Below, piece by piece: positions 1 to 64,000 of a stretch of 64,000 nt of DNA. The stretch spans positions 438,980 through 502,979 of the forward strand of contig NZ_JSEO01000001.1 in NCBI RefSeq assembly GCF_001624705.1, in the 5' to 3' direction. The position numbers were made by a program, and so were the translations under genes. Below the pieces are notes generated by a model that worked only from the letters and a program-made list of their open reading frames with translations, searched no databases and was not told the origin of the DNA. Every line of letters starts with the position of its first letter. The stretch's first letter is position 1. The stretch comes from Marinomonas sp. SBI8L (GTDB lineage Bacteria > Pseudomonadota > Gammaproteobacteria > Pseudomonadales > Marinomonadaceae).

Positions 1-712
1 CTGATTCATCGGTAAAACGGGTTAACAATTCATGGTTTTTTAAGGCGATAATCACCTCATCATTTTTTAGACTCACCACCAAATTATTAACAAATCCCGC
101 CTCTGGATACTTATGAGAGAAGAAGTGACTTAACTGGCAATCTGCATCTGAGTAATCGGCTAAATCAAAACGGTATAAAGTGAAGAACTCACCGCCTTTA
201 AAGATTTGCACGTCATATTCTAGTGTCTCCAACTGCTTTTGCTCAGACAGTGAGATGATACGATAAGTTTCTCCCCCTATGTCTTGCTCTTTATCTAACT
301 CAAGAGTAAGCGGTAAACTTGGGCCATACGCGCCAAATCCAGTATCAATCAGATAAGTTTCGCCCTGAAGTTTAACTAAGCTAACCCTGTGGGTTCTAGG
401 TGCTTTTTTCTCTTGGTTATAAAGGACACGAGCTAGCTTTAATTGCACTTCATAACCTAATGCACTTAATAATTCATAAGTAAGCTTATTATGCTCAAAG
501 CAATAGCCACCCAAACCTTGAGTCACTATCTTATGGCTTAAGCTATCTGTGTCCAAAGGTAGCTCTTCACCCAGTACAACTGCCAAGCTATTAAAGCTGT
601 ATTTAGCAATATGCTTATTTTGCAAAGCTGCAACAAATTCTAAAGAAGGCTCGCCCTCGTGGGTTAGCACTAAGTCGTCTAGGTAGTTTTGTAAACTGCT
701 TGATAAAGTCAT
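1..712 (-). CDS. nat: Arylamine N-acetyltransferase, 3' end cut by window
   Basis: A cytoplasmic enzyme that would transfer acetyl from acetyl-CoA to arylamines, hydrazines or hydroxylamines. Reading leftward from the ATG at 712, 237 codons are open to the window edge. The family triad is visible and correctly spaced: Cys71 in GGYCFEHN, His108 in THRVSL and Asp123 in LIDTGFG. The known family is about 260-280 residues, so only a short C-terminal piece is missing. The start has AGGAG a few bases upstream on the minus strand. The neighbour at 901 is divergent, so no operon partner is visible here. Family assignment is firm; substrate is unknown. Confidence 0.9.
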   Translation of the reverse strand, partial: MTLSSSLQNYLDDLVLTHEGEPSLEFVAALQNKHIAKYSFNSLAVVLGEELPLDTDSLSHKIVTQGLGGYCFEHNKLTYELLSALGYEVQLKLARVLYNQEKKAPRTHRVSLVKLQGETYLIDTGFGAYGPSLPLTLELDKEQDIGGETYRIISLSEQKQLETLEYDVQIFKGGEFFTLYRFDLADYSDADCQLSHFFSHKYPEAGFVNNLVVSLKNDEVIIALKNHELLTRFTDES

Positions 713-900
713 GTTCTACTCCTGTAATGTCATTCAATGAATGTCAGAATATGGGAGTCAAAGAGAGAAGGAATTAACCCAGGTTAATTTTGAGAAAGTT
801 TTTTAAAACACGCCATTCTTTAAATCTATTTCACCAAAAGCTAATTAAGACTGTTTCAGTTTTTGCACTTTTTCATGCATGAGTATTTCGCTAGCATAAA

Positions 901-1281
901 TTGAGCGCCGTTCAGAAAAATCAATTTATGTTTATCTTTATTAGCGCCTTTATTGCTGGTGCACTTTTACCTCTCATCATCTCTGCGCTGACGTGGAAGT
1001 CTGAACCAAAATTAAGCCGTAACCTGTTTATTCTAAGCTGCTTTTTGTACCTGCAAATTTTGGGGGAGATGCTCTTCAAAGTGAATGATTTAGGGGCTTA
1101 CATTAAATACTTATCTGCATTTTTTGTTGTCTTTAGGTTAGTTCACCTCGCTTACATCACTCAATTAGGCATCAGGCTAATTAAAAGAGCAAACCCCTTA
1201 CCTAAGCTACTTCCAATCACCTTAATTCTAAATACTCTTGTCTGGCCCATGGTATTGATTAGTCTTGTCAGTAAGTTCTAA
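901..1281 (+). CDS. Small hypothetical membrane protein
   Basis: I do not recognise the family. The 126-residue product shows about four hydrophobic segments (roughly residues 9-29, 40-60, 66-88 and 103-123), with basic residues between them, so it is probably an inner-membrane protein. The longest reading uses a TTG start without a clear ribosome site; the ATG at 928 (MFIFIS) is a reasonable alternative and would remove only nine polar residues. It lies alone between the divergent NAT gene and the convergent ArsR gene. No function can be inferred. Confidence 0.55.
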   Translation: MSAVQKNQFMFIFISAFIAGALLPLIISALTWKSEPKLSRNLFILSCFLYLQILGEMLFKVNDLGAYIKYLSAFFVVFRLVHLAYITQLGIRLIKRANPLPKLLPITLILNTLVWPMVLISLVSKF

Positions 1282-1324
1282 AGGCACTCTCTTCACATAA
1301 ACTTACTGACATGACTATCTAAAT

Positions 1325-1642
1325 TCAAAGATTAGAGAGTAAACCCATTAGCCCAGGAAACTCTTCTTCCAACTCTTCCCGCCTTAACTTAGCAAGAGAA
1401 TGGTTTCCACGGTCGATATGAGAAATTAAACCCACATCCTTCAATAATTTAAAATGATGAGAGCGTGTTGCCTTAGCCACAGTTAAGCCAAAAGAAGTAC
1501 AGTGTCTTTCTGCCCCATTTTCATCATTAATGAGATCCACAATGATTTGCAAACGTATTGGATGAGCTAATGCTTTCAGTATTCCCAGCATAGCCCCTTG
1601 CCTATTGCTCTTATCAGCGCTCTTTTCTATCTCGCTAGCCAT
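1325..1642 (-). CDS. ArsR-family winged-helix transcriptional regulator
   Basis: A 105-residue DNA-binding repressor-type protein. After a polar N-terminus, residues 20-95 carry the ArsR pattern: 'LKALAHPIRLQIIVDL' (helix 1-2), a recognition-helix region 'TRSHHFKLLKDVGLI' and the basic wing 'DRGNHSLAKL'. No cysteine pair typical of metal sensing is obvious: only one cysteine (HCTSF) is present, so it is more likely an organic-ligand or multidrug-type sensor than an arsenic sensor. It is transcribed divergently from the MFS exporter at 1906, and three palindromes lie in the shared 263-bp region. Inference: it regulates itself and the exporter. Confidence 0.85.
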   Translation of the reverse strand: MASEIEKSADKSNRQGAMLGILKALAHPIRLQIIVDLINDENGAERHCTSFGLTVAKATRSHHFKLLKDVGLISHIDRGNHSLAKLRREELEEEFPGLMGLLSNL

Positions 1643-1764
1643 CTCTTCTCCTTTCTTATCCTTTAGATCGGCCTTAACTTTTTATTATACCCTTTGTGAC
1701 ACAACAGCTAACTAACACCTTAAAACATGCACAGCTATTGACATAAAAATCATGTCACTATAAG

Positions 1765-1782
1765 GTTCGATAAAATTCGAAC
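1765..1782. promoter_or_regulatory. Palindrome GTTCGA-N6-TCGAAC, candidate operator
   Basis: A perfect 6+6 inverted repeat in the divergent region between the ArsR gene and the MFS gene. Position and symmetry fit an operator for the dimeric ArsR-type regulator, but no binding motif is known for this protein. Confidence 0.45.
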
Positions 1783-1810
1783 GTATATAAAATAAAGGAC
1801 GTACCACGTT

Positions 1811-1826
1811 TTCTATACGTATAGAA
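1811..1826. promoter_or_regulatory. Perfect 16-bp palindrome TTCTATACGTATAGAA
   Basis: An uninterrupted 8+8 palindrome about 80 bp before the MFS start codon. It is the most symmetric of three palindromes in this intergenic region and is a candidate operator for the adjacent ArsR regulator. Confidence 0.5.
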
Positions 1827-1829
1827 TAT

Positions 1830-1850
1830 TTCTTACCATTCTAGTAAGAA
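1830..1850. promoter_or_regulatory. Inverted repeat TTCTTAC-N7-GTAAGAA
   Basis: A 7+7 perfect inverted repeat immediately 3' of the 16-bp palindrome and about 55 bp before the MFS start. It could be a second operator half or a small hairpin in the leader of the MFS mRNA. Confidence 0.4.
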
Positions 1851-1905
1851 ATGAAATAACTGTCATGGATTATCGACACAACAAATTTAATGGAAGATTT
1901 TAGCA

Positions 1906-3459
1906 ATGCAGAAAGCAAAACAAACCAGTCAAAGACTCACCCTCTTCACAGTGTTATTAGCTGTATTTGTCGTACCAAGTTCTATCTCAGGCACAGCGAT
2001 CGCACTACCTTATATCAATGCAGATATTCAAACAGATCTTGCCAGCTTACAATGGGTGGTTAATGCCTTTAATCTAACATTCGCGTGTTTTACCCTAATT
2101 TGGGGCAAAATATCCGATATTTGGGGTAAAAAGCGATCTTTCTTTATTGGTGCTTTTATTTATACCTTAGCGTCCGCAGGCTCAGCACTTTCAACGAATG
2201 CGCTAGCGCTTGATATATTTAGAGCGTTTGCAGGTGTCGGTGGTGCTGCCATTTTTGCATGTGGTAGTGCGATATTTATTCATACGTTTGAAGGTGATGC
2301 AAGAACCAAAGCCTTTGCCCTATTTGGTACAACAGCAGGCCTAGGGATTACCTTAGGCCCGACTATTTCAGGTATTCTTCTTGATTCGATTGGTTGGCAA
2401 GCAATCTTTTTCATGCATGCTGCCGCTCTCTTCTTGGTTTTAATTGTCAGTGTCAAAATACCAGCAGGTCAGGCTCAAGGTGGCTCTATTGCTCACATAG
2501 ACCTTGAGGGATCTTTTATCTTTATCTCTAGTATGTTTATGCTAATGCTAGCCCTTTCTAAAGGTTATGACTGGGGCTGGAAAAGTGAGGCTATCTTGCT
2601 CAGCTTTGCTGGTAGTGTCATCTGCTTCCTTGGGTTTATGTTGCATATTAAGGTTGCATCATTCCCACTTCTTAAGATTGAGTTAATTAAAAACCATACA
2701 TTCTTAGGCTTGATCTTGGTACCTGTTGTAGCAAGTTTCACCTTTGTGACTCTGTTAACTTACTTCCCAACATTTTTAACCGGCTCAATGCAATTTACTG
2801 CATCTAAAGCAGGCTTAATCATGCTGTTTCTAACCGCACCCGTTTTGGTTTTCCCCTTGCTTGCGGGCAAATTATCAGCGAAAGGCGTCAGCACAAACCT
2901 ACTCATGTACTTAAGCATTATCAGTATGCTAATCGGTGCGATCGCGCTTATTTTTGCAGTGCAAAACCATATTTCTATCATCACAATAGCCTTTGCTTTG
3001 ATACTCATTGGTATAGGTATGGGGATGTCAGCAGGTCTTGTGGATGGCCAAGCTCTAAGCAGTGTCAATGAAAGCGATGTAGGCATGGCTGCTGGTTTGC
3101 TAAATACCTTCAGACTCGGTAGTGAAGCAATTGGCGTTGCTATTTATGGGTCATTATTAAGCTCTCTTGTTAGCAATATGGTGCCTATACAACTTAAAGA
3201 GCACATCGTTTTGAACACAGACAGTTGGGTTAATGCGATTTCCTCAGGCAACTTTATGAGTATGTTACCCCAAGGGAAAGCTGATCAAGCGGGCATATTT
3301 GAAACCATGTCTAGCATCTATAACAGCGCTTTTGTTACGACGAATATCGCACTAACAGGGATGGCGCTTATTGCCTCTATCTTGGTTGTTTTTCTTCTTA
3401 GTAAAGAAAGGAGAGAAAAGAAGAAACAAGCAATCCAAGAGAAAGCTTACAACCTTTAG
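1906..3459 (+). CDS. MFS drug exporter, DHA2 (14-TM, EmrB/QacA-like)
   Basis: A 517-residue inner-membrane proton-driven efflux protein. About 14 hydrophobic segments span the chain, as usual for DHA2 members of about 500 residues. The MFS motif A is visible near residue 65 ('GKISDIWGKKRSF'), and motif C-like glycine/proline-rich helix 5 follows ('GLGITLGPTISG'). The N-terminus (LTLFTVLLAVFVVPSSISGTAI) matches the first helix of this group. It is divergent from the ArsR gene, whose product probably controls it through the intergenic palindromes. A bidirectional terminator follows. The exported compound cannot be told from sequence. Confidence 0.88.
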   Translation: MQKAKQTSQRLTLFTVLLAVFVVPSSISGTAIALPYINADIQTDLASLQWVVNAFNLTFACFTLIWGKISDIWGKKRSFFIGAFIYTLASAGSALSTNALALDIFRAFAGVGGAAIFACGSAIFIHTFEGDARTKAFALFGTTAGLGITLGPTISGILLDSIGWQAIFFMHAAALFLVLIVSVKIPAGQAQGGSIAHIDLEGSFIFISSMFMLMLALSKGYDWGWKSEAILLSFAGSVICFLGFMLHIKVASFPLLKIELIKNHTFLGLILVPVVASFTFVTLLTYFPTFLTGSMQFTASKAGLIMLFLTAPVLVFPLLAGKLSAKGVSTNLLMYLSIISMLIGAIALIFAVQNHISIITIAFALILIGIGMGMSAGLVDGQALSSVNESDVGMAAGLLNTFRLGSEAIGVAIYGSLLSSLVSNMVPIQLKEHIVLNTDSWVNAISSGNFMSMLPQGKADQAGIFETMSSIYNSAFVTTNIALTGMALIASILVVFLLSKERREKKKQAIQEKAYNL

Positions 3460-3487
3460 TAAAGTACATTTATAAAGGCTAAAGGCA

Positions 3488-3522
3488 AAAAAGAGAGGCC
3501 TAGATGCTAAGCCTCTCTTTTT
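3488..3522. terminator. Bidirectional rho-independent terminator
   Basis: A 12-bp stem (AAAAAGAGAGGC with its complement) and a 11-base loop, with T-runs on both sides, between the convergent MFS and kelch genes. It can serve both. Confidence 0.9.
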
Positions 3523-3545
3523 GTTTGTTATACCCTATCTAAGGT

Positions 3546-4559
3546 TTATTCATTCGTATCAGGTGTAAAGGCTTGATTCAAATTAACCGCATTCAAAGAA
3601 GGCGCAGTACTGCCACCAAATACATAGATCTCCTTTCCAACACTGGCTGCGGCTAATCCATGTCTGGCTGTAGGCATAGCTTCAACTTCCCCCCAAACAT
3701 CTGTTTTTGGGTCATACACCCAAGTACGATTAAAAATCACTTCATTTGGAAACCACTGCTCACCACCAAAGGCATACAGTTTGTCATCCATGACAGCCAC
3801 TGCAAGGCCAGCCTGAGCCAGAGGCATTGCGGCTTTAATCTGCCATTTATCTGTTTCTGGATCATATACTTCTAGAGTATTAAGGTTGTTAAGCCTGAGT
3901 TTACCCTCTGGATCATGTTGATTTTGACGACCACCCACAACATAAATTTTGCCATTAATCACCCCAGCTGCCGCACTGTTTCTTGGTGTCGGTGCATCAG
4001 CTAAACGAGTCCAAGTATTCGTCTTTGGGTCATAAACTTGTGTCAGCTTTGTTTCCACATAATCATCTAGATGTTTGGTATTAGGCGTTTCAGCTAATCG
4101 TCCACCTATAATATAAATTTTATCCTTAACAACCGCACCAACATGTTCACCACGAGGTGTTGGCATATCACCTGCAGATGCCCATACATCAAGCTTAGGG
4201 TCATATACAAAGATAGAAGACTGCACCTGCCAATCTGGTACAGCACCATAAAAGCCACCCATGGCATACACCTTTCCCTGCACACTAGACAAAGTAATAT
4301 GATGACGCTTTGCTGGCAGTGGTGATAACAGCTGCCAAACATCATTTTTAGCATCGTAAGCACTAAATTGGTCAGTAAACGTATTCTTGTTGCCAACAAA
4401 ACCACCTGCCACATAAACTTTGCCATCCAAGGTATCCGTATAGATTTCTTGGACCGCTGTTGGCATAGGCGCCACATTACGCCAATCAGCAAAAGATGGT
4501 GTTGCCAAACTAATCGCAGCACTCGTACAAAGGGTTAAAGCCAAGGTATGTAAGCGCAT
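3546..4559 (-). CDS. Secreted kelch-repeat (N-acetylneuraminate epimerase-like fold) protein
   Basis: A 337-residue exported beta-propeller. Residues 1-24 are a signal peptide ending in SFA. The rest has about six kelch units of about 50 residues, each with the 'GGxxx...xxVYDPxxDxW' pattern (for example 'AMGGFYGA...VYDPKLDVWASAGDMPTPRGEH' split over the blade). The ends 'NWR/APMPTAVQEIY' and the C-terminal strand could close the propeller. It starts behind AGAGG and stands alone on the minus strand. Related secreted kelch proteins include mutarotase-like enzymes such as NanM, but no catalytic residue could be confirmed, so the role is open. Confidence 0.82.
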   Translation of the reverse strand: MRLHTLALTLCTSAAISLATPSFADWRNVAPMPTAVQEIYTDTLDGKVYVAGGFVGNKNTFTDQFSAYDAKNDVWQLLSPLPAKRHHITLSSVQGKVYAMGGFYGAVPDWQVQSSIFVYDPKLDVWASAGDMPTPRGEHVGAVVKDKIYIIGGRLAETPNTKHLDDYVETKLTQVYDPKTNTWTRLADAPTPRNSAAAGVINGKIYVVGGRQNQHDPEGKLRLNNLNTLEVYDPETDKWQIKAAMPLAQAGLAVAVMDDKLYAFGGEQWFPNEVIFNRTWVYDPKTDVWGEVEAMPTARHGLAAASVGKEIYVFGGSTAPSLNAVNLNQAFTPDTNE

Positions 4560-4613
4560 CGCCTATATCCTCTAAATGTAATTTCTATTGAGATAATTGT
4601 TCGTTAAGCGTAT

Positions 4614-4639
4614 GAGTGGCTAATAACACTTAGCCACTC
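4614..4639 (-). terminator. Hairpin downstream of the oxidoreductase gene
   Basis: A perfect 10-bp stem (GAGTGGCTAA / TTAGCCACTC) with a 6-base loop in the 110-bp gap after the 4670 gene. No long T-run follows, so it is either a weak terminator or an mRNA-stabilising hairpin. Confidence 0.55.
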
Positions 4640-4669
4640 GCAAAAGCGTTAAGACAGACTACGTAATGG

Positions 4670-5611
4670 CTAAAGCGTGACTATCACTTTACCAACACTA
4701 CGACCAGCTTCGATTGATGTATGCGCTTCACCCAGTTTTTCAAATGCAAAGGTTTGAGACACATGAGGCTTAATGGCACCGCTTTCTAACCAGCTACTTA
4801 AAAGTTTCATATCCTCGCCATTAGATTGAACCAACAATTTATCGATAGAAACCTCTAGCGCATCAGCTTTTGCCTGCAAATCAGCTGGAATCTCCATCAG
4901 CGTGATAGAAACCAATCGACCGCCTTTACCAAGAACCGTTAGCGATTTTTCTGCCGTGTCTGCAGAGACAGTATCAAAAACAAGATTCATATCTGATACG
5001 GCCTCTTCAAATGCTTGAGTACGGTAATCAATATGCTCATCTGCACCTAAAGACATAACAAAATCGAGATTTTTGCTTGAACTCGTTGATACGACATAAG
5101 CACCCATTTTTTTAGCGATCTGAACAGCAAAGTGTCCAACTCCACCAGAACCTGCATGTATGAGTACCTTATCTCCTGGAGAAACACGGCCCTTAAGTGC
5201 TTGCAATGCCGTTAGTGCTGCCAAGGTTGTTGCTGCTGCTTGAGTGAAACTGGTGCCTTTTGGAATTGCAGCAAGGTGAGACTCTGGTGCAGCCACGTAT
5301 TCGGCATAAGCTTTACCATGGCCAGGAAAATTAACCATACCAAATACCTTGTCACCAATTTGATACTGGCTCACTTTATCGCCAACCGCGACAACAGTCC
5401 CTGCGATATCCCAACCCAAAACAATAGGACGCTCTGGGCTAATCAACATATTTAGACCTTCATTTGAGTATTTCACCTTGGTATCAGCAGGGTTAATACT
5501 GATTGCCTGGTTTTCAACTAGGACTTCATTATCTTTCAATTCAGGTTTAGCGATATCTTTAAGGATAAGGTTTTCAACGCCACCAGCTTGTTCAAGTAAA
5601 ATTGCTTTCAT
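4670..5611 (-). CDS. NADPH:quinone reductase-like MDR-superfamily oxidoreductase
   Basis: A 313-residue cytoplasmic zinc-free medium-chain dehydrogenase. The N-terminal GroES-like domain ('INPADTKVK', 'VLGWDIAGTVVAVG') is followed by a Rossmann fold with 'LIHAGSGGVGHFAVQIAKKMGA' split around residue 150-170 (GSGGVG dinucleotide motif). The family reduces quinones or alpha,beta-unsaturated carbonyls with NADPH. It starts behind AAGGAG, 15 bp downstream of the ABM monooxygenase stop codon, so the two form an operon. The divergent LysR gene at 6435 is the likely regulator. The pairing suggests handling of quinones or other reactive electrophiles; this is inference. Confidence 0.85.
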   Translation of the reverse strand: MKAILLEQAGGVENLILKDIAKPELKDNEVLVENQAISINPADTKVKYSNEGLNMLISPERPIVLGWDIAGTVVAVGDKVSQYQIGDKVFGMVNFPGHGKAYAEYVAAPESHLAAIPKGTSFTQAAATTLAALTALQALKGRVSPGDKVLIHAGSGGVGHFAVQIAKKMGAYVVSTSSSKNLDFVMSLGADEHIDYRTQAFEEAVSDMNLVFDTVSADTAEKSLTVLGKGGRLVSITLMEIPADLQAKADALEVSIDKLLVQSNGEDMKLLSSWLESGAIKPHVSQTFAFEKLGEAHTSIEAGRSVGKVIVTL

Positions 5612-5626
5612 TTTGGATGCTCCTTT

Positions 5627-6253
5627 TTAAGCTAATTGAGTTACAAAGTTCATGTATTGCTGCATATCACCTATCACGCTCTGTTCCATTAATTGGCCGG
5701 TGGTGACTGCATAAGGTTGATGGAAGTGAATGTCCCAAACATCTGACTCTTGACGCCAGTGCTCATAAACCACCAAGGTGTCTTCTTGGCCTTGCACTTC
5801 ATAAAGGTCAAACAACAAACAGCCAGCTTCATGACGAGTCTGTTTAATGTGCTCTTCAAACTGAGTTAATAACGCCGCTCTGTTTTCCAACGAAATTTTG
5901 AAAATGAAAAAGATATTAAATTTAGGATCAGAGTCATTCGCTTTAATTGGAGCAACAGGAAATGGTTGAGTATCCGTTAAGTGAAAACTCTCTGCTGGTA
6001 TCTCCAAGGCTTCTCGCTCTAATTCATTTAATACTTTGCGGTGAATAAGTGTTTGGTGATGATCAAGTGCGACGTCATCTTCCCAACGGGTATATATGAA
6101 AAAAATATTAGGGTCAGTATTATCTTGATAAAGACGTGCAGCTAGATTGCCAGCTTCCTTTAAGGTTAAGGCTTGCACCTCTAATAAAGCTTGTGAAACA
6201 GCATCTTTAAACTCTGGTTTAGCAGTAAATTTTTCAACTTGGGTAGCAGGCAT
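5627..6253 (-). CDS. Tandem antibiotic-biosynthesis-monooxygenase (ABM) domain protein
   Basis: A protein with two ferredoxin-like ABM domains (about residues 1-95 and 105-205), each with the 'F.IYTRWEDDVALDHHQ' or 'LVVYEHWRQESDVWDIHFHQP' type pattern. Single-domain relatives act as dimers, so the fusion is an internal dimer. I prefer the start at 6253 (MPATQVEK, 208 residues) over the upstream ATG at 6283, because AGGAG lies 7 bases before 6253 and nothing suitable precedes the longer start. It is the first gene of an operon with the oxidoreductase and faces a LysR gene. Such proteins can oxidise quinols (YgiN-like) or degrade small aromatics; the substrate here is unknown. Confidence 0.8.
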   Translation of the reverse strand: MPATQVEKFTAKPEFKDAVSQALLEVQALTLKEAGNLAARLYQDNTDPNIFFIYTRWEDDVALDHHQTLIHRKVLNELEREALEIPAESFHLTDTQPFPVAPIKANDSDPKFNIFFIFKISLENRAALLTQFEEHIKQTRHEAGCLLFDLYEVQGQEDTLVVYEHWRQESDVWDIHFHQPYAVTTGQLMEQSVIGDMQQYMNFVTQLA

Positions 6254-6335
6254 GATACTTACTCCTAGTAAATGTCTGTGCATTGATTAAGTAAGATGCA
6301 TATTAATAAGTTTGAATTTTGGTATCATCTAGCTA

Positions 6336-6360
6336 AATTAGGAATTATATTCCTTAATTT
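6336..6360. promoter_or_regulatory. Imperfect inverted repeat in divergent promoter region
   Basis: AATTAGGAA and TTCCTTAATT flank a 5-base centre in the AT-rich gap between the ABM gene and the LysR gene. One base is missing from one arm. LysR regulators bind such dyads in the region they share with a divergent target. Confidence 0.4.
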
Positions 6361-6434
6361 TGGGATAATATTTTCATTTAGCTGTCATATCAGGCTAAAT
6401 TCGACTCATGCTCTCTCTTCAAGCTGGAAACAAG

Positions 6435-7352
6435 ATGAACTTAGATCTGAAAAATTTAGCCCTTTTTTTAAGGGTGGCTGAGCTAGGTAAGATTGGGCGT
6501 GCTGGTGAAGAATTCGAGCTTTCTAGTACTAACGCTAGTCAGCGAATTCAACAACTGGAAACCCAGGTAGGAGTAAAACTGTTTCATCGCACCACGCGTA
6601 CTGTCACACTGACTTATGATGGCGAGGTATTTCGCGAGCATGCTAAACGTATTTTAGATGATGTAGAAGAAGTCTCTAACGTCTTTAAAACAGATAAAAA
6701 TAAGGTAAAGGGGAAAATTAAAATCAGTGTTTCTTCGTCATATGGTCGAATTTACATCGTGCCCTTTATTCCTGCATTACTAAAACGCTACCCTGATTTA
6801 GAGATCGATTTAGATCTCAGCGATAAAAATATCGACCTTGTTGAGCAAGGTTATGATCTTGCCATACGTATTGGAGACCTCACCTCTAACAGTCTATTAG
6901 CCAGAAAGCTTGCTGATAACCCAACACTTTTGGTTGCCTCACCTGACTATGTAAAACAGCACGGCATGCCAAAAGCACCAGAAGAGTTAAAACAACACAT
7001 CTGCCTACCCTTTGCGAACCTAAACAATTGGACTTTTAAAGATACACATGGAGAGCTGATAGATGTCACGGTAAAAGGCCCGTTAACCATAAATCTTGGT
7101 GATGCAATAGGTGATCTTGTAGAAGCAGGTATGGGCATAGGTATGGCTTCATACTGGCACGCTGCTCCTGCAATAAAAGCAGGTAAGCTAGTTCAAATAT
7201 TGCCAGACTTTCCTATCTGGCCAGAAACCAAAATATGGGCGGTCAGACCAGCAGGTCGCATTATGCCTACTAGAGTAAAAGCCTTTTTAGACTTCATTGA
7301 GAAAGTCATTTTTGAAACCAATCAAAAGCGCTATGGCAGTCTAATTAAGTAG
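6435..7352 (+). CDS. LysR-family transcriptional regulator
   Basis: A 305-residue LTTR: N-terminal winged helix (residues 1-60, 'FLRVAELGKIGRAGEEFELSS' region with 'RIQQLETQVGVKLFHRTTR') and a C-terminal periplasmic-binding-like effector domain. The start at 6435 (MNLDLK) aligns with family N-termini; an in-frame ATG at 6408 would add nine residues that are not part of the usual helix and lacks a ribosome site. It is divergent from the ABM/oxidoreductase operon, its probable target. The effector-domain phrase 'VEQGYDLAIRIGDL' places it in the large CrgA/DsdC-like group, many of which answer to quinones or aldehydes. Confidence 0.88.
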   Translation: MNLDLKNLALFLRVAELGKIGRAGEEFELSSTNASQRIQQLETQVGVKLFHRTTRTVTLTYDGEVFREHAKRILDDVEEVSNVFKTDKNKVKGKIKISVSSSYGRIYIVPFIPALLKRYPDLEIDLDLSDKNIDLVEQGYDLAIRIGDLTSNSLLARKLADNPTLLVASPDYVKQHGMPKAPEELKQHICLPFANLNNWTFKDTHGELIDVTVKGPLTINLGDAIGDLVEAGMGIGMASYWHAAPAIKAGKLVQILPDFPIWPETKIWAVRPAGRIMPTRVKAFLDFIEKVIFETNQKRYGSLIK

Positions 7353-7366
7353 TGAGTGATTAAATC

Positions 7367-7396
7367 AACACAGAGGCCAGAAGCCTCTGTGTTTTT
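7367..7396. terminator. Rho-independent terminator between convergent genes
   Basis: An 11-bp perfect stem (AACACAGAGGC and complement), 5-base loop and a T6 run, between the LysR gene and the convergent gene at 7405. Confidence 0.9.
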
Positions 7397-7404
7397 TACA
7401 AATA

Positions 7405-8544
7405 CTAGTTTGCTTGATAAGAGAATCGGTACAAGGTGTAAGGGGCTTTCGCATTCCCTAACCCTTGGCTAAAAACAGGATGCTGATGCAACTGATCTTG
7501 TGTCACATAAACATAACCATTACTTAGGGCAAAACTATCTGGCCAAGACAAACGCTTATCTTGTACTAGAACTTGATACTTGCCTTTGGTGGTTAAGCCA
7601 ACTGCACTGTTTTCAAGGTCTGACACTATGATGCCCTGCTTAGAGTAAGCGATACCATCACTTGGGTTCTTCGGCCCAAAGACTTCGATCTTGCTTTCGA
7701 TTTGAGAATCAGACAGTGCATTATTCACTAGTGCCATAGCTGGTACACGATAAATTTTAGTACCAGTAAAAGCACCAAAATAGATCCACTCACTCTCTTC
7801 ATCCATAGCAATTGGGTTTAAACCAAAACGCAGTTTAGTCGTTTTACCCTCTGCTGATTTTGATGCTAAAAGAGACGCTTCTATCACGATGTCTCTGTCT
7901 TCTGGCATCAAGGTATCCGCATTTTCAAGGGCACGTTTAGCTTGACCAGAGGCAATATCGACTACAACAAAGGCAGGTTTAGTTGCTCCAGCAAAGTTTC
8001 CAAATGTCATATCAGCAATGATGATTTTCCCGTGTTTTTCATCTATCACAAAATCTTGCAAGAAAGAATTTGCGGCAAGTGCAGAAGCTGGCAGTTCAAT
8101 ATTATGGGATAGTTTATTGAGCACAGTATCCCAAGCGATCAATTTAGCAGGAGACGCTTCACTGCCCATGTCTAGCATCCATACCACCCCTTTGCTATCT
8201 GAATGCACACCAATAACCGCAGACAAACCTACCTTGCCTATCTCTGGACCATCCGCCCAATCTTGAGTAGGAAATGGACGCTTAACCCCATTTGCCATCA
8301 CTTCGACAACTGTTACCTTAGGACCATCAAGTGGGTGCATACTGATAATGATGCGACCTTCTGGCGTAATTGTAATACCGCCACCACGATAATCTTCAAA
8401 CTGAGTTACCGCTTCTAACGCACCTATTTTAAGATTATGTGCTGTATGCGCTTGATTGTTTGAAGCCGCAGACACTCCCATCGATAAAGTGGCTCCCATA
8501 ATAGATAGGCTCAATAAAGTTGCAGATAACTTAACGTTTTTCAT
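7405..8544 (-). CDS. Secreted major-royal-jelly-protein/yellow family protein
   Basis: A 379-residue exported six-bladed propeller. Residues 1-27 form a signal peptide (to SAA). The mature part has typical MRJP features: 'YRGGGITITPEGRIIISMHP', the middle 'FLQDFVIDEKHGKIIIAD' segment, 'LRFGLNPIAMDEESEWIYFGAF' over residues 240-265, and 'RLSWPDSFALSNGYVYVTQD' near the end. Bacterial relatives are often called gluconolactonase-like, but their substrates are mostly unproven. The start has GGGAG at good spacing. It is monocistronic; the next gene upstream is a LysR on the same strand 225 bp away. Confidence 0.85.
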   Translation of the reverse strand: MKNVKLSATLLSLSIMGATLSMGVSAASNNQAHTAHNLKIGALEAVTQFEDYRGGGITITPEGRIIISMHPLDGPKVTVVEVMANGVKRPFPTQDWADGPEIGKVGLSAVIGVHSDSKGVVWMLDMGSEASPAKLIAWDTVLNKLSHNIELPASALAANSFLQDFVIDEKHGKIIIADMTFGNFAGATKPAFVVVDIASGQAKRALENADTLMPEDRDIVIEASLLASKSAEGKTTKLRFGLNPIAMDEESEWIYFGAFTGTKIYRVPAMALVNNALSDSQIESKIEVFGPKNPSDGIAYSKQGIIVSDLENSAVGLTTKGKYQVLVQDKRLSWPDSFALSNGYVYVTQDQLHQHPVFSQGLGNAKAPYTLYRFSYQAN

Positions 8545-8769
8545 GTGAACTCCCGTTTAAATAATTTAATCAAAATAGAAGAAAGCAGTGTCTGCCCCTT
8601 CGATAAAAGCCATATTAATGGCGGATTAAATCTCTTTAAACAGGATAATAAATGAATCTTTATCTAATATTTTTGGATAATAGTGTAATTTAATCCCTAC
8701 TTACTAAATACTATTGAGGACATAGATAAGTAAATTTAACAATTTTTGAGTAATATTTTGATCTAGCAA

Positions 8770-9660
8770 TCAGCTTTCTACCCCATGAGAGACAATCCAA
8801 TTTTGTAATTGAACCTCGGCCGATTTTTCTGAAAGACTTTTATCAATCGCCACCACATACCAGGTACATCGAATCACTCGGTCATCTAACTTTATCAACT
8901 CACCCGATTTTAATTCCTTTTTGCAAATCCGCTCATCAGCCAAAATAATGCCCTCCCCATCCACTGCGGCATCAATAGCTAAAGACAAATCGGAATAAAC
9001 TCTTCCGTCCTTCCAATGAGAACTTTTTGGCTGAAACTTTTCGTACCATTTACGCCATATTTCTCTACCGTTATCGTGAATTAAAGGGAAATCATGAAAG
9101 TTATCAAGATTCTTACTTCGCTTTAATTGCTCGTAAAGCACAGGGGAACAAGCAGGAAAGCCATCAATAGGAAGTAGCTTTTGATAATAGTTTTGACCTA
9201 AATGTGAGATTCTTTCTTCAAAGTGAATAATCATACCTACATGATTTTCACCTAACTTTGGAGGAGTCCAGGCAGGCTTTAAATCGACTTGAATATTAGG
9301 ATGTAGTTCACAGAATTGAGTGATTTTTTTACGTAACCATCTAGAAGATATAGCAGGCTCAACACTGACAGTTATGGACTTTTGCGACCCAATTCCCAGC
9401 ACGCTATCACAAGCGTCTCGTAAAGTTTGAAACGCATTAGCGACTTGCGGTAACAGCATCGCACCTTCTACTGACAGCTCAATTCTATTGCCATAACGAA
9501 TAAATAAAGATGTCTCTAAACGCTCTTCTAATTTTTTAACATGCTGACTAACCACACTGTGACTGACGTTCAGTTCAGCCGCCGCTTTCGCGAAACTGCA
9601 ATGACGAGCAGCAGATTCAAAGGCTCTTAACGCATTTAAGCTTCTTAATAAATCAGCCAT
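8770..9660 (-). CDS. LysR-family regulator, GcvA-like
   Basis: A 296-residue LTTR with an N-terminal helix-turn-helix ('LNALRAFESAARHCSFAKAA', 'LNVSHSVVSQHVKKLEERL') and the GcvA-type effector domain ('VEGAMLLPQVANAFQTLRDA', 'IDAAVDGEGIILADERI'). GcvA-type members control amino-acid or beta-lactam related genes. It faces the isochorismatase-NhaC-EamA row across 150 bp, which is the likely target. No tight palindrome was picked out in the gap. Confidence 0.87.
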   Translation of the reverse strand: MADLLRSLNALRAFESAARHCSFAKAAAELNVSHSVVSQHVKKLEERLETSLFIRYGNRIELSVEGAMLLPQVANAFQTLRDACDSVLGIGSQKSITVSVEPAISSRWLRKKITQFCELHPNIQVDLKPAWTPPKLGENHVGMIIHFEERISHLGQNYYQKLLPIDGFPACSPVLYEQLKRSKNLDNFHDFPLIHDNGREIWRKWYEKFQPKSSHWKDGRVYSDLSLAIDAAVDGEGIILADERICKKELKSGELIKLDDRVIRCTWYVVAIDKSLSEKSAEVQLQNWIVSHGVES

Positions 9661-9810
9661 AACACCCTACTTTAGATTCGGTTTGAGTTTTCAGCGTATA
9701 AAAAAGCTTCGCTGAACGCAATTTAAATCTAATTTTCGGATCAGTGTGATGCTCCTAATATAACGCTAGACAAACGCAGGCTATTAAAAATCGTCATTAG
9801 AGGCATCATA

Positions 9811-10428
9811 GTGAAAAATATAAAACGAGATCTGATCGAAGGAAAAGCAGCATTATTAGTTATCGACATACAAGCAAGTACATTTATTGATGATAGTGAA
9901 GTTCGCTCTATCGCCAATATGGAAGGCTTTAAGCAGAGAATGCTTAATTCACGTATTGCGATAGATAAAGCTCGCGAAGTAGAAATTCCAATTATTTATG
10001 TTCAAGAAATACATAGAGCAAACCTGATTGACTTTGGGCGAGAGCTAGACGGAGATGAATCAATCCACTGCTTAGACAATCAGCCAGAAACAGAACTAGC
10101 CAAAGAAGAAATGGGCTACCAAGAAGGTGATTACGTTATACAAAAACGGCGTTATTCATGTTTTTTTGGGACAGACCTCGAAATCCTATTAAAGGGATTA
10201 AAAGTCGACACCCTTATATTAGTTGGCGCTTTAACAGATGTATGTGTGCATTACACATTTGTTGATGCTCACCAATCCGATTATTTCTGCCGTGTCATTG
10301 AAGAATGCGTAGCTGGCTCCTCTCTTGAGGCTCATCACGCGTCTTTAAATGCGATGGAATATCTGCAAACAGGCGCCATCAGAAGCTTAACGCAAACAAT
10401 CGAAGCCATGTCCAAAACTCAGATTTAA
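9811..10428 (+). CDS. Isochorismatase-family cysteine hydrolase
   Basis: A 205-residue cytoplasmic alpha/beta hydrolase. Asp19 in 'LLVIDIQ', Lys around residue 111 ('YVIQKRRYSCFFGTDLE') and the Cys near 146 ('GALTDVCVHYTFVDAH') give the family Asp-Lys-Cys triad, with the usual cis-peptide 'GA-LTDVC' context. It starts at GTG behind AGAGG. Members hydrolyse isochorismate, nicotinamide, ureidoacrylate or similar amides; which applies here is unknown. It is the first gene after the divergent LysR regulator and is followed by a NhaC-type antiporter, so a small-amide or amine uptake-and-hydrolysis module is possible. Confidence 0.85.
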   Translation: MKNIKRDLIEGKAALLVIDIQASTFIDDSEVRSIANMEGFKQRMLNSRIAIDKAREVEIPIIYVQEIHRANLIDFGRELDGDESIHCLDNQPETELAKEEMGYQEGDYVIQKRRYSCFFGTDLEILLKGLKVDTLILVGALTDVCVHYTFVDAHQSDYFCRVIEECVAGSSLEAHHASLNAMEYLQTGAIRSLTQTIEAMSKTQI

Positions 10429-10573
10429 CCTTTTTGTGACTGCGTCAACTGCACTTAACGGCTAAATGATTGATAGAAGATACACGCCCGACAATCAGCA
10501 AATATCTTAAGGTACTCAGTCAATCTTAGCGACGCGACACATCATTCTAAAAATAAAATAATAGGCTAGAAAG

Positions 10574-12046
10574 ATGAATACAAATATACCCACTTACGCT
10601 CGAAAGCCCTTCCTATGGGAAGCGTTAATCTCATTGTTATCCCTTATCTCTGGGGTGACTTTTTCTATTGTAAAATATGGACTAGATCCTCAAATTCCGA
10701 TGATTCTAGGAGTTATTGTTGCTTCTTTAATTGCATTAAGATGCGGTTTTAAATGGAAAAGCATTCAAAACGGAATGGTTAAAGGTATCTCTTCAGCAAT
10801 ACCAGCCGTCATCATTTTAATTGTTGTCGGTATCATGGTGGGAATCTGGATTTTAGCCGGTGTTGTCCCTGCGATTATTTATTATGGTTTAGAGCTTATT
10901 TCGCCAACCTTCTTCCTACCTGCCACCCTAGTTATCTGTGCCATTACATCCGTAGCAACTGGTACCAGTTGGGGGACAACCGCAACCGTCGGTGTCGCTT
11001 TAATCGGCATTGGAGGCGGACTAGGTTTTCCTTTACCCCTTGTAGCAGGTGCAGTTTTATCTGGTGCCTATTTTGGCGACAAGATGTCACCTTTATCCGA
11101 TACCACAAATATCGCCTCAGCAATGGTGGGCATCGATGTATTTAAACATGTAAAGCACATGTCCTACACAACCAGCTTTACCTTTGTACTAACCTTTATC
11201 ATAGAACTGATTATTGGATTAACCTATGACGCAGGTGCGGGAAATTTAGCCCGTATCAAGCATATCCAGTCAATTTTAGCTGCCAACTTTAACCTTAATC
11301 CTATTGTTTTTGCCCCCATACTCATTGTTATTGCTGTTTCTTATAAGAAGGTACCTGCAATTCCTGGGATCACTATTGGTGCTTTAGTCGGCGTCTTATG
11401 TGCTGCGCTATTCCAAGGAGCAAATTATGAGTCGTTAGTACAAGTAGCCTCCAGTGGTTTTGAATCAATTACAGGAGATCCTGATGTAGATACCTTATTG
11501 ACTCGCGGTGGTATGGATTCAATGATGTTTGCTATCTCTTTAATTTTCACCGGTATGATGTTTGGTGGTGTCATGGAGAGGACTAGTCAACTACGTGTCG
11601 TGGCTGAAAAGATTTTGACCTATGCACGTTCAACGGGCTCTTTAGTCGCGACAACAGCATCAACATGTGTCGCAGCGAATATCATTTTATGTGATCAATA
11701 CATGGCAATTATCATGGGGGCTAGATCATTTTCTACTGCCTATGAAGAGCAAGGTCTTGCACCAGAAAACCTTTCAAGAGCGGTTGAAGACTCTGCAACA
11801 GTTACTGCAAACCTAGTCCCTTGGAATGCTGGTGGGGCCTATCAAGCCGCCACACTTGGTGTACCAACCTTTTTATATTTACCCTTTAACTTCTACTGCT
11901 GGCTATCGCCTTTAGTCACTATCTTGTTTGCTTACATGGGATGGACCATGACTCGACTAGAAGATAGGGAACCAAAAAACCAACAAGTCGTTAATGGTCA
12001 AGCCCCCGAAGATGAATCCAAACTAGCAAATAACCTCAAAGTTTAA
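10574..12046 (+). CDS. NhaC-family Na+/H+ (or amine/H+) antiporter
   Basis: A 490-residue inner-membrane carrier with about 11-12 hydrophobic helices. Family features include 'ITSVATGTSWGTTATVG' and 'GAYFGDKMSPLSDTTNIA' near residues 140-180, and the repeat-like 'ENLSRAVEDSATVTANLVPWNAGG' near residue 400. NhaC members exchange Na+ for H+ or, in some lineages, malate/lactate or amines. It follows the hydrolase by 145 bp and precedes a strong terminator, so it probably belongs to the same LysR-controlled unit. A dedicated substrate for the hydrolase is a possible cargo; this is inference. Confidence 0.87.
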   Translation: MNTNIPTYARKPFLWEALISLLSLISGVTFSIVKYGLDPQIPMILGVIVASLIALRCGFKWKSIQNGMVKGISSAIPAVIILIVVGIMVGIWILAGVVPAIIYYGLELISPTFFLPATLVICAITSVATGTSWGTTATVGVALIGIGGGLGFPLPLVAGAVLSGAYFGDKMSPLSDTTNIASAMVGIDVFKHVKHMSYTTSFTFVLTFIIELIIGLTYDAGAGNLARIKHIQSILAANFNLNPIVFAPILIVIAVSYKKVPAIPGITIGALVGVLCAALFQGANYESLVQVASSGFESITGDPDVDTLLTRGGMDSMMFAISLIFTGMMFGGVMERTSQLRVVAEKILTYARSTGSLVATTASTCVAANIILCDQYMAIIMGARSFSTAYEEQGLAPENLSRAVEDSATVTANLVPWNAGGAYQAATLGVPTFLYLPFNFYCWLSPLVTILFAYMGWTMTRLEDREPKNQQVVNGQAPEDESKLANNLKV

Positions 12047-12066
12047 ATTTGTACCCTTAACCCTTT

Positions 12067-12098
12067 GCGAAGTTGGCTCACCACTGGCTTCGCTTTTT
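12067..12098 (+). terminator. Rho-independent terminator after NhaC gene
   Basis: GCGAAG/CTTCGC stem with a 15-base loop followed by T6. The stem is short but GC-rich and sits 20 bp after the stop codon. Confidence 0.75.
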
Positions 12099-12144
12099 TA
12101 ATGCTACTTCTTCGCATAAATCTAAACCAGATTAAGGATTCAAC

Positions 12145-13065
12145 ATGGGTTTAAACAAAAGCATGCAAGCAGCAACGTTAGCCATATTGGCTTCTGCTAT
12201 TTTAAGCTTTACAGATAACTTTGTCGGCCTTGTGTCCCAAGAAGCAGGCCTATGGCAATTTCAGTTATTTCGTACACTCTTCGCCCTACCTATTTTATTT
12301 TTTGGACTTTATCTATTCAAAATACCTTATAAAATTAAGAGCTTAAAATTAGTCTCTATTAGAAGCTTTATTATTGCCTCGGGGCTTTTAGTCTACTTTG
12401 CTGCCTTAGGTTTTTTACCTGTAGCCCAAGCAGGCGCTGGCCTTTTTAGCGCCCCTATTTGGGTGTTAATCTTCTCCATTATTGTCTTTAAAAACAAAGC
12501 AAAATCATCCCAAATAGTTGCCATTACACTGGGCTTTATTGGCGTGCTTATGCTGTTACAACCAAGCACTGAGTCCTTATCCTTTATGTCACTTTTTCCT
12601 CTCATTGCTGGGGCTTTTTATGGGTTTGGCATGCTTATCACGCGCTACTGGTGCGCTAATGAGTCCGCTTCAACATTAACTATTGGCGTCTTCATTACTA
12701 TGGGGTTAGTGAGTGCAGTAATGCTCATTATTTTATCGATTTGGCCAGTAACGTCTAAAGAGTTTCTTTGGCAAGAGTGGAAAACAATTACACCTACATT
12801 CATTACCCTTACCTTAGGCCAGGCTTTAGGTGGCGTCATTTCTGTCGTCCTCATCACTCAAGCATATAAAATTGGAGAGCCCTCTTTCACCGCTGTCTTT
12901 GAATACACTTTTTTAATCTTTGCCGCGCTATGGAGCTATCTCCTATGGGAGCATACAACCAATACACTGGCGATAATTGGGATAATGATAATTCTAATTT
13001 CGGGTACAAGCTTATCTATTTTGTCTAGCAGTAACAAAACAGCCAGATCACTTAAACCTAGCTAA
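12145..13065 (+). CDS. EamA-family (DMT superfamily) transporter
   Basis: A 306-residue inner-membrane protein with ten predicted helices in two five-helix EamA repeats (about residues 5-140 and 150-290); 'IPLLAG'-like 'LFPLIAGAFYGFGMLITRYW' opens the second repeat. DMT carriers export amino acids, metabolites or import small solutes by H+ exchange. It lies behind a terminator 46 bp after it, so it may have its own promoter, though it shares orientation with the hydrolase and NhaC genes. Confidence 0.87.
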   Translation: MGLNKSMQAATLAILASAILSFTDNFVGLVSQEAGLWQFQLFRTLFALPILFFGLYLFKIPYKIKSLKLVSIRSFIIASGLLVYFAALGFLPVAQAGAGLFSAPIWVLIFSIIVFKNKAKSSQIVAITLGFIGVLMLLQPSTESLSFMSLFPLIAGAFYGFGMLITRYWCANESASTLTIGVFITMGLVSAVMLIILSIWPVTSKEFLWQEWKTITPTFITLTLGQALGGVISVVLITQAYKIGEPSFTAVFEYTFLIFAALWSYLLWEHTTNTLAIIGIMIILISGTSLSILSSSNKTARSLKPS

Positions 13066-13238
13066 AAAGCCTTGATACCATCATCAATTCAAACTAACAG
13101 CCATACACACCAAATCATTACTAGTTTAAATAAAAGAGGTTTTTAATTACAAACGATACAAATGCATTTGATAACCATTTGCATTTAAACCTTAATTCCA
13201 TTTAAATAGCCGTAACGTTTAACTAAAGGTGTGTTTAG

Positions 13239-13733
13239 ATGAGCTTACAAGATTGCTGGACTAACTATTTAACGGCGGAGCAATTACTTGAAGATGGGCA
13301 CTGGTCTGCTGCTCATCAGATGTTTGATAAGGTGCTTCAACACCTCCCCCAACATATTCAGGATGCCTTAACTGATGAGGATACAAGACCTTGTCAGTTT
13401 GCTTGTCTATTAAGGGGCTTAAAGGATGCGAGTGTTTCCCAATCTGAAATCCTGAATCATATGGGTGAGTACGATGCCGCCTTTGATCTGCTTAATCAGT
13501 CTTACGCGCTTTTGCAGTTTATCTACCTTGAGCCAAATCTATTGGTAAAACACTCTACTCAATCACTAGAGTCGAATAGTGATGATTTACTCAAACATAT
13601 GACGGCGTTTTGTGCTGCCCATGATGAATCTCATTGGGCTCGTGAGCTTCAGCAAGTACAAGAAAGCCACCATCATTTTAGGAGCCTCACCCAACACAGA
13701 GTAATGAGCGCGCAATCAGTCGCGCTTAATTGA
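13239..13733 (+). CDS. Hypothetical protein, TPR-like helical
   Basis: A 164-residue cytoplasmic protein I cannot name. Residues 8-45 ('LTAEQLLEDGHWSAAHQMFDKVLQHLP') and 75-100 ('GEYDAAFDLLNQSYALL') resemble tetratricopeptide helix pairs. It starts behind AGGTG and ends 12 bp before the double ATPase gene, so the two are co-transcribed. It may be a partner of that ATPase, but this is inference only. Confidence 0.6.
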   Translation: MSLQDCWTNYLTAEQLLEDGHWSAAHQMFDKVLQHLPQHIQDALTDEDTRPCQFACLLRGLKDASVSQSEILNHMGEYDAAFDLLNQSYALLQFIYLEPNLLVKHSTQSLESNSDDLLKHMTAFCAAHDESHWARELQQVQESHHHFRSLTQHRVMSAQSVALN

Positions 13734-13745
13734 TAAGGAAATCTC

Positions 13746-15377
13746 ATGTCACACGCCCCTATTCTTGAGGTCAAAAGCCTCTCTATTAGTTTTGCCTTAA
13801 CCCAAGGCACATTGGATGCTGTTAAAAATTTAAGCTTTGAACTTTACAAGGGAGAAACCCTAGCGATTGTTGGCGAATCCGGTAGTGGTAAATCGGTTTC
13901 AAGTAATGCCCTGATGCAACTTTTACCTAAGAACGCCAGCATCAAGGCAGAGTCTAGTATTGTCTTTGAAGGTGAAGAGATCTTATCCAAATCCGAAAAA
14001 GACATGCGTCAGATTCGTGGGGATAAAATTGGCATGATCTTCCAAGAGCCCATGACCTCACTTAACCCTTATTTGAAGGTTGGCACTCAAGTCGCTGAGG
14101 CCATGTTATGCCATCGCTCTGTTTCTAAAAAAGTGGCAAAAGCTAAAGTATTAGAACTCTTTAACCTAGTACATCTCCCCTTTCCTGAACAAGCTTATGG
14201 TAAATACCCACATGAGTTTTCCGGCGGGCAATTACAACGCATCATGATCGCTATGGCGCTTATCAACGAGCCAGACATCTTGATAGCAGACGAACCTACC
14301 ACAGCTTTGGATGTGACAGTACAGGCAGAAGTATTAAACCTGATTAAAGAAGTTCAGACTAAAATGGGTATGGCTGTGCTCTTTATCACCCATGATTTAG
14401 GTGTGGTCAAGCACCTTGCCGATAGAGTCTTAGTCATGTGTAAGGGCGAACTAGTGGAGCAAGGGGAAACAACAAGCCTGTTTGAAAATCCGCAGCTTCC
14501 CTATACTAAGATGCTAATCGACTCGACACCAAGAGGCCAAAAGGATGAGCCACCTAAAAATGCAACCGAGTTACTTAAAGCCAACGACATTAAGGTGAAA
14601 TACCATATCGGCACTCAGCTCATTAGCCGTAAGAAGGAATACTTTGAAGCCGTTAAAGGCCTCTCATTAAATTTAAAACAAGGTGAAACCCTAGGCATAG
14701 TGGGCGAATCTGGTTCAGGTAAATCCACCCTAGGCAGAGCCTTAATTGGCTTATTACCATCAAGTGGCCAAATAGAATTTAAAGGCCAAGATGTTAGCAA
14801 ACTCAGCAAAAAAGACAGATTTGATCTTAAAAAAGATATTCAAGTCGTCTTCCAAGACCCTTATGGTTCCCTTTCACCACGTATGACTGTAGGCGAAATT
14901 ATCACCGAAGGGCTTACGGTTCATCGTCCTGAATTATCTAAAGCAGAACGCATGCAAAAAGCCCGTAAAGCGTTAGAGGAAGTTCGTTTAGAAGCTCACT
15001 CCATCAATCGTTATCCCCATGAGTTTTCGGGTGGGCAAAGGCAACGTATCGCTATTGCCCGCGCTTTGATTCTAGAGCCTTCTTTTATCTTGTTAGATGA
15101 ACCCACCTCAGCCCTTGACCGCTCAGTCCAGCTAACAGTCATCGACTTACTGAAGAATATTCAAAAGCAGCACAATATTGGCTTCTTGTTTATCAGCCAC
15201 GACTTAAGCGTGGTGAAAGCTTTGTCTGACCGAGTAATGGTGATGCAAAAAGGGGAAGTGATGGAAGAAGGCTCAGCTGAAGAGGTTTTCAAGAATCCAA
15301 AAAGTAGCTATACCCAAAAACTCATTGCCGCATCTTTTGACCTTGAGCCTGAGATTAATGAAGGCAAGGTTGCTTAA
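13746..15377 (+). CDS. Double-domain ABC ATPase, peptide-type (YejF-like)
   Basis: A 543-residue fusion of two ATPase domains of the dipeptide/oligopeptide class (DppD- and DppF-like). Each half has Walker A (GESGSGKS at residues 43-50 and near 318), the signature 'EFSGGQ', Walker B ('[12 protein letters not shown]' and '[12 protein letters not shown]') and the H-loop ('ITHDLGVV', 'ISHDLSVV'). The C-terminal lobe after each domain carries the short peptide-transporter extension ('[12 protein letters not shown]'). YejF is the ATPase of the YejABEF microcin C/peptide importer, but no binding protein or permease is next to it here; the only companion is the TPR-like gene 12 bp upstream. Confidence 0.9.
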
Positions 15378-15451
15378 GTTTCAGATATTAAAGAACTTAT
15401 AAGCAACCGATTAGTTCTACTTAAACAAATACCGCCCAAGCTAATCAGTTG

Positions 15452-15498
15452 AAGGATTCGCAGCTATACTAAAACCTTAACTAGGCAAGCGAATCCTT
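15452..15498. terminator. Inverted repeat after the ATPase gene
   Basis: AAGGATTCGC and GCGAATCCTT pair perfectly over 10 bp around a long 27-base loop. It could be a terminator for the ATPase gene or a dyad operator for the small gene starting at 15515. Confidence 0.45.
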
Positions 15499-15514
15499 TA
15501 GCTTTGGAGTCATG

Positions 15515-15823
15515 ATGAAACTTAGTCAATTAGAGCAATACTCAGAGATAGAAAAGCTTATTTTTAATAGCTTGGACCCTGCTTTATATACGGTTAGCGC
15601 CCTTATTTCAGGGGGAGATGATGCTGAAGAGCACATGATTACAGATGAATCTGAGATAAATTTAAAGGGTAACAATGTGCTCAGCTTACAAAAACAGCTC
15701 CGTAAGGTTAAAGCGGCTAAGCATGTAATAAGACACACCAGTGCTTATGATGAGATGATTGGCGGCCCACTTAACGCCACCAACGAAATGGAAGTGCCCG
15801 TTGGAGACAGTAAGCTGTATTAA
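15515..15823 (+). CDS. Small hypothetical acidic protein (possibly DUF6482)
   Basis: A 102-residue cytoplasmic protein beginning MKLSQLEQYSEIEKL. I choose the ATG at 15515 rather than the adjacent 15512, because GGAG then has six bases of spacing instead of three. The layout (N-terminal 'KLSQLEQYSEIEKLIFNSLDPALYTVSALI', then a 'LSLQKQLRKVKAAKHVI' strand-helix and an acidic 'YDEMIGG' end) recalls the DUF6482 proteins of marine gammaproteobacteria, but I am not certain. No function is known. It lies alone before the guanidine locus. Confidence 0.6.
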   Translation: MKLSQLEQYSEIEKLIFNSLDPALYTVSALISGGDDAEEHMITDESEINLKGNNVLSLQKQLRKVKAAKHVIRHTSAYDEMIGGPLNATNEMEVPVGDSKLY

Positions 15824-15825
15824 CC

Positions 15826-15841
15826 AGCCTTAACTAAGGCT
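15826..15841 (+). terminator. Short hairpin after the small gene
   Basis: AGCCTT-AACT-AAGGCT directly behind the stop codon. The T-run is absent, so termination would be weak. The remaining bases to 16084 are AT-rich leader sequence in which no other feature was recognised. Confidence 0.35.
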
Positions 15842-16084
15842 TAGCAACGGGTTTTATATGCCTAAAAACGCCTATAAAACTTGCACTATAACAGCACACA
15901 CCGACACACTCACGCCCAAAATAAAGTCAAAAAAGTAAGCTTTTTATTCGAAAAACACGCTAAAACCCCGCATTTACGACTTTTAAAAACTTGGCATCTA
16001 ACTTGCTAAATCTAAGAACAGGTAATCTTGGCGATGGCTAAAATAGCCTATCAAACGCCTGAACATACAATTTGCAATAGTATA

Positions 16085-16187
16085 GCTAGGGTTCCGATTT
16101 TGAAAAAAGTGTCTGGTCCGAGAGCTATCGACCTCACCTGATATTCTCAGTGAAGGTTACACGGAGGGATAAAAGCCCGGGAGAATC
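16085..16187 (+). ncRNA. Guanidine-I riboswitch (ykkC class)
   Basis: The 420-bp leader before the transporter gene contains the hallmark ykkC segments in order: GCTAGGGTTCCG at 16085, CTGGTCCGAGAG near 16113, and the strongly conserved ACGG-AGGGATAAAAGCCCGGGAGA split around 16161-16184. This class binds guanidinium and generally switches expression on. The genes downstream (importer, deiminase subunits, carboxylase, allophanate hydrolase) are exactly its usual regulon. No clear intrinsic terminator was seen between 16187 and the start codon at 16244, so the expression platform may act by a longer-range alternative fold or at translation. Confidence 0.93.
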
Positions 16188-16243
16188 AGTTGGCATTAGC
16201 CAAGATTGCTCTTACGTAACCATTAATCACTTGGGAGTTCCAA

Positions 16244-17293
16244 ATGAAAAAACTTACCACCAGCTTATTATTAAGTGCATCTCTTGTTGTTGGGGCGTTA
16301 AACGCGCCGATTGTCCATGCCAAAGAAGACTTTAAGGTGTGTTGGTCTATCTATGTCGGTTGGATGCCTTGGGAATATGGTAGCCAATCCGGCATAGTGC
16401 AAAAATGGGCGGACAAGTACGACATCAATATCGATGTTGTGCAGTTCAATGATTATGTCGAATCTATGAATCAATACACAGCCGGTGAATTTGATGCTTG
16501 CACCATGGCTAACATAGATGCTCTGACAATTCCTGCTGCTGGCGGCGTTGATTCTACCGCCCTAATCGTCGGCGACTTCTCCAATGGCAACGATGCCGTC
16601 ATCTTAAAAGACGGTGAATCTCTTAGCGATGCTAAAGGGCAAAACATTAACCTTGTTGAATTAAGTGTTTCCCATTACTTATTGGCACGTGGTTTAAACA
16701 GTGTTGGCCTTTCAGAACGCGATGTCAGAGTGGTAAATACCTCAGATGCCGACCTTGTCGCAGCATTTACTACCAGTGATGTCACCGCTGTTTCCACTTG
16801 GAATCCATTAGTGAGTGAAATTCTTGATATGCCGAATAGCAACAAGGTATTTGATAGCTCTCAGATCCCAGGAGAAATCATAGACACCTTGATTGTGAAT
16901 ACAGAGGTTTTAAACCAGCACCCTAAATTAGGTAAAGCCCTAGTCGGTGCTTGGTACGAAATCATGGACAAAATGAAGCAAGAAGAATCCGTTCGCGAAC
17001 ATATGGGTAAAGCCTCTGGTACTGACTTGTCTGGATTCGAAAGCCAACTTGCCTCAACCAAAATGTTCTACCAAGCAAAAGACGCTGTCGAATTTGTCAA
17101 AAGTCCGGCGCTAAAGGACACAATGCAATACGTTGCTGAGTTCTCTTTCGACCATGGACTATTGGGTGATGGTGCAGCAGACGCTGGCTTTATAGGAATA
17201 GAAACACCAAGTGGTGTCTTCGGGGATAAGCACAATATCAAATTACGTTTTGATCCTAGCTACATGGAAATGGCAGCCAAAGGCGATCTCTAA
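16244..17293 (+). CDS. Guanidine-locus ABC transporter, periplasmic binding protein
   Basis: A 349-residue periplasmic protein with a signal peptide ending VHA at residue 26. The mature part begins 'FKVCWSIYVGWMPWEYG' and has the NitT/TauT-like bilobal pattern ('YTAGEFDACTMANIDALTIPAAGGVD', then 'TSDVTAVSTWNPLVSEI'). This subfamily is found next to urea/guanidine carboxylase genes and used to be called urea-binding. Lying directly under a guanidine riboswitch, it most likely delivers guanidinium (inference). GGGAG provides a ribosome site 7 bases before the ATG. It heads an operon with permease, ATPase and the catabolic genes. Confidence 0.9.
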   Translation: MKKLTTSLLLSASLVVGALNAPIVHAKEDFKVCWSIYVGWMPWEYGSQSGIVQKWADKYDINIDVVQFNDYVESMNQYTAGEFDACTMANIDALTIPAAGGVDSTALIVGDFSNGNDAVILKDGESLSDAKGQNINLVELSVSHYLLARGLNSVGLSERDVRVVNTSDADLVAAFTTSDVTAVSTWNPLVSEILDMPNSNKVFDSSQIPGEIIDTLIVNTEVLNQHPKLGKALVGAWYEIMDKMKQEESVREHMGKASGTDLSGFESQLASTKMFYQAKDAVEFVKSPALKDTMQYVAEFSFDHGLLGDGAADAGFIGIETPSGVFGDKHNIKLRFDPSYMEMAAKGDL

Positions 17294-17362
17294 TCCAATC
17301 TTTTTTTAAACACGCAGAGTAAGCCATGAGCTTACTCTCACCCTTAAATTAGAGAGAAAGAT

Positions 17363-18178
17363 ATGAAACGCTGGATAAACAAAACACCCTCTAAAACCTT
17401 GGCATTTGTATTAGGTGTGATCCCATTTATTCTTGTCATGGCCTTGTATCAATGGGGTTCTGATGCGCGTAAAGCTGAAAACTCTAACGATAAACTTTTA
17501 CCGAGTGTCGGCCAATTTTATAGCGCGATAGATAGACTTGCCTTTACTCCTAGTAAGCGCACTGGCGAATACATATTCTGGAAAGACACAGTAAGCAGCT
17601 TAAAACGCTTATTGATGGGGGTCGCGTGTGCGGCGGCAATTGCCTTGGTATTAGGCTTGATAACAGGGGCGATTCCTTTAATGGCGGCTAATCTCAGCCC
17701 TATTATCACCACCCTCTCACTGATTCCTCCTATGGCGGTATTACCTTTACTCTTCATTGTGTTTGGGCTTGGAGAGCTATCTAAAGTCATGCTTATCATA
17801 GTGGGAATTACGCCATTCTTGATCCGTGACCTTTATCAGAAAACAAAGGAAATCCCTCAAGAGCAGCTCGTTAAAGCGCAAACGTTAGGTGCCAACTCAG
17901 TACAGCTGATTAACCGTGTTTTATTACCGCAAATTTTGCCCAGATTACTTGATGCACTGCGCTTAAGTTTAGGTACAGCGTGGTTATTTTTGATTGCAGC
18001 TGAAGCTATTGCCGCCACAGAAGGTCTGGGTTATCGCATATTTTTAGTACGTCGATACCTCTCGATGGACATCATTCTTCCCTACGTCATGTGGATTACC
18101 TTTTTAGCTTTCTTATTAGATTGGCTATTGGTACATGCCAGTAAAAAGGCGTTCCCCTGGTATCACAGCGCTAAGTAG
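17363..18178 (+). CDS. Guanidine-locus ABC transporter, permease
   Basis: A 271-residue inner-membrane component of the NitT/TauT class. It shows about six helices and the cytoplasmic EAA-type loop ('EIPQEQLVKAQTLGANSVQLINRVLLPQILP' split; A..LG.....+...LP) at residues 167-195, which docks on the ATPase. It lies 69 bp after the binding-protein gene and 8 bp before the ATPase gene. The function follows from the locus: uptake of guanidinium or a close derivative. Confidence 0.9.
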   Translation: MKRWINKTPSKTLAFVLGVIPFILVMALYQWGSDARKAENSNDKLLPSVGQFYSAIDRLAFTPSKRTGEYIFWKDTVSSLKRLLMGVACAAAIALVLGLITGAIPLMAANLSPIITTLSLIPPMAVLPLLFIVFGLGELSKVMLIIVGITPFLIRDLYQKTKEIPQEQLVKAQTLGANSVQLINRVLLPQILPRLLDALRLSLGTAWLFLIAAEAIAATEGLGYRIFLVRRYLSMDIILPYVMWITFLAFLLDWLLVHASKKAFPWYHSAK

Positions 18179-18186
18179 AGGTAATT

Positions 18187-19017
18187 ATGACTAAACAAAA
18201 TAACGCGCAACCAGCCAATAAAACAGATGAATCTGCCCAAACTCAGATTGAATTTAATCATGTGGCTAAGTCCTACGGTGAAAATCTAGTACTAGATAAT
18301 ATTAATTGCGAAGTAAAACGAGGGGAATTCATCACCATGGTCGGCACATCTGGCTGTGGTAAGAGCACCTTTTTAAACATGCTACTCGGCACAGTGGCCC
18401 ATTCTAAAGGGGATATCTTATTAGAAGGTAAACCTATAGTTGCGGAACCGAGTCCAGATCGAGGCATTGTTTTTCAAAAGTACTCTGTCTTCCCTCACTT
18501 GAGCGTGCGTGAAAATGTTGCCATTTCAAAAGAGTTTGAAGCGAGTCCAGTATTAGGTCGGCTATTTGGCGAGAGACGTAAACAAGCCTTAACTGAAACA
18601 GATGAATGGCTCGAAGCCGTTGGGCTACTCGCCGCAAAAGACAAGTACCCACACGAACTTTCTGGTGGCATGCAACAAAGGCTAGCCATTGCTCAAGCGC
18701 TAATTAAACACCCCAAAGTGTTGCTACTAGACGAACCATTCGGCGCCCTTGATCCGGGCATCCGAAAAGACATGCATAAGTTGGTGTTAGAGCTTTGGAA
18801 GAAGTATCAACTCACCATTTTTATGGTGACCCATGATCTAAACGAAGGCTTCTATTTAGGTACTCGCTTATGGGTATTTGATAAAACGCGGCACGATCCA
18901 CATGCCCCACATCGTTATGGCAGTACGATTACCTTTGATCTGCCTATTGGTAAAACGGATGAAGCAAGCTTTGTAAAAATCGAAAAGTCCTTAGAGTCAA
19001 ATCGACTCTCAGCTTAA
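18187..19017 (+). CDS. Guanidine-locus ABC transporter, ATPase
   Basis: A 276-residue cytoplasmic ATPase of the NitT/TauT class. Walker A is GTSGCGKST near residue 53-61, the signature 'LSGGMQQRLAIAQAL' near 158, Walker B 'VLLLDEPFGALD' near 180, and H-loop 'VTHDLNEG'. A polar N-terminal 20-residue tail precedes the domain. The ribosome site is in the 8-bp gap after the permease stop codon. It energises the importer of this operon. Confidence 0.92.
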   Translation: MTKQNNAQPANKTDESAQTQIEFNHVAKSYGENLVLDNINCEVKRGEFITMVGTSGCGKSTFLNMLLGTVAHSKGDILLEGKPIVAEPSPDRGIVFQKYSVFPHLSVRENVAISKEFEASPVLGRLFGERRKQALTETDEWLEAVGLLAAKDKYPHELSGGMQQRLAIAQALIKHPKVLLLDEPFGALDPGIRKDMHKLVLELWKKYQLTIFMVTHDLNEGFYLGTRLWVFDKTRHDPHAPHRYGSTITFDLPIGKTDEASFVKIEKSLESNRLSA

Positions 19018-19076
19018 AGCTCAACCTTAACCTTTAACCTAACCCAATACTTCAACTTAAAGAGTAAATTGATAAA

Positions 19077-19814
19077 ATGAAAAATAGTTTGCAAAGTTTA
19101 CTTAAAGATAAGCACTATCAAACTCACATCCCTGGTGCGAGCCACTGGTCTACCATTATTCGAAAAGGCACTGAACTGCGCCTAAAAGACATAGAAGGTG
19201 GCGCAAATGTTGGTATGTTGTTTTATAACCCAAGTATCTTAAGTGAAAAATACAACGCACCAGATACTCTAAAATGCCAACACACATTCAAACTCACCCA
19301 AGGCCACTGTCTATACAGCGAAATGGGCCGCATCTTTTGTTCTATCACATCTGATAGTTTTGGCTGGCATGAAACCGTTTGCGGTACTTCACATGCAAAG
19401 CACATAGAAGAAAGCTGGGGCAAACGTGACTATCAAGGGGACCACAACCTTTGGCGTCAAAATGGCTTCGATAGCTTTTTAGTGGAACTCGCTAAATACA
19501 ACCTCAGCAAACAAGACCTTTGTGCCAATGTAAATTGGTTTAGCCAAGTCAGTGCCGACGAAGCGGGCAAACTCGCTCTAACAAGACATAGCCAAGCTGG
19601 GGACGAAGTCGTATTAAGATTCGAAATGGACACACTGGTCGTATTGCATACCTGCCCTCACCCACTTAACCAAGCAAAAGAATACCCAAACAAACCTGTT
19701 GCTATCAGCTTGAGTCAAGCCGAAACAATGCATGATGACGATGAGTGCCTGAACCACTGCCCAGAAAATCGTCGCGGTTTTGAAAACAACGCGTTATACC
19801 ACTTTGGTTTATAG
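19077..19814 (+). CDS. Carboxyguanidine deiminase-type subunit (UAAP1, DUF1989)
   Basis: A 245-residue cytoplasmic protein formerly called urea amidolyase-associated protein 1. Proteins of this pair were shown to form a carboxyguanidine deiminase (CgdAB) that removes ammonia from the carboxylase product to give allophanate. Conserved metal-ligand candidates are visible: Cys and His in '[17 protein letters not shown]' (near 100-115) and the later '[12 protein letters not shown]'. It is followed after 8 bp by its partner (19823). Which of the CgdA/CgdB names applies to which gene I leave open. No urease-like features occur. Confidence 0.87.
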
Positions 19815-19822
19815 GAGCCACC

Positions 19823-20461
19823 ATGATTAAAGCAAGCTTATTAAACGTAGAAGACGCTAAATTCTCACAATCTATCGATGCTGGTGATTACTTTTTTCAC
19901 TGTATCAAGGCAGGCGAAACCATACGCCTTGTTGACCTTAAAGGTAATCAAGCAGCCGATACCCTATTTTATAATGCCAATGATGTCAGCGAACGCTACA
20001 GCGCCATGGACACAGTACGTGAACAAAGTGCGTTATATCTAACAACACACTCTGTTTTAAAAACCAATTTAAACAGAGACATGCTCGAAATCGTCGCAGA
20101 TACCTGTGGTCGTCATGACACTGTTGGCGGCGCCTGTGCCACTGAATCAAATACAGTGAGGTATGACTTGGAAAAACGTTGCATGCATGCCTGTCGTGAT
20201 AGCTGGATGTTAGCCATTCAAGAAAATGAAGAGTATGGATTGAGCAAAGCGGATATCACTCACAACATCAACTTTTTCATGAATGTGCCAGTCACTCAAG
20301 AGGGTAAATTAACCTTTGAAGATGGTATCTCAGCACCGGGTAAGTACGTTGAATTAAAGGCAAAAATGGATACCTTGGTATTAATTTCAAATTGTCCGCA
20401 ATTAAACAACCCATGTAATGGTTATGACCCCACCCCGATTCAGGTCTTGGTCTGGTCTTAG
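19823..20461 (+). CDS. Carboxyguanidine deiminase-type subunit (UAAP2, DUF1989)
   Basis: A 212-residue cytoplasmic paralogue of the preceding protein (urea amidolyase-associated protein 2). The core contains '[24 protein letters not shown]' (divided over residues 38-62), the metal-site candidate '[15 protein letters not shown]' (about 92-106), 'CMHACRDSW' and the end '[21 protein letters not shown]'. With the upstream subunit it should deiminate carboxyguanidine to allophanate. GGAG lies in the short gap before the start. The 123-bp gap after it holds a second riboswitch. Confidence 0.88.
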
Positions 20462-20522
20462 GATAAACCGTATTTCTATAAACCCATTAGCCCATTTGCA
20501 TTAACGCTATTTTTTGCATTTT

Positions 20523-20568
20523 TTAGTCAGGACGACCTGATTAATGTATTTATTCTCGGGACGACCCG
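20523..20568 (+). ncRNA. Guanidine-II riboswitch (mini-ykkC class)
   Basis: Two adjacent hairpins share the class-defining ACGA tetraloop. P1 is TCAGG-ACGA-CCTGA (20527-20540), extendable outward to 9 bp with one G.U pair (20523-20544). P2 is CGGG-ACGA-CCCG (20557-20568). The linker is AT-rich. The ribosome site GGAG (20576-20579) and the carboxylase ATG (20585) follow P2 directly, as in characterised mini-ykkC leaders, where guanidine-driven pairing of the two loops frees the ribosome site. It would control translation of the carboxylase independently of the ykkC switch 4.4 kb upstream. Confidence 0.88.
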
Positions 20569-20584
20569 CAAGTTTGGAGCCGTT

Positions 20585-23500
20585 ATGTTTAACACGGTAA
20601 TGATTGCAAATCGAGGTGCAATAGCCACTCGCATTATTCGCACACTTAAAAAATTAGGTATTCAATCCCTTGCTGTTTATCACCAAGAAGATAAAGACTC
20701 ATTACATGTTCAGCAAGCTGATATTGCTGTATGTCTGGGTGATAACAGTGTCGCAGACACCTACCTTAATATTGAAAAACTCATTCAGATTGCCAAACAA
20801 CACCAAGTAGATGCCATTCATCCAGGCTATGGCTTTTTAAGTGAAAATACTGAGTTCGTGAGTCAATGTGAACAAGCAAACATCGTTTTCATTGGCCCGA
20901 CAAGCACACAAATGAACCTATTTGGTTTGAAACACCTAGCACGGGATGCAGCAGAACAAGCCGGCGTACCGCTTGTACCAGGCTCACCATTACTAACCGA
21001 ACGAAACGACGCCATACATTGGGCTAATAAGATTGGCTACCCTATCATGCTAAAAAGCACCGCTGGCGGTGGTGGTATTGGAATGCAAGCCTGCCTCAAT
21101 CAAGATGAAATGCTTATTGCCTGGGAAAGCGTTAAAAGGTTAGGTGAAAACTACTTCTCTAACGATGGCGTCTTCTTAGAAAAACTCATAAAAAATGCAC
21201 GACATATCGAAGTACAAATTTTTGCCAATGGACAAGGACAAGCCATTAGCCTTGGAGAACGCGATTGCTCAGCCCAGCGCCGTAATCAAAAAGTTGTCGA
21301 AGAAACGCCAGCACACAATTTAACTCATGACGTCCGTGAACAGCTCCATAACACCGCAGAGCGCTTAATGGCATCGGTTAATTATCGTAATGCCGGTACC
21401 GTTGAGTTTATCTTTGATCATGATGCTAATGCATTTTACTTTTTAGAAGTAAATACGCGATTACAGGTTGAGCATGGCGTAACGGAAGCCGTTTGGGGAG
21501 TCGATCTGGTTGATTGCATGATCAAGCAAGCAGCAGGAGAAATGGAAGATTTACAGGCGTTTAAAGCACAGCTCACACCCTCAGGCCATAGTATTCAAGC
21601 CCGTATTTATGCTGAAAACCCAGCACAAGACTTCCTACCCAGTAGCGGTTTATTGTCAGAGGTAAACTGGCCACAAAAAGATAACTTACGTATTGATACT
21701 TGGATTGAGTCAGGTATCCAAGTACCCGCTCTATTTGACCCTATGTTGGCAAAAGTCATCACCACAGCGGATGATAGACAAACCGCAATCAGCGAATTAG
21801 AACAGGCCCTTGATCACAGCACCCTCTATGGCATACAAACTAACAAGGCTTATGTTCAAGCTATTCTAAATGGCCCTATGCATCAAGGTGGCCAACTATT
21901 TACCAAGGATCTGGCTGATTTTAAAATCCAGACACCTAGTTTTTCTGTATTAAGTGGCGGCACCCAGACAAGTATTCAAGACTATCCCGGCAGGCAAGCA
22001 CACTGGCATGTTGGCGTACCACCTTCTGGCCCAATGGACTCACTTAGCTTTCGCTTAGCCAATGAATTATTGGGGAATAACCTTGATGCTGCCGCCTTAG
22101 AAATAACCTTAAATGGCCCTAGACTTAAGTTTCATACATCTTGTGATGTTGCTCTAATTGGTGCCGAATTTGATGTGAGTTTGGATGGCAGCCCAGTTGC
22201 AATGAACCAAGTCATTCACCTAGATGCAAACCAAACCCTAAGCATAGGAAAAGTCAAAGGAACTGGCGCGCGTTGTTATCTTGCCGTTAAAAATGGCATC
22301 CAATGTCCTGACTATTTAGGCTCAAAATCTACCTTTACCTTAGGCCAGTTTGGTGGCCATGTGGGCCGAGCACTGCGTACTGGAGACGTGATAGAACTCG
22401 CTAATATAATATCTAATAAAAAGACGAATAAAGAGACTAATCAAAAAACGAATACACAGAGCAGTCTGAAAACTCAGCCCGTTTTATCCGCAAACTTTCA
22501 GCAGCAAGCCAAGCAAACCTTTAATCCAGAAATCTCGCAATTAAGGGTTATCTACGGGCCCCATGGCGCACCAGATTTCTTTACCGAAACAGATATAAAG
22601 ACCTTCTTTGAGCATACTTGGGAAGTGCATTACAACTCCTCTCGTACAGGTGTTCGTCTTATCGGGCCCAAGCCTGAATGGGCACGAGAAAGCGGCGGCG
22701 AAGCTGGCATGCACCCTTCGAACATTCATGATAATGCCTATGCTTTTGGTACCGTGGATTTTACGGGTGACATGCCCGTTATTCTTGGTCCAGATGGCCC
22801 ATCATTGGGTGGATTTGTTTGCCCTGCTACTGTCATTAGTGCCGACCTTTGGAAGCTAGGCCAATTAAAAGCCGGTAGTAAAATTCAATTTATTCCCGTG
22901 ACACACGCTCAGGCTATTTCCCTCGAAAAAGCGCAAATAAGCGACATACGTGAGTTAAGCTTGGTGGCTGAATCAGTATCCTTATCTAAGTCAGAGTCAG
23001 AGCAAGTAACTAGTCGCGGCATTAACCCAGCCGCTTTAGCTTCCCCCAAAGTACATCAAGGGAAAATTGGGAATGACGAGGTAATTTGCCGTTTAGCGGG
23101 AGATCATTTCTTACTTGTCGAATTAGGTCCATTAGCGCTTGATATTCCACGTCGTTTTAAAGTTCACGCCCTCATGTTATGGCTAGAAAACTATAAAAAA
23201 ACGCATCCAGAATCTGGTCTAAGAGAATTAACACCTGGCATTCGCTCTCTTCAAATTCACTTTGACTCTCAAGTGATGAGTCTAGACAAGCTCACTCGTT
23301 TAATTGATCAGGCTTGTCATTATGTGGCCACTACCGAAAACCTCACCTTACCTTCTCGCACAGTGTATTTGCCACTAAGTTGGAATGATGAAGCCTGCCA
23401 ATTAGCCATAGAAAAATACATGCAATCGGTACGTAAAGACGCGCCTTGGTGTCCAAGTAACCTAGAGTTTATCCGCCGTATTAATGGCCTAAAAGATATT

Positions 23501-24331
23501 CAAGCGGTGAAAGACACTGTCTTTAGCGCGGATTATCTGGTGATGGGATTAGGAGATGTTTATTTAGGTGCACCCGTTGCAACGCCATTGGACCCACGCC
23601 ATCGACTGGTCACAACAAAGTACAACCCTGCTCGTACTTGGACCGCTGAAAACTCAGTTGGTATTGGTGGGGCTTATATGTGTGTTTACGGGATGGAAGG
23701 CCCAGGTGGGTATCAATTTGTGGGTCGTACGTCACAAATGTGGAATCGCTACCGTAAAACCAAAGAGTTTACCCAACCTTGGCTGCTACGCTTTTTTGAT
23801 CAAATAAAATTCTATGAAGTAAGCCCAGAAGAGCTAGCACACATTCGAGAAGCATTACCAAAAGGCCAAGTATCCCTAAGGATAGAAGAAACACAGTTTA
23901 GCCTAAATGATTACCAAAATTTCTTGGACGCTAATCAAACTCAAATGACGGAATTTGTTAAAGCCAGAGATGAGGCCTTCGATGAAGAACTCGCCCGTTG
24001 GAAGGAGAATGGTCAACTTACCTATGAGGTGGTTGAACCAGAGACTAGCCAAGATGATGAGCAGGCCTTAGCAGAACTTATCTCAGCCGAAAACATTAAT
24101 GCTATCGATAGCCCTGTATCGGGCAATGTTTGGCAGTGCAAAGTAGAAGAAGGCCAAACCGTAAAAGCAGGCGACGTATTAATGGTTTTGGAGTCCATGA
24201 AAATGGAAATAGAAATCTATGCCAGCTGTGATGGCCAAGTAAGAAGCTTATTAAAGCAGCAAGGACAATCGGTTCAGTCAGGACAAGCCCTCGCCTTAAT
24301 AGAACTCGCGCCAGTCACTGAACTTGCCTAA
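20585..24331 (+). CDS. Biotin-dependent guanidine (urea-type) carboxylase
   Basis: A 1248-residue cytoplasmic biotin enzyme. Order: biotin carboxylase N-terminal, ATP-grasp (with 'KSTAGGGGIGM' near 158) and C-terminal parts to about residue 440; a KipA/AHS2-like region (about 455-760, 'GPSGPMDSLSFRLANELLGN' type); an AHS1/KipI-like region (about 850-1060, ending 'KYNPARTWTAENSVGIGGAY' type); and a C-terminal biotinyl domain with Lys1206 in 'ESMKME'. Homologues were named urea carboxylase. Genomic association with guanidine riboswitches and the deiminase pair indicates guanidine as substrate, forming carboxyguanidine with ATP and bicarbonate. A stretch of lysine/threonine repeats near residues 610-635 is a low-complexity linker. 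Confidence 0.9.
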   Translation: MFNTVMIANRGAIATRIIRTLKKLGIQSLAVYHQEDKDSLHVQQADIAVCLGDNSVADTYLNIEKLIQIAKQHQVDAIHPGYGFLSENTEFVSQCEQANIVFIGPTSTQMNLFGLKHLARDAAEQAGVPLVPGSPLLTERNDAIHWANKIGYPIMLKSTAGGGGIGMQACLNQDEMLIAWESVKRLGENYFSNDGVFLEKLIKNARHIEVQIFANGQGQAISLGERDCSAQRRNQKVVEETPAHNLTHDVREQLHNTAERLMASVNYRNAGTVEFIFDHDANAFYFLEVNTRLQVEHGVTEAVWGVDLVDCMIKQAAGEMEDLQAFKAQLTPSGHSIQARIYAENPAQDFLPSSGLLSEVNWPQKDNLRIDTWIESGIQVPALFDPMLAKVITTADDRQTAISELEQALDHSTLYGIQTNKAYVQAILNGPMHQGGQLFTKDLADFKIQTPSFSVLSGGTQTSIQDYPGRQAHWHVGVPPSGPMDSLSFRLANELLGNNLDAAALEITLNGPRLKFHTSCDVALIGAEFDVSLDGSPVAMNQVIHLDANQTLSIGKVKGTGARCYLAVKNGIQCPDYLGSKSTFTLGQFGGHVGRALRTGDVIELANIISNKKTNKETNQKTNTQSSLKTQPVLSANFQQQAKQTFNPEISQLRVIYGPHGAPDFFTETDIKTFFEHTWEVHYNSSRTGVRLIGPKPEWARESGGEAGMHPSNIHDNAYAFGTVDFTGDMPVILGPDGPSLGGFVCPATVISADLWKLGQLKAGSKIQFIPVTHAQAISLEKAQISDIRELSLVAESVSLSKSESEQVTSRGINPAALASPKVHQGKIGNDEVICRLAGDHFLLVELGPLALDIPRRFKVHALMLWLENYKKTHPESGLRELTPGIRSLQIHFDSQVMSLDKLTRLIDQACHYVATTENLTLPSRTVYLPLSWNDEACQLAIEKYMQSVRKDAPWCPSNLEFIRRINGLKDIQAVKDTVFSADYLVMGLGDVYLGAPVATPLDPRHRLVTTKYNPARTWTAENSVGIGGAYMCVYGMEGPGGYQFVGRTSQMWNRYRKTKEFTQPWLLRFFDQIKFYEVSPEELAHIREALPKGQVSLRIEETQFSLNDYQNFLDANQTQMTEFVKARDEAFDEELARWKENGQLTYEVVEPETSQDDEQALAELISAENINAIDSPVSGNVWQCKVEEGQTVKAGDVLMVLESMKMEIEIYASCDGQVRSLLKQQGQSVQSGQALALIELAPVTELA

Positions 24332-24358
24332 CTTATACACGTTTAAAGGACATATCCC

Positions 24359-26146
24359 ATGTTTAACTTAAATATTATTGCACTTAAAAATGCCTATAAA
24401 AATAATGACACCACAGCCAAAGAACTTATTTTTTCGCTCCGACAACAAGCCCTAGAGCAGGCCGAATATAATGCCTGGATTACCTTATTGGATGAGACAA
24501 AATTAACTGAATACCTAAGCTATTTAGAAGGTAAAACCATAGATGAACTCCCTTTATATGGCGTACCATTTGCCATCAAAGACAACATAGACCTAGCCGG
24601 CGTACCAACCACAGCGGCCTGTCCAGACTTTGAATACACACCAAGCAAAAGCGCCTTTGTGGTAGAGCAATTAATGAAAGCTGGCGCGATTCCACTAGGT
24701 AAAACGAACCTAGACCAATTCGCCACAGGTCTAGTCGGTATGCGAAGCCCCTATGGTGAAGGTGTAAACGCCTTTAATACTGATTATGTGTCAGGTGGTT
24801 CAAGCGCAGGCTCGGCCATAAGCACCGCCTTAGGCCAAGTAAGTTTTGCACTTGGCACAGACACAGCCGGCAGTGGCCGTGTACCAGCCGCATTAAATAA
24901 CCTCATCGGTCACAAACCAACAAAAGGCTTATTCAGTAACTCTGGCTTGGTACCTGCTTGCTTAAGCTTGGATTGCATCACAGTATTCGCGCTAAATACA
25001 CAAGATGCGGCTTTGGTCACCAGCATTGCAGGCCAATATGACGAAGCAGATAGCTATGCAAGACCTAACAAACCAGAAAACCACTTACGTTACTTTGAAC
25101 CTAAGCTACCTCAAAACTTCACTTTTGGTGTACCCGCTGAATTAGATTTTTATCAAAACCCAGAAACGAAAGCCTTGTTTGAACAAACCGTAGAGCGTTT
25201 AGAAAACCTTGGTGGCACTAAAGTCACCATAGATTTTGTGCCTTTTACCACAGCAGCAAAACTCCTGTACGAAGGCCCTTGGGTGGCAGAACGTTGGTTA
25301 GCAACCCATGATGTAAAACGTGAATCCATGTTACCTGTGATTCAAACCATTATAGGTTCAGCAGAAGGTAAAACCGCAGCCGATGCCTTCAGCGCACAAT
25401 ATGCCTTACAAAGCTTTAAGAAAGTGTGCGATGCCCAAGTAGATGCCGTTGATTTTATGCTCACACCCACTTGCCCAACTCAATTCACCCGTGAAGCCTT
25501 GCGACAGGAGCCAATCAAATACAACTCGGTTTTAGGCACTTATACCAACTTTATGAATTTATTGGATTACGCTGCAACCAGTATTCCTGTTGGCTTTACC
25601 ACAAATAAAGTAAGTTGGGGTGTAACTTTCTTTAGCCATGCATTTAGAGATATCGAACTCTTAAGTTATGCTGGAGCCTTACATCAAGCCCTAGATTTAC
25701 CCCAAGGTGCGAGTGAATTTCCCTTACAAACTTATGAGTCTACCGCCATTGCAGCCCCACAAAAAAATATCGATGTGGTCGTCTGCGGCGCTCATTTAGA
25801 AGGTTTTCCCCTTAATTGGCAGCTCACTGAACGCAACGCCACACTCGTTAGCAAAACACTCAGTGCTGCCAAGTATCAACTCTATGCGTTACCAGATGGT
25901 AAACGCCCAGCGATGATACGTGATGATGAAGCGGGTCAAGCCATTAAAGTCGAAGTCTGGTCTATGCCGATAGAGCACTTTGGCTCTTTTGTTGCTGGCA
26001 TCCCTGCACCGCTTGGTATCGGTAAGGTAGAGCTTGCAGATGGTAACTGGTATTGCGGTTTTATGAGTGAGGGGAATGCAACATTAGATGCTACCAAGAT
26101 TACAGAGTTTGGTGGTTGGGCAAATTATATTCAATCTAAGAAATAG
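24359..26146 (+). CDS. atzF: Allophanate hydrolase
   Basis: A 595-residue cytoplasmic amidase-signature enzyme that splits allophanate to ammonia and CO2. The catalytic Lys74 ('AIKDNID'), cis-Ser148 ('SGGSSAG') and nucleophile Ser172 ('DTAGSGRVP') are in register with the family. Residues 1-440 are the amidase domain; 460-595 are the C-terminal gamma-glutamylcyclotransferase-like domain of AtzF/DUR1 ('VCGAHLEGFPLNWQL', 'VEVWSMP', 'GIGKVELADG'). It starts 28 bp after the carboxylase, behind AAGGA, and completes the pathway guanidine -> carboxyguanidine -> allophanate -> 2 NH3 + 2 CO2. Confidence 0.92.
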   Translation: MFNLNIIALKNAYKNNDTTAKELIFSLRQQALEQAEYNAWITLLDETKLTEYLSYLEGKTIDELPLYGVPFAIKDNIDLAGVPTTAACPDFEYTPSKSAFVVEQLMKAGAIPLGKTNLDQFATGLVGMRSPYGEGVNAFNTDYVSGGSSAGSAISTALGQVSFALGTDTAGSGRVPAALNNLIGHKPTKGLFSNSGLVPACLSLDCITVFALNTQDAALVTSIAGQYDEADSYARPNKPENHLRYFEPKLPQNFTFGVPAELDFYQNPETKALFEQTVERLENLGGTKVTIDFVPFTTAAKLLYEGPWVAERWLATHDVKRESMLPVIQTIIGSAEGKTAADAFSAQYALQSFKKVCDAQVDAVDFMLTPTCPTQFTREALRQEPIKYNSVLGTYTNFMNLLDYAATSIPVGFTTNKVSWGVTFFSHAFRDIELLSYAGALHQALDLPQGASEFPLQTYESTAIAAPQKNIDVVVCGAHLEGFPLNWQLTERNATLVSKTLSAAKYQLYALPDGKRPAMIRDDEAGQAIKVEVWSMPIEHFGSFVAGIPAPLGIGKVELADGNWYCGFMSEGNATLDATKITEFGGWANYIQSKK

Positions 26147-26168
26147 CGCTGTTTTACTAATAAACAAG

Positions 26169-26206
26169 AGTAGCAAAGCCACCCCGAACCTGCTGGTTTT
26201 GCTACT
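26169..26206 (+). terminator. Hairpin closing the guanidine operon
   Basis: AGTAGCAAAGCCA pairs with TGGTTTTGCTACT (one G.U) around a 12-base loop 23 bp after the last stop codon. The following bases are not strongly T-rich. The rest of the gap to 26460 is AT-rich with nothing recognised. Confidence 0.65.
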
Positions 26207-26459
26207 AGCTGTTTATCAAACCTAACATTTCTTATCTCTCTTTTTACCTTAACCTCTTTTCTTTAATCAATTGATAACACGAAAAAGTGTGCTCGTAACG
26301 ACTAAATAGATAACATTCAAGGTGTCATTTACTTTATAAACAACTAAAAAAGTAAGTAATAAATTAAAAGCTATTAGAAAGCGCTCAATGTCACAAAAGC
26401 GATAGCATCACTTAATTTCTACTCTGTTTGGTTAGATAGCTGTTAGACAAGCCATCCGT

Positions 26460-27356
26460 TTATTTGAAGTTTTTTAAAAGTTCTGAGAGCTCGTCATATA
26501 TAAGTCTCATCCTTTTATTCGACTTTAACTCTCTGTGAGCGGTGATCCAAATCGGGAAAGAAGCAATGAATTCATCTTTAAATAATCTAACCATGTTTTC
26601 TTTTTCACGAGCAGCAATATCTAAACAAAAGCCGCACCCTAAACCTTCTTCGATTAATTCATAAATTAAGACATAACTATCAGTTCTAAGAGCAAAATCT
26701 TCATCATTAATGTCGAACCCACTTTTGTTTAAGCCATCTTTTATATCTGTAAAATTATCTTGCCCTATTAAATCAAAGCCCAACACAGCATCAAAGTCCT
26801 TTGCATTTACAGATGCCATAAGCTCTTTATATCGTGGATATTTTTTCGACACATAAAAGCCAATTTCTAGATTTAATATTCTCTTGGTAATTAAATCGTT
26901 TTGAGTGGGCCTCACCATTCTTAAAGCGATATCAGCCTTTCTTTCTAGTAGGTTTTCAACCTTATCCGAAGGGCTAATGATCAATTGAATTTGAGGGTAT
27001 TTTTCGCGTAGCTTCCCCATTAACTGAGGCAAAATTTTTAAAGCGATAGTATTGCTTGCTGAAATCCTAACCGGGCCACTAACCACATTAGAACGCATGT
27101 CAGCAAGGCTAGAAATTGCCATTGCATGAGAGTTCATCTGCTTTACTTCTTGTGCAAGCTCTAAACCGAATTCAGTTGCAATGTAACCTCTAGCGGTTCT
27201 ATCAAATAATAAATTACCTAAATCTTTTTCTAATTGTTCAATATGTCTACCAACCGTTGGCTGTGATATTTTTAACTCTTGGGCGGCTTTAGACAAACTC
27301 TTTAATTCAATAACAGCAAGGAATGTCTTTAGTAACCCCCAATCTACATGATTCAT
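26460..27356 (-). CDS. LysR-family transcriptional regulator
   Basis: A 298-residue LTTR. The helix-turn-helix is at residues 5-62 ('LKTFLAVIELKSLSKAAQEL', 'ISQPTVGRHIEQLEKDLG'), followed by the effector domain ('LLERKADIALRMVRPTQND' and 'LIYELIEEGLGCGFCLD'). It points away from the guanidine operon's end and toward it in transcription (convergent), so control of that operon is unlikely. The divergent neighbour is the broken Crp-like gene 315 bp away. Target unknown. Confidence 0.86.
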   Translation of the reverse strand: MNHVDWGLLKTFLAVIELKSLSKAAQELKISQPTVGRHIEQLEKDLGNLLFDRTARGYIATEFGLELAQEVKQMNSHAMAISSLADMRSNVVSGPVRISASNTIALKILPQLMGKLREKYPQIQLIISPSDKVENLLERKADIALRMVRPTQNDLITKRILNLEIGFYVSKKYPRYKELMASVNAKDFDAVLGFDLIGQDNFTDIKDGLNKSGFDINDEDFALRTDSYVLIYELIEEGLGCGFCLDIAAREKENMVRLFKDEFIASFPIWITAHRELKSNKRMRLIYDELSELLKNFK

Positions 27357-27671
27357 TTTTGCGTACTTCTTATTTGTTTTTATATCTATAGGCCCAGTAA
27401 TATCCTTTATATTAGATCCATATTTTTTCTAATGCCATGGGGGAATAAGTGAGACTGGTTTAACCTGTTAATTTAAATGGCTTTCATGTTTAAGTAGACT
27501 ATAAAACTACCTATTCGGTAATTAGGGAAGCTGCGAATAAGTCTTCCCACCTCAGCGAGTGGACAAAAGTTGACAAGCCATAAGCTGAGCATTTCAGTTA
27601 AAGATAATAAATAGTCATAAAACGTGTAAGATAAAACCTGACTTAGCATCCAGATTTTAAGGAGTAATTTC
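27357..27671. other. Intergenic region, 315 bp, between LysR gene and Crp-like pseudogene
   Basis: AT-rich, no open frame, no RNA motif and no strong hairpin recognised. It must hold the promoters of the two divergent genes. The ribosome site GGAG for the Crp-like gene is at 27661. Confidence 0.5.
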
Positions 27672-28223
27672 TTGGCTCTTGAACCCCTTCCTCATGTTTC
27701 TATGAATACCCTTAACAGATTAAATACGTTGGGCAAAGAAATTGATGCCGTTGCAGGAAGTTGCTTACTTGATGCTTCTCATATTTGGAACAAGGTTACG
27801 CTGATTGAATCAGGCGTTGTGAGAATGTTCTATTTAGCCATTGATGGAAAGGAGCATAACAAAAACTTCTTTTTTGAAGGCGATATATTCTGGCCTGTCA
27901 CGCCAAGCCTACAAGAAAAAGCAGCAGGCTTTACGATCGAAGCACTCTCTAATGTTAAAGCAGTTCAATGGCATATAGATGACTTTAAATCTGCTTTTGA
28001 GAGCGAGCTGGAATGGCTTAAATTCACCCTATTTTGGTCTGATAAATTGCTTGATAGTAAAATGCAAAGAGAGCAAGAATGGCTACAGCTTCCAGCCAAA
28101 GCACGCTATGAAAACTTGCTTAAATAACATCCTGACATAGTTCAGAGAGTTCCTGCTCATCATATAGCGAGCTTTTTAGGCATCACCTCTGTCACCCTTT
28201 CTCGTCTAAAACACGCTAGCTAA
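27672..28223 (+). pseudogene. Crp/Fnr-family regulator with an in-frame stop
   Basis: The frame opens at TTG (GGAG 7 bases upstream) and reads a cyclic-nucleotide-binding-like fold for 151 codons ('VVRMFYLAIDGKEHNKNFFFEGDIFWP'-type, given here in part) to a TAA at 28125. The same frame then continues for 31 codons with the expected Crp-like helix-turn-helix end, 'HPDIVQRVPAHH' and 'FLGITSVTLSRL', to a TAA at 28221. One base change therefore separates a 183-residue regulator from a product lacking its DNA-binding helices. Either it is a recent nonsense mutation or a sequencing error. It precedes another gene broken the same way. Confidence 0.85.
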
Positions 28224-28289
28224 TTAACATTTGTTAATGCACACCATTTTAAACCCTAGATAATGAGTGTTTTTAAGGAGTGCAAACAG

Positions 28290-28775
28290 ATGCTAACAAT
28301 AAAACAGCTTAGTGGATTAACGGCTACCGCTTTATTTGGATTAATGGCGGGCTTTTTTGCGACCTATTCGTTTAATGTTAATTACGCAATGTTAGCTGTT
28401 GATGCGAGTACCTACGCTGAAGTTCAGTCTCTCTTCAACATCAATGTACGTCATACAGGTTTCTTTTTATGCTTCTTCGGTGCAGGAGCGCTTCCCTATT
28501 TTTGTGCTGTTTTGAATATCAAAAATAAGAGTATTTTCTATTTTTGATTGCTGCTCGGAACGCTCTACTTAACAGGAATAATTCTTTTCACCAAGTTCGT
28601 TAATTTGCCGCTTAATTATTATACCGAATCTTGGACTTCTTCAACTTTGCCTTCTGATTGGAGAAACACCCGAGATGCTTGGAATCAGGCGAACCTATTC
28701 CGATCTCTACTTAGTTTTATTCTCTTCGTTAGCGCCTTATTTCTTCTCATCAAACAAGATAAAACGAATAGCTAA
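28290..28775 (+). pseudogene. DUF1772 (anthrone-oxygenase-like) membrane protein with an in-frame TGA
   Basis: From the ATG at 28290 (AAGGAG nine bases upstream) the frame codes for a four-helix membrane protein, interrupted by a TGA at 28545-28547 and continuing in the same frame to 28775. The part before the stop holds helices 1-3 ('GLMAGFFATYSFNVNYAM') and the part after holds the family phrase 'FTKFVNLPLN', an 'RNTRDAWNQAN' segment and the last helix. A TGG (Trp) to TGA change explains it. No selenocysteine context is expected in this family. Crp-like regulators commonly sit beside DUF1772 genes, so the pair was probably one module. Confidence 0.83.
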
Positions 28776-28854
28776 TGTCTCTGTATGAGCTATTTTCACG
28801 CCTTGATAAGCCACAAAGCACGGGGGCTGAAGACTATTTTCGAGCAAGTTTACA

Positions 28855-28883
28855 CCCATGATAAATAAGATACTTATCATGGG
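28855..28883. terminator. Inverted repeat between convergent genes
   Basis: CCCATGATAA and TTATCATGGG form a 10-bp stem with a 9-base loop between the DUF1772 pseudogene and the convergent cupin gene. A moderately T-rich stretch follows on the plus strand. Confidence 0.5.
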
Positions 28884-28924
28884 AGTTTCTCTAAAATGCG
28901 CCAAAAAGAACTATTTAAAATGAG

Positions 28925-29404
28925 CTATTTGATAGAAGTACTCAAGGATGTACCTTTTTCACCTATCGAAAGAACGAGTATCTTAGCGACCTCATTGTGA
29001 CTAAGGTTTTCAGTTAACTCATGAACAGAACCTAAAGGTTCTACCCATACATCTCCTTGTTTATAATCCTTGGCTTCACTGCCTTTTAATTTTGATCTCA
29101 CCCTTCCTTGCAGCACATAAACATAGAGCATGCCCTCATGTGTATGTGAGCCAACACGCACCTCGGGCTGTAATTCAACTGTTAAGGTCGTGAGATAGGC
29201 TTTTTCAAACTCAGGCAGTGCTAAAATATTAAGCATTTGTCGCTTAACATCATGGGCATCACCTTCGTGTGTTAACCCATGATTAGATAAGCTTAACAAC
29301 GCAATGAGACTAAAGAGCTGCGCGGCTTTTCTCCAAGCCTTCACAGCTCTCATTTCTTTTATATAAGCCTTAATAACTCTCTTATCATTAATAAGCAGAC
29401 CCAT
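28925..29404 (-). CDS. Exported cupin-domain protein
   Basis: A 159-residue protein with a long basic N-terminus and a hydrophobic segment (about residues 28-46), probably a signal peptide or anchor. Residues 70-150 are a conserved cupin barrel: 'GSHTHEGMLYVYVLQGRVRSK' holds the His-x-His and downstream Gly residues of motif 1, and 'VWVEPLGSVHEL' the His of motif 2. A ribosome site AGGAGA lies six bases before the ATG. It is 14 bp downstream of the AhpD-like gene, so they form an operon under the divergent LysR regulator at 29978. Such exported cupins often accompany quinone or peroxide handling; the substrate is unknown. Confidence 0.8.
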   Translation of the reverse strand: MGLLINDKRVIKAYIKEMRAVKAWRKAAQLFSLIALLSLSNHGLTHEGDAHDVKRQMLNILALPEFEKAYLTTLTVELQPEVRVGSHTHEGMLYVYVLQGRVRSKLKGSEAKDYKQGDVWVEPLGSVHELTENLSHNEVAKILVLSIGEKGTSLSTSIK

Positions 29405-29418
29405 AACTTTCTCCTAAT

Positions 29419-29847
29419 TTAGGCCATAGCCGTTGCCACACCAATGCGATTCCAAGCATTAATCGTCACTATCAGCATAATGAGCTGGGCAATTTCCGAG
29501 TTTGAAAGGTATTGCTTTAAAGGTTCATAAATATCATCAGGGACATGTCTACTCGATAACTCAGTGACATGATCTGTCATGGCTAAAATGGCTTTTTCTT
29601 TTCCATTAAACAATGCACTTTCTGGCCAAGCCTTCAGCGCTTCAAGCTTCCCCTTTTCAATGCCGAGTTTTTCTGCAGCAGAAGTATGCATCCCGATACA
29701 AAAGTGACATTGATTAATCAAAGAGGCTCTAAGCCTTACCAGCTCTTGAGTCTCTTTAGAGAGTGAGGATTGGTCAATAAACTGCTCTAGTTCAAACATG
29801 GCTTTATATGCATTTGGTTCAATAGATTGAATATCTACACGAGTCAT
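29419..29847 (-). CDS. AhpD/carboxymuconolactone-decarboxylase-family protein
   Basis: A 142-residue cytoplasmic all-helical protein. 'LINQCHFCIGMHTSAAEKLG' at about residues 46-65 is the AhpD core with the CxxC redox pair and the downstream His that acts as proton relay. Members reduce peroxiredoxin AhpC or act as stand-alone peroxidases. GAGGT precedes the start. First gene of the two-gene operon with the cupin, facing a LysR gene, its likely regulator. Confidence 0.87.
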   Translation of the reverse strand: MTRVDIQSIEPNAYKAMFELEQFIDQSSLSKETQELVRLRASLINQCHFCIGMHTSAAEKLGIEKGKLEALKAWPESALFNGKEKAILAMTDHVTELSSRHVPDDIYEPLKQYLSNSEIAQLIMLIVTINAWNRIGVATAMA

Positions 29848-29977
29848 AGTGTTACCTCAAAAGTGAATGGACAAATTGTTAACTTGTGCTCACTTTAACC
29901 AAAGTCGATTAATGCTAGAATAGCCTCAAAAGAACAAGAGTTATTCGTAAATTGCATAAATAGAATGGAACATCTAA

Positions 29978-30871
29978 ATGCTTAAGATTCAGATTGAAGA
30001 ATTAGAAATGTTGGTAGCAACAGTCAATTGCGGCAACTTTAGTAAGGCTGCCGAAGAGCTTGGGGTAACCGCCTCAGTAGTCAGCCGCACAATCAAGAAG
30101 CTGGAAAACAAGCTCAATACGACCCTCTTCAATCGAACTACTCGCAAGACACAATTAACACAAGAAGGCCAATGGCTGTTTAATGAAGCAAGTGCCATGA
30201 TTGCCCAAGGTCAGAGAGTCGAGTCCCAACTTGGCGAACGTACAGCTGCACCAGCAGGACGATTAGTGGTTGATGCTGCCACACCTTTTTCGCTGCATGC
30301 TATTGCTCCACTTATCGCAGGCTTTAATCAGGAATACCCAGATGTCACTGTGATCATGACTTCGACCGAATCCAATATTGATCTAATTGAACGTAAAGTG
30401 GATATTGCTATTCGCATTGGCCATTTAACAGACTCAACCCTTAAAGCACGCAAGCTAGGAGAAACCAGCAGACAACTTTATGCCTCTCCTAGTTATATTG
30501 ATAAATACGGATTGCCTAAGTCCCCAAGCGACTTAAAACAGCATAATTGTTTAGGCTTTGTTAAACCCGATAGGCTTAATGTATGGCCGCTTCAGGATAA
30601 AAACAAAAATGCGATACACATAGTGCCTAAAACGTATGCGGACAATGGAGAAACCCTGCGTCAGTTAGCAATACAAGGCTGTGGAATCGCCTGTTTATCA
30701 AGATTTACGGTAAACGCAGATGTTCAGACGGGGCACTTACGCCCTATTTTAGAAAGTGACATTCAACCTGAATCCATTCCAATATATGCTGTTTTTTACT
30801 CTGATAACGAGGTTAACCCAAGAATGCGTTGTTTCTTGGATTACATCAGTGAGCATATTACTCTTAAATAA
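29978..30871 (+). CDS. LysR-family transcriptional regulator
   Basis: A 297-residue LTTR: helix-turn-helix at residues 6-64 ('LEMLVATVNCGNFSKAAEEL', 'VTASVVSRTIKKLENKLNT', 'LFNRTTRKTQL') and effector domain with 'IDLIERKVDIAIRIGHLTD'. The latter places it in the same CrgA-like group as the 6435 regulator. It is divergent from the AhpD/cupin operon across 130 bp, which is its likely target. Confidence 0.88.
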   Translation: MLKIQIEELEMLVATVNCGNFSKAAEELGVTASVVSRTIKKLENKLNTTLFNRTTRKTQLTQEGQWLFNEASAMIAQGQRVESQLGERTAAPAGRLVVDAATPFSLHAIAPLIAGFNQEYPDVTVIMTSTESNIDLIERKVDIAIRIGHLTDSTLKARKLGETSRQLYASPSYIDKYGLPKSPSDLKQHNCLGFVKPDRLNVWPLQDKNKNAIHIVPKTYADNGETLRQLAIQGCGIACLSRFTVNADVQTGHLRPILESDIQPESIPIYAVFYSDNEVNPRMRCFLDYISEHITLK

Positions 30872-30940
30872 CAGATGGAAATAAACACTAACCAGAAAGA
30901 GTCTGACTTGAAGAAGAGCCAAAATATTGGATCAGGATAA

Positions 30941-31888
30941 TTAATCCTTCAAACCCAGCATTTCTTGGATTTTCTTTTGCTTGATATTACTCACATCCAC
31001 AAAGATAACCTCTGCTTCTACAGATGCATCTATGGTTTTACCTAACCTCGCGGCATGGGCTGTTTTAACACCTTGATAGCCCATCAAAAAGGGATTTTGA
31101 ATGATAAAGCCTTGCATACTCTTTTCTTGAACCGCTTTGATCATAAGGGCATGGCTATCAAAGCCAATAAACTTAACATCCTGTTCTAAACCTAATTGTT
31201 TTAAACTCGCCAACACACTGACACTAGTCGATTCATTTGGTGTAAACACCCCTTCAAATTCGTCTAACCCTTTAAGAAATCTGATTGAATTAACTCTTGC
31301 TTGGCCTATGGTTGTGCCTAAATAGCCTTCAAAGATGAGATTCAAACCTTTCTCTTTAGCCGCTTTGATAAAGCCCTCTTCACGTAATCGCGTACTGATA
31401 ACCTTTTGATCCATCCTCAGTAAAACCACGCGCTTCTTATTAGAGCCCGCAAGCGCATTCGCCATTTCAAGGCCTGCAAGATAGCCCGCTTTAAAGTTAT
31501 CCGTTTTAATCACACTCACCCGCTCTCCCCCTGTGTCTCTATCAATAAACACAGTGGAAATGCCTTTTTCTTTTAGAGATTTAACATCTTTATTTCGTTT
31601 ACTGTTGTTAGGCGCTAGCACCAAAGCCTCACAACCAATAGACATCATAGAATGAATAATTTTAGCTTGAGATTTACTATCCACTTCATCCGCTGCGCCT
31701 CTTACCAAAACCTTCACTGAAAGTTCCCTCCCCGCGGTTTCAGCTCCTTTTTTTACCTCTCCCCAAAAACCATCGCCACCCCCTGCGGTAACCACCCCAA
31801 TACACTGAGACATAAGTGGGAAAGACATAACCAGAGACACTGAAAATACAGCCGATTTAACAGTACCCAGCAGAGAGAAAGCTCTCAT
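30941..31888 (-). CDS. Periplasmic sugar-binding-like protein (RbsB type), orphan
   Basis: A 315-residue periplasmic-binding protein with a signal peptide ('GTVKSAVFSVSLVMSFPLMS'). I choose the ATG at 31888 (MRAFSLL), because AAGGA stands eight bases before it; the longer reading to 31909 would place that site inside the gene. The body has the type-I fold marks 'GVVTAGGGDGFWGEVKKGAE', 'LVLAPNNSKRNKDV', 'FIDRDTGGERVSVI' and 'GVFTPNESTSVSVL'. No permease or ATPase gene lies near it. It may feed a sensor or a distant transporter. Confidence 0.82.
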   Translation of the reverse strand: MRAFSLLGTVKSAVFSVSLVMSFPLMSQCIGVVTAGGGDGFWGEVKKGAETAGRELSVKVLVRGAADEVDSKSQAKIIHSMMSIGCEALVLAPNNSKRNKDVKSLKEKGISTVFIDRDTGGERVSVIKTDNFKAGYLAGLEMANALAGSNKKRVVLLRMDQKVISTRLREEGFIKAAKEKGLNLIFEGYLGTTIGQARVNSIRFLKGLDEFEGVFTPNESTSVSVLASLKQLGLEQDVKFIGFDSHALMIKAVQEKSMQGFIIQNPFLMGYQGVKTAHAARLGKTIDASVEAEVIFVDVSNIKQKKIQEMLGLKD

Positions 31889-32173
31889 TGACGACATCCT
31901 TAAATACAAATCACTCTTTAAACTATAGGCCTATTCACCCTCATAAACTGGGGTATTAGGAATAAAAAAGTAATGCATTGTAAATGAGGCAAAGTGACAG
32001 CTAGGTGAACAAGAAAAACTCTCCAATTGCTTCTAAAAACACTTATCTCCAAGTATTTACCGTTGTTATGGCGGCGTATTAGTGAGTGAGGCTTATTAAA
32101 GTGAGCTATGGGTGAAGTTAAGAAGCACATTTGCTTTTTACACAGTATTGACTTTATAAGAGAGGCCTCAACA

Positions 32174-33052
32174 ATGCATAAACTACTGGATAAAAAAGTT
32201 AAAACCATTAAAAGAAAAGAACGATTAAATACAAAGAGAAATTTATCTCAAGAGCTTCTAATACAAAGAAAAATACTGGTTGGTAATGAATGGTTTAAGC
32301 ATACTGAAGACAGTTTTTTAGAAGATATTGAAGCAGGTGTAAAGCCTCGGCTTAATCACTGGCGAGAATTAAAAGATAAAGTTTTCAAAAAGAACACAAA
32401 TGCAGCCACGAATTCTGCTATTAAAGATTATTACGAGTTAAAGTTACCAGATGTGGAAGTAACACAATTTGAATCAGATATTCTAGCCTCTCTCCGCAAG
32501 CATAACAGCCAGAACAGCTTCGCTGACAAGAATGATCTTTATAGGCAGATAGCTCAGGATATAAAGCTCAAGCTATTAAAATTTAATAATATTGCAGGCA
32601 TTCCGCACCATGACGGTCAATTTAAAAAAACTGACGATAACTTCGGTGGCTCGGCGAGTGGTCGTAACAAAAATTTAGTCATATACCGCACTATGCCCAA
32701 GGCAGATTGGGTTAATTATAAAGAAAGTGGAGATCTAAAAGATATTTTGTATGGTCATGGAGGCTCTCTTGGCCAGGCAATGCACTATTTTTATAAATCC
32801 AAAAAAGACAACAAAGATGATGTTCTTGTCGAGTTTAGGTTCTCTAAAAGCGCATTAGAGCTAATAGATTACTCTAAGGTTAACGGAGGAGGTGAAGGAG
32901 GGGCTCCAAAAAATGGAAAATTAACAGGAAAATCTGAACAAAATGATTTAATGAATGTTGATGATAATGTTTTTAGTATCCACCTACATAAGAGCAAAGA
33001 CTTGATAAAAGAGTTAAAACCCAAAGCTCGCCTTATTGCACAAGTGCAGTGA
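32174..33052 (+). CDS. Hypothetical protein, possible ADP-ribosyltransferase-like toxin
   Basis: A 292-residue cytoplasmic protein I cannot name. The start at 32174 (MHKLLDKK) has AGAGG nine bases before it; an in-frame ATG at 32108 would add 22 residues. The first half is basic and helical. The second half resembles the single-domain ADP-ribosyltransferase toxin pattern: 'YRTMPKADWVNY' (R), then 'GHGGSLGQAMHYFYKS' (a small-residue turn before a helix) and 'VLVEFRFSKSALELI' followed by an acidic 'KSEQNDLMNVDDNVFSIHL'. The match is weak. No signal peptide and no obvious immunity gene lie beside it. Confidence 0.45.
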   Translation: MHKLLDKKVKTIKRKERLNTKRNLSQELLIQRKILVGNEWFKHTEDSFLEDIEAGVKPRLNHWRELKDKVFKKNTNAATNSAIKDYYELKLPDVEVTQFESDILASLRKHNSQNSFADKNDLYRQIAQDIKLKLLKFNNIAGIPHHDGQFKKTDDNFGGSASGRNKNLVIYRTMPKADWVNYKESGDLKDILYGHGGSLGQAMHYFYKSKKDNKDDVLVEFRFSKSALELIDYSKVNGGGEGGAPKNGKLTGKSEQNDLMNVDDNVFSIHLHKSKDLIKELKPKARLIAQVQ

Positions 33053-33088
33053 TCATTAATATTTCTATTTACTAAAGATATCTATAAA

Positions 33089-33127
33089 AGACATCCATTC
33101 TTTGCTTAAAAAGCACTATGGATGTCT
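33089..33127. terminator. Inverted repeat between convergent genes
   Basis: AGACATCCAT and ATGGATGTCT, a perfect 10-bp stem with a 19-base loop, lies between the 32174 gene and the convergent FAD gene. Its arm also resembles the REP core seen at 40-53 kb (GRTGTC), so it could be a REP relic acting as a terminator. Confidence 0.45.
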
Positions 33128-33141
33128 AACCTTATCTCCCC

Positions 33142-34263
33142 CTACTTCGACCGCTTTTGCCAAAACTCACTGTCAGGCCAGCGTTGCTCTAGCTGGTAAA
33201 TATGGGCTCTATTCCTCAAGTATTGTCGGTAATCCTGCTTAATCATGTCACCATAATTCATTTGAGGTGCAATACCTTTTAGTTTGGCTAGCACGACTTC
33301 GGCGGCGAATATGCCGTGTTTGATGCCTTTGTAGATACCTTGTGCTGCTATAGGATCAAAGCTTGAAGCCGCATCACCAACAGCAATCCAGTTTTCACCT
33401 TCAACCTGCTCTAATAAACCAGAATTAATCATATAAGTGTGATAACTCTCATTGGTTAGTTCTATCTCCTGGGCCTTATCGCCTACCCAAAGCGGCTTGG
33501 CTAAACGAGTTTTAAACGCATGATAGTTATCTTTTTCGAGCGCCTTTCGCTCAGACGGGTCCGTAATCAGCATACTCATTACTTTTTGATGAGGCATTAA
33601 CGTGTGATAACACCAACTATTGTTCGTAGCATCTATTCTCACTTGTTTGCCTTTATGGGGCTGCTCAAGCTCGGCAAAATGCACGATTGCAATTAACTTA
33701 TCATCTAGCGTTTTTTTAACATTTAAGCCTTTAGCAAAGCTTGCCTTGCTACCTGTGGCATCAACAACAAAATTAGCTTTAACTGAACGGGTTTCTTGAG
33801 AGTCTGTTTGCAGGAAAAGCTCGTAAGCAATATGCCCATCTTGCTTACGCTTACTCGCCTCAATAAAACGGGTATTCCAAACGATTTCAACACCCAATGC
33901 CTTGGCCTTATTCACTAAAGTTAAGTCAAAAGAGTGGCGATTAAGTCGCCAAGAGTGGCCATAAGGGCTAACAACCGTATAGTTATAAAGAAGCTCTTTA
34001 CCTCCCCAGACAGAAGCAAAATCTGGGCAAGGCTCGTGACCGCCTTTTGAGAACTCAGACTCAACCCCTAACCTTTGTAATAACACTGAAATATCAGAAG
34101 GGACATTCTCCCCTATTCTTTGATGGTCTTTTGAGCGCTGATCGATAAGCAGTATTTTAGCCTTCGTATTAGAAGTAAGAAGGTCAGAAGCAATACCTAT
34201 AGCAGTGGCAAGCCCAGCAGGCCCTCCCCCAATTATCACCACATCATAATGCGTTTGTAGCAT
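33142..34263 (-). CDS. FAD-dependent oxidoreductase, LodB/tryptophan-halogenase-like
   Basis: A 373-residue flavoprotein of the p-hydroxybenzoate-hydroxylase fold. The N-terminal 'VVIIGGGPAGLATAIGIA' (residues 7-24) binds FAD, 'VDATGSKASFAKGL' is the middle GxGxxG-linked segment, and 'WIAVGDAASSFDPIAAQGIYKG' (about 290-311) is the second FAD motif. Marinomonas LodB proteins are of this size and type and install the tryptophan-quinone cofactor of LodA-like oxidases, but no LodA-like gene is in the window. It could also be a halogenase relative; the halogenase 'WxWxIP' signature is not seen. AAGGAG precedes the start. Confidence 0.78.
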   Translation of the reverse strand: MLQTHYDVVIIGGGPAGLATAIGIASDLLTSNTKAKILLIDQRSKDHQRIGENVPSDISVLLQRLGVESEFSKGGHEPCPDFASVWGGKELLYNYTVVSPYGHSWRLNRHSFDLTLVNKAKALGVEIVWNTRFIEASKRKQDGHIAYELFLQTDSQETRSVKANFVVDATGSKASFAKGLNVKKTLDDKLIAIVHFAELEQPHKGKQVRIDATNNSWCYHTLMPHQKVMSMLITDPSERKALEKDNYHAFKTRLAKPLWVGDKAQEIELTNESYHTYMINSGLLEQVEGENWIAVGDAASSFDPIAAQGIYKGIKHGIFAAEVVLAKLKGIAPQMNYGDMIKQDYRQYLRNRAHIYQLEQRWPDSEFWQKRSK

Positions 34264-34627
34264 ACCGAATTGACTCCTTAACCTTACTTAACCTTAAAAA
34301 AACGAATTGCTTGGCCAAAAAGAGATTGTGATAACTCTCCACTTTTTAGCCAAAAAGGCTGATAAATAAATTCTAGCTAACTCATAAAGTGAAATGAGCA
34401 AACATTCACTTTTTCATAATCCAGCTCAAGAAAAGGTGAAATAAATTTAATTTATAGTTTTTTTTGAAAGATGAAGCACCTGAAAAATACTGTTTTTAAA
34501 TAATTAACTCTGTACATCCCAAATGTCCCCAGATGTCCCCATGCGACCATTTATAGTTAACTTGCTTTCAAAGAGTACCAGCGGGTACATCTAATAAAGC
34601 AATTAACAAAACATAAGGAAATTTGAA
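34264..34627. other. Intergenic region, 364 bp, before the micro-gene row
   Basis: AT-rich. It contains two direct copies of ATGTCCCC (about 34530-34549) and a small dyad GTACC-AGCG-GGTAC (34575-34588), 40 bp before the first micro-gene. No RNA family was recognised. The dyad and repeats may be promoter or operator elements. Confidence 0.4.
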
Positions 34628-34777
34628 ATGACTAAAACTAAAACACCAATGACACCGGCCGCTGCTGCACGTATTCAGTCAGCAAACGCAAAACAAAATA
34701 ATGGAAAAACACCTAAAGGATCTTTTCCTGCCAAAGCACAATCATCAGCAGCAAAAAATCTAAAAAAAGGAGATTAA
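34628..34777 (+). CDS. Micro-gene 1: 49-residue basic Ala/Lys-rich protein
   Basis: Fifty codons behind AAGGAAAT. The product (begins MTKTKTPMTPAAAARIQ) has the 'MTPAAAARIQSANAKQ' pattern of the small seed-maturation-like proteins found on plasmids and chromosomes of many proteobacteria, whose function is unknown. It is highly basic and probably unstructured on its own. It ends one base before the start of micro-gene 2, whose ribosome site (AAAGGAG) is inside its last codons, so translation is coupled. Confidence 0.75.
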   Translation: MTKTKTPMTPAAAARIQSANAKQNNGKTPKGSFPAKAQSSAAKNLKKGD

Positions 34778-34778
34778 T

Positions 34779-34907
34779 ATGTCTGATATGACAGATGATG
34801 AACTAGACCTTTGGTCAGATATTAATAACCCAAATAATGATGCAGACATGGACGATTGGGCTGATGCCCATAACCCAAACAATGATAATTACCAAGGAGA
34901 AAACTAA
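34779..34907 (+). CDS. Micro-gene 2: 42-residue acidic Asp/Asn-rich protein
   Basis: Forty-two residues with two repeats of a 'W-A/S-D-x-N-NPNND' type unit (DLWSDINNPNND and DDWADAHNPNND). It is strongly acidic, opposite in charge to micro-gene 1. The two-unit internal repeat suggests duplication. AAGGAG just before the start. It overlaps micro-gene 3 by one base (TAATG). Function unknown. Confidence 0.7.
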   Translation: MSDMTDDELDLWSDINNPNNDADMDDWADAHNPNNDNYQGEN

Positions 34908-34999
34908 TGAGTAAGGGATCAACACCAAGACCACATAATGGACCAAGTACTACAGGTAATCCTTCTGGTGGTGGACGAGGCAATAACCCTCCAAAATAA
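34907..34999 (+). CDS. Micro-gene 3: 30-residue Pro/Gly/Asn-rich peptide
   Basis: Thirty residues starting MSKGSTPRPHNGPSTTGNPS. The 'MSKGSTPRP' opening recurs at the start of other small bacterial proteins of unknown role. The start overlaps the stop of micro-gene 2 and uses AAGGAG upstream of it. A strong terminator follows 12 bp after its stop. The three genes thus form one compact transcript. Confidence 0.65.
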   Translation: MSKGSTPRPHNGPSTTGNPSGGGRGNNPPK

Positions 35000-35010
35000 A
35001 GGCTTGCTAA

Positions 35011-35036
35011 AAAGGGTTGTCAACTGACAACCCTTT
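35011..35036. terminator. Strong bidirectional terminator
   Basis: AAAGGGTTGTC-AACT-GACAACCCTTT: an 11-bp stem with tetraloop and T-run on both strands, between micro-gene 3 and the convergent gene at 35037. Confidence 0.93.
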
Positions 35037-35375
35037 TTATTTAGTATGGAACTCTCTAAAAATAGAAGATAGCGACCTTTCAAAATCAGCATCTTTAAAC
35101 AATTTTTTTTCTCGACTTATATTTACTTGATTAGATTTAGTATACTCAGTTTGTTTTGCTAAGATATCTTGCATTAAAGTTAATTCAAATTTACTAATCG
35201 ACTTTCTACTTAATCTTTTTCTAAATTTTTCACTGATTGTATTAATTTCATTCTCATCATCAGTGCACTCATCAGAAGCCACTAGCAAGCAAATTTTACG
35301 CCTTGAGATATTCATTGACTTAATTAGATCTAAGAACTTTTCTACTTCTACTAAGTCTGCTTTATCTACACTCAT
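35037..35375 (-). CDS. Hypothetical protein, 112 residues
   Basis: I do not recognise the family. The product begins MSVDKADLVEVEKFL and is charged and helical, with one motif-like stretch 'ISRRKICLLVASDECTDDENE'. I choose the ATG at 35375, because AAGG lies ten bases upstream; the frame opens earlier at 35396 without a ribosome site. It overlaps the 3' end of the upstream zinc-ribbon gene by 14 bp, so the two are co-translated. Confidence 0.6.
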   Translation of the reverse strand: MSVDKADLVEVEKFLDLIKSMNISRRKICLLVASDECTDDENEINTISEKFRKRLSRKSISKFELTLMQDILAKQTEYTKSNQVNISREKKLFKDADFERSLSSIFREFHTK

Positions 35376-35811
35376 TAGATGCAACCTTAACTTCATATGA
35401 AAAAGCTTCTAAAACTTCATCAGGCTCATTTCTATCTCTTGCCACACCCAGCGTATTTACAGCTTTTCTAATTGCACATGAGCAAGATTCTATTCTTTCA
35501 GAATATCTATCAACATCAACCATACCTGACCGGCTATTTAAGCATAAATCCATAAGTCTGTATTCTGCTGCGTATGGCAACCTTGTATCTTCTATACTGT
35601 TTTCTATAACTATTCCACCTATTGCACCAGCGACAATCAAATAGGCTGAAGATTTTTTAAGCAGTTTCCTACGTTTAAAAACCATTCCTCTAAAAGAGGT
35701 TTTACAGTCAGGTGAAGTACATTCAACACCCTTTTCATTTTTAACCTTTGTCTTTGTATTACAATCAGGGCAAATTAATGAAAGATGATCATCTTTTGAG
35801 CTATTAAACAT
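35362..35811 (-). CDS. Zinc-ribbon protein with one membrane segment, unknown role
   Basis: A 149-residue protein starting at 35811 (MFNSSKDDHL), where AAGGA lies ten bases upstream; the longer frame to 35847 has no ribosome site. Residues 12-40 form a zinc ribbon (CPDC ... CTSPDC), followed by a basic patch 'KRRKLLKKS' and one hydrophobic segment (about 58-73), then a Cys-rich soluble tail ('SCSCAIRKAV'). The layout suggests a cytoplasmic metal ribbon anchored in the membrane. Paired with the overlapping 35037 gene. Confidence 0.6.
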   Translation of the reverse strand: MFNSSKDDHLSLICPDCNTKTKVKNEKGVECTSPDCKTSFRGMVFKRRKLLKKSSAYLIVAGAIGGIVIENSIEDTRLPYAAEYRLMDLCLNSRSGMVDVDRYSERIESCSCAIRKAVNTLGVARDRNEPDEVLEAFSYEVKVASNECR

Positions 35812-36034
35812 TACGTAGTAAATCCTTTTAAGAAAGCAAAAGTTCAATTATAAAAATGATTTAAAGTTTTAATTTAAATGTAAATTTATTTTCAAACACT
35901 AAGAATCCTCTTTTTAAAAAAAAATTAAGAGTTAACAGCATTCTAAAAGCAAAAAATTAAAAGTATACAGTCAGTTAGTAAACTTTATTGAAACAAGTAA
36001 ATTTATGTATTTTTCAAATCAATTAACCAAGAAA

Positions 36035-36457
36035 TCATTCTTTAATAGCCATTAAAAAAACTCTTTCTACTATATCTAGCAAACCTATTACAACCAAACA
36101 AGCTATTGCAGAAAGCAGAATTGACCATAAAATCCTTTTATACACTTCTCCTTCATAATTTATTTTTATCAAGAAAACGATAGATCCTATTACAAAGAAA
36201 TAGAGTGTAAAAGGTAATTCAAACAATGATCTTTTATAAACCATCACATACGGTATTTCTAGAAAAAAGATAAAGGTGCGAAAAATTACAGTATAAAATA
36301 AAGCTTGTAAGATAACTTTAATCGGACTGTTCAGCTGAATAAAAGGAAATAACTTGTTTGAAGCTTTTAAAACTCCGCCACCAGCAAAAATTAATACAAA
36401 GAAGTAAAGCAGAAATACAACAACAGCGATCAAGAAAAATGGTGGACCAATAATCAT
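36035..36457 (-). CDS. Hypothetical four-helix membrane protein
   Basis: A 140-residue inner-membrane protein with four hydrophobic segments (about 4-29, 43-66, 76-95 and 108-130) and no recognisable motif. AT-rich codon use is stronger than in flanking core genes, suggesting an acquired gene. It is transcribed in the same direction as the zinc-ribbon gene but 220 bp upstream of it, in an AT-rich gap with long A- and T-runs. No function assigned. Confidence 0.55.
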   Translation of the reverse strand: MIIGPPFFLIAVVVFLLYFFVLIFAGGGVLKASNKLFPFIQLNSPIKVILQALFYTVIFRTFIFFLEIPYVMVYKRSLFELPFTLYFFVIGSIVFLIKINYEGEVYKRILWSILLSAIACLVVIGLLDIVERVFLMAIKE

Positions 36458-36734
36458 AAAATCTAGCCTTTATCCATAAAAACTAATAAAGCGGCAATTA
36501 TATACTCTCTTAGCTATTTAGTCAGGACAATCATTTAGAAAGCACCATTCATTAATCACTTCAACTTTGGCACCTATCTAATTCAGTTTAAGGGTAATAA
36601 ATTGACGATCTGGCTATTTCTGCAAGCTCCTTTCAGTCAAGCCAAAGACATCATTTCTTCACCTAAATGTCACATAAGTGTAAATCGCCACAAATAGAAT
36701 TCATTTACCATTCATTCTTAGGTAAATAGCTATT

Positions 36735-37883
36735 ATGGAAAATAATCAGGCAGTACTTCCTAACAAAAGCGAGTATCAAAACTACATGCAGTGGGCGATG
36801 GTTGCCCTATTAGTTTACCTACTTATTTGTGCTGTTGGCATGATAGGTGGTGGATTTAAAATGGCGGCAGGTGGCCAAGCTAAGGAGCTTTTTGCTTTTG
36901 CTAGTAACCCTTTTGCGGGCCTTGTTGTCGGTATTGTTGCAACAGCGCTTATTCAATCATCTTCGACAGTAACCTCTATTATTGTGGGCTTAGTGGCAGG
37001 CGGATTACCTGTTGAGCTGGCTGTGCCTATGGTAATGGGAGCCAATGTCGGGACATCTATTACAAACACAATTGTCTCCTTAGGCCATGTCAGAGCAAAA
37101 GAAGAGTTTAAACGGGCCTTTTCAGCTGCCACAGTACACGACTTCTTTAACCTTTTATCTGTACTTATTTTTCTACCGCTGGAGATTGCCTTTGGTGTAT
37201 TAGAGAAAATGGGGGCATGGTTATCTGGCTTGTTTTATGGTGCTGGGGATAGTTCAATCAAAAGCCTTAACTTTGTGAAGGCTGCGACTGCACCTGTGGT
37301 AAATACCTTTAAGGAAGTGACTCATTCTTTAAGTGATCAGATTGGTGGTATCACCCTGATTATTTTAGGAATAGTGCTTATTTTTATCTCTATCACCATG
37401 GTTGGTAAATTGCTGAAAAAGCTCATGGTCGGTAGGGCTAAAAACATCATGCATACCGCGATTGGCCGTGGCCCTGTTTCAGGGATAGCATCAGGTACAT
37501 TAGTGACCATTCTTGTTCAATCATCCTCTACAACCACCTCTTTAATGGTAGCACTGGCTGGCTCTGGCGCATTCAAACTGAAAGATATCTACCCTTTTAC
37601 CTTAGGCGCAAACATAGGTACCTGTGTGACTGCCGTATTGGCAGCGACTGCTGTAACAGGTAACGCAGAAGCGGCATTACAAATCGCCTTTATCCACCTT
37701 ACCTATAATATTTTAGGGGTTCTCGTGATCTTCGGATTACCTATGTTAAGGGACTTACCTGTTAAAGCGGCAGAGTTATTAGGTGAGACAGCAGCCGAAA
37801 ATAAGTTTGCTGCACTTGGATATATTTTAGCTGTATTTTTTGTTGTACCTGCCGTATGCCTCGGCGTCAGTAGCTTAGCTTAA
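36735..37883 (+). CDS. Na+/phosphate symporter family protein (NptA-like)
   Basis: A 382-residue inner-membrane carrier of the Na/Pi-cotransporter (PNaS) family. The two inverted repeats each carry the QSSS signature: 'ATALIQSSSTVTSIIVGLVAGG' (near 73-94) and 'VTILVQSSSTTTSLMVALAGSG' (near 256-277), with 'GANVGTSITNTIV' and 'GANIGTCVTAVLAA' after them. It lacks the long C-terminal PhoU-like domain of YjbB/NptA variants. The following small gene at 37898 starts 14 bp after the stop and shares the transcript. The final 38 bases of this gene belong to a block repeated at 40248. Confidence 0.9.
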   Translation: MENNQAVLPNKSEYQNYMQWAMVALLVYLLICAVGMIGGGFKMAAGGQAKELFAFASNPFAGLVVGIVATALIQSSSTVTSIIVGLVAGGLPVELAVPMVMGANVGTSITNTIVSLGHVRAKEEFKRAFSAATVHDFFNLLSVLIFLPLEIAFGVLEKMGAWLSGLFYGAGDSSIKSLNFVKAATAPVVNTFKEVTHSLSDQIGGITLIILGIVLIFISITMVGKLLKKLMVGRAKNIMHTAIGRGPVSGIASGTLVTILVQSSSTTTSLMVALAGSGAFKLKDIYPFTLGANIGTCVTAVLAATAVTGNAEAALQIAFIHLTYNILGVLVIFGLPMLRDLPVKAAELLGETAAENKFAALGYILAVFFVVPAVCLGVSSLA

Positions 37884-38158
37884 TAAAGGGAAATGACATG
37901 AGTAATTTACAAGTTTTAACCACAGAAAGATTAAACAAGTTAATTGATGAAACTCAGCAAACCTTGTCAGAACTAAAGGAAGAAGTCGCTCGTCGAGAAC
38001 TCTTACAACAAGAACATGAAATAATGGATTTAGACCAACATATGAAGAGTGCTGAATTTAACCTAGTGGGAATAAAGAACTTTATTACCTACTTATTAGA
38101 TGAAGCCAAGAAGAAAAAATAGCCAAAAGACAAAGGCCCTTGTTCATTGCAAGGGCCT
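37846..38158 (+). repeat. Segmental duplication, copy A (313 bp)
   Basis: This block covers the last codons of the symporter gene, the 74-residue gene and its terminator stem. Copy B starts at 40248 and differs by only a few substitutions and one inserted base. The copies flank the chemoreceptor gene at 38413. Confidence 0.95.
37898..38122 (+). CDS. Small coiled-coil protein, copy A
   Basis: A 74-residue cytoplasmic protein, mostly helical with heptad-like spacing ('LNKLIDETQQTLSELKEEV', 'LQQEHEIMDLDQHM') and a lysine tail. Unknown family. It is coupled to the symporter gene (14-bp gap, AAGGGAAA site) and ends at a strong terminator. Copy B (40300) encodes the same protein with Thr64 changed to Ala, so both copies have stayed intact. 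Confidence 0.75.
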   Translation: MSNLQVLTTERLNKLIDETQQTLSELKEEVARRELLQQEHEIMDLDQHMKSAEFNLVGIKNFITYLLDEAKKKK

Positions 38159-38165
38159 TTTTTAT
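38132..38165 (+). terminator. Rho-independent terminator, copy A
   Basis: AAAGGCCCTTG / CAAGGGCCTTT stem with a 7-base loop and a T6 run. In copy B the stem is kept but the T-run is replaced. Confidence 0.93.
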
Positions 38166-38412
38166 TTCTGTCCGTAGTCATTTCTGGATGGTTATCCTAG
38201 AAGATATATAGAACGCTGTTGCTTATGTCGAGTGTCGGGAAAATGTCGCCTTTAAAGCCTCTTTTAAGGTAACCGAGCTCCAATACAAATCAATTCTTAC
38301 ATTAATTTACTATAGAAACATTTCTGTAATGTCTTATTAATAATTCATTATTCATTTACATTCTATGGCTTATTATCTCTGGTGATATCAATATCTGACA
38401 GGAGAGCTACAT

Positions 38413-40044
38413 TTGCTTAATAATCTAACTATAAAAACTAAGCTAAACTTTAATTCCTTACTCCCCCTAATTGGCATTATTGCCGTTGTCATAATTTCCT
38501 TATCAGGTCTAAAACAAGCCAATGAAGGCGTTGGTCGAATATATGAAGACAGAGTCGTACCTCTTGAAGACTTAAAAACAATCGCTGACAACTACGCCGT
38601 GTTTGTTATCGATGCAGTAAACAAAGCAGATGCAGGCCTAATGACAGCACCAGAGGCACTTACGGGGGTACAACAAGCCAGAGAAGAAATTAAGCTAAAA
38701 TGGCAAAAATATATGGCGACAACCCTTACACAAGAGGAAGCCAAATTAGCCAAAGAGGCAGAATCACTATTTGTTGATGCAAACCGCTCATTAGATGAAC
38801 TAGAAAAAGCATTACAAAATTCGAAACAAACAAATCTAGAAAATAAGCTCAGCGCATTTAATGGACCTCTATATAAAACCATAGATCCTATAAGTGAAAA
38901 AATTACAGAGCTAGTTGTTTTACAGTTGGCAGTTGCAAAGCAAGAGCGTGAGAATATTCAATCCGTTTACCAAGACCAACAAATACTACTTTGGCTTCTA
39001 ACTACACTGATTATTGTTGTACTCATTGCTACAGGGTATCTCATTAATAAATCAATTAATGCCCCACTCAATGTGCTCAATAATGCGATGTACAAAGTAT
39101 CGACTGAGTCCGACCTCACAGTGAGTGTTGATAGCAAAGGTCAAGATGAACTGGCAAAAATGGCCAATAATTTCAATAGCATGCAAGAGCAACAACGCTC
39201 ACTCATTTCAGGCATTGGCAATGCTATTCACCAGCTTTCTGATGCCGCATCTCAAATGACTTCAATTAGCTCACTTGCAGGTAAAAATATAAATAACCAA
39301 AGAGTTGAGATAGAGCAAGTTGCCAGCGCAATGAATGAAATGGTTTCAACATCACTAGATGTCGCGGATCATGCTGAACAGGCAAATCAAAACGCAAAAA
39401 GCATGCAGAATCAGGCTAACAGCGGTAATACAGTCATGGAAAGTACTGTCCATGCAGCAAATGCTCTCATAGAAAATATGGAGAATGTAGCCAATCAAAT
39501 TAAATCTGTTGATGAAGACACTCTCAGCATAAACTCAGTTGTTAATGTCATTAATGACATTGCTGAACAAACCAACCTGCTTGCACTTAATGCCGCCATA
39601 GAAGCCGCACGAGCAGGTGAACAAGGGCGAGGGTTTGCAGTTGTTGCAGATGAAGTAAGAACACTGGCACAAAGAACACAAACCTCGACGACAGAAATAC
39701 GAACAACCATAGAAAAGCTTCAACAAGGCACACGTATCGCAGTTGAAGCTGTCAAAACAAGTAAAGAAGAGACCGAACAAGTCGGTGCTAAAGCAACAGA
39801 GGCTAGCCAAAGCTTTATTGATATTACACAGTCGATTGGTAACAGCACAGACATGAATACTCATATTGCTTTAGCCAGTGAGCAACAACATTCCGTCTCC
39901 GAAGAGATCAATGGCTCTCTTACAAGGATTAGTAATTCAGCGCATGACTCAGCCGAAGGCGCTGAGCAGCTTTCAGGTGCTAGCGACCAACTAATGACAC
40001 TTGCATCAGAGCTCAATGCTCAAGTAAGTAAATTTAAAGTTTAA
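38413..40044 (+). CDS. Methyl-accepting chemotaxis protein with four-helix-bundle sensor
   Basis: A 543-residue chemoreceptor. It starts at TTG with AGGAGAG eight bases upstream. TM1 is near residues 13-32 and TM2 near 190-212; between them lies a four-helix-bundle ligand domain ('[20 protein letters not shown]' type). HAMP follows (213-265), then the signalling domain with the hairpin-tip core '[29 protein letters not shown]' (shown in part) near 395-420. It would signal through CheW/CheA to the flagella. It is monocistronic and flanked by the two copies of the duplicated block, so it may have been inserted between them. Confidence 0.9.
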
Positions 40045-40060
40045 GCATCAAACACGTCTT

Positions 40061-40091
40061 AAACCGTGAGAGACAAAAGCTCTCACGGTTT
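40061..40091 (+). terminator. Hairpin after the chemoreceptor gene
   Basis: AAACCGTGAGAG / CTCTCACGGTTT, a 12-bp perfect stem with a 7-base loop, 16 bp behind the stop codon. No T-run, but A/T at the base of the stem acts on both strands. Confidence 0.8.
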
Positions 40092-40126
40092 AAACCAAAA
40101 CTGATAAAAGATAGATAAAAATCATT

Positions 40127-40247
40127 CAATCTAAAATCGAGGGATTTACGCTTAAGCGCGTTCTTAGATCCCTCATCCTTGAGTGAATCTAATCAAACTA
40201 GTCTTGGCTTGAATACAGGTAAGATTACGTTGCCTGTCCATGGTAAT
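40127..40247 (-). repeat. RAYT-head/REP relic
   Basis: Read on the minus strand, the piece reproduces the start of the RAYT gene at 51033-52010. It runs from the CCTCATCCTTGAGTGAAT block (40170-40188), with the lead-in that carries the ribosome site, into codons resembling PRKSLI with the ATG lost. A 27-base motif at 40127-40153 recurs at 47982. The plus-strand tail 'AAACTAG...' to 40247 matches the REP tail at 52045. Confidence 0.75.
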
Positions 40248-40299
40248 TACCTGCCGTATGCCTCGGCGTCAGTAGCTTAGTTTAATAAAGGGAAATGAC

Positions 40300-40524
40300 A
40301 TGAGTAATTTACAAGTTTTAACCACAGAAAGATTAAACAAGTTAATTGATGAAACTCAGCAAACCTTGTCAGAATTAAAGGAAGAAGTCGCTCGTCGAGA
40401 ACTCTTACAACAAGAACATGAAATAATGGATTTAGACCAACACATGAAGAGTGCTGAATTTAACCTAGTGGGAATAAAGAACTTTATTGCCTACTTATTA
40501 GATGAAGCCAAGAAGAAAAAATAG
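40300..40524 (+). CDS. Small coiled-coil protein, copy B
   Basis: Same 74-residue protein as at 37898 with a single difference (Thr64 to Ala in 'KNFIAYLLDE'). It keeps the ribosome site AAGGGAAA. It lacks the symporter gene and any obvious promoter, so it may be silent or transcribed from the REP border. The near-identity of two copies argues for recent duplication. Confidence 0.72.
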   Translation: MSNLQVLTTERLNKLIDETQQTLSELKEEVARRELLQQEHEIMDLDQHMKSAEFNLVGIKNFIAYLLDEAKKKK

Positions 40525-40536
40525 CAAAAAAGACAA

Positions 40537-40561
40537 AGGCCCTTGTTCATTGCAAGGGCCT
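40537..40561 (+). terminator. Damaged terminator stem, copy B
   Basis: AGGCCCTTG / CAAGGGCCT stem kept from copy A, but the T6 run is replaced by ATATTG where the duplicated block ends. Confidence 0.6.
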
Positions 40562-40723
40562 ATATTGTTAACTGATAAGTCCACTGAAAGTTTGTCTTAT
40601 ATAGCTAAAAAAGTATGTGCTTTCCCATCCTTGAACGAATCCTAAAAAACCAGTTCGATTTACGTGTAATTGAGGGAAGTTAGAATGAGAGAAAAGCTGT
40701 GCAGGTAAAACGATAATGAAAAG

Positions 40724-40770
40724 AACATGACTCATAACTGTACCATCAAGTAACGGTTATGAATCATGTT
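40724..40770 (-). terminator. Terminator of the BCCT gene
   Basis: AACATGACTCATAAC / GTTATGAATCATGTT, a 15-bp stem with one mismatch and a 17-base loop, ends with CTTTT on the minus strand 20 bp after the BCCT stop codon. Confidence 0.8.
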
Positions 40771-40792
40771 GCTCTGTTTAATCAATGAATAT

Positions 40793-42526
40793 TTAAGACA
40801 TATCAGCGACTTCTCGTTCAATCATAGCCTTGATGTGCTCTTCATTTTCAACCACGGATTCACTTTCGTTTCTTAATGACTTGAATAAGCCAATCACCAT
40901 AGCAATTAGAACGAAAGAGAAAGGTAATGCACCGGCAATAGAAGCCGCTTGCAGAGCCCTCATTGCCTGATCTCCCCCCATTAGTAGAATCACTAAAGTC
41001 ACGATACCAAGAATAGAGCCCCACAATATACGTTGCTGTATAGGTGGCCTGCGGCCAAATGAAAGCAGTCGACCTAATACTAAGGTTCCTGAATCTGCAG
41101 ACGTAACAAAGAAGATAATAACAACGAGTAGCGCAGCACTTTTAGCAATGGTTGCCGCTATACCTGGTGTTAATACATCAAACGCGGCGTAAAGTGTTCC
41201 GGCATAATCCCAGTTGTTTACAGCGGTATTGTAGATGGTCATATCAGCACCATAAATGGCTTCATACATACCAGCAGAGCCAATGATGCCAAACCAAATG
41301 AGCGCAACAGTAGAGGGAACAAACATGACCCCAATGATAAACTCACGGATAGTACGGCCACGAGAAATACGCGCGATAAACATACCAACAAACGCACCCC
41401 AAGCAATCCACCACCCCCAATAGAAGATAGTCCAACCACCTTGCCACGTTCTTTCTTCAGGGCTACGAGCTGTCCATAGCGTCATGGAAATAGCCTCTGA
41501 AACGAAGTCTCCCATGGCCGTTAAGGTATTTGCTAATAAGTAGTTTGCGTTACTCACGATTAAGAAATATGACAAAATGATAACGCAAACCCATGTATTG
41601 AATGTTGATAGCATTTTGATGCCTTTGGCAACACCACTTGTCGCCGATACAATGGCAATAAAAGTAATCAATACGATGGAACAGATAGTAACCATTTGAG
41701 AAGGTTCATCTAACAAGCCTAATGAGATTAAACCTGCACTAATTTGTTGAACACCTAAGCCTAAGGTAGTGGCAATACCAAAAATCGTCCCTAATACGGC
41801 TAAAATATCAACAACGTGTCCAATTGGGCCGTAAATACGGTTACCAATCAAAGGATATAAAGCAGAGCGAATTGATAGAGGCAAGCCTTTACGGAAAGCG
41901 AAATAAGCCAATGACAAACCCACTACGCCATACATAGACCATGCTGTTAAGCCCCAATGAAAGATGGTCAGTTTAAGACCACCTGCAACAGCTTCTGCAA
42001 CTAAATCATTTGGTACAGGAAAACCTGCTTCGCCAGGAACTAAGCCTTGTTCTAAAGTATTTTGTTTAGCCTCAAAAAATGTCGCTACCGCCATTTTCAC
42101 TTCAGCACTCAAAAATGGGTTACCACCACTCCAACCACTTGCAAAATGAATCAAAGGCTCTGACATAGAGAAGAAAAGCATGCCAGCACCTGTACCCGCT
42201 CCAAATAACATGGAGAACCAAGCAAAGTTGCTAAACTCGGGCCTTTCATCATCTTGTCCTAGTCTTATATTGCCAATTTTAGAACACATGAAATATGTAC
42301 AGACGACAAACGACATAAAAATCATGAGAACGTAATACCAACCTAAGGTACTTTCAATCCAACTTTTTAAACCGAGAAACTGCTCGCTGGCTATATCGCC
42401 CAAGATGACTGTGTATAGTATTAACCCAACCACCATCACTAATGCGGTAATGCCAAGTGTAGAATCTAACCCCTTCAATATCCCTCTTTTGGATATTCGT
42501 GCGTTTATTTCTTCATCCGATATCAT
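40793..42526 (-). CDS. BCCT-family betaine/carnitine/choline transporter
   Basis: A 577-residue inner-membrane Na+- or H+-coupled carrier with about 12 helices. Family marks: 'FAWFSMLFGAGTGAGMLFFSMSEPLIHF' region (about 100-130, Gly-rich unwound helix), the Trp box 'FYWGWWIAWGAFVGMFIARISRGR' (about 365-390) and 'DSGTLVLG' near 478. These residues form the quaternary-amine cage in BetP-like proteins. It imports glycine betaine or related osmolytes, fitting a marine host. A long C-terminal charged tail ends 'EREVADMS'. Monocistronic, with its own terminator. The exact substrate is not predictable. Confidence 0.92.
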   Translation of the reverse strand: MISDEEINARISKRGILKGLDSTLGITALVMVVGLILYTVILGDIASEQFLGLKSWIESTLGWYYVLMIFMSFVVCTYFMCSKIGNIRLGQDDERPEFSNFAWFSMLFGAGTGAGMLFFSMSEPLIHFASGWSGGNPFLSAEVKMAVATFFEAKQNTLEQGLVPGEAGFPVPNDLVAEAVAGGLKLTIFHWGLTAWSMYGVVGLSLAYFAFRKGLPLSIRSALYPLIGNRIYGPIGHVVDILAVLGTIFGIATTLGLGVQQISAGLISLGLLDEPSQMVTICSIVLITFIAIVSATSGVAKGIKMLSTFNTWVCVIILSYFLIVSNANYLLANTLTAMGDFVSEAISMTLWTARSPEERTWQGGWTIFYWGWWIAWGAFVGMFIARISRGRTIREFIIGVMFVPSTVALIWFGIIGSAGMYEAIYGADMTIYNTAVNNWDYAGTLYAAFDVLTPGIAATIAKSAALLVVIIFFVTSADSGTLVLGRLLSFGRRPPIQQRILWGSILGIVTLVILLMGGDQAMRALQAASIAGALPFSFVLIAMVIGLFKSLRNESESVVENEEHIKAMIEREVADMS

Positions 42527-43517
42527 GATTTACCCTTTAATTTCCAAGTTGTTTAAAACGACATTGCTAAATTAAGGAGCCTTTGAATAAATCTCATCTT
42601 TCGATGTGACTTACTAAATAAACTCCATGGTAACCTCGTAGCCTTTTCCTCCCATTATTATTTTTTTATCTATAACAAATTCCATAGATAGTTATTTTTG
42701 TAATCACTCAATCGGTTTTTTTACAATTAAAACGTCTCAATAGATGACATGAATAACAATCGTAAAGTTATAGTGGCAATGTTTTGAAAATGCGTAAACT
42801 CTAGCCAGACTAATCCAAGACATAAGTAATTCTTATGTTACTCAATAAATGAGAAAGTGTGGCACTCTGCATTCTGCACGTTAGTTTTCTAAGGGAGGGG
42901 TTAATTTATTATTAATTTTATCGACATTGACTAACAATAAAACTAAACAAATTAAATCAATAACTTAGACAAAAATAAAAAACCAAAACCTTCTTTAATT
43001 CAATTAAGCCCCAAAGAATTAGTCATTAATAATTTAACCTTACTCATCTGATGAAATTAATTTCATCGCCGCATAATTAAAAATAATGTGTATTAATAAA
43101 GCAACCTTGTCGTTTTTAACCACATGAAGGTCGCTTTGATATTTTCAAACAGATCGAATTCTAATATTCAGAATTAGTGATAATAATATTTATTATGAAA
43201 AGCATTTATTAGCCCCCTCATCCTTGAGTAAACCTAATTAAACTAGTCTTGACTTGAATTCAGGCAAGATTACCTTGTCTGCCCATCGTAATTACCTAAA
43301 ATCAATGCATTGCTATTAATCAATGAAGATAACCTTAGACAATAGCCTTAGATCGAAAAACGATGTACTAGAGCTGATGGCTCACTAAAATCTTAGTGTT
43401 TTAAACTGATCTATTTTCACCAACTCGTAGTACAGGTTATTAATAAGTCGATGTAAATCGTTAATTTTTCGAATTCTTATCTAAAGTTTTATAGAAGCTA
43501 TCGTCTAGGGAGAGAAA
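42527..43517. other. Large intergenic region, 991 bp, AT-rich
   Basis: No open frame, tRNA or RNA family recognised. It is very AT-rich with homopolymer stretches at 42660-43150. Near 43217-43305 it contains a RAYT/REP repeat copy (listed separately). The 3' part must hold the promoter of the ABC cassette that begins at 43518. Confidence 0.6.
43217..43305 (-). repeat. REP/RAYT-associated repeat copy
   Basis: Shares CCTCATCCTTGAGTRAA, AAACTAGTCTT and the tail GTAATTACC with the copy at 40171-40249, and the first of these with the RAYT upstream region at 52020. It lies 210 bp before the ABC cassette. Confidence 0.75.
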
Positions 43518-44234
43518 ATGGAAAGCCCAGTTGTCACACTGAAACAAGCCAGCAAAAGCTTTGTTGACGGCAAAGACACCCATAAGGTGCTGAACAGCGT
43601 CGACTTCACTTTGGCGGTAGGAGCAAGCGTGGCGTTGACAGGTGCAAGTGGCAGCGGAAAAAGTACGCTACTCAACCTCATCGCGGGTTTTGAACCACTT
43701 TCTGATGGCGAACTCTGGCTCGATGGCGACAACACATCGGTTTGGAAAGAGCCACAATGGAGCCGCTTCCGCCACCAAAAACTGGGCGTCATCTTTCAGC
43801 AGTTCAACTTATTAACTCCGCTCAACGTTAAGCAAAACATCGCATTCCCGTTGCACTTGAATCAACAAAAATGGGACGACTGGTGTGATTACTTGGTTCA
43901 AGTGTTAGGCATCAGTGGACTACTGGATAGGCATGTATCAGCGCTCTCTGGTGGACAACAACAACGAGTCGCGATCGCACGAGCATTGGCTCATAAACCC
44001 AAACTGCTGCTTGCCGATGAACCCACCGGCAACCTCGACCACAAAGCCGGATTAGAAGTCATGAGGCTGCTGAACGAAATCACCACACAAGGCAACACCG
44101 CCGTGTTACTGGTGACACACAGCCCTGAATGCGCCCAATTTATGCAGACACAATGGGTATTGGATGATGGAGATCTGAAGCAAGTAGACCTAAAGCAAAA
44201 TCCGGCCGGTGAGATGTCTCATGTGGCAAGCTAA
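43518..44234 (+). CDS. ABC transporter ATPase (LolD/AttE-like)
   Basis: A 238-residue cytoplasmic ATPase of the MacB/LolD class. Walker A is GASGSGKST (about 41-49), the signature 'LSGGQQQRVAIARAL' is near 143, and Walker B 'LLLADEPTGNLD' near 165. It partners the FtsX-type permease whose start overlaps its last codons, so they form a lipoprotein- or peptide-handling transporter rather than an importer of small solutes. Base composition (CTG, GCG, GGC codons) is visibly richer than in neighbours. The GAGAGAAA site precedes its start. Confidence 0.9.
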   Translation: MESPVVTLKQASKSFVDGKDTHKVLNSVDFTLAVGASVALTGASGSGKSTLLNLIAGFEPLSDGELWLDGDNTSVWKEPQWSRFRHQKLGVIFQQFNLLTPLNVKQNIAFPLHLNQQKWDDWCDYLVQVLGISGLLDRHVSALSGGQQQRVAIARALAHKPKLLLADEPTGNLDHKAGLEVMRLLNEITTQGNTAVLLVTHSPECAQFMQTQWVLDDGDLKQVDLKQNPAGEMSHVAS

Positions 44235-46785
44235 CTTATCTCACTCTAAGTTAAATCGCTCTAAGTTAATTCACTCTAAGTTAAATCACTCCTGGCTCAA
44301 TCACACCTGGCTCTCTCTAAAGCTGTTCGCTGCACACTATAAACAATCACCATTGCAAGCCGCAGCGATCCTGATTGGCATTGTATTGGCGGTCACCTTA
44401 TTTGTGGCCGTGCAAGCCATCAACCTGAATGCCAAACGAAGCTACGCTGAATCTAGTGAACAACTCAGTGCTCAAGCGAAAAACCTGATCATCCCAGCAG
44501 CGGGGCAAAACTACTTACCAGAATCGCTCTACTTCAAGCTAAGACAAAATGGACTCAGCGCAATACTGCCCGTAATTGAAGGGAAAGTGAGAGACGAGCA
44601 AGGTCGCCGTTGGTCAGTACAAGGCAGTGAGTTAATCGCTGCTCTCACCTCAAGATCTCGCTATTCTTCTGACAAGACAGCCGAGAAGGATAAAACGCCA
44701 CAAGGCATCTCCTTATTCGATAGCGCGCTGCCTCTGCCACAGCTCTTGGCTGGAAAACCCATCGTCATGATGAGCCAATCGCAACACCAAAGCTTAGGCG
44801 AGGTAGAGACACTCACTCTGGATGAAATAGTCACTCAAGTTGTCGTTTTACCCGACGAGTGGCAGCTGGGGAGTCGCATGTTGATGGACATAGGATTCGC
44901 CCAACAACTACTCAACAAGCAAGGTCAACTGAGTTACATCGCTGTGTTTGATACCAACACCCAAGCACAAGAAAAGTGGCAAGATCTCATCGCAGAGCAA
45001 GGGCAATGGATCACCAATAACCAGAGTACCAATCTCGGCTCTATTACCGATAGCTTTCACCTCAACCTGACGGCCATGAGCTTACTGGCGTTCTTGGTTG
45101 GTTTGTTCATCGCATACAACGGCGTGAAGTACAGCTTGCTCAAACGTAATCGGCTGTTAGTACAAATTCAGCAAGCCGGTGTTTCATCGAGTATCGTGTT
45201 CTCCGCGCTGTTAATTGAGCTCACTGTTTTAGTCACACTAGGCGCATCACTCGGTTTCATTTTGGGGATTCAATTAAGCCACTGGCTCCACCCTACCGTT
45301 GCGATAACACTGGAGCAACTTTATGGTGCGACACTGCTTCCCGGTACATGGCAGTGGTCATGGTTAGCACAAGCCCTATTATTGACGTTAGCGGCCACGC
45401 TTGTTGCCTGCTGGCAACACTTTAAACAAAGGGTTCGACAACCGCTCTCTTCCCATGGCGGATTTTATCAAGCGCCAGAGGCTTCAAATGAAAACCAGCT
45501 GTTCGTCATTGGTTTAACCTTAACCTGTATCGCATTAGCAGGGTTATGGCTCAGTGAGTATCATAGATTCACCATGGCGTGGCTAGGTGTGTTGGTGGTG
45601 TCGATTCCTTTGTATCTCCCCAAAACACTCAGCGTGTTAGCCAATTGGAGCGAACAACGCACTCAATCGGGGTTGATGCAGTATCTCTTTGCAGAACTGC
45701 GAGAGCTGATATCCCCCCTCTCCCTTGCCATGATGGCACTGCTGCTTGCAGTAACCGCCAATATGGGAATGAATACGTTAGTTGGTAGCTTTGAATCCAC
45801 CCTAAAGCAATGGTTAGAGCAACGACTCCATGCCGACATTTACGTTAGCCCTGCTCAAGGAGAAATCGCTAATGTCGAGCGCGTGTTAGAGCAGTTTGAG
45901 AAGGTTGAGACCGTTTATAAGCAATATTATGTCGACGATAACCTGCAAGGCCTACCCACGTTACTCGGCACCAAAGATAAAGACAGCTTAGAGCAAACCA
46001 TGGTGTTCCAATCAAAGCTGGATAACTTTTGGCTGCGCTTCTACCAAGGTGAATGGGTTGCCATCAGTGAGCCTACCGCGATGAAACTCAACTTATCACT
46101 GAATAGTGAATTTAAGCTCGATTCCATCCCCGACAAATTACTGGTGGTTGGCGCGATCTTCCATGATTACGGTTCCCCCAATGGCGAAGTGCTGCTTGCC
46201 CCTAATTTATGGCGTGAGAGTGGCTTTACCGACTTACCCACTAGCCTAGGGATTAAAGTGTCTGGCGACCAACAAGGAGTCTACGAACAACTGCGTCAAA
46301 AACTGAATTTGCACCCAAGCCAGCTTTACGATCAATCACATATCAAATCCATCGCGTTGGATATCTTTTCACAAACCTTCGCCATTACTCGTGCACTTAA
46401 TGGCGTCACCTTAATGGTTGCCGTCATTGGCTTGTTCTGTGCCTGTTTCATGTTGCTTGATGCACGTAAAGCCGCTATTGCAAGGCTGTATGCGCTTGGC
46501 GTGAGCCGTAATCAGTTAATGGCGATGGTGCTCGGGCAAATTGTCGTATTGGTGACTTTCACTCTGGTTATCGCCATTCCTCTTGGGGCTATGGTCGGCT
46601 ATGTGCTAACCGACATCGTCACCCTACGCGCCTTTGGTTGGAGCTTAAACTACCAATGGAGTTGGAGCGATGCCCTCAGCATTTCCGCCATCACGATTCT
46701 TGTGGCTGTGATTGCGACGCTCATCCCCCTATGGCGCTTAGTCAGTAAGCCCGTGGTAGCTAGCTTGCAAAGTGAGGTGTTGTAA
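44221..46785 (+). CDS. FtsX-type permease of the Att-like ABC system
   Basis: An 854-residue inner-membrane permease of the FtsX/LolC class with duplicated halves. TM1 is near 45-65, a periplasmic domain follows, then helices near 285-305, 325-345 and 380-400, and in the second half helices near 430-510 and a final FtsX block with three helices near 730-840 ('AVIGLFCACFMLLDARKAAIARLYALGVS' region). I choose the ATG at 44221 (GGTGAG seven bases upstream); a GTG at 44209 would be in frame. It overlaps the ATPase gene by 14 bp and the lipoprotein gene by one base. The N-terminal 30 residues are a pentapeptide tandem repeat coded by 15-bp repeats. Confidence 0.85.
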   Translation: MWQANLSHSKLNRSKLIHSKLNHSWLNHTWLSLKLFAAHYKQSPLQAAAILIGIVLAVTLFVAVQAINLNAKRSYAESSEQLSAQAKNLIIPAAGQNYLPESLYFKLRQNGLSAILPVIEGKVRDEQGRRWSVQGSELIAALTSRSRYSSDKTAEKDKTPQGISLFDSALPLPQLLAGKPIVMMSQSQHQSLGEVETLTLDEIVTQVVVLPDEWQLGSRMLMDIGFAQQLLNKQGQLSYIAVFDTNTQAQEKWQDLIAEQGQWITNNQSTNLGSITDSFHLNLTAMSLLAFLVGLFIAYNGVKYSLLKRNRLLVQIQQAGVSSSIVFSALLIELTVLVTLGASLGFILGIQLSHWLHPTVAITLEQLYGATLLPGTWQWSWLAQALLLTLAATLVACWQHFKQRVRQPLSSHGGFYQAPEASNENQLFVIGLTLTCIALAGLWLSEYHRFTMAWLGVLVVSIPLYLPKTLSVLANWSEQRTQSGLMQYLFAELRELISPLSLAMMALLLAVTANMGMNTLVGSFESTLKQWLEQRLHADIYVSPAQGEIANVERVLEQFEKVETVYKQYYVDDNLQGLPTLLGTKDKDSLEQTMVFQSKLDNFWLRFYQGEWVAISEPTAMKLNLSLNSEFKLDSIPDKLLVVGAIFHDYGSPNGEVLLAPNLWRESGFTDLPTSLGIKVSGDQQGVYEQLRQKLNLHPSQLYDQSHIKSIALDIFSQTFAITRALNGVTLMVAVIGLFCACFMLLDARKAAIARLYALGVSRNQLMAMVLGQIVVLVTFTLVIAIPLGAMVGYVLTDIVTLRAFGWSLNYQWSWSDALSISAITILVAVIATLIPLWRLVSKPVVASLQSEVL
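44241..44315 (+). repeat. 15-bp tandem repeat, five units, in permease N-terminus
   Basis: Units of 15 bp with the frame of TCA-CTC-TAA-GTT-AAA type (44241-44255, 44256-44270, 44271-44285, 44286-44300, 44301-44315). They code for five diverged pentapeptides of the form [HR]S[KW]L[NI] in the cytoplasmic tail just before TM1. Confidence 0.88.
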
Positions 46786-47918
46786 TGGAGCTTGGTTTGA
46801 AGAGTAAGCGAATCAAAATGTCCGCCGTCTTGCTTAGTCTGTTATTTCTATGGGGTTGTGAGAAAGCCGAACAAAAATCAGCTCAAAACATGGGATCAAT
46901 GCTCGGTCCTGTCAATAACAAAGAGCAGAATGAACAATTTACGCCTGTCACTAAAGGCGTAGAGATCACCTTCCCTGCCGACCACCAAGCGCACTCAAGC
47001 TTTCGTCATGAATGGTGGTATTTAACCGCCAACCTCATGGATGAAAATGGCAATGCACTGGGTGTGCAATGGACACAATTTCGTTTTGCCGCAGCTCCAG
47101 AAAATAGAGCCAAACAACCCAAGCAAACCGCGTGGCAAAGCCAGCAGATCTACATGGCGCATAGTGCCATCACCACCAAAGACAAACACTACGCCGATGA
47201 AAAGTGGTCCCGTGACCAAGCAGAACTGGCAGGCATAAGCGCTTCACCATTTCGTGTTTATCTTGATGATTGGCAATGGACATCTTCCACCGATGACCTA
47301 TTCCCAGCCACATTGAATGCCAATTCAGATCAGTTTGGCTACTCATTAACACTCACTAGCGACGCACCCTATCAAAAACAAGGTGAGCAAGGCTACAGCA
47401 CGAAAAGCAGCGACGGCAAAGTGGCTTCTTATTACTACAGCCAACCATTTATCCATGTATCAGGCAAAGTGACGATTGATGGCGTGACGCATCAGGTTTC
47501 TGGCAAAGGCTGGATAGACAGAGAATGGAGCTCGCAATTCTTACTCGACTCGCAACAAGGCTGGGATTGGTTTGCACTCAGACTCAATGATGATACCAGC
47601 TTAGTCGTGTTCCAACTTCGAAACGCAACAACAGGCAAAGCCAATTACTCTCACGCAAGGTTAATGCAACAAGATGGTTCTGGCATTGCTATTTCACAGC
47701 AGGACATCAGCCTAACCGCCGTCAAACAGACAGAAATCGACGGACGCAATTACCCAACAGCGTGGCAAATATCCATTCCCACTCAGCAAATCGAAGTGAC
47801 CGTCACGGCACTGAATCCAAAGGCAAAAATGCCCCTGTCGGTTCCGTATTGGGAAGGGCCAATCGTAATAGAAGGGACACACTCAGGAACGGGCTATATG
47901 GAGTTAACGGGGTACTGA
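46785..47918 (+). CDS. AttH-like lipoprotein (lipocalin-9/CrtC-like)
   Basis: A 377-residue lipoprotein. After a basic start the hydrophobic 'AVLLSLLFLWGC' ends in a lipobox with Cys25, so the mature protein is lipid-anchored. The body matches the AttH/CrtC-like fold: 'FRHEWWYLTANLMDENGNALG', 'YMAHSAITTKDKHY', 'VSGKGWIDREWSSQFL' and 'WDWFALRLNDDTSLVVFQLR' in order. It overlaps the permease stop by one base (TAATG). In A. tumefaciens and many marine bacteria the same trio (ATPase, FtsX permease, AttH lipoprotein) forms one locus; its cargo is unproven. Confidence 0.85.
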   Translation: MELGLKSKRIKMSAVLLSLLFLWGCEKAEQKSAQNMGSMLGPVNNKEQNEQFTPVTKGVEITFPADHQAHSSFRHEWWYLTANLMDENGNALGVQWTQFRFAAAPENRAKQPKQTAWQSQQIYMAHSAITTKDKHYADEKWSRDQAELAGISASPFRVYLDDWQWTSSTDDLFPATLNANSDQFGYSLTLTSDAPYQKQGEQGYSTKSSDGKVASYYYSQPFIHVSGKVTIDGVTHQVSGKGWIDREWSSQFLLDSQQGWDWFALRLNDDTSLVVFQLRNATTGKANYSHARLMQQDGSGIAISQQDISLTAVKQTEIDGRNYPTAWQISIPTQQIEVTVTALNPKAKMPLSVPYWEGPIVIEGTHSGTGYMELTGY

Positions 47919-47981
47919 CCCCATAAATACGTTTTTCTAAAAAATCCTATTTGTAAAAGCAGGTGAATCTCTAAAGACATC

Positions 47982-48007
47982 CAATTTAAAATCGAGGGAT
48001 TTATGCT
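47982..48007. repeat. Dispersed repeat shared with 40127-40153
   Basis: The 26 bases differ by two from the relic at 40127. On the minus strand it recalls the first codons of the RAYT (KRKSL) followed by the REP core. It lies 60 bp after the ABC-lipoprotein cassette, whose other flank also carries a RAYT/REP copy. Confidence 0.65.
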
Positions 48008-48154
48008 TCCCTAAAAAAGAGCTAAAAGAGCAGTAGAAACAATTAAACACTCATAAAAAATGATAATTAATACGAAAACCTTACAAAAAATTCATTAACA
48101 TCTTGTCCTTATTAGGGTTTAATCCGCCTTTTTAATCGCAAGGATGCGACCAAG

Positions 48155-50278
48155 ATGTACCATAGAATTGCCCCAACGGAATCCGTGCTTCTTAATGAAG
48201 CCTCTCAAATCGAAGCTGACTTCTCTTCTTTCAATGAAGAAAGTTGGCAAGCAATCACCCCCACAAACCTTTCCCCAGAACAGGTAAAACAAAAACTGGC
48301 TGACGGTGACATGGTTGCCTTAGCGGACCCACCAAACCTACCGCTTTTTTGCTTTATAAAAGGGGACATTGAAGTCAATCCTCTGGCAATCTCGCAAGCC
48401 AACCAAGATCTTATCAGACGCCTTAATGCGAGGTTCGACGCCAAAGGCAGTGGTGCTTCTTTTAGTGCTCAATCAGCACAATCAAATGGTAACTTACATC
48501 CGCCAGCCCCTATGGAAGAAAAGGCCCCAGAACCTATTGTTAAAGACCCAGAGCCAGAAGTCAGCAAACCTAAAATTCCAGCGTCTTTTGGCCAGCCACC
48601 TGCGCCCATCATTTTGGAAGTGGTGTATGACGATAAAGAAAAAACACCTGTTGGTGATGTACCCTACAAACTTGTCTTTGATGATCCTAAGCAAACCATA
48701 TTAACAGGCTCGCTTAACCCTATGGGTTGGGCCTGTGTGGAAGACTGCCCAAACGCCAAAGCCAGCATAAGTTTTGGAGAAGCCATCGATAACCAAACAG
48801 AGCTGGATAACCTTTATGCCGAGTTAGAAACGGCACTTGATAACACAATTAAGAAAGTCGCTGATTACACCCTAGATAAATTAAACGAAATCGAAATCAG
48901 TACAATTACAGAGGCCTCAAATCAGCAACTAAATGATTACCTTGCTGAGCTTAGAGACACACTTGAAGATATGGATATACTCAGCTTTTACGAGCATACG
49001 ACAGCTAAAGCTAAAAACGCAGCAAGTGATGTCACTGACGCCCTTAAAGAGTTTCTCCCTCAAGATACAGCAGACTTAGACGAAGAAACACTCAGCCCAA
49101 TTCAATACGCCTTTTGTGAAGCGGTGACCCATGGCGACATTGATGCACTGGAGTCAGCATTAGCTGGTTGGAAACCTAGGGAAGAGATCAGGCTGAAAGC
49201 AGAATCAAAAGCCATGGAAAAACAGATTCTCATCATTAATGATCAACTAAGCCGTAATATACTCACAACCAGTTGCCAGCGCTTTGTTAAGGCCATGACA
49301 CCAGAAAAGCTTATCGACTTAGCTGTGTACCTCTCAGTCAAAACCACCGAAGACGCCACTCTCAATAGTGTCTCAAACCTAATGGGAATACTCACCGGTA
49401 AAGTCAGCTTGGCCATTACTCGACAAGTGCTATTGTCCGCAACCACAGACACCAAAACTGAATGGTATAAAGACATTTCTCAAGCCCTTAGCAACTTGGT
49501 TAAACCACTGAAAACCCTCAGACCTTTTGATGCTGAATATAGCCATAAAAAAGTCATCGAGATCCCCTTAGCTAAAGCCGACATCCAACCATCAGACTGG
49601 GCTGAAAAGACAGAAAATGAAAAGATAAAAACCATCACAGACAAACTTGATGGCAGCATCCTAGATGATGAAATGGACAAAAAATGGTTGATCGTACCAA
49701 GAGGCCAATTGACCTTTGATGCAGAAGGGAATGATATAAGCGACAATATTTATTTTTCAAGAGTTATTCATTGGCCTGGTAATAGTCTGTCAGGAGTCAC
49801 ATTAGGTAGAGGTTACGATATTGGAAATCGCTCTGAAGCTGAAGTTTATAATGAGCTAATTAATGCATTTATAGATAATGATAAAGCTAAAAAAATAGCT
49901 AAAGGTGCAGGTTTAAAAGGTGATGAAGCCAAAAACTTTGTAACAGATAAAAAAGAAGAGATTGGAGAAATTACAAGAAAGTCCCAACACTACCTTTTTA
50001 ACAACATTTTTCCGAGCTATGAAGATAGAGCGATTAAAAATTACAACAAATGGACTAAAGATAAACTGGAAAAAATCGATTGGGAAAGTCTCGATAATAA
50101 GATCAAAGATGTATTAGTAGATTTTGTATACCAAGGATTTACTCAGGGAGAGAGGCCTATGGTAAAAGGTATGCGAAATGATAAACAAGAATTGATAAAT
50201 TACATTACATCAAACCCCACAATTAAATTGTATGAAGAAGGTAGGCAAAGAGCTAATTATCTTGGAGGAGAAAAATAA
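48155..50278 (+). CDS. Pesticin/phage-lysozyme-like secreted effector, T6SS-type
   Basis: A 707-residue protein without a signal peptide. Residues 1-95 are an unknown N-terminal module, 105-150 a Pro/Glu-rich linker, about 150-210 an Ig-like segment ('VVYDDKEKTPVGDVPYKLVF'), 210-480 helical. The C-terminal 190 residues resemble the phage-lysozyme/pesticin muramidase fold: Glu524 in 'FDAEGND', 'YFSRVIHWPG', and Thr549/Asp555 in 'SGVTLGRGYD'. This architecture is typical of type VI secretion cargo acting on peptidoglycan in the rival's periplasm. The next gene overlaps its stop by one base and encodes a likely immunity protein. No secretion genes are in the window. Confidence 0.78.
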   Translation: MYHRIAPTESVLLNEASQIEADFSSFNEESWQAITPTNLSPEQVKQKLADGDMVALADPPNLPLFCFIKGDIEVNPLAISQANQDLIRRLNARFDAKGSGASFSAQSAQSNGNLHPPAPMEEKAPEPIVKDPEPEVSKPKIPASFGQPPAPIILEVVYDDKEKTPVGDVPYKLVFDDPKQTILTGSLNPMGWACVEDCPNAKASISFGEAIDNQTELDNLYAELETALDNTIKKVADYTLDKLNEIEISTITEASNQQLNDYLAELRDTLEDMDILSFYEHTTAKAKNAASDVTDALKEFLPQDTADLDEETLSPIQYAFCEAVTHGDIDALESALAGWKPREEIRLKAESKAMEKQILIINDQLSRNILTTSCQRFVKAMTPEKLIDLAVYLSVKTTEDATLNSVSNLMGILTGKVSLAITRQVLLSATTDTKTEWYKDISQALSNLVKPLKTLRPFDAEYSHKKVIEIPLAKADIQPSDWAEKTENEKIKTITDKLDGSILDDEMDKKWLIVPRGQLTFDAEGNDISDNIYFSRVIHWPGNSLSGVTLGRGYDIGNRSEAEVYNELINAFIDNDKAKKIAKGAGLKGDEAKNFVTDKKEEIGEITRKSQHYLFNNIFPSYEDRAIKNYNKWTKDKLEKIDWESLDNKIKDVLVDFVYQGFTQGERPMVKGMRNDKQELINYITSNPTIKLYEEGRQRANYLGGEK

Positions 50279-50664
50279 TGAAAAAGACAGTCGCACTAAC
50301 GATGTTGATAAGTTTTCAAGCAGCAGCTAGCGATAGCTGCTTCAAAGAAAAATACCTACCGGGAATAAATAATTGCATCAAAGAAAAAATAGAAAATAAC
50401 CAAGTAAAATTAACTTCAGAGTATCAGAAAATTGAAAATCATTTCAAATCTTCAGAAGACCACGAAAGTTACTTAAAAGACATCCAGAAAAACCGTCAAG
50501 AATGGTCTGAGGTCACAACAAAATTTTGTGATTTGCAAAGCTACTTTGTTGACAAAGAAACGATCACTTACGAAATACAATTCAACCAATGTATTAATGA
50601 GAAAATTAAGCACCAAACATCTGAAATTAGTAATTTATACCAAATAATTTCCTCTATGATGTAG
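50278..50664 (+). CDS. LprI-like periplasmic immunity protein
   Basis: A 128-residue exported protein: signal peptide to about residue 18 (QAAAS|DS), then Cys21, Cys33, Cys84 and Cys104 in the spacing of LprI/DUF1311-type lysozyme inhibitors. Its start overlaps the effector stop (TAATG) and uses GGAGGAG inside the effector's last codons, so it is made together with the toxin. Location and fold match: it would block the muramidase in the periplasm and protect siblings. Direct proof of inhibition is absent. Confidence 0.75.
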   Translation: MKKTVALTMLISFQAAASDSCFKEKYLPGINNCIKEKIENNQVKLTSEYQKIENHFKSSEDHESYLKDIQKNRQEWSEVTTKFCDLQSYFVDKETITYEIQFNQCINEKIKHQTSEISNLYQIISSMM

Positions 50665-51032
50665 TTTTACTTCTAACTACTTAGTAAGAGTTAATACGTT
50701 ATAAATTTCTATTACGTAATTTTATCTAGTTCCCACGGCCCTCAGACTGTGAGCATGGGAACGAGAGGGGAATTACCCTTCATCTAGAATAACATTGGCA
50801 AAGACCATAGGGCTTTTAAAGCTGAGAATTTCTAAAGACTTCCATTTAGAGTACGGGCACCACCTGAACATCACTCACTTCGATCATGTTCATCAATTTA
50901 TGGTTGAAAATAATAAGAAATTCTTAAATTGGAGGCTAACTATAAAGTATTCATTGAAGCTTTTCGTATTTTGGTCAAGCTGATATCTCGCGTTAACGAT
51001 TAGAAAGAATTAGATGTGTTGAGTTTGTCGAG
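50665..51032. other. Intergenic region, 368 bp, with one palindrome
   Basis: Lies between the immunity gene and the 3' end of the RAYT gene. It contains the palindrome at 50729-50762 and AT-rich sequence. A possible 62-codon frame at 50795 starts at a TTG without ribosome site and was rejected. Bases 50805-50850 weakly resemble the repeat at 47970. Confidence 0.5.
50729..50762. repeat. GTTCCCA...TGGGAAC palindrome, REP/BIME-like
   Basis: GTTCCCA pairs with TGGGAAC around a 20-base centre that contains CTCA/TGAG as an inner stem. It resembles the 'GTTCCCACG...CGTGGGAAC' family of short hairpin repeats spread in gammaproteobacteria and usually linked to RAYT transposases. A RAYT gene begins 270 bp away. 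Confidence 0.6.
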
Positions 51033-52010
51033 CTAAGACAAAAGTCTTCTACATGTAGTTAAATTGGGCCGCCTTTTAATATGAGTATGTTGGCAATACT
51101 TAGCCAATTGCCAGTCAGACCCAACAGCTGTGGTGAAATGCTTTTCAAAGCCTGTTGAAACTTCAAACCATTGCTCTGATGTAAGATTTATTCGCTGAAG
51201 AATTGGAGCCAAGGAAATATCCAACGTTCCTCTTTTATCTTCTCTCACCAACCTCCCCGTTAAATCAATTAATTCAAGGTAATCAGTAAGTTTAAAAGGT
51301 AAGCCTTGAGGTTGATCTTCCCGTTCATAGCCAATAAAAGGAAATAAATTTTTGGGCTGCGTCTGATTCGCTTTGGCGACTTCAATACGAGTCTTGATAC
51401 TTGTATGTTTTGAAGCTTCAGGGGTCTTGTCCATCTTTGCACGCACAGGATTTAAGTCGACATAAGCCATACATGATACTAGCGCGGCGTCATTCAACAA
51501 GGCTTGAGACTTAAAGCGACCTTCCCAAAATCGTCCTGTACATTTGTCTTCATTATTAGCCATACGTGCTACAGATTCATTGAGCTCTCGCATAAACCAA
51601 CTTATGTCCATTAAACGTTTACGGTACTTCTCACAGCTCTCATAAACAGAGGCTAGCTCAAACTCTTCTAAGACTTTGTTCTCTAGATACTTTTGCGTGA
51701 ACTGAGTACCTTTATGTAGATGATGCCAGCGCTCAAGCACCTGTTTAATAGACCAATTATTCGCTTCATCTTCATTCACATGAAGCACTAAATGGGTATG
51801 ATTGCTCATGACCGAATAAGCACATACATCTATTGCAAAGATAGCTTCAAGAGAGAATATCTTATCCTCTATCCAACCACGTCTATGTTCGTAACTTTGG
51901 CCAGTCTGTTCATCTTGGCCACAGAGAAAAGCGCGTCTCACACAACGTGAAACACAGTGATAGTAAGGTGTATCTTGAAGGCTTATTAAAGATTTTCTTG
52001 GTTTAGGCAT
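51033..52010 (-). CDS. REP-associated tyrosine transposase (RAYT, TnpA-REP)
   Basis: A 325-residue DNA-nicking enzyme of the IS200-like Y1 family. The HUH pair is His71 and His73 in 'NHTHLVLHV', and the nucleophile is probably Tyr183 in 'CMAYVDLNPVRAKM'. Residues 1-35 ('[19 protein letters not shown]') are the RAYT N-terminus. I choose the ATG at 52010 (MPKPRKS); the frame extends to 52040 but these ten codons lie in the conserved REP-side repeat CCTCATCCTTGAGTGAA, which also supplies the ribosome site AAGGATGAGG. It mobilises REP hairpins of the chromosome; copies of its own head are found at 40, 43 and 52-53 kb. The C-terminus keeps an extra basic 'HTHIKRRPNLTTCRRLL' tail. Confidence 0.88.
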   Translation of the reverse strand: MPKPRKSLISLQDTPYYHCVSRCVRRAFLCGQDEQTGQSYEHRRGWIEDKIFSLEAIFAIDVCAYSVMSNHTHLVLHVNEDEANNWSIKQVLERWHHLHKGTQFTQKYLENKVLEEFELASVYESCEKYRKRLMDISWFMRELNESVARMANNEDKCTGRFWEGRFKSQALLNDAALVSCMAYVDLNPVRAKMDKTPEASKHTSIKTRIEVAKANQTQPKNLFPFIGYEREDQPQGLPFKLTDYLELIDLTGRLVREDKRGTLDISLAPILQRINLTSEQWFEVSTGFEKHFTTAVGSDWQLAKYCQHTHIKRRPNLTTCRRLLS

Positions 52011-52019
52011 ATTAGATTC

Positions 52020-52100
52020 CTCATCCTTGAGTGAATTCAATAAAACTAGAATAAGATTAAAAGTGAGTCAAATTGTGTTGGATGTCCATGGTAATTGGCG
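52020..52100. repeat. REP-type repeat next to the RAYT gene
   Basis: The upstream side of the RAYT gene: CCTCATCCTTGAGTGAATTC, AAACTAG, TCAAATTG-TGTTGGATGTC and ATGGTAATTGGCG. These blocks occur in the same order, with changes, at 40171-40249 and 43217-43305. The right border runs straight into the IS110 remnant. Confidence 0.75.
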
Positions 52101-52375
52101 TAACGCCTAAACAGTATGCGAGTGGTGGAAAATCCTATATGGGAAGAATGAGTAAACGAGGGAATCAGTATTTACGTAAGCAGCTTATACACGGTGCCAG
52201 AACCTTAATTCATCGTACAAAAGGGAAAAATGACAAGCTCTCAGTCTGGGTTAAACAGTTGATTGATCGTAGAGGAAAACATAAGGGAGTCGTAGCAATC
52301 GCAAATCGATTAGCAAGACTCGCTTGGATTTTACTTCGAAGGAATGAGGATTATAAAACCCTATCCGCTTCATGA
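52088..52375 (+). pseudogene. IS110-family transposase, C-terminal remnant
   Basis: The reading 'VTPKQYASGGKSYMGRMSKRGNQYLR', 'LIHGARTLIHR' and 'ANRLARLAWILL' is the C-terminal (IS116/IS110/IS902) domain of an IS110-family transposase. The N-terminal DEDD domain is missing: the sequence upstream changes abruptly to the REP-type repeat. So about two thirds of the gene was lost. The open stretch starts at a TTG at 52073 with no ribosome site, so it is unlikely to be expressed. Confidence 0.83.
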
Positions 52376-52690
52376 TAGAAAACAACTAAAGAGTTAAACA
52401 GCCGAAACAGATCTAACCAAAGTCGACGAACAAATGATGTGAAAGCGGGTTTTCCGCACTTAACGACAGTCTGGCATGGACAAGGTTCTTGAAACCGATT
52501 GGGTGATAAAGACAGTTAAGTACGGATCTCATCAAGGCCAGAAAACCAACAAAAAGCGTTTTCATAACAGGCCGGATATATGTCTAGTACGACCCTTCAT
52601 CGAGTTTTTGGAATTGGTAAAGATCAAAAGCGGTTAATAAGAAAAAGACAAAACCACTTAATATTCAGAATTAAAAAGTGGTTTGGGTAA
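52376..52690. mobile_element. Probable right-end remainder of the IS110 element
   Basis: No open frame. It follows the transposase stop without gap and contains GC-rich clustered bases unlike the AT-rich surroundings. The hairpin AAACCACTT / AAGTGGTTT (52651-52684) may be its transcription stop. The element's exact end is not visible. Confidence 0.5.
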
Positions 52691-52741
52691 CTATTGCCTT
52701 GACGGCACGGGAGCGTCCATATATGTCCGATTTAAATTGGA

Positions 52742-52843
52742 CTTATCCTTACCACAAAGAAAGGCACGTCGGACGCAACGGGAGAGGCAGTGGTAATAAG
52801 TGGTGTCTTGCAAACTTATTAGGGATTTACGTGGTTTAGACAT
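52742..52843 (-). pseudogene. RAYT gene fragment (first 34 codons)
   Basis: Reads [20 protein letters not shown] and [10 protein letters not shown], differing from the intact RAYT (52010) by only a few residues, then loses similarity at residue 34. It has the same upstream block (CCTCATCC...). It is the first of several heads in the array to 53310. Confidence 0.85.
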
Positions 52844-53310
52844 ATTAGATTCCTCATCCTTGAGTGAATTCAATAAAACTAGATCATGATTAAATAACAG
52901 TCAAATTAAGTTGGGTGTCTCGTTTAAATTCGATTAGGGATTTACGTGGTTTAGGCATATTAGATTCCTCATCCTTGAGTGAATTCAATAAAACTAGATA
53001 ATGATTAAATAACAGTCAAATTAAGTTGGGTGTCTCGATAAAACTTCTTCAAAAATGGTTAAATTAGGAAAGTATTAATAATTTATTATTTTTTAAATCA
53101 AGACAGCCACTTTAAAATGATAATAAGGTGTATTTTAAAGACTAACTAAAGATTTACGTGGTTTAGGCATATTAGATTCCTCATCCTTGAGTGAATTCAA
53201 TAAAACTAGGTCATGATTAAATAACAGTCAAATTAAGTTGGGTGTCTCGTTTAAATTCTTATAAAACTAGGTCATGATTAAATAACAGTCAAATTAAGTT
53301 GGGTGTCTCG
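52796..53310 (-). repeat. Tandem array of RAYT-head/REP units
   Basis: Four related copies lie in one orientation: 52796-52920, 52921-53038, 53138-53249 and 53250-53310. Each full unit has the RAYT initial codons (TAGGGATTTACGTGGTTTAG type), CCTCATCCTTGAGTGAATTC, AAACTAG and a tail of AACAGTCAAATTAAGTTGGG-TGTCTCG. The last unit has lost its head. The 100 bp between the second and third unit (53039-53137) is unrelated AT-rich DNA. Confidence 0.85.
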
Positions 53311-53368
53311 TTTAAATTCTTTTAAACATTACAGACCTAATTTAAAATGTGTGTCTTGATAAAATCTT

Positions 53369-53397
53369 GTATAGATAAAATCAACTTTTATCTATAC
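53369..53397 (-). terminator. Terminator overlapping the end of the immunity gene
   Basis: GTATAGATAAAA / TTTTATCTATAC, a 12-bp stem with 5-base loop. On the minus strand its left arm contains the last codons and stop of the 53388 gene, followed by AAGATTTT. Confidence 0.7.
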
Positions 53398-53855
53398 TGA
53401 GACTCGATAAATATTCTTAATGTTTTACTTCCGGGTTCTTCTCCCCACTGCTCCATCAAGTCAGTAACTAGATCTTCACAATGTTGAATAATTTCCCCTT
53501 CAGTAACTTCTAAGCCATCAAGTAATGGTTTAACACCAAATGAATCTGCAACATTTCCAGCGACTTTAGCAAACATTGTGATTTGGTCTGCCCCCAAAGT
53601 TGCTAATGGATATTTAAGTTCCAACCTGTTTGATGAGTCTTGCGCATCAACTTCTTTATCGTCATAAAAAGTAACCACATAAATTAGACTTTCAGATTGC
53701 CATATAGGGCCCTTATCTTTTCTTTTGAAGCTGTATACATCGTAGTAAAGTGTTGCACCAAGCTCCTTTAGTTTCCTATTAAGTTGACCAGAACTATAAG
53801 TTTTATCAAAATCGATAAAAACTGATACGCTCTGATGAAAAGGATCATCAATCAT
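53388..53855 (-). CDS. Candidate CdiI immunity protein
   Basis: A 155-residue soluble acidic protein with no signal peptide and no family I recognise. It overlaps the CdiA stop by four bases (ATGA), the usual arrangement for a CDI toxin and its cytoplasmic immunity partner. Fold hints: alternating strands ('VSVFIDFDKTYS', 'ATLYYDVYSFKRK', 'SESLIYVVTFYDD') and a C-terminal helix-strand. Position, acidic charge and overlap are the only evidence for inhibition of the preceding nuclease. Confidence 0.7.
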   Translation of the reverse strand: MIDDPFHQSVSVFIDFDKTYSSGQLNRKLKELGATLYYDVYSFKRKDKGPIWQSESLIYVVTFYDDKEVDAQDSSNRLELKYPLATLGADQITMFAKVAGNVADSFGVKPLLDGLEVTEGEIIQHCEDLVTDLMEQWGEEPGSKTLRIFIESQYR

Positions 53856-56800
53856 CGTATTCCTCTCGTTGTAGGTACCGTATGCCTAAATGGATCAACT
53901 TCACCATGTTGATCTGGCGTCAACTCCCGTAGATTTAAAGGACTATTGCTTCCATTAACTCTTTGCGGTTCCACATGATGTAGCTCTCTAGATTCGAATT
54001 TACTTGTTCTTGGATTAAAGTCTAAAGGTGCATTACCTTCTCTCATCCTCATTATATTATCATCACTAAATTCACCATTAGATGATACTGCTCTATTTTT
54101 CCAATACCTCGATCTTACAGTATTCCATGAAGGCGCACTACCATCCGGCATTGGTTTATCAATTGCCTCTCCATTTTTCCAACGCTTAAACTTAATTTCA
54201 CTCTTTGCAGTAGAAGCTAAAACTTTAGACTCTGCTTTATTAGTGTCTTCTAACTCCCCTTTAGAAGCCCCCTCCCCCTGAGCAACTACATTATCTGAAG
54301 TAGGCCTTTGTCCAGCTTCCCCAACGTCCTTATCTTTTACAGCAACAGCCGAACCTGTCTCTTCAGCTTTCTTAGCCGTATTTACACTAGCACTGGCATT
54401 TGTATTAGCACTGGTATTTGTACTAGCACTGGTATTTGTTCTAGCACTGGTATTTGTACTAACACTTGTACCTGTAACCCCTTTTTTTGATTTTTTACCT
54501 CCTGCTACTACTGAAACAGTGGCAGCTGTAATTGCTGCTATTTCGTTAGCCCTTTCTAGGCTTAACCCCCTTTCTAAAGCAGCCTTTTTAGCCTGACCAG
54601 CAACAATAGCAACACCCGCATCATTTTTTTCTTTTAAATTTTCATTATGGAAGTAAGCTAGTGTGTGCTCTTCTAAGGTGCCAGTTTCAAAGGCATCAAA
54701 TTCACCATTTTGATAAGAAACTATTGCTCTAGCATGATCGCGGGATTTTTCCGTACATGCACCTTTTCCACTAGCACAATCTGCAATCAAACTATTTGAG
54801 TTTTGTATACTCGTCTCTTGATACTTATTTCTTTGAGACTTAATGCAGTCAGTATTGCCATTACATTGAATAAGCCCATTCACCAATGAACTCATTTCAG
54901 TTTCTTTTAAATAATAATCCCCTTTCTCTCTATCAAGGCTCTTAAATTCCGCAGTTTTACTAGCAACCTGAGCACTAGTATTCCCAACATGATTATTCGA
55001 CAGCGACACGCCATCGTCATAACCATTAATATCCACAGCAAGGTTAGTGTAATCCGCGAAGTTTTCACCATAGCTATCCGCATAAGTTTCATTATCTGCC
55101 TTGCTATAATTACTACCATCTTTGTCATCTATCGCATGTGATAGTTCATGACCACCCACTTCAACCAGCTTTTTAATACTGTCGATATTCGCATCGTTAA
55201 TATAAGAATCTTTGGTCTCTTCTGAATAGAAGCCAGCTACAGATCCCACTTGGCCATCTTCAACACCTAATGCGCCTTTATCTGCAATGATATTGTTATC
55301 GTATTCAGCACCGTCTGTATAACCTAGCTCTACCAATACAGCGCGAGTTAGCTCATTAAGTACCTTCTCCTTCTCAGCAGGACTAATACTAGGATCTTGC
55401 AGAGCCTCTGCTAATGAAGGATCAGAGGCTATTTTAGTTTTTAAAGTTTCATAGGTTTTATCGTTTTTAACGATTTCGCCACCAATATCAGTAAAACCGA
55501 CTCGATCGGTGGTTGCAGCTAATACAACGGCATCCGTTATCATGCCTGTTTTCAGGATATCTTCTGCAATCTGATCTCTACCTTCCTCACTAAGAACCCT
55601 ATGATCTAAGGTCACAGTTGCATCTAATCCGCCAAGCTCTATATCCTTGGTAATTATCTGGCTTTGCTCCGCATCACGATTAAGCCCTGCAAACTCAGCT
55701 TGCTCATCGATACTTTGCCCACCAACCGTCACTTGGCCTTCACCAATGGTGGCTAGCGTTGTTTGTGCTTTATCAAAACCATTGTAAGTGCCGCCCACTG
55801 TGGTTGAACCACTACTACCACTTAAGTTAAAGCCTTTGTTTTTACTCTTATCATGGTCTTCAATATCAGACACGGTAAGCGTTTGGGTGTTTAAAGTTAG
55901 ATCATCTGTGTTTGACGCAATCAGGCCACCAACAAGCTTGGTGTCTTGGGTATTTATAGTAAGATTGTCACCTGTAATACTGGATTGCTGATCGACCCAA
56001 GTACGGCTTGCGTTACTCTTATTTGAATCTAGCCCTAAACTAGAAAGCCCAAAGCTACCCTCAACTTTATTACCTGCCTTATCAGTGCTTGCTGTTGCCC
56101 CACCAAAACCAACGTTTACTCCTTTTGTCTCACTCTTGGAGTTACTTGTATTTTGTAAGCTTTCTACAACTAAATTATTGGTATTGAATTCTGCCGTGAT
56201 AGCATCGATATTAGCGCCTTTTAGCGTCAAGCTATCACTATTGGTTGATAAGCTTGCGGCACTGATCAGACTATTTTCATAAAAGGTATCTTGACTAGAA
56301 GCTTTAGTCTTAGACGAAGACGCACTTGCGCTTACAGAGCCTGTTGTTGATGCAGAAGCAGATAAAGTACGAGTGCTCGAGTTTGAACGCATTTCATTTG
56401 TCGACTCACCTGCTGTCAGGTTAATCTCATCAGCATCAAGACTTAGGTTCGCCCCAGCTAAAATAGCAGAACCTTCTAGATCAATACTGCTCGCACTCTG
56501 AATTCGTGCATCGCCACCCAGGTTTAAGTTAGAGCCTTGCCAAGTATTTTCTGTAGTGGTTTCGCTGCTTTCCGTTACTGTTAACTGAGTGCCTGCATTC
56601 GCGTAGAAGCCAGTTCCCATGCTGGACGATGCAGCGGCAGTTGCTGCAGCCCCCGCCCCGTAAACAGCTAATCTGGCATTTGCTACACCCGCTGTGGCAG
56701 CTACAACATTCGCTTTGTAGTAATCAAGGTCCGCTTTCATTAAGCGGCCCTGAGCAACTTTCGCTTTTGCTTCTTTATAAGCATCTTTCGCATCAGAGAG

Positions 56801-59800
56801 ACCCTCTGTTGCATCTTTTAAGGCTTTTACAGCAAAGGCAATATCTAAGTAGGCGTTTTTCACCCCGACCGTGAAGGTCTCGATTTCTTCTTTACTTGTC
56901 TCTGTCACTTCAACCGTATTTTGACGACCACCTACCAAGACAGAATCCGCTTCTAAGCTGGTTTCACCCGCCACATTCAAGCTACTGCCTAAGATGGCCA
57001 ATGCCCCAGCCGCCTTCGCTGTGAGTGAGCCAACATTTAAGCTTGAGCCGGACCAATCTGTAGTACTGGTTGTGGTAGATTCTGTTCTGCTGGTTTCTGC
57101 CAAACTCATCAGTGTAATTTCATCTTCACCTAATGACGCACCATCAGAGCTGACGGTGTGTATGGTGCTAGACTCAGTTTGCACGCTCTGCTCTTTCGCA
57201 GCATCAATGATGATGTTATTCGCTTCTAAGTTAGCGGCACCTGCCACATTGACTTCTGATCCCACAATGGCAAGTTCATCAAAAGCACGAATATCAAGTT
57301 CATTGGCATTAATCGTTGAGCCACGTTGAGTTGTGGTTTGTGTGCTTGAGCTGGTACCACTGCCAATTTCGATTTCAGTTTTAATCCCCATATTGCCGGC
57401 AATTACAGCCACACCTTTGGCAAGATCAGCAAAAGCGCCTCTTAAACCCGATGATTTTTTGTTCCAGCTTTTATCTTCCAAGGCTTGCGTTGTGATAGTG
57501 ACATCGTTTGCTTTTGTGCCATCTTGTGTCAGCAAATTGCCTAAACTGTCTTCGATCAAATCACCCGTCGCAGTTTGCGCGATGGCTTGGCCACCAATTG
57601 ATAACTGGTTACCCGCCAATAAATCAGCACCTTCAAGCAAAACATTGTTACCACTGTTTAGCTGGATGTTACCTAGGGCATTGATAGAACTGGATGCTGC
57701 ACTTTGATCAACAAACCCAGAGTTTCGAGTGCTCTGTGAAAAAGAACGCTTAGTCGAAGAAGCTTGCTGGTAGCTTGTTTGATCCACTTCACTTAGAAGA
57801 TCGATATTGCCAGCAGCCGAGACAGTCACATCACCGCCAGCATTGGCATTTGAAGCAGCAAACAAAACATCATCAAAGCTTTGAATCGTAATATTGCCGC
57901 CGCTGTTTAGCGTGGTGCCGATATTTTCAGTAACGGTTTTAGAGGTGGTCGTGATTTTTTTCTTGCTTGAGAAGGTCCCTGATTTTTTCGATTTAACTTG
58001 GCTATAGTCTGTTTGTGTTGTTTGCTCAGCAGCCAATATCACATCACCAAACGCACCCAGCTGGATATTACCGCCAGCGGTTAAATCACTGCCTTTTGAG
58101 ACTATGTCATTTTGGCTTAGCAGGGTCAGGTTGTTACCAACATCAAACGTCGTACCGGTAAGGCTTTCGGTATGTTTCTTCGTGACAGAAGAGTTCCAGC
58201 CACCACCGGTGAAGCGTGAAAAATCAGTAGTATCAATCACAGCGTTAAACGCAATATCATCCGCTTTTAAACTAAAGTCATTCAATACATCAAATTGGGT
58301 ACCTTGTGCTGTAAAGGCGCCGCCTGCATTGAAGTCGATGTTCGCTGCGCTGATATCAGCCACTTGATGATTAAGTAAGCTACTAGACTGACTAAAATCT
58401 CTGCCAGATAGTTTGGTTGATTGGGTACTCTGTACCGCATTAAAGGCAATGTCTTGTGCATTGATTGCAAAGTCACCTGTCGCCGCAATACTTGAGCCCG
58501 ATGCGATAAAGTCATTACCCGCATTAATACTGATATTGCCGGCACTGATGTTTGTCACATCATGATTAACCGAGATGGTCTTATGGTCAGGGGCTTTATA
58601 ACTCACGCTGGTCGATTCAATGCTTTCTAATAAAACATCATTACCCGCATTAATAGACAGGTTCAGGTTCGCAACCACGTCTGTTGCCGCCAAAATGGCA
58701 TCATTCCCTGCATTAATCGCTAAGTTACTGGCAGACAAGGCCCCACCTGTTGAGGTGATATCATTTTCAGCGGTTAGTACCATGGTCTCTCCTGCAGAGA
58801 CCTTCCCTGTGTTGCTGATATTTTGACCACTAAGGATTAGATTATTGTCTGCTTTAATTTGACCCGAGTTAACCAGTTGACCATTCACTTCAATAGAGAT
58901 GTTATTCGCCGCAACAAGTGCGCCGTCTTCTCTTAGCATCAGATCCATAGAAGGAGGTAAGTACACTCTAGGCACTAACGCCTGCTGTGGGCCACTCTCC
59001 GTTTGAACGGTTTCTTCGATCATCCAAACAATCGGTTCTTGCAGTTGTGCAATTTGTTCTTGGGACAAGCTCACACCTGGGCTCAGAGCAAGGTCATCAA
59101 ACGCTTCGATTGCATTATCCATCAGGGCTGCATATTGCTCATCAGCACTCTTATTCGTACCAATAAATTGCTTACCCGTTAGCTCCACTATCTGATTTTT
59201 AATCAACCTTTGCTCATAAAAGCCATCACCCAAGGTTTTGGTTGAGGTTTCACCGCCAATGCCCATACGGTCTAGCATGTACTGAGAAGACACGAAGTTG
59301 GTATAGCTGGTAAAAACAGGGTTCGTTTCAATTAGGTAGTTTTGATCAGGAGAGTCCACTACATCAAACAAGGCTTTTGTAGAACCTGAGATAAGGTCAT
59401 CTACATTGGCATCTTGCCAGCTGCTTTGGCCATTCCAAGCTGACTTGCCATGCCAGTTTTCAGCACCGTCCCATTCACTGGTTTGTACTTCAATATCAAG
59501 GTCGCCTGGTCCACCAATATTGTTAAAACCTGACACGACAACGGTTTGTGCGGTTTCAGCAACACCAGCTTGAGACGCCTTTTTTGCACTATCGGTTAAT
59601 TCTGATAAATCAATTGCTTGCGCTTCATTTATACTCGCAATATCACCAAGATTAGTTTCGTTCGCATCAGCAGAGAGCGTTTGTCTCGCGTCAACAGAAG
59701 CGGCCTTGATTGCCACATCCGTTACAATGTTTGCGTGTGCAACCTCACCAAGCTGGGTTTTCTCAGCATCAGCCGATAAAGATTGAGTCGCTTTAACCGC

Positions 59801-62800
59801 TACGCTATTCAGATGTGTTTTTTGAATAACAGCCGCTTGTGCCACATTACCCAGATTGGCTTGTTTTGCATCACCTGCTAACTCACCAGCCGGCCCAACC
59901 TCAACAGCAGAAAATGACACTTGCTCAGCACTATTTGCTTGTGCGATTTGGCCCAGTTCGGCTAAGGCCGCCTCATCAGATAATGTCTTCGCTGACTTAA
60001 CAAGATCGTTAGCAATCGAAGAAATATTTGTATTTGTTGCTTGTGCAACCTCACCAATATTGGCTTGTGTTGCCCCCTCAGATAATGACGCGCTAGCTGT
60101 AACAGATACGCCATTTAATTGCACAGCTTGAGCACGATTTGCTTGTGCAATATCACCGACTTCAGCCACGGTAGCATCGCCTGCTAACGTACCAGCGGAT
60201 TTAACCACAACACTATTCACATTCAGCGTTTGGGCGCTGGCAGCATCAGTTACATCGCCAACATTAGCTTCGGCTGCACTATTCGCTAAGGCTTGTGCAG
60301 ACAAGGTACTCACTTCACCCAGATTATTCTTCTGGACGCTGTTCGCTTGTTTAACATTACCAATATCCGCTTGAGTGACATCACTCCCTAACGCACTCAC
60401 ACCATCTATGTTGTCATTCGTTAGATTGTTAGCCGCTACACGCTCAGCTTGAGTGACCTCACCAATTTCCGCGTTTGTGGCATCAGACGATAATTGAGTG
60501 GCCGTTTTTGCAGAGACTGAGTTTAGATTGAGTGCCTCAACATTGTTAACTTGGCCAAGATTATCGAGGTTTGTTTGGCCAGTTTTGATTTCTGATGAGT
60601 TGCCGCTTGCAACATTTTGGCTGAGTAACGCGAGGTCTAAAGCTTCACTGTTATCAAGCGAAGCGACAGCAGAAACCAATGATCCAGCATTAGATAGATC
60701 AGGCGTATTCTGCGCAGACAGTTTGATAGGGGTATTACTTGATGGCGCTTTAACATCACTTAATACTGCCGCCGTGCCAGCATTACTTTCGACGACATTA
60801 GCAGCTTCACCTGTATCAATTACAACAACAGATTGACCTGTCGCTGCTACAGATTCTAGTGCAACAGCACTCGCTGATGCCGCTGCTTTATCTGTCGAAA
60901 CAGACAAAGCCTTACCTGTGATGTTGCCATTAGCCGTAAAGGTCGCAGATGCTAAGTTAACACTGATAGAGGTAGTGGGTTTGCTGTAAGCAGAAACATG
61001 ATTAGTGCTTCGAGAAGAACGCTCTTCGCAATTCCTTGGCCCTCCACCTTCACCAGGACTTCGATCCTCTATTCTAGAACACCACGTGTCAATAATTGTT
61101 ACTGTTGAAGTACCATTTGTTTCAACTGACTGATTAGCGGTATAAGCAGTATTATTCAATGAACCTTCGTAAGTAAGGTTTTCACCAGCGCTGATAGTTG
61201 AATAATTATTGTCAATCACTCCTTTAAGGTGGATATTGCCACCGGCAAGAATGTTTCCTGAATCACTATTTTTACTGATATAAGGCGTTATCGTTGTCTC
61301 AGTTAAGTTATAATAGGTCGGGGAACGCCTTTGCGTGCTACGATATCCTGTATTTCGCCCAGACCAACTACCAGATGTATAACTCAGGTTTTTAGAGGTT
61401 TGCTCATACCCAACCTCAAACGCTTTCCTCTCATTCAATATACGAGTCGCCGCAATACTTAAATCACCATCCGCCTCTATCGTCGCGGATGTATTTTGAA
61501 GTGTCCCCGCCACATCGAAGGTCGCATTGTCCAAGCTATACAAAACACTGCCATCATAGTTATAAACTGTGCCTAAGCTAGTCACGTTTAGTGCCTGTTG
61601 CCCCAAGATAAGCGCATCGCCTCCTCGGTTATACAAGTTGCCTGTGTTAAGGGTTAATGCTTGCCCTGAGATTGCCCCATAGTTATCCAACCCCGCAGTT
61701 GTCTTGATTGCCATAGCGCCATTTTGCGACAAGATCACTGCATTTTGTTGGTTCGTTAGATTAGTCGCTTTAATATCACCTGACGCTGCGAGTATCGCTG
61801 ATTGGTTCGTCACATTCTGAGCATCAATAGTCAAGGTGCCCACGCTTGTTTCAATCACGCCATCGCCAGTATTGTTAAGCGTATCCACATTTAATTGAGC
61901 AAGATCCCCTGACAAGGTACCGGCATTCTCTATCTGAGTGACTTGTGTCGTTAACCCTTGTGCTTTTGCGGCAATCACACCACTGGCATGGTTGTTAATG
62001 CGTGTTCCGCTTAAACTAATTCCTGTGCCTGAGAGGCTACCTTGGTTTTCTAAGGTATGAGTATTTATCCCTAACACGCCACCATTTGAGGCCAACACAG
62101 CCCCTGCTTGGTTCGTAAATTGGGCTGTTGCAGTCAGGTCAGTGGATGTGCCCCCTAATGTGCCGGCGTTATCAATCGTCTGGGTTGTGGCTTTCAGCTG
62201 CCCACCCTGAGTCACAATCACCCCGGTATCACGGTTAGTAATCGTCGGTGTTATCAGATTGGCTGATTGGCCAGATAAGGTGCCATGGTTATCAATGTTC
62301 TGTGTATCGATAACAAGCTCACCTGTGAGCCCTGCAATCACACCCGTTTGTTGGTTCAATACGCTGTCTGTTGTTATTGCTAGACCTGTTCCTGCTAATG
62401 TCCCTTGATTATCAAGCGTGTCAGTAACAAGCGAGCTTGCTCCCGTTTGTCCCGACATCACCGCATTCTGCGCATTGATGAGGGTTTTGGCTGTCACATC
62501 TAACCCAATACCAGCTAAGGTACCCTTGTTATTAAGCTGCTCTGTCTCAATATCCAGTTGGTTTTGCTGAGCTACGAAGGCCGCACCCTGATGGTTAATC
62601 AGAGTTGTCGTATCGGCCTCAATACTTGCTCCCGCAATCACCGCATGGTTAGTCATATCCTGACTTTCGATCGAGAGTAACCCGGTATTAGCAACCGCTT
62701 TTGCCCCTGCTTGGTTCGTCAAGGTATTGGCTTTAAGGTGAGCACTTTGTCCTGATAAGGTACCGCTGTTATCCGTTGTTTGAGTATCCAGTGTCAGTTT

Positions 62801-64000
62801 GCCAGTTTGAGCCGTAATCACGCCCGTGTTAGCATTGCTCAAGGCCTGCGTCGTCAGTGTCGCTGTTTGACCTGCTAACGCCCCTTGGTTATCCAGCGAA
62901 GTTGTCGCACTCACATCAAGCACGCCCTCTTTTGCTAGTACCACGGCATTTTGAGCATTTGTCAGTGTGTTTGTACTTAATGTGACGCCTTTACCTGAGA
63001 TACTGCCGTTATTCGCCAGCGTAGTTGTGGTAAGACTAAGATCACCTGCTTGTGCCGCAATCACACCCGTCCCCTGATTGGTAAAGATCTCACTCACAAG
63101 CGTTACATCACTGCCCGCTAATGACCCTGTGTTCGTCAAGGTATCCGCATCAACATCCAGTTCACCCGCTTGGGCAATCACTACCGCATTCTGTTGATTC
63201 GTCAGCGTATCTGTCTTAATTGTCGCAGACTGTCCTGCCAAGCTACCCGCATTATCTAGGCTATTGGTTGTTACACTCAGTTTGTCGGTTTGTGCTGAGA
63301 TCACGCCCGTTTGATGATTTGCCACTGTCGCAGCATTCACGGTCACCGCGTTACCACCGATGGCACCGCGATTGACTAAGCCATTCACCAAGGTAATCAC
63401 GACATCACCCGCTTGAGCAATCAAGGTAGCACCTGCTAGGTTTTCAAGCACATTGGCCACAAGTGCCACACTTGAACCCGCTAATGTACCCGCGTTATCA
63501 AGGGTCTGGGTATCCAGTGCCAATACCCCACCTTGTGCACTCATGACACCTGTCGCGCTGTTGGTAATACGGGTACTGACATCCAGATCAATCGATTTTG
63601 CACCGATCGCCCCATCATTCGTCAGAGTTTGGGTATCAAGGTCTAAGGTGCCACCATTGGCCACCATGACAGCATTGCCATTATTGCTGATCGTATTCGC
63701 ATTCAGAATCATGTCATTACCAGACAGTGAACCCGTATTGACGATCTTTTGGCTCGCCGCATTTGATTGCGCTGAGACCTGTAAACGGCCTGCTTGAGCG
63801 GCAACCACACCTTGGCGGTTATTATTCAGTTCATTCACGGTCAATGTGACATCAGAACCCGCAAGAGACCCATCGTTGTTGATGGTGCCTGTGGTGATCG
63901 CTAATTCACCATTTTCAGCGATCACAACGGCATCTGCTTGGTTATCTAATGAGCCTGTGTTTAGGGTCAGACTTTGTCCTGATAAGGTACCGCTGTTATC
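53852..64000 (-). CDS. cdiA: CdiA-type giant contact-dependent inhibition toxin, 5' end beyond window
   Basis: At least 3382 residues; the frame is open to the window edge, so no start is visible. From the N-terminal side: FHA-1 repeats (61600-64000, units like 'LDNQGTLAG...L.NQ..GVI.AQ.G'), then a divergent stretch (60600-61600), nine 34-residue repeats (59579-60496), a receptor-binding-like segment (58960-59580, 'NPVFTSYTNFVSSQYMLDRMG'), FHA-2 haemagglutinin repeats (56400-58900), and a pre-toxin region with HELSHAID (55132-55155). The C-terminal toxin (53852-54160) has an HNH-type nuclease pattern, 'ELHHVEPQR' and 'LTPDQHGEVDPFRH'. No VENN motif is seen. It would be exported by a CdiB partner outside this window and kill neighbours by DNA cleavage. 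Confidence 0.9.
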   Translation of the reverse strand, partial: DNSGTLSGQSLTLNTGSLDNQADAVVIAENGELAITTGTINNDGSLAGSDVTLTVNELNNNRQGVVAAQAGRLQVSAQSNAASQKIVNTGSLSGNDMILNANTISNNGNAVMVANGGTLDLDTQTLTNDGAIGAKSIDLDVSTRITNSATGVMSAQGGVLALDTQTLDNAGTLAGSSVALVANVLENLAGATLIAQAGDVVITLVNGLVNRGAIGGNAVTVNAATVANHQTGVISAQTDKLSVTTNSLDNAGSLAGQSATIKTDTLTNQQNAVVIAQAGELDVDADTLTNTGSLAGSDVTLVSEIFTNQGTGVIAAQAGDLSLTTTTLANNGSISGKGVTLSTNTLTNAQNAVVLAKEGVLDVSATTSLDNQGALAGQTATLTTQALSNANTGVITAQTGKLTLDTQTTDNSGTLSGQSAHLKANTLTNQAGAKAVANTGLLSIESQDMTNHAVIAGASIEADTTTLINHQGAAFVAQQNQLDIETEQLNNKGTLAGIGLDVTAKTLINAQNAVMSGQTGASSLVTDTLDNQGTLAGTGLAITTDSVLNQQTGVIAGLTGELVIDTQNIDNHGTLSGQSANLITPTITNRDTGVIVTQGGQLKATTQTIDNAGTLGGTSTDLTATAQFTNQAGAVLASNGGVLGINTHTLENQGSLSGTGISLSGTRINNHASGVIAAKAQGLTTQVTQIENAGTLSGDLAQLNVDTLNNTGDGVIETSVGTLTIDAQNVTNQSAILAASGDIKATNLTNQQNAVILSQNGAMAIKTTAGLDNYGAISGQALTLNTGNLYNRGGDALILGQQALNVTSLGTVYNYDGSVLYSLDNATFDVAGTLQNTSATIEADGDLSIAATRILNERKAFEVGYEQTSKNLSYTSGSWSGRNTGYRSTQRRSPTYYNLTETTITPYISKNSDSGNILAGGNIHLKGVIDNNYSTISAGENLTYEGSLNNTAYTANQSVETNGTSTVTIIDTWCSRIEDRSPGEGGGPRNCEERSSRSTNHVSAYSKPTTSISVNLASATFTANGNITGKALSVSTDKAAASASAVALESVAATGQSVVVIDTGEAANVVESNAGTAAVLSDVKAPSSNTPIKLSAQNTPDLSNAGSLVSAVASLDNSEALDLALLSQNVASGNSSEIKTGQTNLDNLGQVNNVEALNLNSVSAKTATQLSSDATNAEIGEVTQAERVAANNLTNDNIDGVSALGSDVTQADIGNVKQANSVQKNNLGEVSTLSAQALANSAAEANVGDVTDAASAQTLNVNSVVVKSAGTLAGDATVAEVGDIAQANRAQAVQLNGVSVTASASLSEGATQANIGEVAQATNTNISSIANDLVKSAKTLSDEAALAELGQIAQANSAEQVSFSAVEVGPAGELAGDAKQANLGNVAQAAVIQKTHLNSVAVKATQSLSADAEKTQLGEVAHANIVTDVAIKAASVDARQTLSADANETNLGDIASINEAQAIDLSELTDSAKKASQAGVAETAQTVVVSGFNNIGGPGDLDIEVQTSEWDGAENWHGKSAWNGQSSWQDANVDDLISGSTKALFDVVDSPDQNYLIETNPVFTSYTNFVSSQYMLDRMGIGGETSTKTLGDGFYEQRLIKNQIVELTGKQFIGTNKSADEQYAALMDNAIEAFDDLALSPGVSLSQEQIAQLQEPIVWMIEETVQTESGPQQALVPRVYLPPSMDLMLREDGALVAANNISIEVNGQLVNSGQIKADNNLILSGQNISNTGKVSAGETMVLTAENDITSTGGALSASNLAINAGNDAILAATDVVANLNLSINAGNDVLLESIESTSVSYKAPDHKTISVNHDVTNISAGNISINAGNDFIASGSSIAATGDFAINAQDIAFNAVQSTQSTKLSGRDFSQSSSLLNHQVADISAANIDFNAGGAFTAQGTQFDVLNDFSLKADDIAFNAVIDTTDFSRFTGGGWNSSVTKKHTESLTGTTFDVGNNLTLLSQNDIVSKGSDLTAGGNIQLGAFGDVILAAEQTTQTDYSQVKSKKSGTFSSKKKITTTSKTVTENIGTTLNSGGNITIQSFDDVLFAASNANAGGDVTVSAAGNIDLLSEVDQTSYQQASSTKRSFSQSTRNSGFVDQSAASSSINALGNIQLNSGNNVLLEGADLLAGNQLSIGGQAIAQTATGDLIEDSLGNLLTQDGTKANDVTITTQALEDKSWNKKSSGLRGAFADLAKGVAVIAGNMGIKTEIEIGSGTSSSTQTTTQRGSTINANELDIRAFDELAIVGSEVNVAGAANLEANNIIIDAAKEQSVQTESSTIHTVSSDGASLGEDEITLMSLAETSRTESTTTSTTDWSGSSLNVGSLTAKAAGALAILGSSLNVAGETSLEADSVLVGGRQNTVEVTETSKEEIETFTVGVKNAYLDIAFAVKALKDATEGLSDAKDAYKEAKAKVAQGRLMKADLDYYKANVVAATAGVANARLAVYGAGAAATAAASSSMGTGFYANAGTQLTVTESSETTTENTWQGSNLNLGGDARIQSASSIDLEGSAILAGANLSLDADEINLTAGESTNEMRSNSSTRTLSASASTTGSVSASASSSKTKASSQDTFYENSLISAASLSTNSDSLTLKGANIDAITAEFNTNNLVVESLQNTSNSKSETKGVNVGFGGATASTDKAGNKVEGSFGLSSLGLDSNKSNASRTWVDQQSSITGDNLTINTQDTKLVGGLIASNTDDLTLNTQTLTVSDIEDHDKSKNKGFNLSGSSGSTTVGGTYNGFDKAQTTLATIGEGQVTVGGQSIDEQAEFAGLNRDAEQSQIITKDIELGGLDATVTLDHRVLSEEGRDQIAEDILKTGMITDAVVLAATTDRVGFTDIGGEIVKNDKTYETLKTKIASDPSLAEALQDPSISPAEKEKVLNELTRAVLVELGYTDGAEYDNNIIADKGALGVEDGQVGSVAGFYSEETKDSYINDANIDSIKKLVEVGGHELSHAIDDKDGSNYSKADNETYADSYGENFADYTNLAVDINGYDDGVSLSNNHVGNTSAQVASKTAEFKSLDREKGDYYLKETEMSSLVNGLIQCNGNTDCIKSQRNKYQETSIQNSNSLIADCASGKGACTEKSRDHARAIVSYQNGEFDAFETGTLEEHTLAYFHNENLKEKNDAGVAIVAGQAKKAALERGLSLERANEIAAITAATVSVVAGGKKSKKGVTGTSVSTNTSARTNTSASTNTSANTNASASVNTAKKAEETGSAVAVKDKDVGEAGQRPTSDNVVAQGEGASKGELEDTNKAESKVLASTAKSEIKFKRWKNGEAIDKPMPDGSAPSWNTVRSRYWKNRAVSSNGEFSDDNIMRMREGNAPLDFNPRTSKFESRELHHVEPQRVNGSNSPLNLRELTPDQHGEVDPFRHTVPTTRGIR
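54387..54476 (-). repeat. 18-bp tandem repeat, five units, in CdiA linker
   Basis: Five 18-bp units (54387-54404 ... 54459-54476) code for the Thr/Ser/Ala/Asn linker 'NTSASTNTSANTNAS' type just before the toxin. Slippage would change the linker length without a frame shift. Confidence 0.9.
59579..60496 (-). repeat. Nine 102-bp (34-residue) repeats in the CdiA stalk
   Basis: Unit starts fall at 60496, 60394, 60292, 60190, 60088, 59986, 59884, 59782 and 59680, exactly 102 bp apart. Each begins with a 'xLSxDA' type pattern followed by 'xxAxLGxIAQAN' and a variable 'VxLxxVxVxA' part. A partial tenth unit lies upstream to about 60586. DNA identity between units is low while the protein pattern is kept. 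Confidence 0.93.
61600..64000 (-). repeat. FHA-1 (Fil_haemagg) repeat region of CdiA
   Basis: Imperfect repeats of about 40 residues, with recurrent 'NAGTLAG', 'NQxxAVIxAQxG' and 'LDVxAxTLxN' pieces. They form the beta-helical stalk. Codons stay in frame up to the window end. Confidence 0.85.

What the first reader, a model, noticed from the sequence alone, without database searches (positions are those of the whole stretch)
16085..20568. Two different guanidine riboswitch classes control one guanidine catabolic locus
A ykkC (guanidine-I) motif precedes the importer, and a second leader of the mini-ykkC (guanidine-II) type, with two ACGA-loop hairpins, sits 4.4 kb further on directly before the carboxylase ribosome site. 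Seen in sequence: both sets of conserved blocks. Known: each class binds guanidinium, and class II mostly frees the ribosome site. Inference: transport and deiminase genes are switched by class I at the leader, while the ATP-consuming carboxylase gets a second check, giving staged or AND-type control within one transcript. Dual-class control of one operon would be unusual and is easy to overlook because annotation usually stops at the first riboswitch.
Basis: partly seen in the sequence, partly recalled or inferred. Interest (0 to 1): 0.85.

Follow-up and report, generated by a model that had tools for sequence, protein, structure and literature searches.

The report
Guanidine operon with two riboswitch classes
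A marine bacterium's guanidine-eating operon carries two different guanidine-sensing RNA switches, an arrangement already published in other bacteria, and comparative evidence suggests that the first switch acts on protein synthesis rather than on transcription as usually assumed.

Summary
Observation confirmed. Rfam finds exactly two RNAs in the window: Guanidine-I at 16075-16185 (83.4 bits, cut-off 63) and Guanidine-II at 20524-20568 (41.3 bits, cut-off 32), around importer and deiminase genes and before the carboxylase.

"Unusual, easy to overlook" is wrong. The layout is published for Raoultella, Erwinia and Klebsiella (PMC12186494) and, with in-line probing of both RNAs, for Vreelandella boliviensis (PMC12508155). 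Both classes occur in 61 of 80 nearest named loci; class II in 47 of 58 class-I-anchored carboxylase loci of Pseudomonadota.

What may be new is how class I works. The hairpin after it lacks a U run. A sigma-54-like element precedes 75 of 92 class I aptamers. The Shine-Dalgarno co-varies with the aptamer's P2 arm, and a 5' strand with the post-aptamer strand. I read class I as a translational ON switch on a nitrogen-limitation transcript, with class II gating the carboxylase separately: two parallel gates, not a transcription-then-translation AND gate. All mechanism is predicted, none assayed.

The parts
15992..16006 (+). sigma-54 type -24/-12 promoter-like element TGGC-N8-TGC (predicted transcription start about 16018)
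   Evidence: Pattern TGGC-N8-YGC lies within 140 nt upstream of the aptamer in 75 of 92 thinned class I loci (144 before thinning), versus 4 of 92 on the opposite strand and 80 of 1718 random windows. The sigma-54 consensus and the 12-nt distance to the start are recalled. The genome encodes an RpoN homologue.
16021..16032 (+). 5' strand of a predicted long-range helix (P0-like) that closes the class I aptamer
   Evidence: GGTAATCTTGGC is complementary to 16199-16210. Own-versus-permuted duplex test over loci: 0 of 3000 permutations.
16075..16185 (+). Guanidine-I (ykkC) riboswitch aptamer
   Evidence: RF00442, 83.4 bits, positions 1-107 of 107.
16143..16153 (+). P2-arm segment predicted to sequester the importer Shine-Dalgarno when no ligand is bound
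   Evidence: MFE fold. P(SD paired with P2 arm) 0.86 for aptamer-to-start-codon, 0.60 from the predicted transcription start.
16179..16213 (+). aptamer tail GGGAG plus switch hairpin ending GCTCTT; terminator-like shape, no run of more than two U after it
   Evidence: Folds. No terminator call by my script; the laxer scan does list 16190-16203 as terminator-like (5 pairs).
16216..16221 (+). GTAACC, complement of aptamer GGTTAC (16155-16160)
   Evidence: Duplex -9.0 kcal/mol versus shuffled mean -5.3, p 0.04 for the window alone; coordinates.
16233..16237 (+). GGGAG Shine-Dalgarno of the importer gene (ATG at 16244)
   Evidence: Sequence; predicted unpaired probability 0.08 free to 0.55 with P2/P3 enforced; 0.24 to 0.58 from the predicted transcription start.
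16244..17293 (+). ABC substrate-binding protein, probable guanidine importer subunit
   Evidence: TIGR03427 555.7 bits, cut-off 333.9.
17363..18178 (+). ABC permease
   Evidence: PF00528.
18187..19017 (+). ABC ATPase
   Evidence: PF00005.
19077..19814 (+). UAAP1 / CgdA-like carboxyguanidine deiminase subunit
   Evidence: TIGR03425 317.2 bits, cut-off 205.95; PF09347.
19823..20461 (+). UAAP2 / CgdB-like carboxyguanidine deiminase subunit
   Evidence: TIGR03424 326.3 bits, cut-off 284.7; PF09347.
20523..20568 (+). Guanidine-II (mini-ykkC) aptamer: hairpins 20523-20544 and 20557-20568 with ACGA loops
   Evidence: RF01068 41.3 bits; own model R1 43.2 bits, but the window is one of the 28 sequences R1 was built from.
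20573..20579 (+). TTTGGAG ribosome-binding site of the carboxylase gene
   Evidence: Sequence.
20585..24331 (+). urea-carboxylase family enzyme, probable guanidine carboxylase
   Evidence: TIGR02712 1753.5 bits, cut-off 1303.85.
24359..26146 (+). allophanate hydrolase
   Evidence: TIGR02713 716.8 bits, cut-off 511.05.

Best explanation
This is a guanidine-carboxylase operon of the published dual-riboswitch kind. I infer one transcript from a sigma-54 promoter at 15992-16006, used when nitrogen is short. Without guanidine, the importer Shine-Dalgarno is paired with the P2 arm of the class I aptamer and the aptamer tail is held in the switch hairpin. Guanidine binding closes P2 and P3, lets the 5' strand (16021-16032) pair with the post-aptamer strand (16199-16210) and frees the Shine-Dalgarno, so the importer (and, by coupling, the deiminase genes) is translated. 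The carboxylase lies behind the widest intercistronic gap of the operon (123 nt) and has its own translational class II switch. Shown: the two RNAs, the genes, the layout's wide conservation, and the co-variation of the leader parts. Inferred: the single transcript, sigma-54 use, ligand response, direction of switching, translational coupling.
For: RNAs and genes. Same layout in 61 of 80 named loci; class II in 47 of 58 class-I-anchored gca loci. Published binding of both RNAs in V. boliviensis: apparent Kd about 44 uM guanidine for class I; about 93 uM guanidine and 83 uM methylguanidine for class II (PMC12508155). SD x P2 5' strand, own versus permuted: -8.22 versus -7.50 (sd 0.19), n=51, 0 of 5000; wider set -8.93 versus -7.63 (sd 0.22), n=58, 0 of 5000. 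Thinned below 0.65 similarity: 3 of 3000, n=37; start regions of other genes of the same loci fall short of it. Whole-leader folds: P(SD with P2 arm) 0.764 own versus mean 0.277, max 0.392 in 20 permutations, n=26; 0.668 versus 0.248, max 0.368, n=29. 5' strand x post-aptamer strand: 0 of 3000, n=72. Two-state folds of 97 loci: SD opens in 57, closes in 5. Sigma-54 motif in 75 of 92. No clear promoter enrichment before class II.
Against: No experiment. Thinned below 0.60 the SD x P2 signal is weak (273 of 3000, n=25). The window's own P2 5'-strand:SD duplex is modest (-5.5 kcal/mol); its pairing lies further into the P2 arm. The window leader folds no better than shuffles (z -0.78). The far-upstream control of the 5'-strand test is not flat (59 of 3000), and gap-free helices of 9 bp or more occur in 129 of 354 permuted pairs against 46 of 72 own pairs. 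A lax scan lists 16190-16203 as terminator-like, and some relatives do have U tracts after this hairpin. For class II I found no SD co-variation with linker or upstream strand, and enforcing both hairpins did not open the window's site (0.31 to 0.23), so its mechanism here rests on the literature.
Confidence: 0.6

Rival explanations
1. Bi-mechanism control as proposed in print: class I ends or continues transcription of the whole operon through an intrinsic terminator and class II then gates carboxylase translation, giving two gates in series on one signal.
For: PMC12508155 says class I 'presumably' acts by a terminator; PMC12186494 says class I usually is a transcriptional ON switch. Terminator calls exist in 15 of 57 leaders of class I+II gca loci, 8 of 14 leaders of class-I-only gca loci and 7 of 55 unique leaders near named CgdB. 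The lax scan lists 16190-16203 in the window.
Against: No terminator call in the window leader by the fold-based script and most leaders of loci with both classes lack one; SD-P2 co-variation is unexplained by it.
Confidence: 0.2
2. Class I acts through Rho: SD sequestration leaves the leader untranslated and Rho stops transcription, so class I controls both translation and mRNA of the operon, and class II adds a second gate.
For: Same SD sequestration evidence; no U run after the hairpin. Coupling of translational riboswitches with Rho is cited in PMC12508155 (reference seen).
Against: No Rho site was tested; if Rho acted on the whole operon the second switch would be partly redundant.
Confidence: 0.3
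3. Two independent transcripts: class II leads a separate carboxylase-hydrolase mRNA from its own promoter.
For: The gene groups can be arranged apart: in L182 and L184 the deiminase and carboxylase genes follow class I directly and the importer-like hit lies 3.7 kb further on.
Against: Upstream of class II a sigma-54-like motif occurs in 4 of 58 and a sigma-70-like site in 3 of 58 thinned loci (random windows: 80 of 1718; 14 of 580), and neither in the window. Terminator-like matches across 15377-26500 are 15, shuffles 11.9 +/- 2.9; the only one in the CgdB-gca gap is class II hairpin 1 itself.
Confidence: 0.15

Closest known systems
Vreelandella boliviensis guanidine carboxylase operon (PMC12508155; passages and discussion seen)
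   Same: Class I in the 5' UTR, importer genes, cgdA/B, class II between cgdB and gca, then gca and allophanate hydrolase.
   Different: It has mgdH and mgdL between gca and the hydrolase; here these two genes are 27 nt apart. Its RNAs were probed experimentally; these were not.
Raoultella terrigena, Erwinia rhapontici, Klebsiella michiganensis guanidine operons (PMC12186494; passages and section 6 seen)
   Same: Importer and deaminase under class I, carboxylase and hydrolase under class II immediately downstream.
   Different: Host and sequence; I did not fetch those loci, nor could I read the original study (not held).
Tandem and bi-mechanism riboswitches (PMC9481103; passages seen)
   Same: Two switches for one ligand can act at two levels.
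   Different: The two RNAs here sit in two separate leaders 4.3 kb apart, not in one UTR. That review reports no tandem arrangement for guanidine classes.
PRPP riboswitch P0 helix (PMC6031431; passages seen)
   Same: 5' and 3' tails pair and take part in the expression platform.
   Different: [quoted passage not shown] here a longer, more distal 5'/3' helix is predicted around class I aptamers.

Membership tests
Guanidine-I riboswitch (RF00442) | Covariance-model match above the curated cut-off, full length | tested here: met
   83.4 bits versus 63, positions 1-107 of 107.
Guanidine-I riboswitch (RF00442) | Binds guanidine and not related compounds | not testable with these tools
   Shown in print for V. 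boliviensis, not for this RNA.
Guanidine-I riboswitch (RF00442) | Usual transcriptional platform with an intrinsic terminator (usual, not strictly defining) | tested here: inconclusive
   No terminator call by the fold-based script and no run of more than two U after the hairpin; the laxer scan lists 16190-16203.
Guanidine-II riboswitch (RF01068) | Two hairpins with ACGR loops; match above the curated cut-off | tested here: met
   41.3 bits versus 32; both hairpins read.
Guanidine-II riboswitch (RF01068) | Controls ribosome-site access of the next gene | tested here: inconclusive
   The ribosome site starts at 20573, 4 nt beyond hairpin 2, but no co-varying anti-SD was found and enforcing the hairpins did not open it.
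Dual class I / class II guanidine carboxylase operon (published layout) | Class I before importer genes; class II between cgdB and gca, same strand | tested here: met
Dual class I / class II guanidine carboxylase operon (published layout) | One transcript | not testable with these tools
   Only indirect: no clear promoter enrichment before class II.
Tandem riboswitch logic gate | Two switches in the same untranslated leader deciding one output | tested here: not met
   The two RNAs are 4.3 kb apart with five genes between.
Sigma-54 dependent promoter | -24/-12 element with GG and GC ten bases apart (recalled) | tested here: met
   TGGCATCTAACTTGC at 15992-16006.
Sigma-54 dependent promoter | Activity depends on RpoN and an activator | not testable with these tools
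   RpoN homologue present in the genome.

The most novel reading that the evidence does not exclude
In many Pseudomonadota the class I guanidine riboswitch is not a terminator switch. It is a sigma-54-transcribed translational ON switch in which the aptamer's P2 arm itself is the anti-Shine-Dalgarno and a long 5'/3' helix locks the ligand-bound state. Because such a switch opens only the first cistrons, evolution places a second guanidine switch (usually class II, in one locus a second class I) where transporter genes separate class I from the enzyme genes.
Probability: 0.45. Interest if true: 0.55.

Novelty: new member of a known kind. Interest (0 to 1): 0.35.

Why it matters
The dual arrangement itself is known. 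If the mechanistic reading holds, it corrects the assumption that class I works by termination in these operons and answers a question that PMC12508155 leaves open, namely what two guanidine switches do on one operon. It also ties guanidine use to nitrogen limitation and gives SD:P2 and 5'/3' strand pairs that can be tested by simple compensatory mutations.

Tried and rejected
Short upstream ORF: in many leaders the aptamer tail GGGAG looks like a Shine-Dalgarno followed by ATG or TTG. I rejected it as a conserved peptide because, by eye, the frame changes with hairpin-loop length among Marinomonas relatives and L103 has no start codon there. No statistical test was made.

CUCC element as anti-SD: blocking the tail lowers SD access in more leaders than it raises it (full block: drop above 0.2 in 15, rise in 2, of 136), the wrong direction for an ON switch, so I dropped it.

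Leader CGUGUAACC as complement of aptamer GGUUACACGG: supported in named loci (19 of 53 with p below 0.05, 9 below 0.01), weakly in the wider sample (9 of 52 and 3 of 52), so probably lineage-specific.

Class II anti-SD by co-variation: nothing found (linker 0.180 own versus 0.162 permuted, upstream 0.209 versus 0.204, 68 thinned of 119).

Terminator presence versus absence of class II: 15 of 57 against 8 of 14 leaders, Fisher p 0.052, leaders not independent; not used.

A first terminator finder missed bulged terminators and was replaced, itself heuristic.

Missing second switch: Rfam at a permissive threshold finds only class I in L130, L137, L149, L150 and L201, so real exceptions exist. 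In L050 and L099 it also finds only class I, although my pattern scan sees a long-linker class II in L099 and model R1 a weak one in L050 (22.8 bits).

Thresholds and rows dropped: named class II counts use R1 matches at E 1.8e-5 or better (L050 and L114, weaker, not counted). Sample class II counts use R1 matches of 24 bits or more on the carboxylase strand; four opposite-strand matches of 23.9-24.2 bits (L154, L155, L156, L161) were not counted. Of 169 class I leaders 168 got a start codon and 124 had P2 and GGUUACACGG recognised by my patterns. Leaders longer than 115 nt were left out (110 nt), leaders with N also out of 53, 60, 64, 74, 78 and 90. One search kept only loci with a sigma-54-like motif. 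Identical leaders were counted once. Start codons were chosen by a script that favours good Shine-Dalgarno sites; at least one (L090) is probably wrong.

Literature: searches for class I with translation, Shine-Dalgarno or expression platform (15 of 98 listed, 9 of 9, 12 of 40) showed me no listing of a translational class I platform; the primary 2017 class I paper was not among those I read. Searches for guanidine with sigma-54, RpoN or NtrC: 12 of 28 listed; none found.
Full report
OBSERVATION. Rfam 15 finds two families over their gathering scores in the whole 64 kb window: Guanidine-I at 16075-16185 and Guanidine-II at 20524-20568, both on the + strand and full length. Searches of the whole genome give one match each. 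The genes between and after them are an ABC importer (TIGR03427 substrate-binding protein, permease, ATPase), the two urea-amidolyase-associated proteins UAAP1 and UAAP2 (the CgdA/CgdB pair), a urea-carboxylase-family enzyme and allophanate hydrolase.

IS IT UNUSUAL? No. A 2025 review (PMC12186494; [quoted passage not shown] A 2025 paper (PMC12508155; passages, discussion) shows it for Vreelandella boliviensis, 'like in several other bacteria', and probes both RNAs: class I binds guanidine (apparent Kd 44 uM) but not methylguanidine; class II binds guanidine (93 uM) and methylguanidine (83 uM) alike. [quoted passage not shown]

HOW COMMON IS IT? In 14 genomes both hits lie on one contig about 4.2-4.6 kb apart. 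My own class II model finds the second element in three more (L205, L207, L208), giving 17 of 49. Among the 80 named loci nearest to CgdB, own models find class I in 64 (one cut off by a contig end), class II in 72, both in 61, neither in 5; at least four of the loci with class II alone are on short contigs (L056, L084, L093, L104). For a sample not chosen by CgdB I took class I hits from 370 Gammaproteobacteria (34 genomes with a hit) and 397 Pseudomonadota genomes (57; the draws overlap), using hits over the cut-off, and fetched 88 regions (L117-L204). Fifty-eight contain a carboxylase hit; 47 of these also have class II. It sits directly before gca in 38, before the deiminase genes in 8, and elsewhere in 1 (L119), read.

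A PLACEMENT RULE. In the 53 loci where other genes (usually the transporter) separate class I from the enzyme genes, class II is present in 47; in the 5 loci where the enzymes follow class I directly it is in none (Fisher p 0.0001, not corrected for relatedness). One of the 6 exceptions (L132) has a second class I there instead. The other five have no second RNA by Rfam. In the window the class II element lies in the widest intercistronic gap of the operon (123 nt; others 8-69 nt).

HOW CLASS I PROBABLY WORKS HERE. Published accounts expect a terminator. The window leader has a terminator-shaped hairpin made from the aptamer tail GGGAG but no run of more than two U after it, and my fold-based script calls none; a laxer pattern scan does list 16190-16203. 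Folding the leader without ligand pairs the importer Shine-Dalgarno (16233-16237) with the P2 arm of the aptamer (16143-16153) and GUAACC (16216-16221) with aptamer GGUUAC, although the leader as a whole folds no better than shuffles (z -0.78). I tested whether this pairing is general. The Shine-Dalgarno region pairs better with its own aptamer's P2 5' strand than with those of other loci: named set -8.22 versus -7.50 kcal/mol (sd 0.19), n=51, 0 of 5000 permutations; wider set -8.93 versus -7.63 (sd 0.22), n=58, 0 of 5000. The effect holds after thinning (n=69 and 51: 0 of 3000; n=37: 3 of 3000) but is weak at n=25 (273 of 3000). With the start regions of other genes of the same loci the permutations reaching the own value number 218 (gca), 883 (cgdA), 309 (cgdB), 1359 (ATPase) and 11 (permease) of 3000 unthinned, and 220 to 1372 of 3000 thinned; the permease result may reflect loci in which permease is the first gene. 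In whole-leader folds the own downstream part pairs its Shine-Dalgarno with the P2 arm with probability 0.764 versus 0.277 for swapped parts (n=26), and 0.668 versus 0.248 (n=29). Enforcing P2 and P3 opens the Shine-Dalgarno in 43 of 60 named leaders and closes it in 6 (29 and 6 of 47 in the wider set); in the window it goes from 0.08 to 0.55 unpaired.

A 5' STRAND. The 70 nt before the aptamer are strongly complementary to the post-aptamer strand of the same locus: 0 of 3000 permutations at every thinning and at n=72 (-36.7 versus -30.1, sd 0.57), whereas a stretch 80-150 nt upstream gives much less, though not nothing (-30.4 versus -29.2, 59 of 3000). The helix changes sequence while staying paired, for example AAUCUUGGC/GCCAAGAUU here and GUACCCUUGG/CCAAGGGUAC in L059 and L103. 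In gap-free terms the difference is modest: at least 9 bp in 46 of 72 own pairs against 129 of 354 permuted. In two-state folds from the predicted start site (97 leaders with a sigma-54-like motif), aptamer formation raises 5'-strand pairing from 4.2 to 12.9 pairs on average (more than 3 pairs up in 66, down in 0), lowers tail-hairpin pairing, and opens the Shine-Dalgarno in 57 leaders and closes it in 5, at a mean cost of 7.4 kcal/mol. The PRPP riboswitch is known to have such a tail helix, said not to be conserved in guanidine aptamers (PMC6031431, passages).

PROMOTER. A TGGC-N8-YGC element, the sigma-54 pattern as I recall it, precedes 75 of 92 thinned class I aptamers, against 4 of 92 on the opposite strand and 80 of 1718 random windows. 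In the window it is at 15992-16006. The genome has an RpoN homologue. My literature searches for guanidine with sigma-54, RpoN or NtrC (12 of 28 papers listed, none found) showed no paper that connects them; that is a narrow search of one open-access library.

WHAT THE TWO SWITCHES DO TOGETHER. My best reading is two translational gates on one nitrogen-responsive transcript: class I for importer and deiminase, class II for carboxylase and hydrolase. Both read the same signal, so this is parallel gating and not a two-input AND gate. The published affinities (about twofold apart) would open class I slightly first; I did not test that. For class II I could not confirm a co-varying anti-Shine-Dalgarno, and enforcing its hairpins did not open the window's site. 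That part rests on the literature.

LIMITS. Everything on mechanism is computed from secondary-structure energies and comparisons between loci; relatedness was handled only by thinning, the named and wider sets share some genomes, and start codons were assigned by script. Confidence: observation near certain; layout known; translational class I likely but unproven.

Noticed in passing
window 15992-16006 and upstream of class I in related loci: Sigma-54 type promoter element upstream of most class I guanidine riboswitches examined (75 of 92), suggesting that guanidine use is tied to nitrogen limitation.
   Followed up: partly
L155, L161 (three class I copies); L154, L156, L172, L173, L175, L176 (two): Several loci carry two or three class I riboswitches within a few kb plus one class II before gca.
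   Followed up: no
L213 4104-4484 (also L214-L216 around 5003): In the same genus class II also occurs apart from gca; in L213 it precedes a SugE-type SMR exporter gene. The genes behind the other three were not annotated.
   Followed up: partly
window 19823-20461 versus L037, L038, L048: The window's CgdB is closer to two other marine gammaproteobacterial MAGs (86% L037, 82% L038) than to the named Marinomonas loci listed (75-78%), and its leader resembles theirs, so the locus may have been exchanged horizontally (leaders).
   Followed up: no
L206 400-507 (genome G025): A class I riboswitch with no hit to any of the seven window operon proteins in the fetched 12.5 kb; the next listed ORF on that strand (161 aa) looks acetyltransferase-like by eye.
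   Followed up: no
L061 and other Alcanivorax/Alloalcanivorax loci: A dRNA-seq paper (PMC9788540, passages) reports class II in Alcanivorax only before a SugE-like gene; own model R1 finds it after CgdB, before gca, in these loci as well.
   Followed up: partly
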